Source of the DNA: Haloplanus salinarum
GTDB lineage: Archaea; Halobacteriota; Halobacteria; Halobacteriales; Haloferacaceae
DNA: 64,000 bases
NCBI RefSeq assembly: GCF_024498175.1
Contig: NZ_CP101823.1
Coordinates: forward strand, 248,001 to 312,000
Direction: 5' to 3'
Position numbers and translations under genes: made by a program. The notes beneath the pieces were generated by a model that saw only the letters and a list, made by a program, of their open reading frames with translations, was not told where the DNA came from and ran no database searches. This document shows, one piece after another, positions 1 to 64,000 of the stretch; within the stretch, counting starts at the first letter, position 1; every line of letters starts with the position of its first letter.

Positions 1-1
1 A

Positions 2-1132
2 GCTCACCTCTCGAATGCGGGCTACGACACGGTTGCCTTCTTGAACAACGGCTGGTTGACGAACGGCGGCGTCACCGACGCGTTCGACGAGGTCATCGAG
101 ATATTCAACCAAGATATCTCGTCCGGATTCGTCGAACGGAATCTCAACCGACTGGAGATGCTGTTCTCCATGCAGGATAGCGGTGCTGACGACTCGATTC
201 GGCGTTTTCGGAAGCGGCTCGACGGCCCGTCCGGTTCCCGCGACGAATCGCCGTTTTTCGCGTTCTTTCACCTGATGGAACCACACTACCTGTACAATCC
301 GAGGCGGCCGTATCACAAACAGTACGTCGGCCAGTCGGTCATGCGGTTGCTGATCAAACAGCGCGAGATATACACGCAACGTGGCAAGTACTTCGCCGGG
401 GAAACGTCGATCTCACCGAAACAGATGCGCGGATTCGTCGATCTCTACGACTCCGAAATCCGGTATCTGGACGACAGAATCTCCACTCTGTTCGACGATC
501 TCCGACGCGCCGACGAGTTCGACAACTCGCTCATCGTCGTCGTGGGCGACCACGGCGAACTGTTCGGTGAGCACGACCTCATCGGCCACCACTTCTCCCT
601 CGCAGACGAGCTGCTTCACGTCCCGCTGTTCGTGAAGTGGCCTCACGGCACGAATCCGCTCGCCGCGACCCGATCGAACGCCTCCGTCAGTCTCTCGAAC
701 GTGTTCAAGACGGTCCTTGACGTTGCTGGGGTCGAGCCGTCGACTGACTTCGACCGAGTATCCTTGCAGGAGCAACACGCGAACGACAACCGGCGGATCT
801 TTGCCCACTACCGAGCTCCCGAATCCATGCTGGAATCGTTCCGTGACCAGGTCGCACGTCCCTTCTCGTACGACGACGAGTACGATACCGAACTATCGCT
901 CGTTCGTGACGGCACGGACACATTGGTCGTCGCCGGCGACGACGTTCGACTGTACGACCTCTCGACGGATGCGGGCGAAACGAATGATCTGAGCGACGAC
1001 CGACCCGAGAGAGTTGCCGAGTTGCGAACCGTGCTTGACGAGCATCTGTCCCAAGAACCCCTCGCGACCCAGTCGACGGACGGTTTCAGTGAAGGAGTTC
1101 AACAGCAACTCGAAGACCTTGGATACATCTAA
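2..1132 (+). CDS. Sulfatase / alkaline-phosphatase-superfamily hydrolase, 5'-truncated
   Basis: The reading frame is open from the first bases of the window, so the N-terminus, including the usual Cys/Ser nucleophile region, lies outside. Visible sulfatase features are the early segment SNAGYDTVAFLNN, the FHLMEPHYLY stretch, and the metal-site segment VVVGDHGELFGEH near base 540, followed by a LLHVPLFVKWP strand. The C-terminus ends in EDLGYI, common in haloarchaeal sulfatases. Members hydrolyse sulfate or phosphate esters, or act as phosphoglycan transferases in envelope synthesis. The substrate cannot be read from the sequence. Family call is firm, function is not. Confidence 0.85.
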   Translation, partial: AHLSNAGYDTVAFLNNGWLTNGGVTDAFDEVIEIFNQDISSGFVERNLNRLEMLFSMQDSGADDSIRRFRKRLDGPSGSRDESPFFAFFHLMEPHYLYNPRRPYHKQYVGQSVMRLLIKQREIYTQRGKYFAGETSISPKQMRGFVDLYDSEIRYLDDRISTLFDDLRRADEFDNSLIVVVGDHGELFGEHDLIGHHFSLADELLHVPLFVKWPHGTNPLAATRSNASVSLSNVFKTVLDVAGVEPSTDFDRVSLQEQHANDNRRIFAHYRAPESMLESFRDQVARPFSYDDEYDTELSLVRDGTDTLVVAGDDVRLYDLSTDAGETNDLSDDRPERVAELRTVLDEHLSQEPLATQSTDGFSEGVQQQLEDLGYI

Positions 1133-1244
1133 CGGATGTCAGACCAACGTTCGTCCAGGAGTTCGTCTCACGCCGTCTCACGCCTGCGGAAATATTATAT
1201 CAATTGATAGTTTTCTGTACAACGATGCCAAACGGTGATCCGTC

Positions 1245-2348
1245 GTGAACCTAATCGACGACAACGGCAACCTCTTCGGCCTTGTCAACCTCGTCGACGC
1301 CCTCGTCGTCCTCGTCGCCCTCGCCGTCGTCGTCGCGGGCGTCGCGTTCGTCCTCTCGTCCGGTTCCGACGACACCGCCTCCGCCACCGCCACCCGTTAC
1401 GCCACCCTCGACCTCGGCACCCAGCCGGCCTACGTCGCCACCCTGATCACCGAAGGCGACACGATCCGGCCCGACGACGCGGAGAACCTCACCATCACCG
1501 ACGTCTACGCCACGGCGGCGGACGACGGTCGTCACCTCTACGCCCGCGTCCGAATCAACGGCACGCTCGATGGCGAGGACACCGTCACCTACGGCGGCGA
1601 CCCCCTCCGCGTCGGTCGCGATCTGGATCTCACGACCCCCGACTACGCCGCCGGCGGCACCATCACCGCCGTCGACGCAGCGACCCCTGACCTCCCCGTC
1701 GGCGAGACGGACGTCCTCCTGCGGACGACGGTCTCGGCCGCCAACGTCGACGCGATCCGACGCGGCGACGAGTACCGGATCGACGGTCGGACGGTCGGGA
1801 CGGTGCGGTCGGTCGAGGCCTATCGAACCGGCGAACCGGGGCGGGTGACCGCCCACGTCGGCGTCACGTACCGCACCTACCGCGCGAGCGACGGGCAGCG
1901 GTTCGCCGGTGCGCCCGTCCGGGAGGGGGTGAGCCTCCCGCTGGAGACGGACGCCTACGCCTTCGAGGGCGAGGTGGTCCGCGTGGGCGCCACGGAGCCA
2001 CGCGGCGAGCGAGCGACCCGCACCGTCCGACTGGAGATCGAAAACGCCGACCCCGATCTGGCCGACGGGCTCCGGAGCGGATTGGCCGAGCGCGTCCGCG
2101 ACGAGACGGTCGCCGAACTCACGAGCGTCGCCGTCGAGCCGGCGACGATGGTACTCACGAGTCAAGACGGGGACGTCTACCGCCGGGATCACCCCGTCGA
2201 GGAGGACGTGACGCTGACCGCCGATCTGCGGGTGCGCGAGACGAACGCCGGGCTCCGGTTCAAGGGCGAGACGCTCCGACAGGGCCGAACGATCGCCCTC
2301 GACTTCGGGACCGTGACCGTCGAGGCGACGGTCGTGGAGGTGCGATAA
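1245..2348 (+). CDS. DUF4330 membrane-anchored protein
   Basis: 367 residues. The N-terminal signature NLIDDNGNLFGLVNLVDA precedes one transmembrane helix at about residues 15-37, which is the DUF4330 architecture. The remainder looks extracytoplasmic and is made of two or three related beta-rich modules, each with a pattern like LRRGDxYRIDGRxVGTV or FKGETLRQGRTI. I chose the GTG start because it opens directly on the conserved N-terminus. The next gene starts one base after its stop, so the two are probably cotranslated. Molecular function is unknown. Confidence 0.8.
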   Translation: MNLIDDNGNLFGLVNLVDALVVLVALAVVVAGVAFVLSSGSDDTASATATRYATLDLGTQPAYVATLITEGDTIRPDDAENLTITDVYATAADDGRHLYARVRINGTLDGEDTVTYGGDPLRVGRDLDLTTPDYAAGGTITAVDAATPDLPVGETDVLLRTTVSAANVDAIRRGDEYRIDGRTVGTVRSVEAYRTGEPGRVTAHVGVTYRTYRASDGQRFAGAPVREGVSLPLETDAYAFEGEVVRVGATEPRGERATRTVRLEIENADPDLADGLRSGLAERVRDETVAELTSVAVEPATMVLTSQDGDVYRRDHPVEEDVTLTADLRVRETNAGLRFKGETLRQGRTIALDFGTVTVEATVVEVR

Positions 2349-2349
2349 G

Positions 2350-2952
2350 ATGAGCCACTCCGACGACGCCGAGTCGCGACTCGCCGCCGCGGTCGCCGAC
2401 TCGCGGATCGTCGCGACCCTCGACGACCGCCTCGCCGGGGTCGGTCGAGGGGAACGGACCGAACGTCTCGCCGCGCGGACGCGCCGCGTCGTGACCGACT
2501 CTTTCGTCTACCGCTGGCTCACCGCCGAGCCCGACCCCGAAGTGATCGTGATCGACCTCCGGGAGACGTACACCGTCGGCCCGTTCGTCGCGGTCGTGGA
2601 CCGCTTGGTCGAGGGATTCGACGCGGCGGCCACGTCCTCCGGAGCGGTCGCGCTCGCCCGCGGCCTGCTCGGGGAGTTCCGTGCGGCGCCGGTCCGACTG
2701 CTCGGCGCCGCCGTCGCACTCGGCTGTGCGGGCGGACTCCTCGCGGGGGCGGTGCTGGGGGCGCTCGGCGTCGTGTCGACCGCGGTCCTCGTGGCGCTCG
2801 CGGTCGCCGGACTCGCGGGCACGCGCGTCACCGCGTCGTGGGCCGACCTCGTCGAGTCGCGGGTGGGGCGACTCGTCGCCGCCGCGCTCGAACCACCCGA
2901 CACCGGTGACGACGGCTCGGTGGATGTGGACGAACGGAAGCCACCGGAGTGA
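2350..2952 (+). CDS. Uncharacterised membrane protein coupled to the DUF4330 gene
   Basis: 200 residues. The ATG lies one base after the TAA of the DUF4330 gene. Residues 1-115 are soluble and acidic, and contain a VIVIDLRETYTVGPF segment. Two closely spaced hydrophobic helices follow at about 117-158, then an acidic C-terminal tail. No catalytic motif is recognised. The tight pairing suggests it works with the DUF4330 protein at the membrane. Confidence 0.75.
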   Translation: MSHSDDAESRLAAAVADSRIVATLDDRLAGVGRGERTERLAARTRRVVTDSFVYRWLTAEPDPEVIVIDLRETYTVGPFVAVVDRLVEGFDAAATSSGAVALARGLLGEFRAAPVRLLGAAVALGCAGGLLAGAVLGALGVVSTAVLVALAVAGLAGTRVTASWADLVESRVGRLVAAALEPPDTGDDGSVDVDERKPPE

Positions 2953-3126
2953 GCGCGTTCCCGTACTCGCACCGCCGACACGACCAAAATCGACGCCCTG
3001 CCGGCAGTATCGGGTCGGAATCGTGGGATCGACACGTCCGGGACGCCGTCCGCCTCGGTGGGGAGTATCTCGTCGCCGGCTACTGGGACGGACGGTTTCG
3101 CGTCCCCGTCGCTCGCCGCCGGCCGC

Positions 3127-4110
3127 TCAGGAGTTCAACACGAGCGGCTCGTACCACTCCCGATTCGCCCGGTACCATTCGACGAACTTCCCGACGCCTT
3201 CGCGAATCGTATGGCTGGGCTCGTAGTCCAACAGGGTCCGCGCTTTCGTGGTGTCGGCGTGGGTGTGGTCGGCGTCGGCGTCGTGGCGGTCGGCGAACTG
3301 CAAGTCGAGGTCGGGGTCGATCCGGTCCCGTACCTCCGCAGCGAGCGTCCTGATCTCGATGTTGTCGGTGCTCCCGATGTTCAGCGCCTCGCCATCGGCG
3401 GCGTCCGTCGCCAGGAGCGTCAGATTCGCCTCGACCACGTCGTCGATGTAGGTGAAATCGCGTGTCTGGGTGCCGTCGCCGTAGACGACGGGCGGCTTCC
3501 CGTTCATGCATCGCGAGACGAAGTTGGTGATCGCCATGTTGGGTCGCATCCGCGGGCCATAGACGGTGAAATAGCGAAGCGCAACGACCGGCAGGTCGTA
3601 CACCTCGGCGTACGCGCAGGCGTAGCGCTCGCTCGCCAGCTTGGATGCGCCGTAGGGACTCACGGGCGTCGTCGGGTGGTCCTCGTCGTAGGGGAGGTAG
3701 CGCGGTTTGCCGTACACGGAGGAGGAACTCGCGACGACGACGCGTTCGACATCGTGGTCGCGTGCCGCATCGAGGACGTTCAGCGTGCCGTCGACGTTCA
3801 CCGCGTCGTAGAGCCGCGGGTCCGCGACACTCGACCGGACGCCCGCGCGGGCGGCCTGATGGAAGACGTAGTCTGCGTCGGCCACGAGGCCGGTGACGAG
3901 TTCCTCGTCCCGGATGTCGCCTTCGACGAACTCGTAGCTGCCTCCGCCCTCGGCCGCTTCCCGGCCCACAGCGACGTTTCGCTCCTTGAGCCCCGTATCG
4001 TAGAACTCGTTCAGGTTGTCGAGGACGACGACGTCGTGTCCCTTTTCGACGAACCGTTCCGCGAGGTGTCCACCGATGAACCCTGCGCCCCCAGTGACCA
4101 GTGTCTGCAT
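3127..4110 (-). CDS. NAD-dependent nucleotide-sugar epimerase/dehydratase (extended SDR)
   Basis: 327 residues. The Rossmann glycine motif GGAGFIGG is at residues 7-14, the Ser cluster at 128-131, and the catalytic pair Tyr153/Lys157 in SPYGASK. GDGTQTRDFTYIDD and RPNMAITNF are typical of UDP-glucose/UDP-glucuronate 4-epimerases and dTDP-glucose dehydratases. The ATG at 4110 starts exactly on the fold and has a GAGGAGAA Shine-Dalgarno-like stretch just upstream. It probably supplies an activated sugar for surface glycans. The exact sugar is unknown. Confidence 0.88.
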   Translation of the reverse strand: MQTLVTGGAGFIGGHLAERFVEKGHDVVVLDNLNEFYDTGLKERNVAVGREAAEGGGSYEFVEGDIRDEELVTGLVADADYVFHQAARAGVRSSVADPRLYDAVNVDGTLNVLDAARDHDVERVVVASSSSVYGKPRYLPYDEDHPTTPVSPYGASKLASERYACAYAEVYDLPVVALRYFTVYGPRMRPNMAITNFVSRCMNGKPPVVYGDGTQTRDFTYIDDVVEANLTLLATDAADGEALNIGSTDNIEIRTLAAEVRDRIDPDLDLQFADRHDADADHTHADTTKARTLLDYEPSHTIREGVGKFVEWYRANREWYEPLVLNS

Positions 4111-4446
4111 CGTTCTCCTCATCCTCGAATAGTAGCAAAAGCCTGTTGCTGATCTGGCGAATCGCGCCCGTTGATCGCCGTACGGATCGACGGGGGTCGG
4201 CTGGGCCGTTCCCACCACCTGCCGGGCGAGCGGACGCCCCCGCTCCCCGTCGACGGATCGGATTGTCACCCGTGGTGTGAACGTGTCTCCGACGTTGACC
4301 GGCACCTCGTACGACAGGCCGGCGTCGAGACACGAAACGCCGCGGACTACCGGCCCTCGCCGCTGCGGCGGTCGGCCGACAGTCCGGAACACTCGGACCG
4401 TCGACCGCCTCACTCCCCATCGCGGTTCTCCCCCTCTCGGGCCCCG
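4111..4446. other. 336-base gap with a possible decayed coding fragment
   Basis: No convincing gene. On the minus strand, in frame with the downstream epimerase and without a stop between them, bases about 4180-4320 encode a protein-like stretch (SYEVPVNVGDTFTPRVTIR, then a GRPLARQVV segment). It lacks a good start and is not part of the epimerase fold. It may be a remnant of a lost gene or chance coding potential. The part nearest 4110 holds the epimerase promoter and ribosome-binding region. Confidence 0.35.
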
Positions 4447-5310
4447 CTACTCGCGCAGCGCCCGCGCCTGTACGCGTCCGGGTTCGGCGACGGTAAAGCG
4501 GTCGCCGACGACCGCGTGTTCGATCACCCGGGGATACCGAAACGAGGCGGCGTGGTGGCCGAGCGCGCCCGGATCGGCGCCGAACCCGCGCCACATGTCG
4601 TAGTGGGTCGGGAGGAGTCGGTCGAGTTCGAGTTGGGTGGCCGCCTCGACGATCTGATTTTCGTCCATGTACCAGCGGTTCCGTTCGACCGTGTCGGTCT
4701 CGGGGTCGTAGGTGTTCGCGACGGAGCCGAACGCGAGGGCGCCGACATCGACGTCGAACGAGTCGGCGACGGTCCCGAAGGCCTCCGGCGCCGGCCGACT
4801 GTCGCCGCCGTGGAAGAAGGTCCCCGAGTCGTGTTCGACCACGTAGCCCACCTCCGCGATGGCGTCCGGGTCGTTGGCCGCCACCGCGTGGATCGTGAGG
4901 TCGCCGACGGTGAACGTGCGTCCGGGTTCGACGACGTGTTTCCGCTCGTTCGGCACCCGCATCTCCCCGTCGTAGTCGGGCTCCTCGTACGCCGCCGTGG
5001 TCGCGTACACGTCCGCACCCAACTCCTCGACGAGCGGGCCGTACGACGGCGGATGCATGTGATCGATGTGTTCGTGGGTCGCCAACACCGCGTCACACTC
5101 GGTCGCGTCGGCGGGATCGAGGGGGACGGGGATCATGCGGACGAGGTTCGGCGGATCGCCGTCGCCGAAGTACGGGTCGATGTAGACGGTGGCCTCGGGG
5201 GACCGGAGGACGAACCCGTTGCAGCCGAGATACCACAGGATCAGTTCGTCGGGGTCGGTCCCCTCGATCTCCTCGCGGACGAACCAGTCGCCCCACGTGG
5301 CGTGAATCAT
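4447..5310 (-). CDS. UlaG-like metallo-beta-lactamase-fold hydrolase
   Basis: 287 residues. The metal-binding signature HEHIDH is at residues 79-84, with further ligands in FFHGGDSRPAPE and in LPTHYDMW. The opening GDWFVREEIEGTDP and the LGCNGFVLRSPEATVYIDPYF strand resemble L-ascorbate-6-phosphate lactonase (UlaG) relatives. The ATG at 5310 gives a length normal for that group. Haloarchaeal members have no established substrate, so lactonase activity is only an analogy. Confidence 0.8.
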   Translation of the reverse strand: MIHATWGDWFVREEIEGTDPDELILWYLGCNGFVLRSPEATVYIDPYFGDGDPPNLVRMIPVPLDPADATECDAVLATHEHIDHMHPPSYGPLVEELGADVYATTAAYEEPDYDGEMRVPNERKHVVEPGRTFTVGDLTIHAVAANDPDAIAEVGYVVEHDSGTFFHGGDSRPAPEAFGTVADSFDVDVGALAFGSVANTYDPETDTVERNRWYMDENQIVEAATQLELDRLLPTHYDMWRGFGADPGALGHHAASFRYPRVIEHAVVGDRFTVAEPGRVQARALRE

Positions 5311-5524
5311 ACGCCGAACACCACGACTGCGGGGATAATTCCTTTGACGATCCCACCGCCCACGTGGACGACGGATCCCCACTGACACGACTGCTATCCC
5401 ACGGATTGTGCCGCGCTCGGCACGTGGAATCCCCTCTCGATCGTGTGTTCGGCGGTTCGCGTGCCACACGGTCGCCGACCGTACGGCCGACCGATACGAC
5501 ACATTATTCACCCCGCGGGGTACG

Positions 5525-7123
5525 ATGGCGTGCATGGTCAACGAGGAGTTGGTTACCGGCGTCCGTACCGTCTGTGACGTCGTCGAAACCGCTCTCGGTC
5601 CGTTCGGGGCGAACAAACTGCTGATACAGCGGGACGGCACGGTGACGGCGACCGCCTCGTCGACGGAGCTACTCGATCGATTCGACGTGTCCGATCCGGC
5701 CGTCACGCTCCTGGACACCGCCGCGTCGGACTTCCACGACGCCTACGGCGACGGCACGGGGACCGTCGTGACGCTGGTCGGTGCCCTCCTCCGGGAGGCG
5801 GACCGCCTCGTCGAACGCGGCCTCCACCCGACGGCGATCGAACGCGGGTTCCGCGAGGGGCTGGACGTCGCGCTCGACGCGGTCGACGGCGCGGCCCACC
5901 CGCTCTCGGCGTACGAACCGGACGACGTCGCCAGGACCGCCCTCACGGCGACCCGGAACCCCGCGGTCCGGCGGTCCGTCTCGGCACAGGTCGCCGACGC
6001 CGTCGCCGAGGCGGGCCCCGAGGCACGCGACCGGGTTCAGGTCGTCTCCCGAACCGGTGGCGCGACGGCCGAGACGGACCTCGTGTCGGGGGTCGTGATC
6101 GAGCGGGGGCCGGTCCTCGAATCCATGCCCCGATCCCAACACGGGACGGGGATCGCCGTCCTCTCCTCGACGGTCGACGTGCCACACGCGGGGAGTCAAC
6201 TCGGCCGTGTCAGCCGCCGCGTCACGCTCGACGCCGACTCCTTCGAGGACCGCGAGGCGCTGCGCGAGCGCGAGTCCGAGGCGTTCGACGAGCGGCTGGC
6301 GGCGGCGGTCGACGCCGGCTGTGGCGTCGTGATCACCGAGCGGGCGATCAACGAGCGCGTCGAGTCGGCGCTCGCCGCGGCGGGGATCCTCGGCGTCCAC
6401 CGGGTCGACGCCGACGTCGTCGACCGCGTGGCGCGGGCGACCGGCGCGACGGTCGTCCCGACGCTCGAGCAGGTGTCGGCGGCGACGCTCGGCACGGGCG
6501 ACGTCGACGTCCGGCGCAAGGCCGGCCGGGACATGACGTTCGTCACGTCCGACGCCGGCGAGCCGACCCACACCCTGTTCTGTCGGGCGCCCGACCCGCG
6601 GACGGTCCGTGCCTTCGAGCGCTCGGTCGAGGCCGCCATCGCCGCGACGGCCGCGGCCACCCGCGACGGGCGTGTCGTCCCCGGCGGCGGGGCCATCGAG
6701 GCGACCGCCGCGCGCGCCGTCGACCGGGCGGCCCGGTCGCTCTCCGGCCGCCAACAACTCGCCGCCGACGGCTTCGGGAACGCCCTGCTCTCCGTCCCCC
6801 GGGCGCTCGCGGCCACCGCCGGCGTCGACGCGGGGCAGGCGGAGGTCCGGCTGCGCGTCGCCCGCACCGAGGGCCGCGACGCGGTCGGGATCGACGTCCT
6901 CGCGGGGACGACCGCGGACGTCCTCGGGGAGTCGCCGGTCGTCGAACCCGCGTCGCTGAAGGCGGCCGTGTTGACGACCGCCGCCGAGGCGGCGATCCAA
7001 CTGATCCGGATCGACGAGCGACTCGACGCGACCGACCTCGGCGACGAGGAGGAGATAGAGCCCGAGACCGAGTCGGCCGACGCCGACGCCGACGCCGAGG
7101 CGGCCCGCGACGGCGCCCCGTAA
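5525..7123 (+). CDS. Divergent group II chaperonin (TCP-1/cpn60, thermosome-like)
   Basis: 532 residues, the length of a thermosome subunit. Recognisable are GPFGANKLL (canonical GPKGMDK) at 25-33, the ATP-site GDGTGT at 75-80 (normally GDGTTT), an apical segment with AGCGVVITERAINE, the hinge GRVVPGGGAIEA, and a C-terminal AAEAAIQLIRID. The usual M-x-HP-A-A-K-M segment is replaced and the C-terminal Gly/Met tail is missing, giving way to an acidic run. The ATG at 5525 starts next to the conserved MVNEE region. It faces a second divergent chaperonin gene. It may be a specialised subunit or a non-canonical fold helper. Catalytic Asp76 is retained. Confidence 0.85.
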   Translation: MACMVNEELVTGVRTVCDVVETALGPFGANKLLIQRDGTVTATASSTELLDRFDVSDPAVTLLDTAASDFHDAYGDGTGTVVTLVGALLREADRLVERGLHPTAIERGFREGLDVALDAVDGAAHPLSAYEPDDVARTALTATRNPAVRRSVSAQVADAVAEAGPEARDRVQVVSRTGGATAETDLVSGVVIERGPVLESMPRSQHGTGIAVLSSTVDVPHAGSQLGRVSRRVTLDADSFEDREALRERESEAFDERLAAAVDAGCGVVITERAINERVESALAAAGILGVHRVDADVVDRVARATGATVVPTLEQVSAATLGTGDVDVRRKAGRDMTFVTSDAGEPTHTLFCRAPDPRTVRAFERSVEAAIAATAAATRDGRVVPGGGAIEATAARAVDRAARSLSGRQQLAADGFGNALLSVPRALAATAGVDAGQAEVRLRVARTEGRDAVGIDVLAGTTADVLGESPVVEPASLKAAVLTTAAEAAIQLIRIDERLDATDLGDEEEIEPETESADADADAEAARDGAP

Positions 7124-7151
7124 CCGGCGACGACGGGCGGCCGACCGACGA

Positions 7152-8813
7152 CTACTCGCGTTCCGGGCGCGGGGTGTAGCTGTACAGTTCGACGTTCGGA
7201 TACAGTACCGAGTCGATCGTGAGCAGTTGCTCGACGATGGCGGCCGCCGTCTCGACCGCCTGGGAGAACACCCGTCGCGGTTCGACGATTCCGGCCGTCC
7301 ACGCGTCGATCGGCTCGCCCGTCTCGGCGCTCAGTCCCGTCGCCGTGGGGCCCGACGCGTGCGCCGACCGCAGGTCGGTCACGGCGGTGACGGGGTCGTA
7401 GCCCGCGTTGCGGGCGAGGGTGGCCGGGAGTCGTTCGAGGGCGTCGGCGAAGGCGCGGACGGCGAGTTGCTCGCGGCCGCTCACCGACGTCGCGCCCTCG
7501 CGGAGCGAGGCGGCGACCGCCGCGGCCGGCGCGCCCGCCCCCGGCAACACCTGGCCGTCGATGGCGGCCGTGGCGACGGTCTCGAACGCGTCCTCGACCG
7601 CCGTCTTCCGCCGCTGTACCTCCGCCTGGGTCGCCCCGCCGGTGACGAGGGTGGCGACGGGACCCGGACAGCCGTCGAAGACGGTCCAGACCTCGTCGCC
7701 GGCCCGTCGCTCCTCGACCCGCTCGGCCCGCCCCAGGTGATCCGGCGTGAGGTCGTCGAGGTTCGAGACGACCGTCCCGCCGGTCGCCGTCGCGAGCCGG
7801 TAGACGTCCTCTTTGGGGTAGGTGGCCTTGTCCACGACCGAAAGGCCCGCCCGCTCGAACGCCGTGACGACCGATTCGTCGAGCTTCTCCTGTGAGACCA
7901 CGACGTCGACGCCGCCTTCGACGAGGCGCTCGGCCGCGGCGTCGATACGGGCCGCCAACTCGGTCCGGTAGCGGGTCGCCGCCTGCGGCGAGGAGAGGTG
8001 AACTCCCTCGCCGCCGTCGAGGACGCTCGCGGTCTCCTCGAAGTCGATCTCCCGGTCGACGATGGCCACCCGGGCGTCCGTGATCGGTTCCGTGACGCCC
8101 CGGCCGGTCGGACCGGCGTCCGCCGGACGGGACAACACCAGTCCGTCGTCGGTCCGCGTCTCGACGCCGGGCGCCGCGAGCACCTTCGCGTGGTCGGTGT
8201 TGACCCAGTCGCCGTCGCCCGCGTCGCCGAGCCGGCGGACGGTCGCGGCGACGCGCGCGGACAGGTCCCGGCGTACGTCCCGGTCGAGCGCCGTCGTCAT
8301 CGTCGTCGCGGCGACGTCGGCGAGTGTCTCCTCGTCGTCGGCGTCGACGGGGCGGGCGAGTTCGTCGAGCACTTCGCCGGCGTGCGAGCGGGCGATGCCG
8401 TACCCGACGATGACGCTACTGGGCGCGAGTCCCCGCTCGACGAGGTCGAACCCCTCGTCCATCAGCGCCCCCGCGAGCAGGACCGATGCCGTCGTCCCGT
8501 CGTGCAGTCGGTTCCGCATCCCGTCGACGCCGTCGACGAACAGCGCCGCGACCGGATGTCCGAACCCGTCGCCGCTCTCGATGGCTTCGAAGAGCCGTCC
8601 GGCGTCGTCGATCCGGCGTAGGTCGTCCCGGTTCCGTCGGTCCGTCGTGCCGACGAGTTTCTCCATCCCCGTCGGTCCGTACGTCGACTCGACGAGCGTC
8701 ACCGTCGCGTCGACGGCTCCCCGGACGTACTCGCGGGCGTCCTCGTCGCGGAGCGTCCAGTCGTTCCGATCCCGGTCGTCGAGGCGGGCGTCGTCGCTTC
8801 GCTGAACGGCCAT
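7152..8813 (-). CDS. Second divergent group II chaperonin-family protein
   Basis: 553 residues. GPTGMEKLV at 46-54 and HDGTTAS at 104-110 (for GDGTTT) mark the equatorial ATP domain. An additional ten or so residues (SGDGFGHP) lie between. The apical domain carries GVDVVVSQEKLDE, and the closing hinge has GQVLPGAGAPAAAVA. The glycine of GDGTT is lost but Asp105 remains. The C-terminus is VLYPNVELYSYTPRPE rather than a Gly/Met tail. It converges on the other chaperonin-like gene with 28 bases between stops. Both are far from haloarchaeal Cct1-3. Whether it assembles into rings is unknown. Confidence 0.8.
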   Translation of the reverse strand: MAVQRSDDARLDDRDRNDWTLRDEDAREYVRGAVDATVTLVESTYGPTGMEKLVGTTDRRNRDDLRRIDDAGRLFEAIESGDGFGHPVAALFVDGVDGMRNRLHDGTTASVLLAGALMDEGFDLVERGLAPSSVIVGYGIARSHAGEVLDELARPVDADDEETLADVAATTMTTALDRDVRRDLSARVAATVRRLGDAGDGDWVNTDHAKVLAAPGVETRTDDGLVLSRPADAGPTGRGVTEPITDARVAIVDREIDFEETASVLDGGEGVHLSSPQAATRYRTELAARIDAAAERLVEGGVDVVVSQEKLDESVVTAFERAGLSVVDKATYPKEDVYRLATATGGTVVSNLDDLTPDHLGRAERVEERRAGDEVWTVFDGCPGPVATLVTGGATQAEVQRRKTAVEDAFETVATAAIDGQVLPGAGAPAAAVAASLREGATSVSGREQLAVRAFADALERLPATLARNAGYDPVTAVTDLRSAHASGPTATGLSAETGEPIDAWTAGIVEPRRVFSQAVETAAAIVEQLLTIDSVLYPNVELYSYTPRPERE

Positions 8814-8852
8814 ACCGGCCTCTCGCCGTCGACGGTGATTAATTGTCGGTGT

Positions 8853-9875
8853 CTAGCTCGACGCCGCAGCCGAGACCCGCACCACCTGCTTGCCGACGTT
8901 GTCGCCGCTGAACAGGCCGAGGAAGGCCTCGGGGGCGTGTTCCAGCCCCTCGACGACCGTCTCGCGGTGTTGCAGGTCGCCGGCCGCCACCCACTCCCGG
9001 AGGCGCTGGGACGCCCGCTCGAAGCGGGGCGCGAAGTCGCTCACCAGGAGCCCCTGCACCGTCGCCCGCGGCGCGATGAGTTGGGGAAGCTTCCGCGGCC
9101 CCGTCGGCACCGTCTCGTCGTTGTAGTGGGCGATCTGTCCGCAGACGGCGACGCGGGCGTCGACGGTGAGGCGCGTGAACACCGCGTCGGTGATCGGTCC
9201 CCCCACGTTGTCGAAGTAGACGTCCACCCCGTCGGGCGCGGCGTCGTCGAGGGCCGCCCGGTAGTCGTCGGTCTCGGCGTAGTTGATCGCCGCGTCGAAA
9301 CCCAGGTCGTCGACGAGCCAGTCGACCTTCTCGTCGGTGCCGGCGAAGCCGACGACGCGACAGCCCTGGAGCGCCGCGAGTTGGCCGACCGTCGACCCGA
9401 CGGCGCCCGCGGCCCCGGAGACGACGACCGTCTCGCCCGCCCGCGGTTCGGCCACGTCGAACAGGCCGAAGTAGGCCGTCCGCCCCGGCATCCCGAGGAC
9501 GCCGAGGTACGCCGGGAGGCCGGCGACCGACGGATCCACGTCGGTCGCGTCGTCGGCGTCGAGGACGGCGTAGTCGGCCCACGACCCGCGACCCGCGACG
9601 ATATCTCCGGGTCCGTACCGGTCGCTCCCGCTCTCGACCACCTCGCCGACGACGCCGCCCGAGAGCGGGTCGCCGACGGCCCACGGCTCCGCGTACGACG
9701 CCGTGTCACGCATCCGGCCGCGCATGTACGGGTCGACCGAGAGGTAGCGCACGCGCACCAGGAGTTCGCCGGGGTTCGGCGTCGGTCGCTCGCCCTCCCG
9801 CAGGTCGAAACAGTCGGCGTCCGGTTCGCCCGTGGGTCGCTTCGCCAGGTGCCACCGTCGGTTCGTCTCTCGCAT
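8853..9875 (-). CDS. Zinc-independent medium-chain NADPH oxidoreductase (CurA/leukotriene-B4-dehydrogenase type)
   Basis: 340 residues. The N-terminus MRETNRRWHLAKRPTGEP and VRYLSVDPYMRGRM are diagnostic for the curcumin-reductase/prostaglandin-reductase branch. The cofactor loop SGAAGAVGSTVGQLA is at about 153-167, and a GFAGTDEKVDWL strand follows. Structural and catalytic zinc ligands of alcohol dehydrogenases are absent, as expected. The usual reaction is NADPH reduction of an activated C=C bond. The natural substrate is unknown. It lies 45 bases after the stop of the small MoaD-like gene on the same strand. Confidence 0.88.
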   Translation of the reverse strand: MRETNRRWHLAKRPTGEPDADCFDLREGERPTPNPGELLVRVRYLSVDPYMRGRMRDTASYAEPWAVGDPLSGGVVGEVVESGSDRYGPGDIVAGRGSWADYAVLDADDATDVDPSVAGLPAYLGVLGMPGRTAYFGLFDVAEPRAGETVVVSGAAGAVGSTVGQLAALQGCRVVGFAGTDEKVDWLVDDLGFDAAINYAETDDYRAALDDAAPDGVDVYFDNVGGPITDAVFTRLTVDARVAVCGQIAHYNDETVPTGPRKLPQLIAPRATVQGLLVSDFAPRFERASQRLREWVAAGDLQHRETVVEGLEHAPEAFLGLFSGDNVGKQVVRVSAAASS

Positions 9876-9920
9876 GGGTGGACTTCGGGGCCGTGACGGA
9901 GATACCTTCCGTCCGCCGGC

Positions 9921-10160
9921 TCACTCCCGCATCGGCGACTGCGACAGCGCGACGGTGTCCCCGTCGGAGAGCGTCGCGTCCGCGTCGGCGTGGCTCCCGT
10001 TCACCAGCACGACCAGCCCGCCGGTGAACGACGACGCGTCGCCGATATCGAGAGCCGCGAGCAGGTCGGCGACCGTCGCGCCCCCATCGAGGGTACGCGG
10101 GCCGTCGCCGTCGTCGACTGCCGCCGCCACCTCGCCGTAACACCGAACGTCGACGCGCAT
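9921..10160 (-). CDS. Small ubiquitin-like beta-grasp protein (MoaD/ThiS type) lacking C-terminal Gly-Gly
   Basis: 79 residues. MRVDVRCYGEVAAAV, GATVADLLAALDI, VVLVNG and LSDGDTVALSQSPMRE follow the ThiS/MoaD fold order. The end is SPMRE instead of the Gly-Gly needed for adenylation and sulfur loading. The ATG at 10160 has an AT-rich box centred 27 bases upstream, flanked by an inverted repeat. A divergent MoaD-like gene starts 81 bases away. It may be a non-conjugating paralogue, perhaps structural or regulatory. Confidence 0.7.
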   Translation of the reverse strand: MRVDVRCYGEVAAAVDDGDGPRTLDGGATVADLLAALDIGDASSFTGGLVVLVNGSHADADATLSDGDTVALSQSPMRE

Positions 10161-10180
10161 GGCTCGGGCTGTGCGCTCGG

Positions 10181-10197
10181 CGGACAAAAGTCGTCCG
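10181..10197. promoter_or_regulatory. Inverted repeat flanking the TATA-like box of the minus-strand MoaD-like gene
   Basis: CGGAC, a 7-base spacer containing AAAAG, then GTCCG. The spacer is the candidate TATA element (CTTTTG on the minus strand), about 27 bases before the ATG at 10160. This position suits an operator, but no cognate regulator is identified. Confidence 0.45.
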
Positions 10198-10241
10198 ACG
10201 ACGGGGACACCTACAAGACGGCTCGGGGCGTGGTGCCGACG

Positions 10242-10517
10242 ATGGAGGTTCACTTCGACTTCTTCGGCCCGATGCGGGAGGCCGTCGGCCGCAAGCGCGT
10301 CACCCGCACGTTCGACGAGGCGCCGACCGTCGGCGCGGCGCTGGAATCGCTCCGCGAGTCGTTCGACGGACTGGACGACTACCTCCGGGCGACGGACGGC
10401 TCCCGGCGGGCGACGGTGACCGTCGACGGCCGGAACGTCCGGCAACTGGACGGCGACGGGACGGTCCTTTCGGACGGCGCCGTGGTGCGGCTCGCGCCGC
10501 CGGTCGTCGGGGGTTAG
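10242..10517 (+). CDS. MoaD/SAMP-like ubiquitin-fold sulfur-carrier protein
   Basis: 91 residues. MEVHFDFFGPMREAVG, VGAALESL, VTVDGRNV and LSDGAVVRLAPPVVGG form the MoaD beta-grasp pattern with an intact terminal Gly-Gly. Haloarchaeal relatives act in molybdopterin/tungstopterin synthesis or as small archaeal modifiers (SAMPs). Its stop codon overlaps by four bases the stop of the convergent tungsten-type aldehyde oxidoreductase. This context favours a role in tungstopterin supply, though the two are not in one operon. Confidence 0.8.
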   Translation: MEVHFDFFGPMREAVGRKRVTRTFDEAPTVGAALESLRESFDGLDDYLRATDGSRRATVTVDGRNVRQLDGDGTVLSDGAVVRLAPPVVGG

Positions 10518-12199
10518 TCCGCCGTCGACGACCGGGTGGCGGCGTACTCGGCGACGACGTCGTCGGAGACGGTGCCGTCCGGGTTCCAGCCGCGGAGGTC
10601 GTAATACTCCTCGACCGCCTCCTCCATCCCGGGGATGTCGTAGGGGAGGGTGTCGGCCTCGCGGTCCATCCCGCGCTCGTTGTTGAAGTGTCGTTCGAGT
10701 TCGACCGTCCGGGCGCCGACCTCCTGGAGTTCCTCGTAGTCACACTCGAAGAGCGCCTCCAGTGTCTCCTCGGTCACGTGGTCGGTGCCGCCGGCGAACG
10801 CACAGACGATCCCCGAGTCGCGGAAGGCGGCGTGGTTCTCGCGGCGCATCACGAGCTCCGGCTTGCCCTCCAGGGTCTCGGGGTCGACCTCGCCGTCGTA
10901 CTCCACGCGGAGGGTGGTGGAGTACATGTGGTCGCCGCCGCGGTTCGCGACGGCGTAGCTGAGCGCCTGCCCGTAGAGGACGCGGCCGTCGTGGGCGGCG
11001 AACTCCATGTCCTTGACCGTGTAGTTCCGGACGCCGAGTTCGTCGGCCGCGCGGGAGACGCCTTCGGCGAGGAGGTCGCCGACCCCCTCGCGGGTGGCGA
11101 TCCGTTCGATCGTCTCGTGGATCAGGTCGGCGTTGCCGAACTCGTCCTCGGCGGCGAGGTACGCGGCGACGGCGTTGCCACAGGAGATGGTGTCCAGCCC
11201 ATAGACGTCACAGAGCTCGTTCGACTGCATCACGTCGACGATGTCGCCGACTTCGCAGTTGCTCCCGAAGGAGAACACCGTCTCGAACTCGGGGCCCTCC
11301 GTCTCCAGCCCCGTCGCCTCGTCGCGGGTCGGGAGCTTGCAGGCGAAGGCACACATCGAACACGACCCCTTCTTGTATTTCTTCTCCTCGACGGCGTCGC
11401 CGCCGATCTCCCCGGCGTCTTCGAAGTGGTACTTCTCGAAGTACCGCGTCGGCAAGGAGAAGTTGTCGTTGATGAACTCCGTGCCGCCGGTGGTTCCCTG
11501 CCGGCGCATCAGGTCGTCGGAGGTGGCCGCCGCGCTGTGGACCTCCTGCTGGACGTCCTCCGGCAGGGCCACGTCGGGTTCGCTGTCCCCCTCGAAGGTG
11601 ATGGCCTTGACGTTCTTCGAGCCGAGGACCGCCCCCATCCCGCCCCGACCGAACGCGCGACTCTCGTAGGTCATCACGCAGGCAAAGCGGACGCGGTTCT
11701 CCCCCGCCGGGCCGATGCAGGCGATGTTCTCGGCGTCGAGGTCCCGCTCGCGCTTGACGTATTCGGTCACTTCGGGTACCGTCGCACCCGCCAGCTCCGG
11801 CGCTTCGGCGAACTCGACGCCCTCGTCGGTCACGTGGAGGACGAGGAGTTCGTCGGACGCGCCGGTGATCTCGACGGCCGGATGGCCCGTCGCGACGAAG
11901 TTCCGCGAGAGGTACCCCCCGGCGTTCGTCGACAGGAGGCCGTCGGTCAGCGGCGAGAGGCCCGTGCAGTTCATCCGTCCGGTGAACGACATCCCCGACT
12001 GCTGGAGCGGGCCGGTCGCGAAGTAGATCCGGTTCTCCGGCCCGAACGGGTCGGCGTCGAACGGGATCCGGTCGTGTGCCAGTTTCGTACAGAGTCCCCG
12101 TCCCCCGACGAACGACGACAGTTCCGTCGTGACGTCGACGGCCGTCGCCTCCTGTGTTCCGACGTCGATGCTGAGCAGTGGTCCCTTCGCGTGATTCAT
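10514..12199 (-). CDS. aor: Tungsten-containing aldehyde:ferredoxin oxidoreductase
   Basis: 561 residues, within the AOR range. The N-terminus NHAKGPLLSIDVGTQEATAV and FVGGRGLCTKLA belong to domain 1. The [4Fe-4S] ligands are Cys280, Cys283, Cys287 (CSMCAFAC) and Cys466 (SGIVCAFAGG). RGGMGAVLGSKNVKAI is the pterin-binding segment. The enzyme oxidises aldehydes (or reverses) with ferredoxin using a tungsto-bispterin cofactor. The ATG at 12199 follows a GAGGAG ribosome-binding site and a CTTTTTG box about 30 bases upstream. Exact substrate class (AOR, FOR or GAPOR-like) is not determined. Confidence 0.92.
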   Translation of the reverse strand: MNHAKGPLLSIDVGTQEATAVDVTTELSSFVGGRGLCTKLAHDRIPFDADPFGPENRIYFATGPLQQSGMSFTGRMNCTGLSPLTDGLLSTNAGGYLSRNFVATGHPAVEITGASDELLVLHVTDEGVEFAEAPELAGATVPEVTEYVKRERDLDAENIACIGPAGENRVRFACVMTYESRAFGRGGMGAVLGSKNVKAITFEGDSEPDVALPEDVQQEVHSAAATSDDLMRRQGTTGGTEFINDNFSLPTRYFEKYHFEDAGEIGGDAVEEKKYKKGSCSMCAFACKLPTRDEATGLETEGPEFETVFSFGSNCEVGDIVDVMQSNELCDVYGLDTISCGNAVAAYLAAEDEFGNADLIHETIERIATREGVGDLLAEGVSRAADELGVRNYTVKDMEFAAHDGRVLYGQALSYAVANRGGDHMYSTTLRVEYDGEVDPETLEGKPELVMRRENHAAFRDSGIVCAFAGGTDHVTEETLEALFECDYEELQEVGARTVELERHFNNERGMDREADTLPYDIPGMEEAVEEYYDLRGWNPDGTVSDDVVAEYAATRSSTAD

Positions 12200-12261
12200 T
12201 ACCAACTCCTCTAGCGTCGGTGGCAAAAAGTGTGTAGGCTCGACTGTGGCCCCCGGTTCCG

Positions 12262-13218
12262 TCAGCGTTCGATGTCCGTCTTCCCGCCCTCCTCGACGAG
12301 GGCGCGAACCTCCGCCGGCGAGACGCGGGCCATGTCGCCCTCGACGGTCCGCTTCAGGGCGGCGGTCGCCGCCCCGTAGGCCATCGCGTCGGGGACGGGA
12401 GTGCCGTCCAGCCGTTCGGCGAGGAAGCCGCTGGCGAAGGCGTCGCCGGAGCCGAGCGGGTCGACGGTGTCGGCCGGGAACGTCCCCTGCCGGCTGACGG
12501 TCCCGTCGTGGACGGCGATGGCGCCCTCCTCGCCGAGCGTGACGACCACCGTCTCGAAGCCGTACTCGGCGGCCAGGTCGCGGGCCATCCGCTCGGCGTC
12601 GCCGTCGAGCGCGAGCACCTCGCGGGCGTCACGTTCGGCGACGAACAGGACGTCGACCGACGGGAACAGGCCGGCGAGCGTCTCCCGGGCCGTCTCCGGG
12701 GTCCACAGTTTGTCCCGGTGGTTGACGTCGAAGGCGGTCGTGACGCCGGCGTCCCGCGCCGTCTCGAGGAGGGTGCCGGTCGTCTCAGCCAGACCCTCGG
12801 AGAGCGCCGGCGTGATGCCCGTGGTGAAAAACACCTCGGCGTCGCGGATCCGGTCGAGGGGCGCGTCGGCGGGCGTGGCCTCCCTGATCGGCGCCCCCTC
12901 GCGGTCGTAGATGACGTCGCGGCCGCGGGGCATCCCCCCGCGCTCGAAGTAGTAGGTGCCGACGCGACCCGTCTCCGTCCACGTGACCAGGGGTTCGACC
13001 CCCTCGCCGCGGAGCGCGTAGGCGATTCGCTCGCCCAGGTCGGTCGCGGGCAACAGCGACGCCCACGCCGCCTCGACGCCGAGGTTGGCGGCCCCCACCG
13101 CGACGTTGCTCTCGGCGCCGCCGACGTGGACGTCGAGGCGGTCGACACGCGAGAGCCGGTGGCCCCGGGGCGGCGTGAGACGCAGCATCGTTTCGCCGAA
13201 CGTGACGAGTTCCGACAT
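12262..13218 (-). CDS. kdgK: 2-keto-3-deoxygluconate kinase (PfkB family)
   Basis: 318 residues. ELVTFGETMLRLTPPRGHRL, GGAESNVAVGAANLG and the anion-hole loop DPLGSGDAFASGFL (catalytic Asp in GSGD) identify a PfkB sugar kinase. YYFERGG and the segment ending in DVIYDREGAP match KDG kinases. It phosphorylates 2-keto-3-deoxygluconate to KDPG in the semi-phosphorylative Entner-Doudoroff path. It lies 51 bases downstream of kdgA on the same strand, but a TATA-like box and a perfect inverted repeat in that gap suggest its own controlled promoter. Confidence 0.92.
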   Translation of the reverse strand: MSELVTFGETMLRLTPPRGHRLSRVDRLDVHVGGAESNVAVGAANLGVEAAWASLLPATDLGERIAYALRGEGVEPLVTWTETGRVGTYYFERGGMPRGRDVIYDREGAPIREATPADAPLDRIRDAEVFFTTGITPALSEGLAETTGTLLETARDAGVTTAFDVNHRDKLWTPETARETLAGLFPSVDVLFVAERDAREVLALDGDAERMARDLAAEYGFETVVVTLGEEGAIAVHDGTVSRQGTFPADTVDPLGSGDAFASGFLAERLDGTPVPDAMAYGAATAALKRTVEGDMARVSPAEVRALVEEGGKTDIER

Positions 13219-13229
13219 ACACGGTTGCA

Positions 13230-13245
13230 AACCCCTGTGGGGGTT
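13230..13245. promoter_or_regulatory. Perfect inverted repeat in the kdgK promoter
   Basis: AACCCC, four bases, GGGGTT. It overlaps the edge of a TATA-like element (GTATTAA on the minus strand, 13243-13251) centred about 29 bases before the kdgK ATG. That places the repeat between TATA box and start, a repressor-type position. GfcR or TrmB, encoded nearby, are possible readers, but no consensus could be checked. Confidence 0.5.
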
Positions 13246-13269
13246 AATACCGGTGGTTCCGCCCCCGGC

Positions 13270-14184
13270 CTACAGCACGTCGAGTTCGCGGAGTTCGGAC
13301 CGGAGCGCCGCCCGCTCGTCGTCGTCCATCGTCCGGAGCGGGGCCCGGAGGCCGCCGACGTCGAACTCGAGGTCACGCAGCGACAGCGCGGTCTTCACCC
13401 CGGCCATGTACGGCCCGCGTTTCAGCGCCGACCTGACGGCGAACACCCGCGACTGGAGGCGTCGTGCCTCCGACTCCCTGCCCGCGTCGTAGGCGTCGTA
13501 CAGGTCGACGACGAGTTGGGGGAAGACGTTGGCGACGGCGCTCACCATCCCCGCACAGCCGACCGCAAGTCCCGTGAACAGAAGCGAATCCGACCCCGCG
13601 AGGAAGGTCAACTCTGGGTGGGCATCGATGGCCTGTGCGAGCCAGGGGACGTCCTTCGAGGAGTCCTTGACGCCGGCGACGCCGTCGAGGGTCGCGAGGC
13701 GGCCGAGGGTCGCGAGCGACAGTTCGTTGCCCGTCTTGCTCGGGATGTGGTAGACGTACACCGGGACGTCGACCGCCTCGGCGACCGCCCGGTAATGCTC
13801 GACCGCGGCGTCGCCGTCCAGCGGGTAGTAGTACGGCGTGACGACGACGACGCCGTCGGCGCCGGTCGCCGCCGCGTGCTCGGCGTTGGCGACCGTCTCC
13901 CGTGTGCTCTCGGCGCCCACGCCCGCGATGACGGGCACGTCGACGGCGTCCACTACCGTCTCGACGACGGCCCGACGCTCGTCGCCGGTCAACAGCGGGA
14001 ACTCGCCGTTCGTCCCCAGGGGAAAGACCGCGCGGGCCCCGCCGTCGACGACGAACCGTGCGTGTGCGGCGGTCGCGTCGTGATCCACGGCCCCGTCGTC
14101 GTCGAAGGCCGTCACCGTCGGCGGGACGACGCCACGAAGGTCGAGCGGGTCCCCCGTCCCCGGATTCGGCGCTGAGTCCGTCAT
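13270..14184 (-). CDS. kdgA: 2-keto-3-deoxy-(6-phospho)gluconate aldolase (DHDPS superfamily)
   Basis: 304 residues. The GTNGE substrate loop is at 57-61, Tyr145 in YVYHIPS, and the Schiff-base lysine is Lys173 in GVKDSS, all at the normal spacing. It cleaves KD(P)G to pyruvate and glyceraldehyde (3-phosphate). It is followed by kdgK. A TCTTTTTC box on the minus strand centred about 27 bases before the ATG suggests a leaderless transcript. Substrate is inferred from the family and the adjoining KDG kinase and glucose dehydrogenase. Confidence 0.9.
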   Translation of the reverse strand: MTDSAPNPGTGDPLDLRGVVPPTVTAFDDDGAVDHDATAAHARFVVDGGARAVFPLGTNGEFPLLTGDERRAVVETVVDAVDVPVIAGVGAESTRETVANAEHAAATGADGVVVVTPYYYPLDGDAAVEHYRAVAEAVDVPVYVYHIPSKTGNELSLATLGRLATLDGVAGVKDSSKDVPWLAQAIDAHPELTFLAGSDSLLFTGLAVGCAGMVSAVANVFPQLVVDLYDAYDAGRESEARRLQSRVFAVRSALKRGPYMAGVKTALSLRDLEFDVGGLRAPLRTMDDDERAALRSELRELDVL

Positions 14185-14345
14185 ACGCCCCGTTCGGTCC
14201 GGCCCCGTGAAAAAGACGCCGACCGCTCACTCGGGTACTGTCCGGATCGAACGGTACGACTGTGACCACCTCGCTACCCCGGACTCCAGCGACTCGGGGC
14301 GTTCGGGGTGTTCCTACCCTCACTTACGTCTCCGAACACTACCGC

Positions 14346-15590
14346 TCACTCGAGTTCGGCGATGCGGTCGAGCGCGAGGACCGTCCGGAGCATCTCGGCG
14401 GCGTCGCCGCGGTCGAACACGAGGTCGTCGGTCGAGCGGACGTGATCGAGCACGTCGGCCGAGGCGTGGTCCGGCGCGGCGGCGACGCCCGCGTCGTGTT
14501 CGTCGACCCACTCCATCACCCGCAGATCGCTCTTGCTGTCGCCCATCACGAGCGCGAACGGGTCGTCGACGCCGAGGACGTCGAGCGCGGCCTCGACGCC
14601 GACGACCTTGTTGAGTTCGCGACTGCCGACCTCGGCCGCGTCGGCCTCGTAGTAGGCCACGTCGATCCGCTCGAAGAGCGCCGACAGCGGCCCCGGGACG
14701 GCCGTCGCGTCCGCGTCGGGTCGTGCGTCGCTCGCCGCGAGCACCCGATCGATCTCCGGGTCCGCCGCGGCGTAGTGGACCCGCGCCCACCCGTTCGGCT
14801 CGACGTCCACGTCGGCGACGTTCGCGACGGCCTCCTCCAGCAGGTCGAGGAGGTAGACCAGTCCCTCGTCGATCACCTCGCGGGCCCGGTCGCTTCCGGT
14901 CTCGAAGTTCGGCTTGAGCGTGACGTTGAACTCGTTGCCCTGGAGGTGACAGCCGTGGCGGAGGCGTTCGGGGGCCGCCGAGAGGACCCGGGATCGGATC
15001 TCCCGGAACGTCGTTTGGATGTCGTCGTCGAGTTCCTCGTAGAGCAATCGCTTCGTCCGGGCGCCGTGCCCGGGCGTGAACACGCCCGTCCCGGCCTCGT
15101 AGACGACGCTCACCGACCCCGAGTGGACGAGTTCGTTCCCCAACCCCTGGATGAGAAAGCCCTTGACGTTCTCCAGGGTCTGGCCCGTGCAGATGACGAT
15201 GGGGACGCCCGCGTCGTGAAACCGGGTGAGGAGGTGGAGCGTCTCCCGCGGAATCTCGTTGTCGGTGCGGCCGGCCGAGCGGAGCGTCTCGTCGACGTCG
15301 AGGACGAGGACGTTCACCGCCCGCCCGTACGCCGAGTGGAGGTCGAGGCCGGTGAAGGCCTGCTCCCGGGTCGCGAGGCTCGCCAGTTCCGCGAACGTCT
15401 CCCCGCCGGCCGCGTACGCGGACCTGATCTCCTCCCGCATCGCACGGAGCTCCTCCGCGGCGCTCCGCCAGTGTTCGAGGGCGACCGGCGAGTCGACCGG
15501 GGGAAACAGGTCGACGAACTCCCGGTAACTGCGCAGTCGCTCCGTGTCGAACTCCTCGTACAGCCGGTACAGTTGGTCGTAGCGTTCCAT
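14346..15590 (-). CDS. HAD-superfamily (type IIB-like) phosphatase of unknown substrate
   Basis: 414 residues. An N-terminal helical region of about 90 residues precedes the HAD core. Motif I is VLVLDVDETL (DxDxT), motif II is in VICTGQT, and motif IV is GDSKSDLRVME. A large cap lies between about residues 160 and 310, as in sucrose-phosphatase/trehalose-phosphatase relatives. The ATG at 15590 shares a 103-base gap with the divergent glucose dehydrogenase gene. The setting among Entner-Doudoroff genes hints at a sugar-phosphate substrate, but this is inference. Confidence 0.75.
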   Translation of the reverse strand: MERYDQLYRLYEEFDTERLRSYREFVDLFPPVDSPVALEHWRSAAEELRAMREEIRSAYAAGGETFAELASLATREQAFTGLDLHSAYGRAVNVLVLDVDETLRSAGRTDNEIPRETLHLLTRFHDAGVPIVICTGQTLENVKGFLIQGLGNELVHSGSVSVVYEAGTGVFTPGHGARTKRLLYEELDDDIQTTFREIRSRVLSAAPERLRHGCHLQGNEFNVTLKPNFETGSDRAREVIDEGLVYLLDLLEEAVANVADVDVEPNGWARVHYAAADPEIDRVLAASDARPDADATAVPGPLSALFERIDVAYYEADAAEVGSRELNKVVGVEAALDVLGVDDPFALVMGDSKSDLRVMEWVDEHDAGVAAAPDHASADVLDHVRSTDDLVFDRGDAAEMLRTVLALDRIAELE

Positions 15591-15693
15591 GGCTTGGTCG
15601 GATCGCGTCGGGCCGAATCGGCGCCGCGTACTCCGTCGAGGTATTAACTCGAAAACCGATAAATCTTTTTCGACAGCAACCCAGGGGACGAGC

Positions 15694-16752
15694 ATGCGAG
15701 CCATCGGCATCGAGTCCGGCGGCGACCGACCGCGACTGTTCGACGTGGACCGCCCGGAGCCGGCGCCGGGCGAGGTGCTCGTTCGGACGCTCCGGGTCGG
15801 CGTCGACGGGACCGACCACGAGGTGATCGCCGGCGATCACGGCGGCTTCCCCGCCGACGAGGAGCGACTCGTCCTCGGGCACGAGGCGGTCGGCGTCGTC
15901 GTGGATCCCACCACCACCGACTTCGAGCGCGGCGACGTCGTGACCCCGATGGTGCGTCGGCCCCCGCCCGGCGGAACCAACGCCTACTTCGAGCGCGCCG
16001 AACCCGACATGGCCCCGCCGTCGGCGTGTGTCGAGCGGGGTATCGACGGCGCACACGGCTTCATGAGCGAGTACTTCACGAGTCCCGCGCCGTTCCTGAT
16101 TCCGGTCCCCGAGGCCCACGCGGCGTGGGGCTTTCTGGCCGAGCCGATCAGTGTTCTGGAGAAGGCACTCGACCTGGCGCGGGTGTCCCGGTCGTCGTTC
16201 ACCTGGGAGCCCGAGACGGCGCTGGTGCTCGGCAACGGCGCGCTCGGCCTGCTGGCGGTCGCCCTCCTCGCCCCCGAGATGGACGTCTACTGTCTGGGCC
16301 GGCGCGACCGTCCCGATCCGACGATCGACCTCCTCGAGTCGCTGGACGCGACCTACGTCGACGCCCGCGAGACGCCGGTCGGGAAGGTGCCGACCGCTCA
16401 CGAGCCGGTCGACCTGGTCGTCGAAGCGACGGGCGCGCCACGACACGCGGTCGAGTCGGTCGACGCGCTCGCCCCCAACGGCGTCGCCGCGCTGCTCGGT
16501 CTCCCCGGCTCCCAGGAACTCACCGTCGACGCCGGGCGGTTCCACGAGGACCTCGTGATGCACAACAAGGCGGTCGTCGGGAGCGTCAACGCCGGGCCCA
16601 CCCATTTCCACGCGGCCGTCGACCGGCTCGAGACGCTCCCCGCGTGGTTCTTCGATCGGTACGTGACCGACCTCGTGCCGGTCGATCGGTTCGAGGCGGC
16701 GTTCGGTCCCGACACGACGATAAAGGCGGCCGTGGAGTTCGATACCGTATGA
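15694..16752 (+). CDS. gdh: Glucose 1-dehydrogenase (zinc-dependent MDR)
   Basis: 352 residues. The catalytic zinc ligands line up by number with the haloarchaeal (Haloferax mediterranei) enzyme: Asp38 in place of the usual Cys, His63-Glu64 in LGHEAVG, and Glu150 in FLAEPIS. VLGNGALGLLAVALLAP is the cofactor loop. It oxidises glucose to gluconolactone with NAD(P), the first step of the semi-phosphorylative Entner-Doudoroff route. Its TGA overlaps the ATG of gfcR (ATGA), so enzyme and regulator are translationally coupled. Confidence 0.93.
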   Translation: MRAIGIESGGDRPRLFDVDRPEPAPGEVLVRTLRVGVDGTDHEVIAGDHGGFPADEERLVLGHEAVGVVVDPTTTDFERGDVVTPMVRRPPPGGTNAYFERAEPDMAPPSACVERGIDGAHGFMSEYFTSPAPFLIPVPEAHAAWGFLAEPISVLEKALDLARVSRSSFTWEPETALVLGNGALGLLAVALLAPEMDVYCLGRRDRPDPTIDLLESLDATYVDARETPVGKVPTAHEPVDLVVEATGAPRHAVESVDALAPNGVAALLGLPGSQELTVDAGRFHEDLVMHNKAVVGSVNAGPTHFHAAVDRLETLPAWFFDRYVTDLVPVDRFEAAFGPDTTIKAAVEFDTV

Positions 16753-17390
16753 AGAACGTCGACGACCTCATCGAGAGCGCGGGGGAACTGTCCGAGCGCG
16801 GTTTCTCGAAGGGCGAAATCGCCGACGAGTTGAACGTCTCCCGGGAGACGGCCAGGTGGCTCGTCGAGCGGACGGGCGGCGCCGGCCCGTCGGCGCCGCC
16901 GGCGCCCACCGACGCCGGCGGCCCACACGACATCCACGTCGACTGGAGCGCCATCGGGCGCGACTCGGCCCGGCTGACCTACGTCGCGAAGGCGATGGCC
17001 GACCTCCTCTCGAAGCAGGGCGACGCGGTCGACCTGACGGTCGGTATCGAGAAGGCCGGCGGCCCGCTGGCGACGGTCGTCGCCCAGGAACTCGACACGG
17101 ACGTCGCGGCGTACGCCCCCCGGAAACACCAGTGGGAGGAAGGCGACCTCGGGGAGTTCGAGGGAACGTTCTCCCGGAACTTCGCGGACATCCGCGACCG
17201 GGCGTGTTACGTCGTCGACGACACCATCACCAGCGGGACGACCATGACCGAGACGGTCGAGGCGATCCGCGAACGGGGCGGCGAACCGGTGGCCTGCGTC
17301 GTCCTCGTCGACAAGCAGGGGACCGACGCCATCGACGGCGTACCGGTCTACTCGCTGGTGCAGGCGATCCGCGTCGGCGACGACACATGA
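16749..17390 (+). CDS. gfcR: GfcR-family transcription regulator (HTH plus PRTase-like domain)
   Basis: 213 residues. An N-terminal helix-turn-helix (about 1-45, FSKGEIADELNVSRETARWL) is followed by a linker and a type I phosphoribosyltransferase-like domain with the PRPP loop VVDDTITSGTTM. The family is known from Haloferax volcanii as the activator of glucose/fructose catabolism genes, probably sensing a phosphorylated intermediate. It starts inside the stop codon of gdh. Its position makes gdh, kdgA and kdgK natural targets. Confidence 0.9.
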   Translation: MKNVDDLIESAGELSERGFSKGEIADELNVSRETARWLVERTGGAGPSAPPAPTDAGGPHDIHVDWSAIGRDSARLTYVAKAMADLLSKQGDAVDLTVGIEKAGGPLATVVAQELDTDVAAYAPRKHQWEEGDLGEFEGTFSRNFADIRDRACYVVDDTITSGTTMTETVEAIRERGGEPVACVVLVDKQGTDAIDGVPVYSLVQAIRVGDDT

Positions 17391-17445
17391 CCGGACCGTC
17401 GTCGGTCGTGGACCGACTGGCTCGCGACGCGCCGGGGTGGTTGCC

Positions 17446-18498
17446 GTGACGGACGACGACCTGCGCCGGACGCTCGCCGCCGTGGGGGAGACGTTCGACC
17501 TCGGGGAGTACGAGATCGAGGCGTACGTGACGGTGCTCGAACACGGGCAGTTGACGGCGGCCGAGGTCGCCGAGCGGACCGACATCCCCCAGCCACGCGT
17601 CTACGACACCGTGCGGAGCCTGGCCGATCACGGCTTCGTGGAGGTACACGAGTCCCGGCCGATGCGGATCGTGGCGGTCGACCCGACGGAGGCGTTCGAC
17701 GACGTGCGGACGACCCTCGCCGACCTGGTGGAGGCGCTCGAACGCCGGTACACCGCCCCCAGCCGCGGCACCGAGGCGGCGTCGCTCGTCAAGTCCCGGC
17801 CGACGATCCTCCGATATCTGGAGGACGTGATCACGGCCGCGGAGTACGAACTGCTGGTCTCGCTGACGCCCGACCTCTTCTCGCGGTTCGAGGACGCACT
17901 CGCCGAGCGACGCGCCGAGGGCGTCGCCGTCGACCTCCTGCTCTCGCCGGCCGCCGAGGTTCCCGGGGCCGACGCGTACGACTACACGGACGTGGCGTCG
18001 AGCGTCCGCGCCCGACGGGGCGTGACGACGCCGGTCGCCGCCGTCGCCGACGGCGAGTACTCAATCTACACTGCGCGCGAGGCGGTCGGATCCGGCCCGG
18101 CGGGGTACGGCGTCGTGTTCAACCGCTCGGAGCTGGGGTCGCTGGTGTCGGGATTCCTGAACACCGTCGTCTGGGGGTCGGCCACGACGCTGGTCGAACG
18201 GACCGACGACCGCCCCTCCCCGCGGCGGTACGCCTCGCTCCGGCGCTGTGTCAACGACCTTGGCGACCGGAACGGTCCCCACCACGTCACGGTCCGGGGG
18301 CGGGACGTGGAGACGGGCGAGCCACGGACCGTCGAGGGCCGGATCGTCGACGTCGCCGGCGACCGCAGCCGGATGACCGCGTCGCTCACGGTCCGCACCG
18401 ACGACGGCGACGTCGCCGTCGGCGGCCAGGCCGCGGCCTTCGAGGACGTCGAGGCGACCGAACTCGTCGTGGCGCGGGACGAACCGCCGGGTCGCTGA
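17446..18498 (+). CDS. trmB: TrmB-family sugar-responsive transcription regulator
   Basis: 350 residues from the GTG at 17446. An in-frame GTG at 17437 is an alternative. A winged-helix domain (LTAAEVAERTDIPQPRVYDT) occupies about 15-80. The TrmB effector domain follows (TILRYLEDVITAAEYELLV, then a C-terminal beta domain from about 255). Haloarchaeal TrmB controls central sugar metabolism and gluconeogenesis. It follows gfcR by 56 bases, so gdh, gfcR and trmB may be cotranscribed. Confidence 0.88.
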   Translation: MTDDDLRRTLAAVGETFDLGEYEIEAYVTVLEHGQLTAAEVAERTDIPQPRVYDTVRSLADHGFVEVHESRPMRIVAVDPTEAFDDVRTTLADLVEALERRYTAPSRGTEAASLVKSRPTILRYLEDVITAAEYELLVSLTPDLFSRFEDALAERRAEGVAVDLLLSPAAEVPGADAYDYTDVASSVRARRGVTTPVAAVADGEYSIYTAREAVGSGPAGYGVVFNRSELGSLVSGFLNTVVWGSATTLVERTDDRPSPRRYASLRRCVNDLGDRNGPHHVTVRGRDVETGEPRTVEGRIVDVAGDRSRMTASLTVRTDDGDVAVGGQAAAFEDVEATELVVARDEPPGR

Positions 18499-18530
18499 AG
18501 CCGGCGGTCCCGCGATCCGTCCGGGCGCGG

Positions 18531-21500
18531 TCAGTCCCCCGGCGTCTTCGACGTGTGCTCGACGCCGGTGATCTCGAAGCGGGCCCCGCCGTCGGCACCC
18601 TCCGTGACGGAGACGCTCCAGCCGTGTGCGGTGGCGATGCCCTCGACGATCCGGAGACCGAGTCCCGTCCCGTCGTGTGACGTCGAGTAGCCCGCCTCGA
18701 ACACCGCCTCGTGGTCCGCTTCCGGGATCCCAGGACCGTCGTCCGCGACGTAGAACCCACCCTCGCAGTCGCCGACGGTGACGGTGACCGTGGCGTCGTG
18801 TGGCTCGCTGTTGCCGGCTTCTCGAGGGATCGGAGATCCCTCGCGGTCTCCGGACTGCGTCCGGCTGCTCGTGGAACCGTGTTCCACGCTGTCGTCGGCC
18901 TTCGGTCGACTGCTCGTGGAACCGTGTTCCACGCTGTCGTCGGCCTTCGGTCGACTGCTCGTGGAGCCATGCTCGACGGAGTTCCGGATCAGGTTCTCGA
19001 TCAGTTGCCGGAGGCGACTGCGGTCGGCGACGATCCTCCCGTCGGTCCGGACGTCGAGGGTGGCGGCGTCCGTCTCGACGGTCTCCCAGCAGGTTCGGAC
19101 CAGCGTCGCCAGGTCGATGGGTTCCATCTCCCCGACTTCGGTGCCCTCCCGGGCGAGCGTCAGGAGGTCCTCGATCAGCGTCTCCATCCGTTCGAGCGAC
19201 CGCCGGACTGGCGGCAGACGCTCGCTGTCACAGTCCTCGGCCAGGAGTTCGAGTTGGCCCGTGGCCACGTTCAGCGGGCTCCGGAGGTCGTGTGAGAGGA
19301 CGCTCGCGAAGGACTCCAGGTGGTCGTTCCGCCCGGCGAGTTCCCGCTCGCGGGCGCGGAGCTGTTCCCGGCGGTACACCTGTTCGAGCGCCGTGGTGAG
19401 GCTACTGGCCAGGATCTTCCCGAGGACCAGATCCCGCTGGTCGAAGGCGCCGGCAGTCGTCGATCCCGCGATCAGGATGCCGTCCTCGCCGAGTGGCAGG
19501 TAGAGTTCGCTCCGGAGCGTGGAGTCGGAGTCGTAGACGTCCGGGTCGTCGTGGACGTCGTCGACCGCGAACGCCTCCCCCCGCTCGTAGCTGCGCCACG
19601 CGATACTCTCGCCCGCGGCGAACGTCGGCGGCTCGCCGATGATCTCGCCGAGGGCGTCCGTGTACGCGATGGGGACGAGCCCCGCCTCGTCGTCGAGGAG
19701 GTGGACCGAGTTCGCGTCGAGTCCGAGGAGGTCCCGTGCGGTCTCGACGCCGATCTCGGCGATCCGTTCCCGCGTCTCGGCGGCCATCAGCTCCCGCGTC
19801 GTCTCGTTCAGGGCTTCGAGTCGGCGCTCGCGCCGGGCGCTCTCGGTGACGTCCCGATACACCCAGAGGTGGCCGTCGCCGTCGGGCAGGCCGATCCGCC
19901 GGTAGTTCCGGGCGAACGTCCGGCCGTCACGGAGGGTGAGCGACTCGTCGCGGGCGTCGTCATCGCCCGTCACCGCCGCCTCGATGCCGTCGACGAACCC
20001 CTCGGAGTCCTCGAACATGGCGCTGACCGCCTCCGCGAGTCGCTCGCAGTCCTCGCCGACCGCCTCGGCGGGCGTCCCCTGCATCCCGAACAGATCGAAC
20101 AGCTGTTCGTTGGTCTTCAGGACGTTGCGGTTCTCGTCCTCCGCGAGCACGCCGACCGGGAGGGTGTCGACGAGCGCCGAGAGGAGGGTGTTCGTCCGTT
20201 CCAGCGCCCGCCGGTTGCGCTTGCGCTCGCTGGTCTCGCGTGTCGAGATGATGATCGACACCACCTCGCCGTCGTCGTCCGTGACGGGGCGGAAGACGCC
20301 CGTGATCGAGTACGGGTTGCCGTTCGGTCCCGTGAGTTCGAGGTCGAACTCGACGTACTCCCCGGCGGCGGCGCGGCCGATCCACGCCTCGATCCGCGAC
20401 GCGGTGTTGCCCCCCTCGTCGAACCACGGCGTCCGCGAGAAGCGCCGCCCGACCACGTCGGCGCGGTCGGCGTCCACGTAGGCCAGCGCCGTCCGGTTGA
20501 TGTCGAGCACCGTCCCGTCGGTGTCGAGTAGCCCGACGAGGATGTTCGGATCCTCGAAGACCGCCCTGTACCGTCGCTCCTTGCGTTCGAGTTCCGCCTC
20601 GCGTTCCTTGTACGCGGTGATGTCCCGGGAGATGCCGACCGCCCGCCGGTCCGGTGCCCCGTCGGTGTCGACGGTGGCCCTGAGCCAGCGGTGGCCGCCA
20701 GTCTCGGGGTCGGGCGTCGTCCGGTATTCGATCTCGCCACGCTCCCGATCCCCGTCGATCACCTCCCGATGGAAACGCCGGAACGCGGCCCGGTCCTCCG
20801 GATGGACGACGGTCTCGCAGTGGTCCTCCCACGTCGGCACCTCCGCGGGTCGGTGGTCGAAGAACTGCTCGTACGCGCCGTGGCGGACGACGGCCCCGGT
20901 GTCGAGGTCGATCTCGAAGACGACCGACTGCGTCCGGTCGAGTGCGAGTTGCATCCGCTCCCGTGCCCGTTCGAGTTCGTGCTTTCGCTGCTCGCGTTCG
21001 GTGACGTCGACCGCGATACCGAGGACCGCCCCCTCGTCGCCGTCCGTGAGGTCGTACGGCAACAGTCGGGGTTCGAGGACGCGCGTCCGCCCCGCGGCGT
21101 CGGGGAGTTCGACGTCGGTCACGCGCTTCGGTTCCCCCGTCCGCAGGACCTCCTCGACGTCGCCCCGAACCCGTTCGGCCGCCTCCGCGCCGAGGACCTC
21201 GTCGACGGTGGCGCCCTCGATTTCGTCCACCGTGGTGTCGTGAAACGCCGCGAGGGTCTCGTTCGCGAGCAGGTACGTCCCCCCGCGGTCCACGACGAAC
21301 AGGAAGTGCGGCAGCGAGTCGACGATCTCCCGCAGGCGGCGTTCGCTGCGCTCGACCAGTCGCTGCGAGCGGTCGTGTCCGACGGCGTTGACGATCCGGT
21401 TGGCCAGGACGGCGTACTGGTCGGTGCCCGCCTCCTTCTGGAGGTAGTCGGTCACGCCCGCGGAGATGGCGTCGCTCGCGACCTCCTCGCTGCCCTTGCC

Positions 21501-21767
21501 CGTAAAGAGGACGAACGGAAGCGAGGGCTCGGTCTCGCGGACGGTCTCCAGGAACTCGATCCCGTTCCGGCCGGGCATGTCGTAATCCGAGACCACACAG
21601 TCGTACGCGCCCGCCCGGAGCCGTTCGAGGGCCTCGTCGACGTCGTCCGCCGTCTCGACGGTCAGTCGGTCGCTCTCGCGTTCCAGAAACGTCGCGGTCA
21701 GTTCGGCGAAATCGGGGTCGTCGTCGACGTGCAGGACGCGAACGGGATCGGGGGGGTCCCAGCTCAT
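18531..21767 (-). CDS. Hybrid sensor histidine kinase: receiver, PAS array, GAF, HisKA, HATPase
   Basis: 1078 residues, no transmembrane helix. The receiver domain is at about 9-125 with phospho-acceptor Asp61 (VVSDYDMPG). PAS/PAC modules follow at roughly 150-260, 270-395, 400-520 and 530-650, then a GAF domain at 665-810. The dimerisation helix carries SHDLRSPLN, and the ATPase has DDGPGIP and GTGLGLRIVEG. The N-box (NLIRNSVEHG) is interrupted by three copies of a 15-residue repeat beginning SVEHGSTSSR. Ligand and partner regulator are unknown. The ATG at 21767 has a TATA-like box 26 bases upstream. Confidence 0.9.
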   Translation of the reverse strand: MSWDPPDPVRVLHVDDDPDFAELTATFLERESDRLTVETADDVDEALERLRAGAYDCVVSDYDMPGRNGIEFLETVRETEPSLPFVLFTGKGSEEVASDAISAGVTDYLQKEAGTDQYAVLANRIVNAVGHDRSQRLVERSERRLREIVDSLPHFLFVVDRGGTYLLANETLAAFHDTTVDEIEGATVDEVLGAEAAERVRGDVEEVLRTGEPKRVTDVELPDAAGRTRVLEPRLLPYDLTDGDEGAVLGIAVDVTEREQRKHELERARERMQLALDRTQSVVFEIDLDTGAVVRHGAYEQFFDHRPAEVPTWEDHCETVVHPEDRAAFRRFHREVIDGDRERGEIEYRTTPDPETGGHRWLRATVDTDGAPDRRAVGISRDITAYKEREAELERKERRYRAVFEDPNILVGLLDTDGTVLDINRTALAYVDADRADVVGRRFSRTPWFDEGGNTASRIEAWIGRAAAGEYVEFDLELTGPNGNPYSITGVFRPVTDDDGEVVSIIISTRETSERKRNRRALERTNTLLSALVDTLPVGVLAEDENRNVLKTNEQLFDLFGMQGTPAEAVGEDCERLAEAVSAMFEDSEGFVDGIEAAVTGDDDARDESLTLRDGRTFARNYRRIGLPDGDGHLWVYRDVTESARRERRLEALNETTRELMAAETRERIAEIGVETARDLLGLDANSVHLLDDEAGLVPIAYTDALGEIIGEPPTFAAGESIAWRSYERGEAFAVDDVHDDPDVYDSDSTLRSELYLPLGEDGILIAGSTTAGAFDQRDLVLGKILASSLTTALEQVYRREQLRARERELAGRNDHLESFASVLSHDLRSPLNVATGQLELLAEDCDSERLPPVRRSLERMETLIEDLLTLAREGTEVGEMEPIDLATLVRTCWETVETDAATLDVRTDGRIVADRSRLRQLIENLIRNSVEHGSTSSRPKADDSVEHGSTSSRPKADDSVEHGSTSSRTQSGDREGSPIPREAGNSEPHDATVTVTVGDCEGGFYVADDGPGIPEADHEAVFEAGYSTSHDGTGLGLRIVEGIATAHGWSVSVTEGADGGARFEITGVEHTSKTPGD
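18860..18983. repeat. 45-base in-frame tandem repeat inside the kinase ATPase domain
   Basis: Units at 18860-18904 (slightly diverged), 18905-18949 and 18950-about 18983 (third partial and diverged). The unit encodes 15 residues starting SVEHGSTSSR and ending PKADD. The first five residues copy the end of the kinase N-box, so the repeat arose by reduplication of that site. Neighbouring copies are nearly identical in bases, implying recent expansion or gene conversion. Confidence 0.9.
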
Positions 21768-21781
21768 CGGCGGCCGTACGA

Positions 21782-21803
21782 CGAACGGGCGAATAACCGT
21801 TCG
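21782..21803. promoter_or_regulatory. Inverted repeat around the promoter of the hybrid kinase
   Basis: CGAACGG, 8 bases, CCGTTCG. The spacer contains the minus-strand TATA-like element TTATTC centred about 26 bases before the kinase ATG at 21767. An operator or paired BRE/TATA arrangement is likely. The neighbouring plus-strand gene has its own TATA box (CTATATCC near 21852-21859). Confidence 0.45.
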
Positions 21804-21883
21804 GATGCGAGTATCAGGGTTGAAAACCCCGCGTCGCCCCGTCCCACCAACCTATATCCCGGCGCCACGCGCAGGCTCAGGGG

Positions 21884-22435
21884 ATGGCTCCCTACGAGGC
21901 CTTCGACGAGAACGTGGAAGTCCACGGACGGACGATCCTCAGCGTCGTCGACGACGCGCTCGCCCGGTTCGCCGAGTCCTATCGGGAGGCGGCACGCGAC
22001 GCCCTCGCGGAACACGGCATCGACGATCCGTCGCCGGACGAGTGGTACCCACAGCAAGCCTGGTTGGACACGTTCGAGGTCATCGCGTCTGAGCTGGAAC
22101 CGCACATCCTCGACCGCGTCGGCGAACAGATCCCCGACGTGGCCGAGTGGCCGGACGACCCCGGTTCGGTCCCCGAGGGACTCCGCGCCATCGACGACGC
22201 CTACCGACGGAATCACCGCGGCGGCGACATCGGATCCTATCGGTTCGAGGCGGTCGGCGACCGGGAGGCCGAGGTGACCTGTCGGAACCCCTACCCCTGC
22301 CCGTTCGACCGGGGACTGATCCGTGCCGTCGCCCGGAACCACGCTCCCGTCGAGTCGTTCGTCTTCGTCGAGGAACGGGGCGACCGGTGTCGCCGCGACG
22401 GCGACGACGCCTGTGTCTTCACCGTGTCCTGGTAG
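21884..22435 (+). CDS. Uncharacterised haloarchaeal protein
   Basis: 183 residues, acidic and soluble. It opens with MAPYEAFDENVEVHGRTIL, followed by helices and a C-terminal segment holding CRNPYPCPFDRGLIRA and CVFTVSW with four cysteines. The general plan (helical sensor followed by a short Cys-containing beta end) recalls small-molecule-binding V4R/heme-NO-binding relatives, but I cannot confirm this. A CTATATCC box lies 25-32 bases upstream. Its TAG directly abuts the stop of the convergent regulator gene. Function unknown. Confidence 0.65.
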   Translation: MAPYEAFDENVEVHGRTILSVVDDALARFAESYREAARDALAEHGIDDPSPDEWYPQQAWLDTFEVIASELEPHILDRVGEQIPDVAEWPDDPGSVPEGLRAIDDAYRRNHRGGDIGSYRFEAVGDREAEVTCRNPYPCPFDRGLIRAVARNHAPVESFVFVEERGDRCRRDGDDACVFTVSW

Positions 22436-22945
22436 TCAGTCGCGCTCGTAGGCCTCGATGGCGTCGATCAGCTCCTCGACCGAGTGGTCCATCGCGAGTT
22501 CGAGAAGCGTCTCGAACTCGTCGTAGGTGGTCGCCAGGTCCTCGATGTGTGCGCGTGTCGCCGTGTCGCCGTCGTCGACGCGGGACAGGGACCGGTCGAG
22601 CGTCCGTCGCGTCGACCCCATCTCCCGGGCGACGTGTTGCTGGAGGACGTCCCGGACGACGAACCACAGATCCGTCTCGGGTTCGAACCGGACGCGCCGT
22701 CCCCCGCCGCCCGAGGAGCGTCGGCGGATCAGCCCGATCCGCGTGAGTCGCCGGGTCACGTTGCTGATCGTCGACTTCGCGTACCCCGTCTCCTCGACCA
22801 GCTCCGGGATCGAAAGCGGTTCGGCCGCGAAATAGAGGACGCCGTACACCCGTCCCGCGCTCCGACTCAGTCCGTACACCTCGGCCGACCGCTCCATCGA
22901 CTCGATGACTTCCTCCCGAGCGGCCGCCGACCCGTCCCCGCTCAT
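22436..22945 (-). CDS. GbsR/MarR-family winged-helix transcription regulator
   Basis: 169 residues from the ATG at 22945. A GTG at 22978 would add 11 residues. RSAGRVYGVLYFAAEPLSIPELVE and YAKSTISNVTRRLTRIGLIRR form the winged helix. A C-terminal coiled region follows (about 100-165). Haloarchaeal members regulate osmolyte, transport or membrane genes. It is divergent from a small protein gene, and the shared gap holds a TATA element and a near-perfect inverted repeat, so autoregulation is plausible. Confidence 0.82.
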   Translation of the reverse strand: MSGDGSAAAREEVIESMERSAEVYGLSRSAGRVYGVLYFAAEPLSIPELVEETGYAKSTISNVTRRLTRIGLIRRRSSGGGGRRVRFEPETDLWFVVRDVLQQHVAREMGSTRRTLDRSLSRVDDGDTATRAHIEDLATTYDEFETLLELAMDHSVEELIDAIEAYERD

Positions 22946-23009
22946 CGTCGCCCCCCGCCGGCTGGGGTGTCGGTCCACCGTTCGTTCACGGCCGTACGTG
23001 ACGAACCGT

Positions 23010-23019
23010 AAGTATTAAA
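23010..23019. promoter_or_regulatory. Shared TATA-like element between divergent genes
   Basis: AAGTATTAAA. Its centre is 27 bases upstream of the plus-strand ATG at 23042, the spacing of a leaderless haloarchaeal promoter. It also reads as TTTAATACTT toward the regulator gene on the minus strand. Confidence 0.6.
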
Positions 23020-23028
23020 CTGTTCGGT

Positions 23029-23058
23029 CTGTTCGTTCGGAATGAGCCGAACAAACAG
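23029..23058. promoter_or_regulatory. Near-perfect inverted repeat over the start of the small divergent gene
   Basis: Arms CTGTTCGTTCGG and CCGAACAAACAG match at 11 of 12 positions across a 6-base spacer. The ATG of the plus-strand small gene (23042-23044) sits in the spacer. A protein bound here would block transcription start. The adjacent GbsR/MarR-type regulator is the obvious candidate. Confidence 0.6.
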
Positions 23059-23326
23059 AATAGACGGCTCACTCCCCCGCACCGACGCCGGACCCCCTCC
23101 CCCGTGGTCCGTGCGACACACGCTTCGGCCCACTCGCTCCCCGCAGATGCACCACACGTCACCCCGCACGCGTCCCCGCTGTGATCGTCTCGTCGACCAC
23201 GCCACGAGCGGTTCCCTTCCCGTGGTCCTTGCCGTCGTCTCGGCGCTCGCCCTCCTCCACCCCGTCGCTCCGGTCGTCGGCCTCCTCCTCGCTGCCGGCC
23301 ACCTCGGGCGCAGCCACCGCGTGTGA
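23042..23326 (+). CDS. Small predicted membrane protein, divergent from the regulator
   Basis: 94 residues. The N-terminal 55 residues are polar and Pro/Arg-rich with low acidity, unlike most haloarchaeal proteins. The C-terminal part has a hydrophobic stretch at about 60-86 (LPVVLAVVSALALLHPVAPV). A TATA-like element lies exactly 27 bases before the ATG and an operator-like repeat covers the start, which supports real expression. No family is recognised. The coding call remains tentative because composition is atypical. Confidence 0.5.
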   Translation: MSRTNRIDGSLPRTDAGPPPPWSVRHTLRPTRSPQMHHTSPRTRPRCDRLVDHATSGSLPVVLAVVSALALLHPVAPVVGLLLAAGHLGRSHRV

Positions 23327-23372
23327 CACCGCGGTGCGCTCGTCACCGTTCGTGGCGTTCCGGATTCCGACG

Positions 23373-23380
23373 TTCTATAT
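23373..23380 (+). promoter_or_regulatory. TATA element of uppP
   Basis: TTCTATAT centred 26-27 bases before the ATG at 23403, indicating a leaderless transcript. Confidence 0.6.
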
Positions 23381-23402
23381 GGGCTGACAGTTTGTCCCCC
23401 GT

Positions 23403-24209
23403 ATGGATCCACATCTGGTGGCCGTCGTCGTGGGCATCCTTCAGGGGGTGTTCGAGTGGCTCCCCATCTCCAGCGAAGGGAACGTCGCCATCGCGTTGAC
23501 CGCACTGGGCGAACGTCCGGACGTCGCCGTCTCCTACGCCCTCTTTCTCCACCTCGGGACGGCCGTCTCGGCGACGGTGTACTACCGGGAGGAGGTGCGG
23601 ACGGCGCTGGCGTCGTGGTCCGACGTCCGAGTCGGCGACGCGTTCGACGGCGAGACGGCGACGCTCTCGTTCGTCGTCCTCGCCACCGCCGCCGCGTCCG
23701 CCGTCGGCCTCGTCGCCCTCGCCGTCCTCGACGCCGTCGTCTCCGAACTCACCGGCGGCGCCTTCGTCGCCCTCGTCGGCGCGTTGCTCGTCGCGACCGG
23801 GTTACTCCAGCGGTTCGCCGGTGCCTACGCCCTGGCGACCCGGTCCACCCCCGACGCCGTCGACGCCGTCCTCGTCGGCGGCCTGCAGGGACTCGCCATC
23901 CTCCCCGGCGTCTCCCGGTCGGGGACGACCACGAGCGCGCTCCTCCTCCGGGGACACGAGGGCGCGGCCGCCTTCCGGCTGTCCTTCCTCCTCAGCATCC
24001 CCGCCGCCCTCATCGGCGGCGGCGTCGGCGTCGTCCGCACGGGCGGCGTGGCCGTCTCTCCCACGGCGGGGCTCGTCGCACTCGCCGTCGCCGCCGTCGT
24101 CGGCTACGCCACCATCGACCTGTTGATGCGGGTGGTCCGCCACGTGCCCGTCTGGATACTCTGTGTCGGGCTCGGCGGGTTGGCCATCCTCGGCGGTCTG
24201 GCCGTTTAA
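23403..24209 (+). CDS. uppP: Undecaprenyl-diphosphatase (UppP/BacA family)
   Basis: 268 residues with about eight membrane helices. The two family signatures are present: GVFEWLPISSEGN near residue 15 and the LPGVSRSGTTT loop near residue 165. The enzyme removes a phosphate from polyprenyl diphosphate to recycle the lipid glycan carrier. In archaea the carrier is dolichol-like. It heads a group of envelope-glycan genes (sugar transferase, epimerase, STT3-like protein). The ATG at 23403 has a TATA element at the leaderless distance. Confidence 0.92.
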   Translation: MDPHLVAVVVGILQGVFEWLPISSEGNVAIALTALGERPDVAVSYALFLHLGTAVSATVYYREEVRTALASWSDVRVGDAFDGETATLSFVVLATAAASAVGLVALAVLDAVVSELTGGAFVALVGALLVATGLLQRFAGAYALATRSTPDAVDAVLVGGLQGLAILPGVSRSGTTTSALLLRGHEGAAAFRLSFLLSIPAALIGGGVGVVRTGGVAVSPTAGLVALAVAAVVGYATIDLLMRVVRHVPVWILCVGLGGLAILGGLAV

Positions 24210-24327
24210 CCGTCGATTAAGCGCCGTTGGCGGTTCGGAACGCACACCCTGTAGCTCGGTAGGACCGGATTACCTTCTCCGATGGATCGGCCGTCCCCTC
24301 GGGTGTGATGTATTAACAAGTAACTAA

Positions 24328-24335
24328 CCAAATAG
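24328..24335 (+). promoter_or_regulatory. TATA-like element of the sugar transferase gene
   Basis: CCAAATAG centred about 27 bases before the ATG at 24358, in an unusually AT-rich patch (24305-24340). Confidence 0.45.
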
Positions 24336-24357
24336 ATGTGCGTCCACGCCACTGGTA

Positions 24358-25785
24358 ATGCTCTCCGGGTGGCGATACCGGCTCGTCAGTGGGGTTGGGG
24401 CCACGGCGCTCGCGGCGGGGAGTGTCGCCGCCGCGAACCACCCGATCGCGCAGCGACTGGCGGTGGTGGTTCCGGTGTTCGACCGCTTGCCGTCGACGAC
24501 ACTCTCCAACGGCGACCTCTCGCTCGCCATCGCGACGACGCTGTTCGTCGTGCTCGGTGCCCTCGTCCCGCTGTTCAAGCCGCGCCCGCGACGCGTGCTC
24601 GATACGATCCTGCTCGTCGAGAAGCGGGTGGCCCTCGCCGCCGTCGCCCTCGCCGCGGTCGGCTACTTCGATTACACCTACCGCCTCCCGCGGACGACGC
24701 TCGTCCTCACGACGATCGGCCTGGGCGTCGTCCTGCCGGCGTGGTTCGTCGCGGTCCGCCGGAGTCCACGGGTCGACCCCGAACGGACGGTCGTCGTCGG
24801 CGACGATCCGGAATCCATCGACGAGGTGGTCCGCGAGACGGACGTTCCGGTCGTCGGCTACGTCGCTCCGTCGATGCTCGCGAACCCGCGTCGCTCCGCC
24901 CCCGTCACCGACGGGGGGACGGCGTCGGCGACCGACGGCGGGTTGACGCCGGATTCGAAGTGTCTCGGCGGGCTCTCCCGACTCGACGAGGTGCTGATCC
25001 GCCACGACGCCGACGCCGCGCTGCTCGCGTTCTCCCACCCCGACCGCGGGGAGTTCTTCGGCGCGCTCGATACGTGTTTCGCGGTCGGCGTCCCGGCGAT
25101 GGTTCACGACCAACACGCCGACGCCGTGTTGACGACCGGTGTCGAACGCGACGAGTTCGTGGCTATCGACCTCGAACCCTGGGACCTCCAGGAGCGCCTG
25201 CTCAAGCGTGCGTTCGACATCTGCTTCGCGACGGTCGCGTTGCTCGCCCTCGCGCCCCTCCTGCTCCTCATCGCCGCTGCGATCAAACTCGACAGCCCCG
25301 GCCCGGTCCTCTACAGTCAGGAGCGGACGGCCGAGTTCGGCGACACGTTCACCGTCTACAAGTTCCGGAGCATGATCCCGGACGCCGAATCCGACACCGG
25401 TGCCGTCCTCAGCGCCGAAGACGACGGCGAGGTGGATCCGCGCGTGACGCGTGTCGGGCGTCTCCTCCGGGAGACCCACCTCGACGAGGTTCCCCAGCTC
25501 TGGTCCATCCTCGTCGGCGACATGAGCGTCGTCGGCCCACGGCCAGAGCGGCCGGAACTCGACGACGACATCCAGCAGAGCGTTCACACGTGGCAACAGC
25601 GCTGGTTCGTCCGCCCCGGTCTGACGGGGCTCGCCCAGATCAACGACGTGGCGAGCACGGAACCCTCGGAGAAGCTCCGGTACGACGTGGCCTACATCCG
25701 GAATCAGTCGTTCTGGTTCGATCTGCGCATCCTCCTGCGTCAACTCTGGATGGTCGCCGAAGACGCTGTCGGGTTCCTCCGATGA
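24358..25785 (+). CDS. Polyprenyl-phosphate sugar-1-phosphate transferase (WbaP/bacterial sugar transferase family)
   Basis: 475 residues. The N-terminal half has about four membrane helices and a CoA/nucleotide-binding-like domain (VVVGDDPESIDEVV). One helix at about 286-306 then leads to the catalytic bacterial-sugar-transferase domain with KLDSPGPVLYSQERT, YKFRSM, LRETHLDEVPQLW and GPRPERPE. It transfers a sugar phosphate from a nucleotide sugar to the lipid carrier, the priming step of glycan assembly. An epimerase and an STT3-like gene follow on the same strand. Confidence 0.92.
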   Translation: MLSGWRYRLVSGVGATALAAGSVAAANHPIAQRLAVVVPVFDRLPSTTLSNGDLSLAIATTLFVVLGALVPLFKPRPRRVLDTILLVEKRVALAAVALAAVGYFDYTYRLPRTTLVLTTIGLGVVLPAWFVAVRRSPRVDPERTVVVGDDPESIDEVVRETDVPVVGYVAPSMLANPRRSAPVTDGGTASATDGGLTPDSKCLGGLSRLDEVLIRHDADAALLAFSHPDRGEFFGALDTCFAVGVPAMVHDQHADAVLTTGVERDEFVAIDLEPWDLQERLLKRAFDICFATVALLALAPLLLLIAAAIKLDSPGPVLYSQERTAEFGDTFTVYKFRSMIPDAESDTGAVLSAEDDGEVDPRVTRVGRLLRETHLDEVPQLWSILVGDMSVVGPRPERPELDDDIQQSVHTWQQRWFVRPGLTGLAQINDVASTEPSEKLRYDVAYIRNQSFWFDLRILLRQLWMVAEDAVGFLR

Positions 25786-25846
25786 CGATGTCAACTGACG
25801 GAAGAGTTAACGCACGACCTGCCGAACCGCCGTACACGCACACCCC

Positions 25847-26773
25847 ATGACTGCTCTCGGTCCCACCGATCGTTCCGTACTCGTGACTGGCGGCGCGGGG
25901 TTCATCGGAAGCCACCTCGCCGACGCGCTCGTCGACGACAATGACGTGTGCGTCCTCGACGACCTCTCGCGCGGGTCGCGCGACGCGGTCCCCGACGCCG
26001 CCGAGTTCGTCGAGGGCGACGTTCGTGATGCGACGACGGTGGAACGCGTCTGTGCGGACGTGGACGTCGTGTTCCACCAGGCGGCCAACATCAGCGTCGA
26101 GCGTTCCGTCGAGGCTCCGGTCGAGACCCACCGGGTGAACGTCGACGGCACCCTCAACGTCCTCGAAGCGGTGCGGGACGCGGACGCCCGCGTCGTGTTC
26201 GCGTCCAGCGCCGCCGTCTACGGCGAACCGTCGAGGGTGCCGGTCGCCGAATCACAGCGGAAGTCCCCGTCGTCGCCGTACGGCGCGGAGAAGCTCTCCG
26301 CGGACCGGTACGTGCGGCTGTACGCGTCACTCTACGATCTGGAGACCGTCGCGCTCCGCTATTTCAACGTCTACGGGCCGGGGGGAATCGCGACCGACTA
26401 CAGCGGCGTCATCGACGCCTTCCTCTCGCGTGCGCGCAGGGACGAGGATCTGCCCGTCCACGGCGACGGGACCCAGACCCGGGATTTCGTCCACGTCTCA
26501 GACGTCGTGCAGGCGAACCTCCGTGCCGCCGTCACGGACCACGTCGGGGAGGCGTACAACGTCGGCACCGGGGGGAGCGTGACGATCGATCGGCTGGCGA
26601 ATCTGATCGTCGACGTGACCGACTCGGCGTCGGACGTCGTCCACACGTCGCCCCGCCCCGGCGACATCGACGAGAGCGAGGCGGACATCGGCCGTGCGCG
26701 TGACCGACTCGGGTACCGTCCACGAATCACGCTCCGCGACGGCCTAGAAACGCTCGTGGGAACGACGACATGA
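25847..26773 (+). CDS. NAD-dependent nucleotide-sugar epimerase (GalE-like extended SDR)
   Basis: 308 residues. GGAGFIGSHL near the N-terminus, a Ser pair in FASSAAVYG, the catalytic YGAEK (Tyr-x3-Lys), and HGDGTQTRDFVHVSDV are all intact. It is closest in pattern to UDP-glucose/UDP-GlcNAc 4-epimerases of glycosylation clusters. It follows the sugar transferase by 61 bases and precedes the STT3-like gene by 42, so one transcript is likely. It presumably makes a sugar for the lipid-linked glycan. Confidence 0.88.
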   Translation: MTALGPTDRSVLVTGGAGFIGSHLADALVDDNDVCVLDDLSRGSRDAVPDAAEFVEGDVRDATTVERVCADVDVVFHQAANISVERSVEAPVETHRVNVDGTLNVLEAVRDADARVVFASSAAVYGEPSRVPVAESQRKSPSSPYGAEKLSADRYVRLYASLYDLETVALRYFNVYGPGGIATDYSGVIDAFLSRARRDEDLPVHGDGTQTRDFVHVSDVVQANLRAAVTDHVGEAYNVGTGGSVTIDRLANLIVDVTDSASDVVHTSPRPGDIDESEADIGRARDRLGYRPRITLRDGLETLVGTTT

Positions 26774-26815
26774 GGACGACACAGCCTCGGACGGTCGGAA
26801 CACGGGTGGTTTCCG

Positions 26816-28921
26816 ATGACTGATCACTCCGAGGGGACGGACGAAGGCGGTACAGTATCCGGAGACGGCCGTCGGATTCGCGTTCGAACCGCCCTCGTTC
26901 TCGCCCTCCTGCTCGTCGTCCTCGTCCGCCTGCCCACGATCCAGGCGGTCTTCCGCGACGACTGGGTCGTCCTCGTCTCGAACGATCCCTACGCCTACCG
27001 GTACCTGGCGGATCAAGCGTTGCTCGACGGCCCGCTCCCGTCGCTTCCGGACCGGGCGGTCCAGGGGGAACCGCTCCTCGTCGCGACGCTCGCGGTGGCG
27101 ACGTGGCCCTTCGGCGCGGGAACGTGGGGCTCGGGGTTCGTCGTCGCGTGGTACCCCGTCGTCGCTGCCGTCGCCACGGCGGCCTTCGTCTACGGCGCCG
27201 CCACGCGACTCACCGACGACGTCCGCGTCGGCCTCGCCTCCGCCGGGCTCCTGGCCGTCACGCCGGCGCACGCCTACCGGACCGCGCTCGGCGTCGCCGA
27301 CCACCACGCCTTCGATTTCGTGTGGCTCGCGTTGACCGCGCTGGCCGTGATCGAACTGCTCACGCGGGGGGAGCGTGACCGCCGCACGTGGCTCGCCGCG
27401 GCCGCCCTCGCCGTCGCGGTGGCGGGACAGTCGCTCTCCTGGGAGGCCGCACCGCTCCTCCTGTTCCCGCTCGTTCCGGGGCTCGCACTCGCGGCGCTGG
27501 TGGAGATCCGACGGCCGGGTCCCGAGCGGCTGGTGCCGGTCGCCGCCGGCCTCGTCGGGGGCGCGGCGCTCGCCCACTTGGTTCACGTCCTGCTCGGCTG
27601 GCAGTACGCGGCCGTCGTCTACGCGCTCGACCTGCTGGCGCTGGGGAGCGTGGGTCTGGTGGCGCTCGTCGTCGCCGTCCGCCGACTCGACGGCTCGTGG
27701 ACGTGGCTCCTGGCCGCCGAGGCGGGTCTCGGTGTCGCCGCCGCCGTCGCCGTCCGGTCGACTCGGCCGCTCGTGACCGAACTGCAGTCCGGTGTCGCCT
27801 TCTTCTCCTCGACGCAGGCGGCCGAACTCACGGGCGTCGGTGCCAACTACGGGGCGGTCGGCGTCCTCGTCCTCCTCGGGTTCGCGTCCGTGCTCGCCGC
27901 GCCGATGCTTCCCCTCGCGGTCACGTGGGGGTGGCGACGGCTCGAACCCAGCTGGTTCGTCGTCGGCGTCTACACCGTTCACTTCGGCGTGTTGGCGGCG
28001 CTCCAGCGGCGGTTCGCCGGCGAACTCGCGCCCTTCGCGGCCATCCTCGGCGGCGTCGGGTTCGTGATGCTCGCGTCGTGGTTCGACCTCGTGCGGGCAC
28101 CCGCGCCCCGGCGAACCGAGGGTGACACCGTCTCCCCGGCCGTCGCCGCCGACGGCGGTGACGGCGCCGACCTCGCCGTCCCGGACCGGACGCGCGTGGC
28201 ACTGCTCGGCGGCCTCGCGGGCGTCGCCGTCGGAGCCGGCGGGCTCTACTCCGCGCTGATCGACCGACGCCTCGTCATCGACGACGCGACCTACGAGGCG
28301 GCCCGGTGGATTGCCGGTTACGTCGACGACCACGACGTCGCGTATCCGGAGAGCTACGTCCTCAGCAAGTGGGGGCGAAACCGCGTCTACAACTACTTCG
28401 TGAACGGGGAGGCGGCGTCGTACGGCTACGCGCGACGCCACTACGAGGACTTCCTGTTCTCGAACGCGAACACCGAGGCCGACTGGTACGCGGAGTTCGA
28501 CGGGCGTGTCGGATTCGTCGTCACCCGCGACTTGCCCCACCTCGGGCTGATCGCCTCGTCGACGGTTCAGTCGACGCTCCACGACCGGTTCGGGAGCGCC
28601 GAGATCCGCAGTATCAGCGGTGTCGGCCACTTCCGAGCCGTCTTCGCCACCGACGATGGGGCGCGGAAGGTGTTCCGGCCCGTCCCCGGCGCGACCGTCC
28701 GCGGGCCGGCACCGACCGGCGAGGACGACGTCCGTCTCGCCACCGAGGTGTCGATTCCGGGTGCCGACTTCGAGTACGTCCGCCGGGCACCGGTAACGGA
28801 CGGGACCTTCGAGGCGACGGTCGCCTATCCGGGCACGTACCGGATCGGCGGCGGCGAGGAGAGCGTCGAAATCACGGAGCGCATGGTCAGCTCGGGGGAA
28901 CGCGCCACCGTCGAGCGCTGA
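26816..28921 (+). CDS. STT3/AglB-like membrane glycosyltransferase with a degenerate WWDYG motif
   Basis: 701 residues, with about 12 helices to residue 480 and then a soluble domain. The first acidic motif appears as SNDPYAYRY, the second as GVADHHAFD, with SWEAAP after it and the loop STQAAEL in the position of TIxE. The soluble domain has VLSKWGRNRVYNYF where AglB proteins have a WWDYG sequence. AglB moves a lipid-linked glycan onto Asn of proteins. Here the acceptor-reading site is altered, so acceptor or reaction may differ. It ends an apparent operon of glycan genes. Confidence 0.82.
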   Translation: MTDHSEGTDEGGTVSGDGRRIRVRTALVLALLLVVLVRLPTIQAVFRDDWVVLVSNDPYAYRYLADQALLDGPLPSLPDRAVQGEPLLVATLAVATWPFGAGTWGSGFVVAWYPVVAAVATAAFVYGAATRLTDDVRVGLASAGLLAVTPAHAYRTALGVADHHAFDFVWLALTALAVIELLTRGERDRRTWLAAAALAVAVAGQSLSWEAAPLLLFPLVPGLALAALVEIRRPGPERLVPVAAGLVGGAALAHLVHVLLGWQYAAVVYALDLLALGSVGLVALVVAVRRLDGSWTWLLAAEAGLGVAAAVAVRSTRPLVTELQSGVAFFSSTQAAELTGVGANYGAVGVLVLLGFASVLAAPMLPLAVTWGWRRLEPSWFVVGVYTVHFGVLAALQRRFAGELAPFAAILGGVGFVMLASWFDLVRAPAPRRTEGDTVSPAVAADGGDGADLAVPDRTRVALLGGLAGVAVGAGGLYSALIDRRLVIDDATYEAARWIAGYVDDHDVAYPESYVLSKWGRNRVYNYFVNGEAASYGYARRHYEDFLFSNANTEADWYAEFDGRVGFVVTRDLPHLGLIASSTVQSTLHDRFGSAEIRSISGVGHFRAVFATDDGARKVFRPVPGATVRGPAPTGEDDVRLATEVSIPGADFEYVRRAPVTDGTFEATVAYPGTYRIGGGEESVEITERMVSSGERATVER

Positions 28922-29000
28922 CACCGCCGAGAAACGACGGCCATACGGCCGTTAACGGGCGATTATCTATGAGCGAGCGTGGTGTGAGTACGACCGACTC

Positions 29001-29825
29001 ATGTCCTTCAGTGACCGAGTACACCACCTCCGACAGCCAGAGTACACCGGTGAGAACCGCTGTGTTCCGTGCACGGTGGTCAACCTCGCTATCGCGGCCC
29101 TGCTCGGTGGTCTCGTGGCGATGGTCTCCCCGCCGCTGGCAGTCGCCGTGTTCGCGGGCTCAGTCGCTGCGATCTATCTCCGGGGCTATCTGGTTCCGGG
29201 GACGCCGACGCTGACGAAACGATACCTCCCCGACGCCGTGTTGAAACTGTTCGACAAGCACGACCCCGACCCGCTGGCGATCGCCGACGAGGCGGACATC
29301 GAGTCGTTCCTCATCGAAGTCGACGCCGTCGAGGAGTGTCGGGACGGGACCGACCTCTGTCTCACGGAGGCGTTCCGGACGGCTTGGAACGAGCGCATCC
29401 ACCGACTCCGCGAACGCGGCGACGAGGACGAGGGGATCGCCGCCCTGTTCGAGGGCCTGGACATCGACGCCGAACGGGTGCGGGTCGAGTCCTACGGCGA
29501 CGCCTACGAGGCCTATATCGACGACACGCGCGTGGGCCAGTGGGAGTCGCGGGCGGCCTACCTCGCCGACCTGGCGGCGGAGGGCGAACTCCGCGACCGC
29601 CATGCGGGCTGGCACCGTCTCGGGTTCGACGCACGGACGGAGGTGCTCGGCTCCCTGCGACTGTGGCTGGAGCGCTGCCCGTCCTGTGACGGTCCGGTGA
29701 CGCTCGGCGAGGATACGGTGGAGTCCTGCTGTCGCTCCATCGACGTGATCGCGGCCACCTGTGAGGACTGTGAAGCGCGGGTCTTCGAGGCGCAGTTCTC
29801 GCCCGAGGCGATGGCCGCGGACTGA
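29001..29825 (+). CDS. Uncharacterised membrane protein with C-terminal zinc-finger-like cysteines
   Basis: 274 residues. A short N-terminus with CVPC precedes two membrane helices at about 27-64. The large soluble part (about 75-220) is acidic and helical, and the end has CPSC, CC and CEDC clusters that could bind zinc. No catalytic signature is seen. Similar proteins appear to be conserved in haloarchaea without assigned function. It lies 79 bases after the STT3-like gene. Confidence 0.75.
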   Translation: MSFSDRVHHLRQPEYTGENRCVPCTVVNLAIAALLGGLVAMVSPPLAVAVFAGSVAAIYLRGYLVPGTPTLTKRYLPDAVLKLFDKHDPDPLAIADEADIESFLIEVDAVEECRDGTDLCLTEAFRTAWNERIHRLRERGDEDEGIAALFEGLDIDAERVRVESYGDAYEAYIDDTRVGQWESRAAYLADLAAEGELRDRHAGWHRLGFDARTEVLGSLRLWLERCPSCDGPVTLGEDTVESCCRSIDVIAATCEDCEARVFEAQFSPEAMAAD

Positions 29826-29835
29826 GCGGATATCC

Positions 29836-30462
29836 CTACTCCTGCTCGTCGAGGATGTACTGGAAGTACGGCGTCATCGCGTCGCGGGCCTCGTCCCACC
29901 GGCGCATGTCGTGGAGTTCGACCCCGAGGGCGTAGCGCGTCGGTTCGGGGCCGAACCCGGCCTGTCCGTGGCGGGGCTTCTCGGGATAGGCTGGGTTCCC
30001 GAGGGCCGCACGGAGTTCGAGCATCTGGGCCTGCATCATCGGCGACCAGTAGTCCTCGCCGGTCTTGTGGTTTATCCAGGCAGTCGTCGTCAGTTCGGCG
30101 TACCGCGGATCGATGTCGGCGACCTCCGCCCGGCGTTCGAAGGCGTCCTCCATCGGGGACCAGTCGGCCGCTTCGAGGCGTTCGGGATCCAGGCTACCGT
30201 TGACGCGGCAGGATTCCTCGATTTCGTCTTTGACCCAGAGGGCGTCCACGTAGCCGAGGGCCGCCCGAACCGCCTCGGTCTCGTCCAAATCCGGAAACTG
30301 GAGGGCGTCGACGGCGCCGAACGCTTTGATCGACGCTTCACGCCGGCGCTGGTCGTGATGAATGAATCCGTTACAGAGCTGTTCGGCCATGTAGGACGCC
30401 GACCGTTCGACGTCTTCGGGAAGTGACGGCAGTTGTGCTTGGGTGGGGGGAGTTTCTTTCAT
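29836..30462 (-). CDS. Uncharacterised acidic protein
   Basis: 208 residues, soluble, mostly helical, no cysteine cluster or membrane segment. Recognisable blocks are AEQLCNGFIHHDQRRREASIK, trimmed here to its core CNGFIHHDQR, and INHKTGEDYWSPMM. No family is recognised. It converges on the 29001 gene with 10 bases between ends. An AT-rich box (30490-30499) about 32 bases before the ATG may be its promoter. Confidence 0.7.
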   Translation of the reverse strand: MKETPPTQAQLPSLPEDVERSASYMAEQLCNGFIHHDQRRREASIKAFGAVDALQFPDLDETEAVRAALGYVDALWVKDEIEESCRVNGSLDPERLEAADWSPMEDAFERRAEVADIDPRYAELTTTAWINHKTGEDYWSPMMQAQMLELRAALGNPAYPEKPRHGQAGFGPEPTRYALGVELHDMRRWDEARDAMTPYFQYILDEQE

Positions 30463-30610
30463 TTACGTCTCCGACTCTGATGGACTCGGCGATAAGTTTA
30501 CCCACGAAATTCTCACCTGTGATATCGCGGGTAACCATCTCCGGTTGATTCGCTCGCTTTTCGGCTCTATGAGCCCCATTGACATACGATCTATTCAGCT
30601 TTTCGCTATC

Positions 30611-30640
30611 ACGTTCGATATTTAAACCCGGAAAAACGTT
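30611..30640 (-). terminator. Possible T-rich terminator after the DUF7344 gene
   Basis: On the minus strand, ACGTTTTTCC and then GTTTAAATATC follow the stop of the DUF7344 gene at 30648 within 40 bases. T-runs of this kind end transcription in archaea. No strong hairpin is present. Confidence 0.35.
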
Positions 30641-30647
30641 ATAAATC

Positions 30648-31184
30648 TCACAGGAGTTGTTGGAGATAGAGCCAGCGGCGGGACCAGAACTGGTAGAGCG
30701 TCGAGGCGGCGATGGCGAGGAGGAAAAACGACGCCCAGAGGAGCGGATCGACGGCGGACACGAGGGGCGTGTCGGTCGACGCGAGTACGATCGTGAGCAA
30801 GGAGAGCGTGCCGACGGCACGATAGTACGTCGCCCAGGTGACGCCGTAGCGTGTGACTACTTCCATATACAGGTCCACCTGTCGGGCCGGTTTCCGAAGG
30901 ATGATCGTCTTCCGGTCGCTGTCGTAGTCGACGATGCCCGCGTCGTCCAGTTTCGGCAGATGGGTCTGGTGGAGCGAGACGTAGACGCTGTCGCGGATGT
31001 TACTCGGTGGTGGTGATTCGTCGGTCTCGATCTCGGCGATGTGGACTGCCAGATCCCGGAGCGACACCTCGCGTCCCCGATCCTGGAGACACTTGATGAC
31101 GTTTCGCCGTCGGTCATTCCGAAGGATGTCGTGGATGTCCGTTTCGGGAAGTACGTCGTCCGTCTTGAGTAGTCCGATGTTCAT
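30648..31184 (-). CDS. DUF7344 winged-helix protein with two C-terminal membrane helices
   Basis: 178 residues. Residues 15-110 form a winged helix (IHDILRNDRRRNVIKCL, LHQTHLPKLDDAGIVDYD) of the haloarchaeal DUF7344 type. Two membrane helices follow at about 120-140 and 147-165. Such membrane-tethered DNA-binding proteins are common in haloarchaea and few are characterised. It is divergent from the SipW/TasA-type cluster and shares a 384-base intergenic region with it, so it is a candidate regulator of that cluster. Confidence 0.78.
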   Translation of the reverse strand: MNIGLLKTDDVLPETDIHDILRNDRRRNVIKCLQDRGREVSLRDLAVHIAEIETDESPPPSNIRDSVYVSLHQTHLPKLDDAGIVDYDSDRKTIILRKPARQVDLYMEVVTRYGVTWATYYRAVGTLSLLTIVLASTDTPLVSAVDPLLWASFFLLAIAASTLYQFWSRRWLYLQQLL

Positions 31185-31353
31185 GGGTGGCGCCCGGGTT
31201 CACATGCACCAACACGACAGGGGGGCATAATTATCAGTATCTTAATCGATCGAAGGCTGAGTCTGTGAACGACGTTAATTCCCGGTTAGGTGTCCTTACC
31301 ACTGGGAAAATTCTGGGGTTTCAGGGCCTCTAGAACGTTAACAACTGATTAAC

Positions 31354-31385
31354 GCCCCCATCAGGGGGGCACGGGCGCTCCCGTG
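31354..31385. promoter_or_regulatory. Two adjacent hairpins upstream of the secreted-protein cluster
   Basis: GCCCCC-ATCA-GGGGGGC (31354-31370) touches CACGGG-CGCT-CCCGTG (31370-31385). Both have stems of five to six GC pairs and four-base loops. No T-run follows, so a plain terminator is unlikely. They could be operators or leader-RNA structure. Confidence 0.5.
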
Positions 31386-31520
31386 GCCCCGCGCCGGACG
31401 TTCGGCCTCAGTAACCGTGGCTTTACTCGCGTTAGTCCGACGTTATGTGAGCGAATTGGCGATTAGCTATGATAGTGGGTGGTATGTGATCCATGTGAGT
31501 CACCCACACCGGTTCACGAC

Positions 31521-31544
31521 GACGGTTCGACTCCGTCGGTGGGC
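31521..31544 (+). promoter_or_regulatory. T-arm-like hairpin element, copy 1
   Basis: GACGG-TTCGACT-CCGTC followed by GGTGGGC. The 7-base loop fits the tRNA T-loop consensus TTCRANY. The stem differs from copy 2 by a compensatory A-T for G-C pair. The hairpin CCCC-TCAC-GGGG and a purine-rich stretch follow before the ATG at 31569 (loop to ATG about 37 bases). Confidence 0.75.
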
Positions 31545-31568
31545 ATCCCCTCACGGGGGGAACAAAAA

Positions 31569-32627
31569 ATGACGGACGAACGATTCGACATCTCACGGCG
31601 GAAGGCCCTCGCGGCCTTGGGGACGATCGGCGTCGCCTCGGCCGGTGCGGGGCTCGGGACCAGCGCGTACTTCTCCGATCAGGAGACGTTCGAGAACAAC
31701 CAGCTCGTGGCCGGCACGCTCGACGTGGGTGTTGGTTACTCGGCGCATTACTCTGACTGGATGGCAAACGAGGAGGGGACCCCGGAAGACGAAAACGTCG
31801 ACAGTCTCCGGATGTGGGATGGGCCGATAAATACGACCGGTGGTTCGGGCGATCTTACGGGCGACGAGGTCGGGCTTCCCGCGGACGACGCGTGGCTAAT
31901 CGCCGTCGGAGACGAAGATGATGCCGAAGAGTTCCTCGACAATACCGAGTACCAGTCGTTCAACGACGACGGACTGGACGACTGTCCGCTTGACGATGGT
32001 GAGCAGGCTGACGACGCAGAGGCTCCGGTGATCAATCTCGAGGACGTGAAGCCGGGCGACTTCGGTGAGGTTACGTTCGACTTCAGAATCTGTGACAACC
32101 CCGGCTTCGTGTGGCTAAACGGCCAACTCGAATCCGCCGCGGAGAACGGTCTCACCGAACCCGAAGCCGACGATCCGCAGGAGGATGGCGACGCAGATTC
32201 GACCGACCCGGAAGACGTCGAACTCCTCGACGTCGTCCAAACGGCTGTCTGGGTCGACGATGGGGACAACTATCAGGACGGTGAGGAAGAGCCGCTGGCC
32301 GTTCAATCCTTGCGCGACCTCTTGATGGATCTCGACGACGATGGCAACCGGGCTGGAGTTCCCCTCGCTGGAAACACCTCCCCGGAGGAAGGCGGTGCTG
32401 CGGCCGACGCCCGAAACTGCTTCGCGGGCGACGAGAAGCACTCGTTCGTCTTCGCGTGGTGGGTTCCGATCGACCACGGCAACCAGATCCAGAGCGATCA
32501 AGCTTCGTTCCGACTCGGCCTCTACACCGAACAGTGCCGCCACAACGACGGCAGCGGCATGAACAACGAAGGGCTCGAGGACGAGGTCGACGACGACCAG
32601 GAGACGTCGACCCCGGCTCCCTCGTAG
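31569..32627 (+). CDS. SipW-type signal-peptide protein, TasA/camelysin-like secreted subunit
   Basis: 352 residues. ISRRKALAALGTIGVASAGA gives a signal with a twin-arginine pair at 10-11. AYFSDQETFENN and LVAGTLDV (33-52) are the hallmark of SipW-processed TasA/camelysin proteins. The mature part is highly acidic, contains NLEDVKPGDFGEVTF and ends with cysteines around WWVPIDHGN and YTEQCRHNDGSG. Relatives form extracellular fibres or matrix subunits by donor-strand exchange. The next gene is a close homologue with an extra domain. A SipW-type peptidase is encoded downstream. The ATG at 31569 has a G-rich ribosome-binding-like stretch eight bases upstream. Confidence 0.85.
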   Translation: MTDERFDISRRKALAALGTIGVASAGAGLGTSAYFSDQETFENNQLVAGTLDVGVGYSAHYSDWMANEEGTPEDENVDSLRMWDGPINTTGGSGDLTGDEVGLPADDAWLIAVGDEDDAEEFLDNTEYQSFNDDGLDDCPLDDGEQADDAEAPVINLEDVKPGDFGEVTFDFRICDNPGFVWLNGQLESAAENGLTEPEADDPQEDGDADSTDPEDVELLDVVQTAVWVDDGDNYQDGEEEPLAVQSLRDLLMDLDDDGNRAGVPLAGNTSPEEGGAAADARNCFAGDEKHSFVFAWWVPIDHGNQIQSDQASFRLGLYTEQCRHNDGSGMNNEGLEDEVDDDQETSTPAPS

Positions 32628-32675
32628 TCGCACGCGATCCAGACCCACTCGGAGACGGCGTTTCCCCGCGCCGAC

Positions 32676-32699
32676 GGCGGTTCGACTCCGCCGGTGGGC
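32676..32699 (+). promoter_or_regulatory. T-arm-like hairpin element, copy 2
   Basis: GGCGG-TTCGACT-CCGCC then GGTGGGC. CCCAC at 32644-32648 can pair with GTGGG, closing a structure that also contains the hairpin CGGCG...CGCCG (32655-32673). The hairpin CCCC-GGAT-GGGG follows before the ATG at 32723 (loop to ATG 36 bases). Confidence 0.75.
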
Positions 32700-32722
32700 A
32701 TCCCCGGATGGGGAGTGACACC

Positions 32723-34768
32723 ATGACGGACGGCGAATTCGACATCTCACGGCGGAAGGCGCTGGCCGCGCTCGGCACGATCGGCGTCGCCTCGGCAGGG
32801 GCCGGACTCGGCACGAGTGCGTACTTCAGCGACCAGGAAACGTTCGAGAACAACCGGCTCGTGGCCGGCGAGCTGGACCTGAAGATGGACTGGGAGGAGC
32901 ACTACTCCGACTGGTCCGCGGACGAGAACGACAATCCGGACGACGGGTCCCTCGACATCCGGATGGAGGAACCGGAGAACTCGGGCGACTACACGCGATA
33001 TCCCGCCGGTGTGGAGGACGAGACCGAAGGGCTCCATTCCCTCTGGGTTGCGAACGGCGACGTGCCGCAGTTCCAGGACAACACCGCCATCGAGGCGTTC
33101 CCCGACGACGACGACGACGGCATCGCCAGTTACGGTGACTTGGTGGACAACAACGCCAGCGACGAGGGCTTCCCCGGCAACGACGAGAACGATCTCTCGC
33201 CGACAGCCTGCGATATCCTGGCGGACGTCGGCGACGACGACGGTGGACTCAGCTCCGATTCGCGGACGAACGCCACCATCGACGGACAGACGACCAGCCC
33301 CGGCGATCCGCTGATCAACTTACAGGACGTGAAGCCGGGTGACTTCGGCGAGGTCACGTTCAGTACGCACCTCTGTGACAACGACGGCTACCTCTGGATG
33401 AACGCTCCGGGTGGTCTCACGGCGGACGAGACCGGAACGACTGAGCCCGAAGCCGACGATCCGGAGGAAGGAGAGGGCGTCGAACTCGTGGACACAGTGC
33501 AGACGGCACTCTGGTACGACAATAACTGTGATAACGTCCCACAGGAGGACCCGGAGCCGGTCGATGTAATCGCAATCGCGGACACTTCGGCGTCGATCAG
33601 TGACGAAGATCCGGACAACCAGCTCGAACTACTGACACAGGGGGCGAACGCGTTCGTCGAAGAGCTGCCGAACGGTACGTTACCGAGCGGCTCACGAGCA
33701 GGCGAGGAAATCGTCCGGATCGGCCTGATGTCGTTCGCTGGCGGTGAGGACATCGATACCCCCGTGTCTCTTGAGGCGACCGTCGGACCTGTCGATCAGT
33801 TCCTCGACGGCGACGGAAACGGGATCGCAGGTGACTTTCTCCCCGACGAGACGGCGGGTAACACGCCAATGGCCGGCGCCCTCGATATCGCTCGGGGGAT
33901 CCTCAATGATCCCTCGCTCGATGGCGTCCGCGAATCCGACGTCGACAAGAAGATTCTCCTCGTCACTGACGGTGCCCCGAACTACAGCTACGGGATCATC
34001 GAAACCGGTCTACCAAACGCGGGCGAGGAAGGCGTCCAGTACGGCGTTGATTACAACGGTACGTCGATATACTCCGAGAAGTTCGTCGAAGGAATCCATC
34101 CGGAGAACGACGATGGCGACGGCGGAACGCCCGGTCTTGGCAACGACCCGTTCGAGGGTTCGGACGACTTCCCCGATGGTGGCGAGGAGTCCACGTCGTC
34201 TGACCAAGAACGCTACGAGACGTGGCAGATCGCCAGCGAGGGATCGGACTACGGCTTCACCGCAATCAACGGCGACACCACAAACGACGACGACGGGATG
34301 GAGATACTCGTGGCCGGCATCGCGAACGAAGATGTGGGCCTCGGCGATGCACTCGACTCCTATCTCCAGATGCGTATCGCATCGACGCCGAGCCAGTTCT
34401 ACGACACCAATTTCAGCGCCGATATTAGGGATACTGCCCGTCAGATCGCTCGCGACGTCGCTGCGGGCGGCGCCGGCGGCGAGGAGTACATCTTCCGGGG
34501 AGAGACGCTCGCGGACGCCATCGATCGCCTCTCCGACGGGAACGGCATCCCGCTCGACGGCGACCGGACCACCGAAGGCCGGCAGTGTTTCGACGCCTCC
34601 GCGACCCACTGCTTCGGCTTCTCGTGGTGGGTGCCGATCGATCACGGCAACGAGATACAGAGCGACGCCGCCTCCTTCGACATCGGCTTCTACACCGAGC
34701 AGTGCCGCCACAACGACGGCAGCGGCATGAACAACGAGGAGGTCACGCCCGCGGAAACCGACGCCTGA
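32723..34768 (+). CDS. TasA/camelysin-like secreted protein with an inserted von Willebrand A domain
   Basis: 681 residues. Residues 5-45 are nearly identical to the preceding gene (same SRR signal, AYFSDQETFENN), and the C-terminus (WWVPIDHGNEIQSD, YTEQCRHNDGSG) matches too. Between them about 325 residues (roughly 280-605) form a VWA domain with a complete metal-ion-dependent adhesion site: Asp287, Ser289, Ser291 (ADTSAS), Thr381 (GNTPMAG) and Asp416 (LLVTDGAPN). The scaffold probably joins a surface fibre or matrix while the VWA domain binds a ligand or adhesive target. Origin by tandem duplication plus domain insertion is inferred from the shared ends. Confidence 0.86.
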   Translation: MTDGEFDISRRKALAALGTIGVASAGAGLGTSAYFSDQETFENNRLVAGELDLKMDWEEHYSDWSADENDNPDDGSLDIRMEEPENSGDYTRYPAGVEDETEGLHSLWVANGDVPQFQDNTAIEAFPDDDDDGIASYGDLVDNNASDEGFPGNDENDLSPTACDILADVGDDDGGLSSDSRTNATIDGQTTSPGDPLINLQDVKPGDFGEVTFSTHLCDNDGYLWMNAPGGLTADETGTTEPEADDPEEGEGVELVDTVQTALWYDNNCDNVPQEDPEPVDVIAIADTSASISDEDPDNQLELLTQGANAFVEELPNGTLPSGSRAGEEIVRIGLMSFAGGEDIDTPVSLEATVGPVDQFLDGDGNGIAGDFLPDETAGNTPMAGALDIARGILNDPSLDGVRESDVDKKILLVTDGAPNYSYGIIETGLPNAGEEGVQYGVDYNGTSIYSEKFVEGIHPENDDGDGGTPGLGNDPFEGSDDFPDGGEESTSSDQERYETWQIASEGSDYGFTAINGDTTNDDDGMEILVAGIANEDVGLGDALDSYLQMRIASTPSQFYDTNFSADIRDTARQIARDVAAGGAGGEEYIFRGETLADAIDRLSDGNGIPLDGDRTTEGRQCFDASATHCFGFSWWVPIDHGNEIQSDAASFDIGFYTEQCRHNDGSGMNNEEVTPAETDA

Positions 34769-34828
34769 ACCACCGCCCGCTCCCCATCCCACCCCGCGCC
34801 GGTCGCGGGAGTCACGCGGTGACTCCCC

Positions 34829-34852
34829 GGCGGTTCGACTCCGCCGGCGGGC
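34829..34852 (+). promoter_or_regulatory. T-arm-like hairpin element, copy 3
   Basis: GGCGG-TTCGACT-CCGCC then GGCGGGC. GCCCGCT at 34775-34781 can pair with all seven bases of GGCGGGC (last pair G-U), giving a 78-base closed structure. Inside it are the hairpins CCCGCG/CGCGGG (34793-34809) and a nine-pair stem GGGAGTCAC-GCG-GTGACTCCC (34807-34827). The ATG of the next gene is four bases after the element. Confidence 0.75.
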
Positions 34853-34856
34853 CTCG

Positions 34857-35633
34857 ATGCCACTCGATTCAGTCAGTCGGCGGCGACTCCTCGCCGCGGT
34901 CGGGGGCGTTGGCGCCCTCTATCTCGGCGCCGACAGAGCCGGTGCTATCCTCGGCGACCCGGTGGAGCTGAATCAGCGGACGGTCAACGGAACGTACGCC
35001 CGGGAACACGAGTTCACGGACGCGCCGCCGCGGATCGCGCTCTCGTGGCGCGAGGTGGTGAACGGCCAGGTCCGGGAGGACACCACGGACGACGTGGCCG
35101 AGACGGGTGGCGTGGGGTTGATCGTCGACGAGGCGGTGATGCCGGGCGACAGCGGGGCGGTGACGATGCGGGCGGAGCTACTCGAACGGGACACGGAGAC
35201 CCAGGACGCGGAGCTGTACCTGGTCTACCGACTCACCGAGACGGCGGAGAACGGCATCAACGACCCCGAGCGTGAGGCCGGGGACACCTCGCCGAACGAC
35301 GGCGAACTCGATGACTACACCGAGATCAGCGTCTGGATCGACGACGGCCTTCTCGGAGGAGACGGTGAGTTGAGTACGCTGCCGGTCATCGGGGACGACC
35401 CCGTCGCTTCGGGGACGCTCGCGGAAGTCGACACCTCGCAACTGGACGGCGACCCGCAGGCGAACACGGGGGGATACCAGCTCTCCGTCGACGGCGAGAC
35501 GTGTCTCTCGCCAGGCGCCACGGTGTACGTCTCCTTCGAGTGGCACATTCCCGAGACCGTCGGCAACATCATCCAGGGGGATTCGGCGGTCTTCCAACTC
35601 GGCTTCGATCCGAGGCCGTGCCCGGGGGGCTAA
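34857..35633 (+). CDS. Third secreted subunit-like protein of the cluster
   Basis: 258 residues. The signal VSRRRLLAAVGGVGALYLGA has paired arginines. The mature N-terminus ILGDPVELNQRTVNGTY keeps only traces of the FSDxE pattern. A beta-rich acidic domain follows, with VMPGDSGAVTM, EISVWIDDG and FEWHIPETVGN, matching positions of KPGDFGEV, VQTAVWVDD and WWVPIDHGN in the two upstream proteins. It is therefore a diverged member of the same fold, perhaps a cap or anchor. It is preceded by the third T-arm-like hairpin. Confidence 0.78.
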   Translation: MPLDSVSRRRLLAAVGGVGALYLGADRAGAILGDPVELNQRTVNGTYAREHEFTDAPPRIALSWREVVNGQVREDTTDDVAETGGVGLIVDEAVMPGDSGAVTMRAELLERDTETQDAELYLVYRLTETAENGINDPEREAGDTSPNDGELDDYTEISVWIDDGLLGGDGELSTLPVIGDDPVASGTLAEVDTSQLDGDPQANTGGYQLSVDGETCLSPGATVYVSFEWHIPETVGNIIQGDSAVFQLGFDPRPCPGG

Positions 35634-35949
35634 CCATGCTGATCCGTGGAGTTAATGACCAATTAGCGGGGTCCGTGCGGGTGAACGAAACCGGCTGTGC
35701 CGGTCGATTCGGTGCCTCTGACTCCGGAACGAGCCATCGCTGGGTCACTCCTTCGTTACGTTCCGTTCAGGGACGGCTTACCCGCGCCCGTGTCGTGTCA
35801 AACGAGCGGATAACTAAGACCGTTACAGGGGAGGATAGTAGTGATGGACACGACGGGGGAGACCGACGGGGGATCGAGTCACTTCGGGAGGTGCCTTCGA
35901 TGATCGCCACGCATCGACACACTCCGGTTCCGAGCGCGAGGTGGCGGCG
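35634..35949. other. 316-base gap with a promoter-like box and two tiny overlapping ORFs
   Basis: No standard gene. GATAACTA (35809-35816) lies about 30 bases before GTG 35841/ATG 35844, which opens a 19-codon frame ending at 35903. Its stop overlaps (ATGA) an ATG at 35900 of a 17-codon frame ending at 35953, whose stop overlaps (ATGA) the signal-peptidase ATG at 35950. This may be a translated leader or coincidence. Confidence 0.5.
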
Positions 35950-37086
35950 ATGAACGTGCGTTCGCTGAGCGATCGGAACACGCTCCGGCTGGCGATGAAC
36001 GTCCTCGGCGTGCTGATCATCGTCGCCATCGTGGTGCCCTTTATCGTGTACGCGGTGCCGGGCGTGGTCGGCGCCGACCACGGGCTGGTCGTCCTGTCCG
36101 GCAGCATGGAGCCGAAGATGAGTCCCGGTGACGCGGTCATCGTCCGCGAAGTTCCGCCGTCGGAGATCGAAACGGGGGACGTCATCACCTTCCAGCGGGA
36201 GGGCTCCGACACGCCGACGACCCACCGCGTGATCGAGATCCAGCAGACGGAGGAGGGCACCGCCTACGTTACCAAGGGTGACGCCAACGAGGACCCCGAT
36301 AGGGGGACCGTTGCACACAGCCGCGTGGTCGGCGAGGTGATCTTCGTGATCCCGCTTCTCGGTCACGTGGTCCAGTTCGCGAACACCCAGGTCGGGTTCC
36401 TCGCGCTCGTGCTCACCCCGATGGTGTTGTTCGTCCTCTCGGAACTCTGGGAGCTGGCGAAGTCGGTCCGTGAGCCGGACACGCCGGCCGCGACGACGGC
36501 GACCGACGAGCCGTCGGTCACGTCGGCGTCCTCGACGGCCGCTGGCGCCGACGTCGGAACGGGCGCGACCGGTGACACCGACGAGGAGAGCGGCGGGTTC
36601 ACACTCACCCGTTCGAGCCTCCAACTGATCTTGCTCCTGTTGGTGCTGTACGCCCCGTACAGCGCCTACGTTGCGTACACGATCCGGGAGGCGTGGGCGA
36701 TCACCGCTGCGACCGGAACCGTGATCGCGCTCCTGTTCTGTCTGGTGATCTATCTGGCTAGTCGCGGCGCGGGAAGTGACTCGAAGCCGACGGTGGCCCG
36801 ATCGACCGACGGCATCGTCCGCCACGGAGAACTCCCGGCACGGATCGGCGAACGGACGACGGTTCCGCTGGATTCGATCGAGTCGCTTGTCCAGATGGCG
36901 CTCGACCGCGACAACTGGGTCATCTACGACGAGGACGAGGACACGTACTACGTGGCTCGGGACGACGCGCTGTACCTGCACCGCACCTCCCCCGAGACGG
37001 ACGGCGGGGTGACGGTGGAGGCGGCCGGTACCGAGGACGACCGGGTGTCGACCGACGAGTCGACGACTGGAGGTGGCGGTTCGTGA
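35950..37086 (+). CDS. SipW-type (ER/archaeal) signal peptidase I
   Basis: 378 residues. A membrane helix at about 12-37 is followed by the catalytic Ser52 in LSGSMEPKM, His92 in TTHRVIEI in place of the bacterial Lys, and Asp111 in TKGDANEDPD. Three or more additional helices follow (about 128-165 and 210-265), then a long acidic C-terminal domain. Such peptidases process SipW-dependent precursors, here most likely the TasA-like proteins encoded on either side. Its TGA overlaps the GTG of the next gene. Confidence 0.88.
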   Translation: MNVRSLSDRNTLRLAMNVLGVLIIVAIVVPFIVYAVPGVVGADHGLVVLSGSMEPKMSPGDAVIVREVPPSEIETGDVITFQREGSDTPTTHRVIEIQQTEEGTAYVTKGDANEDPDRGTVAHSRVVGEVIFVIPLLGHVVQFANTQVGFLALVLTPMVLFVLSELWELAKSVREPDTPAATTATDEPSVTSASSTAAGADVGTGATGDTDEESGGFTLTRSSLQLILLLLVLYAPYSAYVAYTIREAWAITAATGTVIALLFCLVIYLASRGAGSDSKPTVARSTDGIVRHGELPARIGERTTVPLDSIESLVQMALDRDNWVIYDEDEDTYYVARDDALYLHRTSPETDGGVTVEAAGTEDDRVSTDESTTGGGGS

Positions 37087-38132
37087 CCGACGATCGCTTC
37101 CTCTCGCGCCGGCAACTCCTCTGGGCGGCAGCGACCGTCGGAGCTGCGGCGTCGACTGGGGGTGGCACGGCCGCGGTGTTCAAGGACTCCAACCGCTTCG
37201 AAGCGACGTTAACCGCGGGCACGCTCGATCTGACGACGTCCTGGTCCAGCGGTGATGGGAGCGACTCCTCGTTCGAGGTGTCGAGCAACGAAGGCTCGCA
37301 ACGGATCGATATCGCCCTCTCCGGCAACCCCTCGTACGTCTGGTTCGGGACGAAATGCAAGGAGTGTACCGCGGTCGAGGAGGAACTGTCCGTCCGCTTC
37401 GGGGTCGACCGCGACGGCTCCATCGAGTGGCTCGACGGGTTCGACGGAACCGCGGACGGCTACCTGTCGCTCCGCGAGGCGCGGGATCGATTCGTCGACG
37501 GCGTCCTTCTCGGCGAGTTCGATCCGAGTAGCGACGCCGCGCTCCTCGTGGAGTGGACGACCGAGGAGGGGGTCACCGACGAGTACTCCGCCACGTTCGG
37601 GTTCGACTTCTACGCTACCCAGCGACGTCACGTGATGGATCCGTCGACGGTCGAACCGCCGTGGGGCTGCGATCGGACCTGCGGCGCGGAGACCGCCGGG
37701 CTGCCGGCGATCAGTTGGGTGTCGTTCTGTGGCGATCCGGACTTCGACCGCGAGTTCACCCCCGAGCGGAGCGACGACGAACGGACCCTGTTGCTCGAGA
37801 CGGACGACTACACCGTCCCCGACGACGTCGAGCGGATCGGTGTCAAGTACGGGACGTACATCGACGTCTTCGAACACACGGGACAGGAGGCGGTTGAGGT
37901 CGGGACCGACGACGCCGTGGCGACCTTCGAACAGACCGGCGGCAACGAATACACGAACGTCGACACCGGCGAGGACGGCGACTGGGACAGCAGTAGCTTC
38001 TGCAACGGGCTGGGCGGCTGCAAGTACGAGTTCCCGGACCGCACGCCGGGCGGGTGGGAGGACTGCCGGGAGGCGTCGTCCGACGCCTCCCGACAGTCGT
38101 TGCTGCCCGGTCCGTTCGGAGGTGATCGTTGA
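37083..38132 (+). CDS. Secreted SipW-type protein with a cysteine-containing C-terminal half
   Basis: 349 residues. A GTG start overlaps the peptidase stop (GTGA). [20 protein letters not shown] is the signal, then [20 protein letters not shown], the TasA-like mature start. A beta domain follows ([18 protein letters not shown]), then a region with KCKEC, CDRTC, SFCGD and [11 protein letters not shown] that could form disulfides or bind metal. Tight coupling to the peptidase suggests it is its direct substrate, perhaps a minor or anchoring subunit. Confidence 0.82.
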
Positions 38133-38134
38133 CC

Positions 38135-40114
38135 ATGTCATCGCTCGACCAACCCGGATTCGACTGGACAGCCGTGGTCGCACTCGTCGCCATGTTCGTG
38201 GTCGTCGCCTCCGCGACCGGCGCGGGGACGTACACGGTGTTGTCCGACGACGAGAACGTCTCGGCGAACGTGACGATCCAACCCAACGTCCAACACGGGA
38301 TGGTCGAGGTCACCCCCGTCCAGTGTTCACCGACTATCAGATCCGACGATCCCTCGAAAGTGGACATAACGAACGTCGAGGTCCTCGGCTCCGAGGAGGT
38401 GGCCGAGCGGGAGACCTGTGCGCGCATCACGTTCTGGCTCAGCCCGTCGCTGTTCGAGGGAACGAACCAATCGCCCGACGACGCCGCCCTGATGCACAAA
38501 CACGACGGCGGTTGGTGGAAACTCAACACGACGGTCTCGTCGACCGATCTCGGACTCCTGTCCTTCTCGGCGTTGACCGACAAGTTCAGTCCGTTCGCGG
38601 TGGCCGTCCCGACCGGACCGGCCACCACCGTCCAGAACGGGACGACGATCAACGAGACGACGATCAACGGGACGACGAACACCACGGTCAACTCCACGAC
38701 GGCCGACGAGCCGGTCAACGGGACGACGGCGAACGCGACGCCGACCGACGGGACGGCGAACGAAACGGGATCGAACGACCCCGTGCAGAACTCGTCAACG
38801 ACGGGCTCCGAGAACGGGTCCGCACCGACGGACAACACGTCCGAAACCGGGGCAGCTGGCAGCTCCGGTGCCCCGAGTGGTTCCGACGACAGCGACACCG
38901 ACGCCGGTACGCCGAGCGACGATGGCTCGGCGGACGACAACGACGAGTCGGCGAGTGATGAGTCGGAGACCGACGACGGTGATTCGACGGACGAGGACTC
39001 CGACAGCGAGGACTCCGACAGCGAGGACTCCGAGAGTGAGGACTCAGACAGCGAGGACTCCGACAGCGAGGACGAGTCCGACAGCGACGACGACTCCGAC
39101 AGCGACGACGACTCCGACAGCGACGACGACTCCGATAGTGAGGACGGCTCCGACAGCGAGGACTCCGAGAGTGAAGACGATGACTCGACGGACGAGTCCG
39201 ACAGCGAGGACTCCGACAGCGAGGACTCCGACAGCGAGGACTCCGACAGCGAGGACTCCGACAGCGAGGACGAGTCCGACAGCGAGGACCCCGACAGCGA
39301 GGACTCCGACAGCGACGACGACTCCGACAGCGAGGATTCCGACAGCGAGGACTCCGACAGCGACGACGACTCCGACAGCGAGGATTCCGACAGCGAGGAC
39401 TCCGACAGCGACGACGACTCCGATAGTGAGGACGGTGACTCGACGGACGACTCCGACAGCGAGGACTCCGACAGCGAGGACTCCGAGAGTGAAGACGATG
39501 ACTCGACGGACGAGTCCGACAGCGACGACGACTCCGACAGCGACGACGACTCCGATAGCGAGGACGGTGACTCGACGGACGACTCCGACAGCGACGACGA
39601 GTCCGACAGCAAGGACGGTGACTCGACGGACGACTCCGACAGTGACGACGGATCGTCGAGCGACGAGTCCGACACCGGTGGCGACGGGTCGTCGAGTGAC
39701 GATTCGAGTTCGGATACCGACGACGGCGGCGACTCCAGCGGTGACACTTCCGGCGACTCGACGAGCGGGGATTCGTCCAGCGACGGCGGTGACTCGACGA
39801 GCGGTGGAGACGACACCTCGAGCGGTGATTCGTCGGACGGCGACTCGAGCGGCGATTCGTCGAGCGGTGGCTCGTCCAGTGACGGCGGCGATTCGTCCGG
39901 CGGCAGTGACTCGTCGTCCGGCGGCAGTGACTCGTCGTCCGGCGGCTCGGATGGTGGCTCGTCCAGTGACGGCGGCGATTCGTCCGGCGGCAGTGACTCG
40001 TCGTCCGGCGGCTCGGATGGTGGCTCGTCAAGTGGCGGCGGCGATTCGTCCGGCGGCTCGGATGGTGGCTCGTCCGGATCGGACGGTAGTTCCTCGGAGG
40101 ATGGATCCGGATAA
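38135..40114 (+). CDS. Asp/Ser-repeat cell-surface protein with PGF-pre-PGF-like domain
   Basis: 659 residues from the ATG at 38135. A TTG at 38129 overlapping the previous stop is possible. A membrane helix or signal at about 13-37 leads to a short folded domain ending [11 protein letters not shown]...FSPFAVAV, resembling the PGF-pre-PGF domain of archaeal surface proteins. A Thr/Asn-rich region with NGTT and NETT glycosylation sequons comes next, then about 240 residues of DSDSED repeats and a Ser/Gly/Asp-rich end. It is like Sdr-type stalk proteins and probably binds Ca2+ or spans the surface layer. Confidence 0.82.
38980..39670. repeat. Asp/Ser/Glu coding microsatellite
   Basis: Head-to-tail units such as GACTCCGACAGCGAG, interleaved with GACGACTCCGACAGC versions, encode DSDSED/DSDSDD repeats. 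Near-identical blocks recur (for example 39310-39360 and 39360-39410). Length variation by slippage or recombination is expected. Confidence 0.9.
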
Positions 40115-40116
40115 CG

Positions 40117-40335
40117 ATGGCGTCCGGTGGTCGCGAACTGTCTCGGGTCGTCAATCGGTTCGTCGGCGCCCTCCGTGGCTCTTCCCGACCGCTGTGGACG
40201 ATGCCCGCCGCCGCGCTCGGGTTCTGGATCGTCAGGGTCCCCGGGATGCGGCCGCGGGCGCCGAAGCGAAACGTGCTCGTCTCGCTCGTCTATCTCTACG
40301 CGCTCGTCGTCCTGGTTTCGATCGGAGTGATCTGA
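40117..40335 (+). CDS. Small membrane protein ending the surface cluster
   Basis: 72 residues, ATG two bases after the TAA of the repeat protein. An N-terminal basic part ([16 protein letters not shown]) precedes one or two helices ([13 protein letters not shown] and [19 protein letters not shown]). No family recognised. Coupling to the surface protein suggests an anchor or export partner. A T-rich terminator follows within 40 bases. Confidence 0.65.
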
Positions 40336-40353
40336 CTGTCGTAACGCCTAATA

Positions 40354-40375
40354 GTCGAACAGTCTTTTTTTCGAC
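40354..40375 (+). terminator. Hairpin with T-run closing the surface cluster
   Basis: GTCGAA (40354-40359) pairs with TTCGAC (40370-40375), with seven T at 40365-40371. It is the first strong T-run after the operon and lies between it and the HD-domain gene. Confidence 0.6.
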
Positions 40376-40410
40376 AATGAGATACACACGAACGCAACGG
40401 AGGTGGGACC

Positions 40411-41106
40411 GTGGGGGTTGAGATCAAGGAGTCGGCCGTCTCCGACGAGGAGTTCGCGGAGATGAAGCAGTTCGTCTCGGACTACCTCGTGGCGAGCGTC
40501 GAGAACGAGCGCGACGGCGGGCGGATGCGGTGGTATCCGTGGCACAGCGCCGAGTATCGCTTCAACCACACGCTGAACGTGGTGGACCTGGCGACGGAGA
40601 TCGCCGACCGCGAGGGTGCCGATATCGACGTCGTTCGCGTCGCCGCGCTCTTTCACGACATCGCGAAACTCGAAGCCGAACAGGAGCGCCACGCCGACGA
40701 GGGGGCTCGCGTCGCCCGCGAGTATCTCGCCACGCACGGCGACTACCCCCAGTCGTTCGTCGATCAGGTGACACAGTCGATCCGCGAACACTCCTATCAG
40801 GGCCCACTTTCGGACGTCTCCCTGGAGACGCGGTGTCTCATCGAGGGCGATATCCTCGACAAAGTCGGCGCCAACGGCACCGTATTGATGCTTCTCCGCA
40901 TGGGTTACGAGTCGCGCACGCATATGGACGCCGGCGAGATGATCGACCGCGTCCTCGAACGCGGCCGCGACGCCGCACGGCGCGTCGAGAGCGACGCCGC
41001 GGAGGGAATCGCCCACCAGCGGCTCAAGCGGGTGAAGTGGTTCCGCGAGTGGCTCAGCGAGGAGATTCCCGGACTCGAAGGGCGAAGCGACGACGACGAA
41101 TCGTAA
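40411..41106 (+). CDS. HD-domain phosphohydrolase
   Basis: 231 residues from GTG 40411. The HD metal site is HTLNVVDLA...ALFHDIAKLEAE (His, His-Asp), with a following His in IREHSYQGP and an Asp in EGDILDKVG. The family includes nucleotide and cyclic-nucleotide phosphohydrolases. The substrate is unknown. It converges on gltB with nine bases between ends. Confidence 0.85.
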   Translation: MGVEIKESAVSDEEFAEMKQFVSDYLVASVENERDGGRMRWYPWHSAEYRFNHTLNVVDLATEIADREGADIDVVRVAALFHDIAKLEAEQERHADEGARVAREYLATHGDYPQSFVDQVTQSIREHSYQGPLSDVSLETRCLIEGDILDKVGANGTVLMLLRMGYESRTHMDAGEMIDRVLERGRDAARRVESDAAEGIAHQRLKRVKWFREWLSEEIPGLEGRSDDDES

Positions 41107-41115
41107 CCGACCGGA

Positions 41116-45648
<4,533 letters not shown>

Positions 45649-45667
45649 ACGACACATACCACGTTCC

Positions 45668-45677
45668 AACTTATTAG
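45668..45677 (-). promoter_or_regulatory. TATA-like element of gltB
   Basis: CTAATAAGTT on the minus strand, centred about 25 bases before the ATG at 45648, favouring this start over the in-frame ATG at 45657. The upstream 45690-45770 is strongly AT-rich for this genome. Confidence 0.5.
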
Positions 45678-45882
45678 CCTGTTCCTGTTAGTGTAAGGCT
45701 TCATTAGTCACATACAAGGTAATATATACCATATTAATTCCACTGTATACCTAAGCGGATAAAAATAACGAACGATCGTGGTCGATACTCCCTGGCCGAA
45801 ACTCACCGCGGACGTCACACGCACGGGCGGACGTCGATCAGGATGGTCGCCGTCCCGGCCTCGAAACGGTTAGCCGGCGATA

Positions 45883-47358
45883 TCAGTACGAGCGGGCGAA
45901 GTAGGCGGTTTCGACGGCGTCGTCGTCACAGAGCGCGCAGGTCTCGCCGTCGTGGATCGGGTCGGTGTCGCTCTCGCTGCCCTCGAAGGGCACGAGGACG
46001 ATTTCGGCGGCCACCTGCTCTTTGATCTTCGCCTCGCAGTCCTCGTCGCCACACCACGGCGCCTTGACGTACCCGCCGTGCTGGCCGATCGTACCGAGGA
46101 TTTCGGCCCGGTCGGACGCTTCGCGGACGTTCTCGGTCAGGTTCTCCTCGGCGGCGGCGTAGAGCTTGGCGTGGACGGTGTCGAGGTGGTCCCGAACGGT
46201 ACCCACGATGCCCTCCCGGTCGGCCTCGGCGGACTCGCCGTCCGGTCGGTGGACGAGGGTCGTCGTCCCCTCCTCGACCTCGTTGGGACCGATTTCGATC
46301 CGTACCGGGACTCCCTTCAGCTCCCACTCGTTGAACTTGAAGCCGGGGTTGTGCTCGTCGCGGTCGTCGAGTTCGACGCGGACGCCCGCCGCTCGGAGGT
46401 CGTCGGCGATGCCCTCGGCGTACGCCAGCACGTCGTCTTTCGTCTCCTCCTGCCAGATGGGAACGATCACGACCTGTTCCGGCGCCATCGCGGGCGGCAG
46501 GACGAGCCCCTGGTCGTCGCTGTGGGTCATGACGAGCGCCCCGAGCGCCCGCCAGGACAGCCCCCACGAGGTAGTGTGGGCGACCCGCTCGTCCTCGTTC
46601 TCGTCGGTGAACGTGATGTCGAACGCCTCGGCGAAGCTCTGACCGAGGTAGTGGCTGGTCGCGCCCTGGACCGACTTGCCGTCCGGCATCAGCGCCTCGA
46701 CGGTCGTCGTGGTGTCCGCCCCGGGGAACTTGTCGTGTTCGGGCTTCTTCCCGCGGAGGACCGGCATCGCGAGGACGTCCTCGTACACCTCCTCGTACTG
46801 GTCGAGGCGGGTGATCGTCTCGGACCAGGCGCTCTCCTCGGTTGCGTGGGCGGTGTGGCCCTCCTGCCAGAGGAACTCTTTGGTGCGGAAGAACGGCTTC
46901 GTCTCGGTGGCCTCCCACCGGATCACGCTACACCACTGGTTGACGCGCATGGGGAGGTCCCGGTAGCTCCGGATCCACTGACTCAGATACGGCGCGATGA
47001 TGCTCTCGCTCGTCGGCCGGACGGCGAGCCGTTCCTCCAGTTCCTCGTAGCCGCCCTGTGTGACCCACGCCACCTCGGGGTCGAACCCCTCGACCACGTC
47101 CTTCTCGCGTTCGAGGTACGACTCGGGGATCAACATCGGGAAGTAGGCGTTCTGCACGCCGGTCGCCTTGAAGCGGGCGTCGAGTTCGTTCCGGATGGAC
47201 TCCCAGAGCGCGTACCCGCGCGGGCGCGTCACGATGAAGCCGCTCATGCCCTCGGGGCCGTAGTTCGCCAGGCCCGCCTTGCGCACCACCTCGGCGTACC
47301 ACTCGCCGGTGCTGTGTTCCTTCGACTCGGTGATCCCGAGTTCCTGATCGTCGCTCAT
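45883..47358 (-). CDS. proS: Prolyl-tRNA synthetase, archaeal/eukaryotic type
   Basis: 491 residues. Class II motif 2 is in RWEATETKPFFRTKEFLWQEGHTAH and motif 3 in GLSWRALGALVMTHSDDQG. An anticodon-binding domain and the extra C-terminal zinc domain follow (APWCGDEDCEAK, CALCDDD), ending in FARSY as in archaeal-type ProS. It charges tRNA-Pro. The ATG at 47358 opens on the conserved DQELGITESKEH. Confidence 0.96.
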   Translation of the reverse strand: MSDDQELGITESKEHSTGEWYAEVVRKAGLANYGPEGMSGFIVTRPRGYALWESIRNELDARFKATGVQNAYFPMLIPESYLEREKDVVEGFDPEVAWVTQGGYEELEERLAVRPTSESIIAPYLSQWIRSYRDLPMRVNQWCSVIRWEATETKPFFRTKEFLWQEGHTAHATEESAWSETITRLDQYEEVYEDVLAMPVLRGKKPEHDKFPGADTTTTVEALMPDGKSVQGATSHYLGQSFAEAFDITFTDENEDERVAHTTSWGLSWRALGALVMTHSDDQGLVLPPAMAPEQVVIVPIWQEETKDDVLAYAEGIADDLRAAGVRVELDDRDEHNPGFKFNEWELKGVPVRIEIGPNEVEEGTTTLVHRPDGESAEADREGIVGTVRDHLDTVHAKLYAAAEENLTENVREASDRAEILGTIGQHGGYVKAPWCGDEDCEAKIKEQVAAEIVLVPFEGSESDTDPIHDGETCALCDDDAVETAYFARSY

Positions 47359-47407
47359 TACCGGGAGGTGACGGAGATACGGCTTAAAACGTGCGGAGCG
47401 TCGGCGA

Positions 47408-48172
47408 CTACCCGTGTTCGGCCTTGCACTCCTCGGCGTACGCGTCGGCCAACCGCGTCGGCTCCGGGAGCTTGTAGCCGTCACAGAGCGCCGCGACGAG
47501 GTCGACGGCCGTCCCCGCGCTCACGCGGTGGCCCGGGCTCACGTACAGCGGGTTGATGACCGGGTTCGAGTCGTACTGCCGCGACTGGTAGGCGTAGCCG
47601 ACGACGGTCCCGTCCGGCGCGTCGAGGTCGGCGTCGGCGACGACCGGCGCCCGCCAGCCCGCCGGTCGCCCGTCCACGTCGGCCTCGATCCGGCCACAGA
47701 GCAGGTTCTTCGCGACGCCGACGCTCGGCACGTCGAGGACGACGCCGAGATGCGTCGCGAGGCCGGCCTGCCGGTAGTGGATGCGTCCGCTCCCGTCGAA
47801 AAGGACGACGTCGGGAGTCGCCTCCAGCCGCTCGAACGCCGCGAGTATCGGGCCGCCCTCGCGGAAGGAGAGCAGTCCCGGGACGTACGGCACCGACAGG
47901 TCGGTCACCGCGTGGACGCGTTCGACCACTGTCCCGCCCCGGAGACAGACGACGGCGCTGACCGCCCGGTCGTCGAGAAAGGCCTGATCCACCCCGGCGA
48001 CCACGGGCCGGTCGCCGGCGAGGGTCGCGTCGTCCGCGAGCGAGACGGCCGCCGGATCGGACTCCAGGTCGTCCGCGAACCGCGCCGCGTCCGCGACACG
48101 CCGCTGGAGCGCCTCCATCTCCGCACGGGACTGCGAGGGGTCGGGGACGAACTCGGGGCGGACGGGGGTCAC
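47408..48172 (-). CDS. nfi: Endonuclease V
   Basis: 254 residues from GTG 48172. VAGVDQAF carries the first catalytic Asp, PYVPGLLSFREGGP is the family's signature loop, and DGSGRIHYRQAGLATHLG supplies further metal ligands. The enzyme nicks DNA or RNA one base 3' of deoxyinosine or inosine. The start lies eight bases after the rhomboid gene stop on the same strand, so the two are probably cotranscribed. Confidence 0.9.
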   Translation of the reverse strand: MTPVRPEFVPDPSQSRAEMEALQRRVADAARFADDLESDPAAVSLADDATLAGDRPVVAGVDQAFLDDRAVSAVVCLRGGTVVERVHAVTDLSVPYVPGLLSFREGGPILAAFERLEATPDVVLFDGSGRIHYRQAGLATHLGVVLDVPSVGVAKNLLCGRIEADVDGRPAGWRAPVVADADLDAPDGTVVGYAYQSRQYDSNPVINPLYVSPGHRVSAGTAVDLVAALCDGYKLPEPTRLADAYAEECKAEHG

Positions 48173-48179
48173 GGCCGCG

Positions 48180-49157
48180 TCACCGCCGTCCCGGACCGCC
48201 GGGGCCGCCCGGACCGCCGGGGCCGCCCGGTCCGCCGGGGCCACCGGGCCCTCGTCCGCCCCCGAAGGTCAACTGATCGGGGACGTTCCGCGGGCGTTTG
48301 AGTCGCTTGCCGTAGGCGAGTCCGATCACGAGGCCGATCAGGTGTGCGAGGTGGGCGACGTTGCCCTGCCCGACCGACGACGCGGACTGCGGCGAGAGGA
48401 AAAAGAGCACGGAGATGACGGCGAACCCGGCCGTGAACAGCCACAGCGGGATGGGGATGATGAAATAGAGGTAGATCCGCAGCCCGGGGTTGAGCACCGT
48501 GAGAACCCCGAGGACGGCGAAGATGGCGCCACTGGCTCCGACGACGCTCACGACGCCCGTCGGGCCGAGCGAGCCGAGGAGGATGCTGACCCCGACGAAC
48601 CCGAGCCCGGCGAGGGCGCCGCTGAGCAGGAACAGGGCGGCGAAGCGTTTCGACCCGGCGTACCGCTCGACGAGCGGGCCGAAGAAGTACAGCACGATGC
48701 TGTTGCCGGCGATGTGATAGAGGCCACCGTGGGCGAAGACGGAAGTGATCCACGTCCAGACGTAGGCGAGGTGGTCCGACCGGAGGACGAACAACGACGC
48801 CATCACCTCCCGGCCGAACACGCCCCCGATCAGCAACTGGAGCGCGAAGGTGACCCACATGAGCGCGAGAAACAGGTACGCCACGTTCCCCCGGAAGTAA
48901 CCGAGCAGGCCGCCGGTGCCCGTCACCGACCCGTCGAGGCTGGGAAGCCTGTCGAGGACGCTCCCGCTCCCCCCGCTCTCGGCTCGAACGCTGTCGTCGA
49001 AGCCGCTATCGAACACACCGTCCGGGTCGTTCCACTCGTCCAACCCGGGACAGTCGTGGTTCTCCGGGAGTCGGTGTTCCGAGCAGAACGTCCCGCCACA
49101 GCGCCGACACTGGTACGGCAGGTTCTCGTGACTGCCGCACTCGTCGCACTGAGCCAT
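48180..49157 (-). CDS. Rhomboid-family intramembrane protease with N-terminal zinc finger
   Basis: 325 residues. An AN1-like finger at the N-terminus (CDECG, CRRCGGTFCSEHRLPENHDC) precedes six helices. The catalytic Ser lies in GASGAIFAVLG and the His in VAHLAHLIGLVIGL. A GPGGPGGPG tail encoded by an 18-base-type GC-rich repeat (48185-48240) ends the protein. Rhomboids cleave membrane proteins inside the bilayer. Targets here are unknown. Followed closely by endonuclease V. Confidence 0.9.
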   Translation of the reverse strand: MAQCDECGSHENLPYQCRRCGGTFCSEHRLPENHDCPGLDEWNDPDGVFDSGFDDSVRAESGGSGSVLDRLPSLDGSVTGTGGLLGYFRGNVAYLFLALMWVTFALQLLIGGVFGREVMASLFVLRSDHLAYVWTWITSVFAHGGLYHIAGNSIVLYFFGPLVERYAGSKRFAALFLLSGALAGLGFVGVSILLGSLGPTGVVSVVGASGAIFAVLGVLTVLNPGLRIYLYFIIPIPLWLFTAGFAVISVLFFLSPQSASSVGQGNVAHLAHLIGLVIGLAYGKRLKRPRNVPDQLTFGGGRGPGGPGGPGGPGGPGGPGGPGRR

Positions 49158-49220
49158 TACCCCTGCGTAGTGGCGGGGTCGATAAAAATGGGGGCGGTCG
49201 CCGATCCGCCCGCGGGGTGC

Positions 49221-49334
49221 TCAGTGCGTCGCGTCGGCCGGCCGACGCGACGCCGACTGGGCGTCGTCGTCCCCGTCGTAGTTCGACGGCACGACGGTCA
49301 CGTGACTGAGCCCGGGATGGCTGGTGTCGCTCAT
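49221..49334 (-). CDS. Putative 37-residue protein
   Basis: Starts MSDTSHPGLSHVTVVPSNYD and ends with an Asp-rich then Arg/Ala-rich tail. Third codon positions are mostly G or C, like the neighbours. Upstream on the same strand a TAATCTTTT box is centred about 30 bases before the ATG, with the inverted repeat 49335-49355 in between. No family recognised. Size makes the call tentative. Confidence 0.5.
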   Translation of the reverse strand: MSDTSHPGLSHVTVVPSNYDGDDDAQSASRRPADATH

Positions 49335-49355
49335 ACGAGTCCGTACGGGACTCGT
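49335..49355. promoter_or_regulatory. Inverted repeat directly before the 37-residue ORF
   Basis: ACGAGTCC-GTACG-GGACTCGT, perfect eight-base arms, lying between a TATA-like box (49360-49368) and the ATG at 49334. A second palindrome GCGCAT-AATTC-ATGCGC lies at 49374-49390. Confidence 0.5.
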
Positions 49356-49421
49356 GCCCAAAAGATTACCCATGCGCATAATTCATGCGCGGGACTGGGT
49401 GGATAACCGACGGGAATCAGT

Positions 49422-49955
49422 TCAGGCGAACTTCTCGTCGTAGAGGTCGATGGCGTGTTCGATGGCGTCTTTCGCGGCGGCCTTGTCCTCCCAGCCCAGC
49501 GTCTCGACTTCCTTGCCCTCCTCGAGGTTCTTGTAGGTCGAGAAGAACTCGTCGATCTCGTCGAGGGTCTGCTGGGGGATGTCGTCGAGGTCCCGGTAGT
49601 GGTCGAACCGCGGGTCCTCGGTCGGGACGGCGATGACCTTGTCGTCCTGTTCGCCGTCGTCGTCCATCTTCATGAGGGCGATGGGCCGCGCTTCGACGAT
49701 GCACCCGGGGAACGTTCCGTCCTCGACGAGGACGAGGACGTCGAAGGGGTCCTCGTCGTCGTAGTACGACTGGGGAATGAACCCGTAGTCGCTCGGGTAG
49801 TGGACGTTGCTGTGGAGGACTCGGTCGAGGACGACGCCGGGCACGTCCTTGTCGTACTCGTACTTGTTCCGCTCGCCCTTGAGACACTCGACGACGGCGG
49901 TGATCGTCTCGGGCGGGTTCGGGCCGGGTTCCAGGTCTTCCCACAGGTTTACCAT
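49422..49955 (-). CDS. ppa: Inorganic pyrophosphatase (family I)
   Basis: 177 residues. NKYEYDKD, HYPSDYGFIPQSYYDDEDPFDVLVL (here the DxDxxD metal site is DDEDPFD) and KVIAVPTEDPRFDHYRDLDD are the family I blocks. It hydrolyses pyrophosphate to drive biosynthesis. The ATG at 49955 opens on MVNLWEDLEPG, the usual haloarchaeal start. Confidence 0.95.
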   Translation of the reverse strand: MVNLWEDLEPGPNPPETITAVVECLKGERNKYEYDKDVPGVVLDRVLHSNVHYPSDYGFIPQSYYDDEDPFDVLVLVEDGTFPGCIVEARPIALMKMDDDGEQDDKVIAVPTEDPRFDHYRDLDDIPQQTLDEIDEFFSTYKNLEEGKEVETLGWEDKAAAKDAIEHAIDLYDEKFA

Positions 49956-50281
49956 AGTGATAGGACGGCCGAACCGCCAAATAGGCCTTTCGGGACGACA
50001 CACGGCAACACGAATGAAAAAGTACATGAACGGCCATCACCGAGTCCACGTGACAGGTGCGAGCGGTCGACGCAGTCCCGGCCCGTTCGTATCTCTCCGG
50101 GCAACGACGTGCGACCGACGGCGACCGGGCAGTCGCCGTCACGAGCCGGTCGAATACTTACATGTTCGATTAGACACATGTCCTAAATCGGTAATGTCGG
50201 ATTCCGGCGCTACGAGCCCTAATTCTCACATTCAAGAACGAGTTGAGAAGGGTTAAATATCTCCGTGACATGTCTTCAAGT
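49956..50281. other. 326-base gap between ppa and the PadR gene
   Basis: No convincing gene. A plus-strand frame from 50014 opens MKKYMNGHH but turns Arg/Ser-rich and non-acidic. The section 50155-50260 is AT-rich, with ACATGT repeated at 50160 and 50176 and the PadR TATA element at its end. The ppa promoter should lie in the first 50 bases. Confidence 0.5.
50253..50260 (+). promoter_or_regulatory. TATA element of the PadR-family gene
   Basis: TTAAATAT centred 26 bases before the ATG at 50282. This favours 50282 over the in-frame ATG at 50270. Confidence 0.6.
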
Positions 50282-50641
50282 ATGTCAGAGGCACAAGCAG
50301 TAAGTAGCAGCCCCGGTATCGTTCGTGATCTGACTGCGTTTCAGCACAACATCCTCGTCATCCTCTCCGAGGAACCCATGTACGGGCTGGCGATCAAGCG
50401 CCAGCTCGAGGATTACTACGGGACCGAAGTGAACCACGGGCGTCTCTACCCCAACCTCGACAACCTCGTCGAGATGGACCTGGTCGAGAAGAGCGAACTC
50501 GACAAGCGGACGAACCAGTACGAACTGACCGAGGAGGGCCACGAGGCGGTCCTGACCCGGATGGACTGGGTGCTCTCGAAATTCGTCACGGACGAGGACC
50601 GGGCGGACTCGGTCCGTGACCTCATCGACGCGCAGAACTGA
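50282..50641 (+). CDS. PadR-family winged-helix transcription regulator
   Basis: 119 residues. LTAFQHNILVILSEEPMYGLAIK, YYGTEVNHGRLYPNLDNLVEMDLVEK and RTNQYELTEEGHEAV give the PadR winged helix with dimerisation helix. The TATA spacing supports the ATG at 50282. The last 20 bases overlap the 3' end of the convergent rnhA-linked gene. Ligand and targets unknown. Confidence 0.9.
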   Translation: MSEAQAVSSSPGIVRDLTAFQHNILVILSEEPMYGLAIKRQLEDYYGTEVNHGRLYPNLDNLVEMDLVEKSELDKRTNQYELTEEGHEAVLTRMDWVLSKFVTDEDRADSVRDLIDAQN

Positions 50642-51185
50642 ACTCGGGCATCTCGGTTTCCGTCACGGCGTAAACGTGTTCGAGCGACCGCTCCACTGCG
50701 TCGCGTTGCTCGTCGCTCGGCCACGCGTTCCGCGGGAAATACTCCGTCAGGAACTCCCGTAGCTCCGCCGCCGTCGCCGTCTCCACCCGCCGGGCGTAGT
50801 GGTTGCCCATGAAATCGGCGAACGCCCTCGCGTTGGCCGCGTGTACTTCGTCCGCCCGCTCGCGCACGCGCTCGACTACCTCGGCGTTGTGGCGCTCCAC
50901 CGACTCCCACTCCGAGGCGTCGCCGCTCCCGGACAGCGGAATCTCGACCGCGCGGTCGGTGTCCTCGATGCGCTCGATCCGCGCCGTCTCACCCTCCAGC
51001 CACTCGGCAGGGTGGAGGACGAGCGTGTCGTCGTCCTCCCGGATGCGGGCGGTGTAGTCGAACGCCGCGAGGCGCTCGTCCCGGTCGCGCTCGTAGGCGG
51101 CCGCCTCGTTCTCGTCGACCGCCCGGCGGGCCAGGCGGGTGAGCCGTTCGGCTTCGTCGCGTACCTCCCGTGGCAGATCAGTCAT
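50622..51185 (-). CDS. Conserved haloarchaeal rnhA-operon protein (DUF7108)
   Basis: 187 residues, acidic and helical: EVRDEAERLTRLARRAVDEN, a beta section with DTLVLHPAEWLEGE, and a C-terminal region ANARAFADFMGNHYARRVE. It starts eight bases inside the 3' end of rnhA, so the two are translationally coupled. Such proteins are found next to rnhA in haloarchaea. The function is not known. Confidence 0.82.
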   Translation of the reverse strand: MTDLPREVRDEAERLTRLARRAVDENEAAAYERDRDERLAAFDYTARIREDDDTLVLHPAEWLEGETARIERIEDTDRAVEIPLSGSGDASEWESVERHNAEVVERVRERADEVHAANARAFADFMGNHYARRVETATAAELREFLTEYFPRNAWPSDEQRDAVERSLEHVYAVTETEMPEFSSARR

Positions 51186-51771
51186 CGTCGAGTGCCTCGT
51201 TCGCCAGTCGGTCGGCCCGGTCGTTTATCTCCCGCGGAACGTGTTCCAGCGACCAGCGGTCGAACCCGGCGAGCAACTCCCGGACCGTCACCCGCCGCTC
51301 CCGGAGGCCGGGGTCGTTCGCGTCCCACTCCCCCCGCACCTGCTTGACGATCAACTCCGAGTCGCCGCGGACGTCGACCGCCTCGAAGCCGTGGTCCCGG
51401 GCCACCTCCAGCGCGCGGATCAGCGCCTCGTACTCGGCACGGTTGTTCGTCGTCTCGCCGATGGTCTCGCCGCCCTCGTCGACGATTCCGTCCCCCGAGA
51501 CGATGACCCACCCGACGGCGGCCGGTCCGGGGTTGCCGCGGCTCGCCCCGTCGAAGTAGACGTGCGCCCGGCCGCCGGCCGTCGAGAGCAGCGCGGTCAG
51601 GTCGGTTGGCCGGGCCCCCTGGACGACGACGCTGTCGTCGTAGGCGACGGCCACCGCGTCGCCGCGTTCGGCCCGCCAGCGCTCGTGGTCGGTGTTCCCC
51701 GCCTCGACGGCGACGCCGGCCTCCTCCAGCCGGCTGCGCGCCGTCTCGGGGTCACAGTCGATGGTCGGCAT
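51178..51771 (-). CDS. rnhA: Ribonuclease HI with an N-terminal extension
   Basis: 197 residues. The RNase H core starts near residue 68: VYFDGASRGNPGPAAVG (first Asp), TTNNRAEYEALIRAL (Glu), VRGDSELIVKQV (Asp) and NDRADRLANEA (last Asp). The roughly 65-residue N-terminal domain is typical of haloarchaeal enzymes. It degrades RNA in RNA-DNA hybrids. The ATG at 51771 gives MPTIDCDPETA. The following gene overlaps its stop. Confidence 0.92.
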   Translation of the reverse strand: MPTIDCDPETARSRLEEAGVAVEAGNTDHERWRAERGDAVAVAYDDSVVVQGARPTDLTALLSTAGGRAHVYFDGASRGNPGPAAVGWVIVSGDGIVDEGGETIGETTNNRAEYEALIRALEVARDHGFEAVDVRGDSELIVKQVRGEWDANDPGLRERRVTVRELLAGFDRWSLEHVPREINDRADRLANEALDDD

Positions 51772-51887
51772 CGGGCCCACTTCGGACGACCCACTCAAAT
51801 GCGATTCGTTCCGTCCGGGCCCCGACGGTCCGCGCCCTCGACCGTCGGTCCGGCACCTATTTCCGACCCTCGTGACCAGCCTCGGCC

Positions 51888-52748
51888 ATGGTCCCCGACG
51901 ACGACGCCACCCTCCGAACCGTCCAGACGGATCCCGACCGACGCGTTTCGTACGCCGAGTACGGCGATTCCGACGGCGTTCCGGTCCTGTTCCTCCACGG
52001 CACGCCGGGATCGCACGTCCTCGGTGGCCTCCTGGCCGCGTCGGCGGAGCGGGCGGGAGTCCGCCTTCTCGCCCCCGACCGTCCCGGCTACGCTCGCTCG
52101 ACGCCGTGGCCGACGCGGACCCTGGCCGACACCGGCGCCTTCCTCACGCCCGTCCTCGACGACGCCGGCGTCGAGACGGCCGGCGTGGTCGGCTTCTCGG
52201 GTGGCGGCCCCCACGCCCTCGCCCTCGCGGCAACCCACCCGGACCGCGTCGACGCCGTCGACGTGGTCGCGGGGGCGCCGCCGCCCTCTCTGGCGTCTCC
52301 CCCGCCGGCACCACAGCGACTCCTGAGCGCCCTCGCCCGCGTCTCGCCCCGATTCCTCCACGGCCTCCTCGGCGTGCAGGCGTGGGCCGCGGACCGGCTC
52401 CCGCCACGGATCGTCGTCTCGCAGTATACGACGGATCCGAGCGACCTGCCACCGGGCGTCGCCGAGCGCGTCCACCGGGACTTCGTGACCGCCCTCGACG
52501 ACCACCGGCGGGGCGCAGTCACCGAACTCGCCTTGCTCGCCCGGGAGTGGGACCTGCCCCTCGACGACGTCGACGTGCCGGTCCACTGCCGACACGGGGA
52601 CCGGGACGCGAACGCGCCCATCGCGGGCGCGAGACGACTGTGTGATCGCCTCCCGACCGCCGATCTGACCGTCGTCGAGGGTGCCGATCACCTTCCGACG
52701 CTCCTTCGGTGTCGCGCGTCCGTGCTCGACCGATACGCCGAGGAGTGA
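51888..52748 (+). CDS. Alpha/beta-hydrolase-fold protein
   Basis: 286 residues. The oxyanion motif LFLHGTPGSH, nucleophile Ser in VVGFSGGGPHALALA, an acid in HGDRDANAP and the final His in EGADHLPTL form a complete triad. A cap lies at about 125-210. Substrate cannot be inferred. Divergent from rnhA. Confidence 0.88.
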   Translation: MVPDDDATLRTVQTDPDRRVSYAEYGDSDGVPVLFLHGTPGSHVLGGLLAASAERAGVRLLAPDRPGYARSTPWPTRTLADTGAFLTPVLDDAGVETAGVVGFSGGGPHALALAATHPDRVDAVDVVAGAPPPSLASPPPAPQRLLSALARVSPRFLHGLLGVQAWAADRLPPRIVVSQYTTDPSDLPPGVAERVHRDFVTALDDHRRGAVTELALLAREWDLPLDDVDVPVHCRHGDRDANAPIAGARRLCDRLPTADLTVVEGADHLPTLLRCRASVLDRYAEE

Positions 52749-52824
52749 CGGCCGTACCGGCCCGCTGGAGGGCCACGACCGGGTCGTGGCGGCCGTTCGG
52801 TCGCCATCCGTCACCGACCAAGGG

Positions 52825-52832
52825 TTTAAGTA
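52825..52832 (+). promoter_or_regulatory. TATA element of the TFB gene
   Basis: TTTAAGTA centred 31-32 bases before the ATG at 52860. A second AT stretch, GTATAAAAA (52847-52855), is too close to the start to serve as TATA box for this gene. Confidence 0.5.
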
Positions 52833-52859
52833 ACCGCCAACTACGAGTATAAAAACGCG

Positions 52860-53828
52860 ATGACACGGCCCACCCGCCAGCGGGAAGACCGAACGCGATG
52901 GCAGGGCGAGAAAGAGGAGGAAACCGACGACGCGGACGTCGATCTCGACGATCTCGATCCCGAGGACCTCGTCAGGACGGCGGATGGCGAACTGATTCAC
53001 GAGGAGACCGGCCTCATCATCGAGGAAGAGCAGATCGATCCCGGGCCGGAGTGGCGGGCGTTCAACCACCAGGAACGCCAGGAGAAATCGCGGGTGGGAG
53101 CCCCAACCACCCAGACGATGCACGACAAGGGACTGACGACGACCATCGACTGGAAGGACAAGGACGCCTACGGGCGTTCGATCTCCTCGCGGAAGCGCTC
53201 GCAGATGCACCGGCTGCGGAAGTGGCAGGAGCGCATCCGGACGAAGGACGCGGGCGAGCGCAATCTGCAGTTCGCGCTGAGCGAGATCGACCGGATGGCC
53301 TCGGCGCTGGGCGTTCCCCGCTCGGTACGCGAGGTGGCCTCGGTGATCTATCGACGCGCGCTCAACGAGGACCTCATCCGCGGGCGTTCGATCGAGGGCG
53401 TCGCCACCGCCGCCCTCTATGCCGCCTGCCGGAAGGAGGGGATCCCCCGGTCGCTGGAGGAGATCTCCGAGGTCTCGCGGGTCGAACGCAAGGAGATCGG
53501 TCGGACCTACCGCTACATCTCCCAGGAGCTCGGCCTGGAGATGAAACCCGTCGACCCCAAGAAGTACGTTCCGCGGTTCTGTTCGGAGCTCGAACTCAGC
53601 GAGGAGGTCCAGTCGAAGGCCAACGAGATCATCGAGACGACCGCCGAGAAGGGCCTGCTGTCGGGCAAGTCGCCGACCGGTTACGCCGCCGCGGCCATCT
53701 ACGCCGCCTCCCTGCTCTGCAACGAGAAGAAGACCCAGCGCGAAGTCGCCGACGTCGCCCAGGTCACCGAGGTCACCATCCGCAACCGCTACCAGGAACA
53801 GATCGAAGCGATGGGCATCCACAGTTAG
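52860..53828 (+). CDS. tfb: Transcription initiation factor TFB lacking zinc-ribbon cysteines
   Basis: 322 residues. Two cyclin-like repeats are clear (about 120-215 and 220-320: [36 protein letters not shown]). The B-reader/B-linker region includes [20 protein letters not shown]. The N-terminal ribbon position reads [20 protein letters not shown] without any CxxC pairs, though the following [18 protein letters not shown] is conserved. TFB bridges TBP-DNA and RNA polymerase, and the ribbon normally contacts the polymerase. The variant is either zinc-free but folded or functionally altered. Confidence 0.92.
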
Positions 53829-53909
53829 GCTCCCGTCGGCCGTTCCCGGACGCCGACCCGGCCGACCGACAGCCGACAGTGTCAAACCTCCGTCGCCGCT
53901 ATCGATCCC

Positions 53910-55160
53910 ATGCGCCTCGACGACTTCATCGACATCGAGGCGAACGAACGCGCCGAGCGACGGCGCCTCGCCAAGGAGAAGTCCTACGAGATCCTGGATC
54001 ACGTCGAGAGCGTCGCCGACCGGGTCGAACGCACCGTCTCGGGTGACTCGGTCGTCGGCAGCGTCTCCCCTTCCATCTTCGTCGGCCGGTCGAACTACCC
54101 CGAGGTGTCGACCGGCATCCTCTCGCCCGTCGGCAACGAGGGCGACGCCGGCCGCTTCGTCACCAGCGGCGCGTGGTACGACGAGGACGTCGACCTGACG
54201 GAGGTGTTCCGCCGGCGGACGAGCCTCCTGAACTCCCGCCGGTCCGCGTCGGTCGACGTCGCGGACACCTGGGAGGGGTTCGTCGGCGTCGGCCGCGAAG
54301 TCGCCATCGCCGACCGGCCGGTCGACGTGGAGATCGGTCTCGACGCCGATCCCACCGTCGACTTCGACGCCGACGGCGCCTCGCCCCCGACCGGGCCCAG
54401 CGCCCCGGCCCGCTCGGCGTCGCTCGGCGAGAACCCCCACATTCCCCGCGCGGTCGAGAAGACCCTGGAGGACGACGACTGGCGCGCCGAGGGGGCGATC
54501 AACTACCTCTACCGCCGCGGGTTCGACGTCTACGAGGTGAACACCATTCTCTCGGCGGGGGCGCTGGGGCGGGCGGAGAACCGCCGGCTCGTCCCGACCC
54601 GCTGGTCGATCACCGCCGTCGACGACACCGTCGGGGGGTTCCTTCGCGGCTCGCTCCGGGACGCGCCGAGCGTCGACGGGGTGGAGATCCACCGCAACGA
54701 GTTCCTCGGCAACGCCTACTGGGTGATCCTCGCGCCCGGACAGTGGGAGTACGAACTCGTCGAGCTGAAGGCGCCGGGGAGCGTCTGGAACCCCGACCCC
54801 GAGGCGGGGATGTGGCTCGCGGCCGACCGCGAGGGCTACGAGGGACGGACCGGCTACGTCGAGGAGACGGCGGGGGCGTACCACGCGGCGCGGCTGGCGG
54901 CCCTCGAACACCTGGACGAGCGGGGCCGGACCGCGAAATGTCTCGTCCTCCGGCACGTCTCCGACGACTACTGGGGTCCCGCCGGCGTCTGGCAGGTCCG
55001 CGAGGGGGTCCGCCACGCCTTCGAGGGCGAACACGCCACCGCCGAGACCCTCGCGGACGCGGTGCGGGGCGTCGTCGACTACCTCCCCGCGTCGCTCGCC
55101 GACCTCCGGCGCAAGTCGGCGATGGTCGCGGGCCTCCAGACGACGCTCGATCGGTTCTGA
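53910..55160 (+). CDS. nreA: DNA-repair protein NreA-like, with C-terminal PCNA-interacting motif
   Basis: 416 residues. FVGRSNYPEVSTGILSP, FVTSGAWYDEDV, LNSRRSASVDV and RWSITAVDDTVG are NreA blocks. The C-terminus GLQTTLDRF is a PIP box (QxxLxxF) for binding PCNA. In Haloferax the family is involved in DNA-damage tolerance through PCNA. Unlike some homologues no N-terminal zinc cluster is present. It follows the TFB gene by 81 bases. Confidence 0.88.
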   Translation: MRLDDFIDIEANERAERRRLAKEKSYEILDHVESVADRVERTVSGDSVVGSVSPSIFVGRSNYPEVSTGILSPVGNEGDAGRFVTSGAWYDEDVDLTEVFRRRTSLLNSRRSASVDVADTWEGFVGVGREVAIADRPVDVEIGLDADPTVDFDADGASPPTGPSAPARSASLGENPHIPRAVEKTLEDDDWRAEGAINYLYRRGFDVYEVNTILSAGALGRAENRRLVPTRWSITAVDDTVGGFLRGSLRDAPSVDGVEIHRNEFLGNAYWVILAPGQWEYELVELKAPGSVWNPDPEAGMWLAADREGYEGRTGYVEETAGAYHAARLAALEHLDERGRTAKCLVLRHVSDDYWGPAGVWQVREGVRHAFEGEHATAETLADAVRGVVDYLPASLADLRRKSAMVAGLQTTLDRF

Positions 55161-55167
55161 CCTCCGT

Positions 55168-56715
55168 TCACCACCGCCAGAACGACGGCGTGAAGACGAC
55201 GAGCACCGAGAGCACCTCCAGACGGCCGATCCACATCAGGAAGACCATGTAGAGTTTGGCGGCGTCGGAGAACGGCAGGAAGCTGTTCATCGGCCCGACG
55301 ACGCCGAATCCCGGGCCGACGTTCCCCAGCGTGGCGATGGCGACGCTCATCGCGTCCAGTCCCGACAACGACACCGCGGGCGTCCGGAAGCTGTCGAGAT
55401 AGATGACGACGGTCGAGAGGCCGAACAACAGGAGAAAGAGGAGAACGAACACGAAGACGTCGCGGATCGTCCCCTCGTCGACGGCCTCCCCCTCCAGCCG
55501 CAGGGGTCTGACGGCCTCGGGGTGGACGGACGTGAACAGCGATCGGCCGATCGACCGCTTGACGAGCACCCACCGAACGATCTTGATCGAGCCGGCGGCC
55601 GACCCCGCGGAGCCGCCGAGGAAGTACGCGAAAAGCAGGATCGTCTGGGCGGAGGCGTCCCACGTGTTGACGTCCATACTCGCGTACCCGGTGGTCGTGA
55701 CGATGGCGATCACCTGGAAGAGCCCCTGGCGGAGGGCGCCCTCGACGTTCCCCGGGATCACGCCGACCGCGGACGGCGTCTCCGCGAGCCCGACGCCCAG
55801 GTAGAGGACGGCCGAGACGACCGCCCCGAAACCGGCCATGGCGAGCAGGTACGATCGGAACTCCGTGTTGTCGAGCAGCCGGCGGGGTTCCCCTTTCAGG
55901 ACGTACCAGAACAGGGCGAAGTTGGTCCCCGCGACGATCATGAAGGGCATCATCGCCCACTGGACGGCGGGGGCGAACGCCTCGGCGCTCCGGGCCTCGG
56001 GCGAGAAGCCACCGGTCGGCAGCGTCGTCAGCGCGTGCGCGACGGCGTTGAAGAGGTCCATGTTCGGCGCGACGCCGACCAGAGACAGGCCGTAGTAGAC
56101 CGCCGCGGCGACGAGGGTCACCCCGGCGTAGATGCCCCACAACGCGCGTGCGGTCTCCTGAATCCGTGGCGTCAGCTTCTCCAGTTCGAGCCCCGGCGCC
56201 TCGTTGTCGATGATCTGGGCCCCACCGACCGACAGCTTCGGCAGGATGGCGATCATCAGAACGAGGATGCCCATCCCGCCGAGCCACTGGGTGAGTTGGC
56301 GCCACAGCAACATCGCGTGTCCGTGTCGCTCGACGGAGATTTCGCCGAGCACGGTCGCTCCGGTCGTCGTGAACCCGCTCATGCTCTCGAAGAGTGCGTT
56401 GACCGGGTTCGCGACCGTTCCGGTCCCGGCGACGAGGTAGGGGACCGTCCCGACCAACGGGACGGCCAGCCACGCCAGGCTCACGAGCAGGAACGCCTCG
56501 CGGTTGCCCAACTCGCCGTCGCTGCGTACCCGTTCCAGGAGCGCCCCACCGCCCACCATGACGACGCTCGTCGCGACGAAGGGGAGCGGGTCCTCGCCGT
56601 AGTAGAGCGCCGCCGCGAACGGGAACGTCGGCGCGACGCCGATGTACTTGAGGACCGTTCCGACGTAGGCAACGGTCGCCCGGTAGTCGATGTACGTACG
56701 CCGCGAACGAGCCAT
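55168..56715 (-). CDS. trkH: TrkH-family potassium uptake channel subunit
   Basis: 515 residues, about ten to twelve helices. Four pore-loop filters can be read: FTTTGATV, TTLPTGGFS, TTTGYASMD and LGNVGPGFG. It forms the membrane part of a Trk/Ktr system and needs a cytosolic TrkA-type subunit, not found here. K+ uptake is central to salt-in osmoadaptation. It converges on nreA with seven bases between ends. Confidence 0.92.
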   Translation of the reverse strand: MARSRRTYIDYRATVAYVGTVLKYIGVAPTFPFAAALYYGEDPLPFVATSVVMVGGGALLERVRSDGELGNREAFLLVSLAWLAVPLVGTVPYLVAGTGTVANPVNALFESMSGFTTTGATVLGEISVERHGHAMLLWRQLTQWLGGMGILVLMIAILPKLSVGGAQIIDNEAPGLELEKLTPRIQETARALWGIYAGVTLVAAAVYYGLSLVGVAPNMDLFNAVAHALTTLPTGGFSPEARSAEAFAPAVQWAMMPFMIVAGTNFALFWYVLKGEPRRLLDNTEFRSYLLAMAGFGAVVSAVLYLGVGLAETPSAVGVIPGNVEGALRQGLFQVIAIVTTTGYASMDVNTWDASAQTILLFAYFLGGSAGSAAGSIKIVRWVLVKRSIGRSLFTSVHPEAVRPLRLEGEAVDEGTIRDVFVFVLLFLLLFGLSTVVIYLDSFRTPAVSLSGLDAMSVAIATLGNVGPGFGVVGPMNSFLPFSDAAKLYMVFLMWIGRLEVLSVLVVFTPSFWRW

Positions 56716-56793
56716 TCGTCCCCAACTATCGCGTGGCACGGATGACCGTTTCGGCGCGTGGTCGCGTCGCCGGCGGTGACCGGGGCGGTAACG

Positions 56794-56860
56794 GCGCGGC
56801 GAGCGCCGCGAATTTAGGGCGCGGCGAGCGCCGCGGGTTTACAGCGCGGCGAACGCGGCG
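56794..56860. repeat. 25-base tandem repeat across the 3' end of the DUF302 gene
   Basis: Units 56794-56818 and 56819-56843, plus a partial unit from 56844, each starting GCGCGGCGA. Units 1 and 2 contain the perfect hairpin GCGGCGAGCGCCGC followed by a TTTA. The DUF302 stop codon lies in unit 2 and is copied in unit 1. The units look like a local duplication of the gene's end and may act as a terminator. Confidence 0.7.
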
Positions 56861-57279
56861 TCGACCATCTCGCCCGTCCCGGCGACGATGTCCGCCATCT
56901 CCTCGTCGTCCGGCGCGAGGCCAGCCAGCCGCCCGATCCGCATGATGCTGACGTGGTAGACGACCTGGACGCCCGGTTCCCGCTCCCAGACGACGACGTT
57001 GCACGGGAACAGCGCGCCCATCCGGCCGTCGCTGGCGTCGAGGACGCGGTCCGCCATCGCGGGGTTGCACGCCCCGAGCACGTAGTATGGGTCCCGGTCG
57101 GCGTCCACCTTCTCGTTGAGGAGGTCCGACGGCGAGAACTCGACGGGGACGCCGAACCCCGCCGCCTCGAACGTCTCCCGGACGTGTTCGACGGCCGCCT
57201 CGTGCTCCATCTCCAGGGTCGCTCGCTTCTCCCCGACGTCCGACGCGTCGAGCGTCGAGGGATCGATCGGAAGGGACAT
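56839..57279 (-). CDS. DUF302-family protein
   Basis: 146 residues. Typical blocks are VEHVRETFEAAGFGV, YYVLGACNPAMADRVL, FPCNVVVWE and VYHVSIMRI. The fold is small and soluble. Some relatives bind metals or ligands via the conserved Cys, but the role is not established. The ATG at 57279 gives MSLPIDPST. The 3' end is part of a 25-base tandem repeat. Confidence 0.88.
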   Translation of the reverse strand: MSLPIDPSTLDASDVGEKRATLEMEHEAAVEHVRETFEAAGFGVPVEFSPSDLLNEKVDADRDPYYVLGACNPAMADRVLDASDGRMGALFPCNVVVWEREPGVQVVYHVSIMRIGRLAGLAPDDEEMADIVAGTGEMVDAAFAAL

Positions 57280-57388
57280 GCCCGTAGCAACGGGCGCCGT
57301 CGGAATAAATGCGCCCGTCGCTCTCCCGTGGGCTGCGGACCGGGCGGTCGCCGTTACGGTGTCGACGAACGCCGCCGTGACGGACACG

Positions 57389-57396
57389 TTTATTTT
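57389..57396 (+). promoter_or_regulatory. TATA element of the second sensor kinase
   Basis: TTTATTTT centred 26-27 bases before the ATG at 57419, indicating a leaderless transcript. Confidence 0.6.
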
Positions 57397-57418
57397 GGAG
57401 ATGGGATTATCCCCTCGC

Positions 57419-59176
57419 ATGGAGACGGTCCGCGTCCTCGACGTCGGCGTCGGCGTCGCGGACGCCGTCTCGGATCGCTGGGTCGACGCCGTCCCCGTCG
57501 CCACGCTAACGGCCGCCCTCGACGGAGTCGGCGCCGGCGCCGACGTCGACGGCGTCGTGACCGCCCTCGACCTCCCGGACGGCGACGGGGTGGCGCTGAC
57601 CCGCGCCGTCCGCGAACGGGACCCGTCGCTTCCCGTCGTCGTGGTCGCCGACACGGGGAGCGAGGCGGCCGCGAGCGACGCCATCGCCGCCGGCGTGACC
57701 GACTACGTCCCGCGGTCGGCGGACGCCGACCTCGGCGCCCGCATCGCCGCGGCCGTCCGGGACGCCCCCGAGCGGGCGACCCGCCGGCCGGGTGCACTCC
57801 GGGCGTTCCCCGACGCGTGGTTCGTCGTCGACGCGGCGGGGCGGGTATCGGACGCGCGGGCGGGCCACGACGCGGCGGCCGTCCTCCCCGACGACCCGAC
57901 GGCGATGTGTGGCCGGGCCCTCGCGGACGTCTTTCCGGCATCGGCCGCCGAGACGCTCGACGCGGCGACGACGTGTGTCCTGCAGACGGGCGAGGTGCGC
58001 ACCGTCGAGTACCGCCTGCCCACGTCGTCCGGCGACGAGTGGGTCGAGGCGCGCGTCGCCACGGCCGACGGGACGCGCGCCGCCGTCGCCGCCCGCCCGA
58101 TCACCGAGCGAAAGCGTGAACTGGACGAACTCCGCCGCAAGCAGGCACACCTCTCGCAGGCACAGGAGGTGGCCCGGATCGGAAGCTGGTACCGACATTT
58201 CCCGTCCGAGGAGCTCTGGTGGTCGGACATCGTCTACGACATCTTCGGCCGGTCCCGCGAGGAGACGCCGACCCACGAGACGGTCCTGTCCTCTGTCCAC
58301 CCGGACGACCGGGACCACGTTGAGGACCGCTGGAACGCCGCGCTGGCGGGTGAGCCCTACGACATCGAACACCGGATCCTCGTCGACGGGGAGACACGCT
58401 GGGTCCGCGAGCGGGCCGAGCTCTCCTTTTCCGACGACGGCGACCCGGTCGATGCCCTCGGCGTCGTCCACGACGTCACCGACCGCAAGGAGTACGAGCG
58501 GCGACTGGAGACGACGAACGAACGCCTGGACGTGCTCCATCGCGTCGCGCGTCACGACATCCGCAACCGGATGAACGTCGTCCTGGGCTGTGCGTCGGAG
58601 CTTCGGTACGTCCTCGACGCCGACCCGGCGACGTCGCGGATGCTCGACCGCATCGAGGAGGCGGCCCGTGAACTCCTCGAAATCAGCACACAGCTCCGGG
58701 ACGCCGACCGGGTCGTCGCCTCCGACGCCGACCGCGAACCGATCGACGTGGCGTCGCTGGCCCGCGACCTGGCCGCCGAGTTCGCGGGGGAAGATCCGAC
58801 CGTCGAGTGGTACACCGCCATCCCCGACTCGCTTCCGGTGCGGGCGACGCCCGCGCTCGCCGTCGCGATCATGAACGTCTTCGAGAACGCCGTCGAACAC
58901 AACGAGGGGGACCCCCGGCGCGTGGCCGTCGTCGTCTCGGAACGGGACGACGACCGGGTCGAGGTCCGCGTCGTCGACGACGGCCCCGGACTGCCGGCCG
59001 TGGAACGGGAATTGCTCGTCGGCGACCGCGAACCCACGCAGGTGGCTCACTCGAGCGGCCTCGGCCTGTGGATCACACGCTGGATCGTCGGCAACGCGGG
59101 CGGCTCCCTCGACGTTCACGACGGCCGGAACGGGGGAACGGTCGTCACCATCGACCTGCCGCCAGAGACCCCGTAA
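57419..59176 (+). CDS. Soluble sensor histidine kinase: receiver-like, PAS, PAS/PAC, HisKA, HATPase
   Basis: 585 residues. The N-terminal 105 residues resemble a receiver domain (VVTALDLPDGDG with Asp, VVVADTG, AAGVTDYVPR) but lack the early acidic pair, so it may be degenerate. A PAS domain at about 118-230 and a PAS/PAC at 255-360 follow (GSWYRHFPSEELWWSD). HisKA carries RHDIRNRMN, and the ATPase has NVFENAVEHNEG, DDGPGLP and SSGLGLWI. No membrane segment. Partner unknown. The start is fixed by the TATA spacing. Confidence 0.9.
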   Translation: METVRVLDVGVGVADAVSDRWVDAVPVATLTAALDGVGAGADVDGVVTALDLPDGDGVALTRAVRERDPSLPVVVVADTGSEAAASDAIAAGVTDYVPRSADADLGARIAAAVRDAPERATRRPGALRAFPDAWFVVDAAGRVSDARAGHDAAAVLPDDPTAMCGRALADVFPASAAETLDAATTCVLQTGEVRTVEYRLPTSSGDEWVEARVATADGTRAAVAARPITERKRELDELRRKQAHLSQAQEVARIGSWYRHFPSEELWWSDIVYDIFGRSREETPTHETVLSSVHPDDRDHVEDRWNAALAGEPYDIEHRILVDGETRWVRERAELSFSDDGDPVDALGVVHDVTDRKEYERRLETTNERLDVLHRVARHDIRNRMNVVLGCASELRYVLDADPATSRMLDRIEEAARELLEISTQLRDADRVVASDADREPIDVASLARDLAAEFAGEDPTVEWYTAIPDSLPVRATPALAVAIMNVFENAVEHNEGDPRRVAVVVSERDDDRVEVRVVDDGPGLPAVERELLVGDREPTQVAHSSGLGLWITRWIVGNAGGSLDVHDGRNGGTVVTIDLPPETP

Positions 59177-59839
59177 CTACAGCGGGACGGGGAGCCACGA
59201 CAGCAGGCGCACGACCGTCGCCGTCGGGACGATGGGTGGGTTGAGCACCAGCCAATCGAGCAGGGCGAGCCCGCCCCCGTGGGCCACGACGGAGGGGAGG
59301 ATCGACTCGCTCCGGTAGTCGACGGCGCCGAAGAGCACGTCCGCCGGCGCGGACAGCAGGAGTTCTATCGGCGGCTTGTGGACGTGATGGAAGGCGTAGA
59401 CGACGGGGCTGATGAAGACGCTCTTGATCCCGAGTTCGCGGACGCCGACACAGAGCAACCCCCGGTAGTACGTCTCCGCGGCGGCGGCGACGACGAACTG
59501 GGCGGCGGCGTGGGGCAGGAACGTCGCGAGCGCGGTGTCGGTCGCCCACATCGGATAGTACGCTCGGATCGTCGGCAGCGACGACCCCACGACGTAGAAG
59601 GGGATGACGACGAGGGCGAGCGCCACGGTGTTGCGGAGCACGCGCCGGTCGACGTGCCATCCGATGTCGCGACCGCGGCCGACCGCCAGCGCGCAGGGCA
59701 GACAGACGAACAGCGTCACGTCCCGAACCAGCCTGGCGGGCAGGCTGGTGGACGGCACGCTCCAGAGCGACCAGAGAACCGAGAGACAGAGACCGGCGAG
59801 CAGCGACGTCCGCACCCAGGAGAGCCGGGGGCGGTTCAC
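59177..59839 (-). CDS. CPBP-family intramembrane metalloprotease-like protein
   Basis: 220 residues, about six helices. The first motif reads AAETYYRGLL, keeping the ExxxR but with Ala for the first Glu of EExxxR. The second motif is VYAFHHVHKP and the third VVAHGGGLALL. Family members (Rce1/Abi) cleave prenylated proteins or act in bacteriocin immunity. Loss of the first Glu makes activity uncertain. It abuts the kinase gene tail to tail and follows the DUF5789 gene by one base. Confidence 0.8.
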   Translation of the reverse strand: MNRPRLSWVRTSLLAGLCLSVLWSLWSVPSTSLPARLVRDVTLFVCLPCALAVGRGRDIGWHVDRRVLRNTVALALVVIPFYVVGSSLPTIRAYYPMWATDTALATFLPHAAAQFVVAAAAETYYRGLLCVGVRELGIKSVFISPVVYAFHHVHKPPIELLLSAPADVLFGAVDYRSESILPSVVAHGGGLALLDWLVLNPPIVPTATVVRLLSWLPVPL

Positions 59840-59840
59840 C

Positions 59841-60128
59841 TCACTTCTCGGCCGTGGCGACCGGCCCCGTCCCGATCACCGAGCGGACCGCGGACAGGAA
59901 CGTCTGTCGCGTATCGAAGTAGGTTTCGTCGACGTCGTCGAGCACCGAATCGAGCGTCCGTGGCCCGTCGGGGGTCCGGATCGTCGCCGACCCCTCCTTC
60001 CGTCGCACGTTGCTCGCCTCCTGTGGCCAGGTGAGCCGGGAGGCCACCCGTGCCAGCGGCGCCCCCTCGACCGGCTCGCCCTCGCCGAGTTCGACCGCCG
60101 GCTCCGTGTCGTCCTCGTCCTCTGCCAT
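59841..60128 (-). CDS. DUF5789-family protein
   Basis: 95 residues. An acidic N-terminus is followed by the conserved block RLTWPQEASNVRRKEG, IRTPDGPRTLDSVL and TRQTFLSAVRSVIG. The family is a small haloarchaeal group without assigned function. Its stop is one base before the ATG of the CPBP gene, so the two are cotranslated. Confidence 0.82.
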   Translation of the reverse strand: MAEDEDDTEPAVELGEGEPVEGAPLARVASRLTWPQEASNVRRKEGSATIRTPDGPRTLDSVLDDVDETYFDTRQTFLSAVRSVIGTGPVATAEK

Positions 60129-60252
60129 GGACCACGGTACTCCCGCCCGGGAGTTAATCCCTTCGAACCGCCCGGAACCGTTCGCACCAGCGACACGCCG
60201 TCACACGCCCGTCTGACGTAGGGTTTTGTGGGTGGGCGGCGTAGCTCAGCCC

Positions 60253-61158
60253 ATGACCAGTCTCGGGGAGGTCTACCACGGGGATGACCGGAGCGGTCCG
60301 AGTCTCCGGCAGATCTACGCGGGGGCGAGCCTCTTTCTCGTTGGCATCGTCCTCGTCGTGGCTGGAATCATCGTCGCTACGACCGACGTGTTACTGGGCG
60401 GCGGAACCACCCTCCTCGACGTGCGCGAGTACGGCGGCATCCTCGCCGGCCTCGGCGTGCCCGCCGTCTTCCTCGGCATCTCGGCGGTCCTCCCCGCGGA
60501 GCGCTCGACGCGTGCCGCCGCGGGCATCGGGGCCAGCGTCGCCGTCCTCGGCGTCGCGCTGTTCTCCCACGCCTACCCCTGCCGGTGGTCCGGCGCCAAC
60601 TGCGCCCCCGGCATGGTCGACCTGACGCTCCCGACAGCCGGCGTCTACTTCCTCGGCGCGCTCACCACCTTCTGGTGTCTGTTCGTCGGCATCGCCAACT
60701 TCAAGACGCGCAACGACCCCGGCGGCACCGTCACCATGGAGGTGACCCGACAGGGAGAGACGAAGGTGATCGAGGTGGACCGCTCGACGTCGCGTGGCGG
60801 GGTCGGCCTCGGCGGGAGCGCCTCCGGCCCGACGGCCACCGTCGGCGCCGAGGTGAGCGACGGCGGCGCCGACGAGGACGACATCCGCGAAGTCGCCACC
60901 GTCTCCTCCGGTTCTGAGTCGACGGGGACGTCGAGTCCCCAGTCGCCGCCGTCGCCGTCCGGTCCGACCGACGCCACCGACGAGACTTGGAAGTCGACGG
61001 CCGCGACCGACGCGACCACCGACGCCGCCGACCGCTACTGTGGCAACTGCGAACACTTCGAGTACGTCCGCACCGAGCGCGGCATCCAGCCCTACTGTGG
61101 CTACCACGACGGTGTCATGGCCGATATGGACGCCTGCGAGGACTGGCGCAGTCGCTAG
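60253..61158 (+). CDS. DUF7139-type membrane protein with C-terminal Cys cluster
   Basis: 301 residues from ATG 60253. Four membrane helices lie in the first 150 residues, then a Ser/Thr/Asp-rich linker (about 165-260) and a C-terminal module YCGNCEHFEYV...YCGYHDGVM...ACEDW with five cysteines and a His. The module resembles a small zinc or iron-sulfur domain. Function unknown. Confidence 0.78.
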   Translation: MTSLGEVYHGDDRSGPSLRQIYAGASLFLVGIVLVVAGIIVATTDVLLGGGTTLLDVREYGGILAGLGVPAVFLGISAVLPAERSTRAAAGIGASVAVLGVALFSHAYPCRWSGANCAPGMVDLTLPTAGVYFLGALTTFWCLFVGIANFKTRNDPGGTVTMEVTRQGETKVIEVDRSTSRGGVGLGGSASGPTATVGAEVSDGGADEDDIREVATVSSGSESTGTSSPQSPPSPSGPTDATDETWKSTAATDATTDAADRYCGNCEHFEYVRTERGIQPYCGYHDGVMADMDACEDWRSR

Positions 61159-61168
61159 CTCGGGGGTC

Positions 61169-61618
61169 TCACCCGCTCCGATCCTCCAGCCGTCGCCGCA
61201 CGTCCGCCCAGTGGCTGCCCTTCCAGAAGTGGCCGCCACACCGCTCGCACCGCCAGACGTCGGTCTCGGCGGGGTCGGGCGCGTCCGCCGGCGCCGTCGC
61301 CGACGCGGCGACGGGGTCGAGCGGGCCGTTACACCGCCCGCACCGTCGCGGCCGCTCGGGGAGCGAGAGCGACACCCCCGCCTCGCGGAGTTCCCGCAGC
61401 TGCTTCTCGACGTCCCGTGCCGTGAGTCGGATCGCCCCCTCGGTCCGCGCGGCGAGGTCGGCGTCCCGGGTGAGCAGCCGCCGGTCCTCGCGCTCGGCGA
61501 GTTTCCGGACGGCGTCGTCGGCCTCGACCCCCCGATCGAGGGCGTAGGCGGTGTCGTACCCACACATCCGGAGGTACGTCGCCAGTTTGCCGAGCATCGC
61601 GTCACAGAGGAACCGCAT
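61169..61618 (-). CDS. Mut7-C RNase-domain protein (PIN-like fold plus zinc ribbon)
   Basis: 149 residues. RFLCDAMLGKLATYLRMCGYDT and LLTRDADLA hold the acidic PIN-like residues. The zinc ribbon uses CGRCNGPL and CERCGGHFW. The family is predicted to degrade RNA or tRNA. The ATG at 61618 is two bases from the stop of the PolX gene upstream on the same strand, so they are probably cotranscribed. Confidence 0.88.
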   Translation of the reverse strand: MRFLCDAMLGKLATYLRMCGYDTAYALDRGVEADDAVRKLAEREDRRLLTRDADLAARTEGAIRLTARDVEKQLRELREAGVSLSLPERPRRCGRCNGPLDPVAASATAPADAPDPAETDVWRCERCGGHFWKGSHWADVRRRLEDRSG

Positions 61619-61620
61619 CC

Positions 61621-63372
61621 TCAGTCGAGGAACGCCGACAGCGTCCCGACCGGGGCGGCGTTCACCACGTCGTCGGCCTCGGCCCACCCCCGGCGAACGG
61701 TGTGGACGCCGTACCGTCGATAGTCCAGTTCGTCGACCCCGTGGGCGTCGGTGTCGACGACGATCGGTGCCCCGGCCTCGACGGCGGTCCTGACCGCCGC
61801 GTCGTTCAGGTCGAGGCGATGGGGGTTGGCGTTCACCTCCAGGGCCGTGTCGGCGTCGGCGGCCGCCGCGGCCAGTCGGTCGAGGTCCGGATCGAGCCCC
61901 GGTCGGTCGTTGATGAGGCGGCCGGTCGGGTGGCCGAGGACGTCCGTCTCGGGGTGTTCGACCGCGGCGACGAGCCGATCCGTCGCCGTCTCCCGATCCT
62001 GGCCGAGCCCGCTGTGGGGCGAGGCGATCACCAAGTCGAGTTCGGCGAGGACGTCATCGCCGACCGAGAGGTCGCCGTCGGCGTCGACGTTGGCCTCGAC
62101 GCCGTGGAACACCTCGACGTCGGCGTCGGCGGCCGCGTCCGCGACGGCCGCGGTCTGCTCGCGCAGGTCGTCGTCGTCGAGGCCGACGCCCCCGACCATC
62201 CCCGGGCCGGTCGCGTGGTCCGTGATGGCGACGTAGTCGTCGCCGCGTTCGGCCGCGGCCGCGATCATCGTCCCGATCGACTCGGTCCCGTCGGACCAGT
62301 CGGTGTGGACGTGGAGGTCACCCCGGACGTCGCCGGGTTCGATTAGGGTCGGGAGGCGGCCCTCCCGGGCGGCCTCGATCTCTCCCCGATCCTCGCGGAG
62401 CTCCGGCGGGATGGGCGGGAGGTCGAGCGCCTCGTACATCTCGGCCTCGGTCGCGCCGCCGATCCGCCGGCCGGTGCGCTGGCCCTCCTCCCCCTCGTCG
62501 GCGACGTCCCCGACGTCGAAGACGCCGTACTCGTTTATCTTCAGGTCGCGCTCGATGGCGAGGTTCCGGAGGTGGACGTTGTGGTCCTTGCTCCCGGTGA
62601 AATACTGGAGCGCCGAACCGAACTCGTCGGGGACGACCACCCGACAGTCCACGCGGAGGCCCCGGGCCCGGACGCTCGCTTTCGTCGTCCCCGACTCGAT
62701 CACGTCGTCGACGGCCGCCCAGTCGAGGAAGGCGTCGACGGCCGCGGGGGCGTCCTCGCTCGCCACCAACACGTCGACGTCGCCGATAGTCTCGCGCCAC
62801 CGGCGGAGCGACCCCGCGACATCGGCGCGCTCGATCGGTGCCGCTCGGCGGAGGCGGTCGAGGACCGTCTCCGCGACCGGGCGGGCGTCGCCGAGGAGTT
62901 CCCGCTCCTGGGCCTGGCGGGCGAAGGGGACGTTCTCGAGGATGTTCGCCTCGGTCTTGGCGCCGAACCCCGACACCTCGCGGAGCTCGCCTGCCTCCGC
63001 CGCGGCCTCCAGTTCGTCGAGGGTCGTGATCCCGAGCGCCTCGTGGAGCGTGCCGACCGTCTTCGGGCCGACGCCCTCGACGCTCGTCAACGCCGCCATG
63101 TCGACGGGGAGTTCCTCGCGGAGTTCGGCCAGTTCCTCGATGTCGCCGGTTTCGACGTACTCGACGATCTTATCGGCCAGCGCCTCGCCGACGCCGTCGA
63201 TCCGCTCGACGGCGTCCCGGCCCTCCGCCACGAGGTCCTCGATCGGGGTCGGGTGCTCGCGGACGTTCTCGGCGGCGCGACGGTAGCTCCGGGGTTTGTA
63301 CTCGACGCCCTCGGCTTCGAGCAGGTCGGCCATCTCCTCGAACCGGGTCGCCACCTCCGCGTTCAGGCTCAC
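61621..63372 (-). CDS. polX: Family X DNA polymerase with C-terminal PHP domain
   Basis: 583 residues from GTG 63372. Order: helical 8-kDa-like domain (1-80), helix-hairpin-helix motifs (IDGVGEALADKIVEY, VEGVGPKTVGTL), nucleotidyltransferase core (GSLRRWRETIGDVDVLVAS with the Asp pair) and a PHP metallo-domain (DLHVHTDWSDG, AITDHATG, DTDAHG). Such enzymes fill gaps in base-excision repair and have 3'-5' exonuclease or AP activity through PHP. Its start overlaps the stop of the DUF5788 gene. Confidence 0.93.
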   Translation of the reverse strand: MSLNAEVATRFEEMADLLEAEGVEYKPRSYRRAAENVREHPTPIEDLVAEGRDAVERIDGVGEALADKIVEYVETGDIEELAELREELPVDMAALTSVEGVGPKTVGTLHEALGITTLDELEAAAEAGELREVSGFGAKTEANILENVPFARQAQERELLGDARPVAETVLDRLRRAAPIERADVAGSLRRWRETIGDVDVLVASEDAPAAVDAFLDWAAVDDVIESGTTKASVRARGLRVDCRVVVPDEFGSALQYFTGSKDHNVHLRNLAIERDLKINEYGVFDVGDVADEGEEGQRTGRRIGGATEAEMYEALDLPPIPPELREDRGEIEAAREGRLPTLIEPGDVRGDLHVHTDWSDGTESIGTMIAAAAERGDDYVAITDHATGPGMVGGVGLDDDDLREQTAAVADAAADADVEVFHGVEANVDADGDLSVGDDVLAELDLVIASPHSGLGQDRETATDRLVAAVEHPETDVLGHPTGRLINDRPGLDPDLDRLAAAAADADTALEVNANPHRLDLNDAAVRTAVEAGAPIVVDTDAHGVDELDYRRYGVHTVRRGWAEADDVVNAAPVGTLSAFLD

Positions 63373-63812
63373 GGGCGCCCCCGGGTGTTGTGGCTCGTGT
63401 CCTCGTTCCCGAGCGCCTTCCGCAGGAACTTCATCCACCGCTTGCGGTCCGCGGCCTCCTGGGCCTCGGCCTCGCGTTCGAGGTCCGCCGGGCCGAGCGC
63501 TTCGAGGGCGTTGAGTGCGCGGTCGATGCCGACGATGCTCTCGGCCAGCCGCTCGCCCTCGGCGTAGCTCACCTCGCCGTCCTCGATGCGCTGGAGTCGT
63601 TCGAGTCGTTCGCGACGGAGGTTCCGCTTCGCTCGCTCGACCCGCTCGCGTTCGCCCGTCGGCACCGTCTCGCGGCGCTTGATCTCGAAGACGAACTCCT
63701 GGAGGTCCACCTCCTCGCCCTGCACCTCGATGGTCTCGGGGATGGCCGCGCCCACCGTCGCGGCCTCGCGGTTGACGCGTTCGAGGAGTTGCTTGCGCTC
63801 GAACTCTTTCAC
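63369..63812 (-). CDS. DUF5788-family protein
   Basis: 147 residues, strongly helical and charged: EFERKQLLERVNREAATVGA, VDLQEFVFEIKRRETV, LRRERLERLQRIEDGEVSY and RKRWMKFLRKALG. It is a haloarchaeal family without known function. The four-base overlap with polX suggests a partner in the same repair context. Confidence 0.82.
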   Translation of the reverse strand: MKEFERKQLLERVNREAATVGAAIPETIEVQGEEVDLQEFVFEIKRRETVPTGERERVERAKRNLRRERLERLQRIEDGEVSYAEGERLAESIVGIDRALNALEALGPADLEREAEAQEAADRKRWMKFLRKALGNEDTSHNTRGRP

Positions 63813-63833
63813 GCCGGAACGTTCGTGGGCCGC

Positions 63834-64000
63834 TCACTTCGCTCCTTCGCCCGCGTCGGTGTAGGGGTCCTCGATGTCCGGGTCGCCGCCGAGGGCGACC
63901 CCCACCCGCCGGGTGACCAGGTCGAACACGAGGACGACCGGCAGGAGGAGGCGGCCGACGATCCACACCGGCCGTGCCGTCCTGAGCGACCACTCCTCCG
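63834..64000 (-). CDS. Membrane protein, N-terminal part cut by the window edge
   Basis: Frame open to the last base. The visible 55 residues contain EWSLRTARPVWIVGRLLL, a hydrophobic helix (LLLPVVLVFDLVT) and a polar C-terminus DPDIEDPYTDAGEGAK before TGA. No family recognised. It lies upstream of DUF5788 by 21 bases on the same strand. Confidence 0.6.
   Translation of the reverse strand, partial: EEWSLRTARPVWIVGRLLLPVVLVFDLVTRRVGVALGGDPDIEDPYTDAGEGAK

Follow-up and report, generated by a model that had tools for sequence, protein, structure and literature searches.

In mitochondrial tRNA punctuation, as with the t-elements of plant mitochondria, cutting is directed by tRNAs or tRNA-like folds that separate the coding regions. 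Some mRNA leaders also use or imitate tRNA features, such as the T-box riboswitches, which bind tRNA, and the thrS operator, which mimics the anticodon arm. In Haloferax volcanii, the 5S rRNA is immediately preceded by a t-element that tRNase Z processes; t-elements are substrates of both RNase P and tRNase Z, and have been used in vivo to release crRNAs (PMC4326828, PMC4946936, PMC3296008, PMC7714728). RNase Z reads the tRNA elbow (PMC4810234). We here describe a related element from a 64,000-nt stretch of the Haloplanus salinarum contig NZ_CP101823.1 (positions 248,001 to 312,000; hereafter the window), where three copies stand before secreted-protein genes of one operon (Table 1). As in the mitochondrial systems, these are tRNA-like folds between coding regions, which in the haloarchaeal case would likewise be cut, whereas the haloarchaeal element occurs in chromosomes and plasmids, is largely confined to one gene class and includes no real tRNA. 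Unlike the T-box and the thrS operator, it consists of a mini acceptor plus a T-arm.

The initial annotation had reported T-arm-like hairpins at 31521-31544, 32676-32699 and 34829-34852, and all three were found there, with the loop TTCGACT and the GGYGGGC tail. All three copies contain a complete mini-tRNA, of which the hairpin makes up the 3' half. Inspection of pattern-search candidates gave the full motif A-CCCAC-R-YY-GG-Y, linker, C-GGCGG-TTCGAYT-CCGCC-G-GTGGG-Y, in which the linker between the P1 and P2 strands measures 9 to 100 nt in all. P1 is an acceptor-like 5-bp helix, with CCCAC at the 5' edge pairing with GTGGG at the 3' end, and the D-loop-like RYYGG is placed between its 5' strand and the linker. 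P2 is a T-stem of 6 bp with the loop TTCGAYT, and the GTGGG strand of P1 comes next. Thus the five stem pairs first described are present, while the stem is one pair longer, since a conserved C before it pairs with a G after it. The acceptor partner first proposed for copy 3, the 7-mer GCCCGCT 78 bases upstream, has no counterpart in the other copies and was replaced by the conserved 5-mer beside RYYGG. In the D-loop of tRNA, G18-G19 come after RYY; in the element, GG is found 1-4 nt past P1 in 128 of 131 copies, as compared with 34% of shuffled linkers. The T-loop bases TTC and A are present in 127 of 127 copies, and the whole loop TTCGAYT is nearly invariant. The acceptor-like helix is continuous with the T-arm, as in a t-element, judging from the covariation of P1 and P2 over 127 copies and the extra pair at the base of the T-stem.

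Table 1. Features of the element-bearing operon in the window.
Feature	Position	Strand	Basis or detail
Mini-tRNA copy 1	31502..31544	+	R1 match 52.3 bits, model training copy; RNA fold gives P1 and P2
Copy 1 P1	31503-31507/31539-31543		CCCAC/GTGGG
Copy 1 RYYGG-like ACCGG	31508-31512		
Copy 1 P2	31520-31525/31533-31538		T-loop 31526-31532
P3 hairpin before start codon of copy-1 gene	31546..31561	+	TCCCCT/GGGGGA; fold
Copy-1 gene, SipW-type secreted protein	31569..32627	+	TIGR04088 32.3 bits (cut-off 19); cognate_SipW, PF12389
Mini-tRNA copy 2, between two genes	32643..32699	+	R1 match 52.7 bits; fold
Copy 2 P1	32644-32648/32694-32698		
Copy 2 P2	32675-32680/32688-32693		T-loop 32681-32687
Copy 2 extra linker hairpin	32656-32661/32668-32673		
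P3 hairpin before copy-2 gene	32701..32714	+	TCCCC/GGGGA; fold
Copy-2 gene, SipW-type secreted protein with von Willebrand A-like domain	32723..34768	+	TIGR04088 27.7 bits; VWA_2 24.3 bits, just under its cut-off
Mini-tRNA copy 3, between two genes	34792..34852	+	R1 match 47.4 bits; fold
Copy 3 P1	34793-34797/34847-34851		CCCGC/GCGGG, compensatory change
Copy 3 RYYGG	34798-34802		
Copy 3 linker hairpin	about 34807-34827		
Copy 3 P2	34828-34833/34841-34846		T-loop 34834-34840
Secreted protein with Tat-like signal, same operon	34857..35633	+	ORF with SRRRLL signal; no family match
Signal peptidase I, archaeal/SipW-like, same operon	35950..37086	+	TIGR02228 116 bits

Copies 2 and 3 begin 16 and 24 nt past the upstream stop codons, and as these gaps leave no room for a promoter, both are most likely co-transcribed with the preceding gene. 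Copy 3 lacks P3. In copy 1, an upstream GTGGGTG...CACCCAC (31475-31507) could pair with the 5' strand of P1 and so compete with P1, as could GGGTCG...CGACCC in the first-gene copy upstream of 3131 (minus strand) in locus L010; no such competing strand was seen in copy 2. Downstream of the signal peptidase gene, 38135-40114 encodes a long protein of Ser-Asp/Glu repeats that carries a PGF-pre-PGF domain. A divergent DUF7344 gene (30648-31184, minus strand) beside the operon may be its regulator, and two plasmids (L247, L248) have a hypothetical gene in the same divergent place.

With two mismatches allowed, the 19-nt motif alone occurs three times in the window against 2.65 expected, which is not beyond chance. 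Since this count alone was not decisive, recurrence was sought in other sequences, and the significance of the element rests on that comparison, namely on 131 copies, covariation in both helices and a conserved position. A covariance model (R1) built from 27 copies retrieved the 131 copies from 73 loci, most of them outside the training set. The element thus recurs at homologous genes of other haloarchaea, a recurrence on which the initial annotation had made its proposal depend, and the original observation is confirmed and extends beyond its first description. Among the 127 distinct rows, 99.8% of the pair cells hold standard pairs, and double changes at five pairs amount to 38 cells as against 4.6 in shuffles, counts that lean towards the structure because the alignment was fitted to it. 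Slid versions of the structure drop to 35-61% paired, and a smaller MAFFT alignment, made free of structure, agrees on the covariation. The folding energy of single sequences is unremarkable (z about -0.5 to -3), and the support therefore comes from covariation.

Each copy was considered together with the next gene of its strand. The start codon of a Tat/SipW-type secreted-protein gene comes about 20-25 nt after the element, with 17-27 nt in most copies, and a minority of the copies have no clear gene nearby. Intercistronic copies number 49 and begin 3-95 nt past the upstream stop codon. The downstream proteins (n = 89) include 47 cognate_SipW, 20 TafA, 19 TafE and 15 TafC matches, in overlapping sets of which many fall below curated cut-offs; the twin arginine is nearly invariant among them, and two are signal peptidases. 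Proteins of the haloarchaeal Tat-fimbriae (TafA/C/E/F families), whose tafi genes were described by Galeva et al. 2025 according to PMC12687288, are thus encoded behind the element, although Tat-fimbriae are a protein system and the element described here is an RNA. In the RefSeq annotation of two plasmids, the element occupies the gaps between SipW-type genes, with a signal peptidase I in the same layout.

This placement bears on another suggestion of the initial annotation, that the copies are attachment-site remnants, and also on the idea of decayed tRNA remnants. Although integrases use T-arm sequences and the only bacterial match lies in a Pediococcus prophage, the conserved same-strand distance to start codons, the covariation and the presence of several copies per operon all speak against such an origin; neither ARAGORN nor Rfam detected a tRNA at the window copies, and the annotated neighbourhoods on the two plasmids list no integrase. 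We thus regard this explanation as highly improbable. A tRNA gene, with the D and anticodon arms of a cloverleaf, was also rejected, as ARAGORN gave no tRNA in the window and the linker can be as short as 9 nt. An Rfam scan of 30000-37000 with E up to 10 assigned no family, whether tRNA, riboswitch or other, to the copies. The pairs 1-72 and 7-66 are weak or absent.

The R1 model also matched two sites in the Haloplanus salinarum genome at 37.6 bits, all other non-leader matches there scoring below 23 bits. Both sites, one for each of the two 5S genes of this genome, lie between 23S and 5S rRNA and end 2 nt before the 5S match in Rfam. In other haloarchaea, the pre-5S sequence runs from ACCGAY over a few bases to GG, a T-arm containing TTCGANT and R-GTCGG-C, followed by 5S; its P1 is mostly CCGAY/RTCGG and varies with compensation. 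The base before and the base after the T-stem form T-A or C-G in 23 of 27 pre-5S copies, which points to a T-stem of 6 bp. The leader element likewise has a 5-bp acceptor-like P1, GG after P1, a 6-bp T-stem, the T-loop TTCGANT and no spacer before the 3' strand of P1, and it too would stand directly before the RNA released, in its case an mRNA. It differs in preceding secreted-protein coding regions, often with a P3 hairpin after it, and in occurring in up to several copies per genome outside rRNA operons. Furthermore, the middle pair of P1 is C-G in the leader and G-C before 5S, and the leader P1 hardly departs from CCCAC/GTGGG. A t-element was also observed between 5S rRNA genes arranged in tandem (G024:C1:1498383-1498695 and G007:C7:10-324).

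By analogy with the pre-5S t-element, the element is probably (at a probability of about 0.6) an mRNA-leader or intercistronic t-element that punctuates haloarchaeal secreted-fibre operons and, through cleavage, would create mRNA 5' ends. The T-loop, the D-loop-like RYYGG and the stacked P1/P2 helix would imitate the tRNA elbow plus acceptor, for which reason we propose that tRNase Z, and possibly RNase P, would bind. A transcript running through the element would then be cut right at its 3' (and 5') border, in the manner of pre-5S rRNA. If the cut falls after position 73, the mRNA would begin at or beside the P3 hairpin and the ribosome-binding region, and every gene would be freed with a new 5' end, amounting to tRNA punctuation of mRNA, with a possible benefit for translation or stability. 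CCA at positions 74-76 would block tRNase Z, and it never occurs there in the leader copies. The initial annotation had proposed a leader RNA that mimics the tRNA elbow and could attract a tRNA-processing enzyme or generate the 5' end of an mRNA. This idea agrees with the observations and gains strength from the D-loop-like GG, the acceptor-like P1 and the pre-5S match. We give even odds to tRNA punctuation on protein-coding haloarchaeal operons in its full form, in which tRNase Z and/or RNase P cut the mini-tRNAs before each secreted-fibre gene to yield separate mRNAs with matched 5' hairpins, coupling fibre expression to tRNA processing. Our comparison with the literature, in which Holzle et al. 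2012 (Biochimie 94:940) is not included, found no report of such an mRNA-leader element. If the processing reading is true, a signal known for 5S rRNA would extend to a class of mRNAs, archaea would gain a tRNA-punctuation system for coding operons, and a first handle would be available on the gene-by-gene expression of SipW-type and Tat-fimbrial operons. The elements would then also offer specific, immediately testable RNase substrates, with a predicted cut after nucleotide 73 of each.

Several observations count against processing. Simple processing would not require a fixed sequence, so the near-fixed leader P1 is one of them; an extra sequence-specific binder or a recent spread of copies are possible explanations for it. 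In addition, the element also stands before first genes, the copy-1 gene among them, whose 5' end a promoter could set, and three of the seven TIGR04088 genes of this genome are without it.

The P3 hairpin lies near the start codon in 67% of copies, as compared with 12% of shuffles, and its stem shows compensatory variation (CCCC/GGGG, CGCCC/GGGCG, CATCCC/GGGATG). Of 113 leaders, 82 show a Shine-Dalgarno-like match of at least 4 bases, with 8-9 nt from the start as the commonest distance, a count that carries no background estimate. A switch between P1 and P3 found no support as a general rule, because P1 remains CCCAC where P3 is absent or altered. P3 nevertheless bears on the reading of the element as an uncleaved cis-regulatory RNA, in which a protein or ligand would bind the mimic of the tRNA elbow and the translation of each fibre gene would be controlled, P3 (or P1 itself) hiding the ribosome-binding region. 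The enrichment and compensatory variation of P3 at that region agree with such control, as do the nearly invariant leader P1 and those copies in which the start codon follows after just 4-5 nt, so that P1 itself sits at the ribosome site; however, the element is built like a known processing signal, a third of the copies lack P3 so that a common switch is not evident, and no conserved mutually exclusive pairing was found. Since processing leaves the near-fixed leader P1 unexplained, we keep the uncleaved regulatory element as a serious rival, albeit an unlikely one. It is also conceivable, with a considerably smaller likelihood, that another tRNA-modifying or tRNA-binding factor (e.g. an enzyme that pseudouridylates or methylates the T-loop, or the L1 stalk of the ribosome) uses the element to control the fate of the mRNA. 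Many enzymes and the ribosome read the tRNA elbow (PMC4810234), and the near invariance of the T-loop would suit such a factor; but no finding speaks specifically for it, and the pre-5S parallel favours processing.

The Haloplanus salinarum genome holds more copies at C1:1656731, 1658451, 1745576 and 2764367, each of them in front of a SipW- or Taf-type gene. The copy at 2764367, which lies outside the 127-row alignment, has P1 CTCAC/GTGAG and P2 GGTGG/CCACC, both compensated. The three SipW-type genes of this genome without the t-element (485762, 3269452, 1557364; L211, L212, L213) still show a short hairpin directly before the start codon, near the inferred transcription start. A promoter-like repeat, TTAGCTA(A)TGG or TTAACTAATGG, was seen upstream of several SipW-type genes with or without the t-element, at 31462-31475 in the window and also upstream of G000:C1:2764367, 485762 and 1557364.

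Finally, a pattern search of 195 Halobacteriales genomes gave many further matches, partly tRNAs or chance, whereas the reversed pattern, run as a control, returned next to nothing. With the threshold set strictly, at E up to 2e-5 per genome, a count by eye gives about 110 element-bearing genomes out of 392 in Halobacteriales; a first count of 176 had taken in genomes with a pre-5S match only, and the 66 (by eye) with a best E above 2e-5 were removed. Every match in a sample of 247 genomes across the phylum fell within Halobacteriales. The exact long pattern, run against 84,980 species genomes, returned 67 stretches, and the titles mark all but one of them as haloarchaeal. This sole bacterial full-pattern match, in a Pediococcus acidilactici prophage (L147:5155-5195), is flanked by a gene on either side, has an integrase about 1.6 kb off and may be the decayed remnant of a phage tRNA; when this copy was searched against phages and plasmids, no match was obtained. 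Nine out of 16 match-free genomes lack a SipW-type gene above the threshold, and one of the remainder has a variant missed by the filters (L255). In genome G012, which has no leader elements in the survey, a conserved promoter-like motif, CTTTGCAAAGG, belongs to every single SipW-type gene (L254, L258, L264, L266, L267, L268), as if a promoter stood in place of the t-element.
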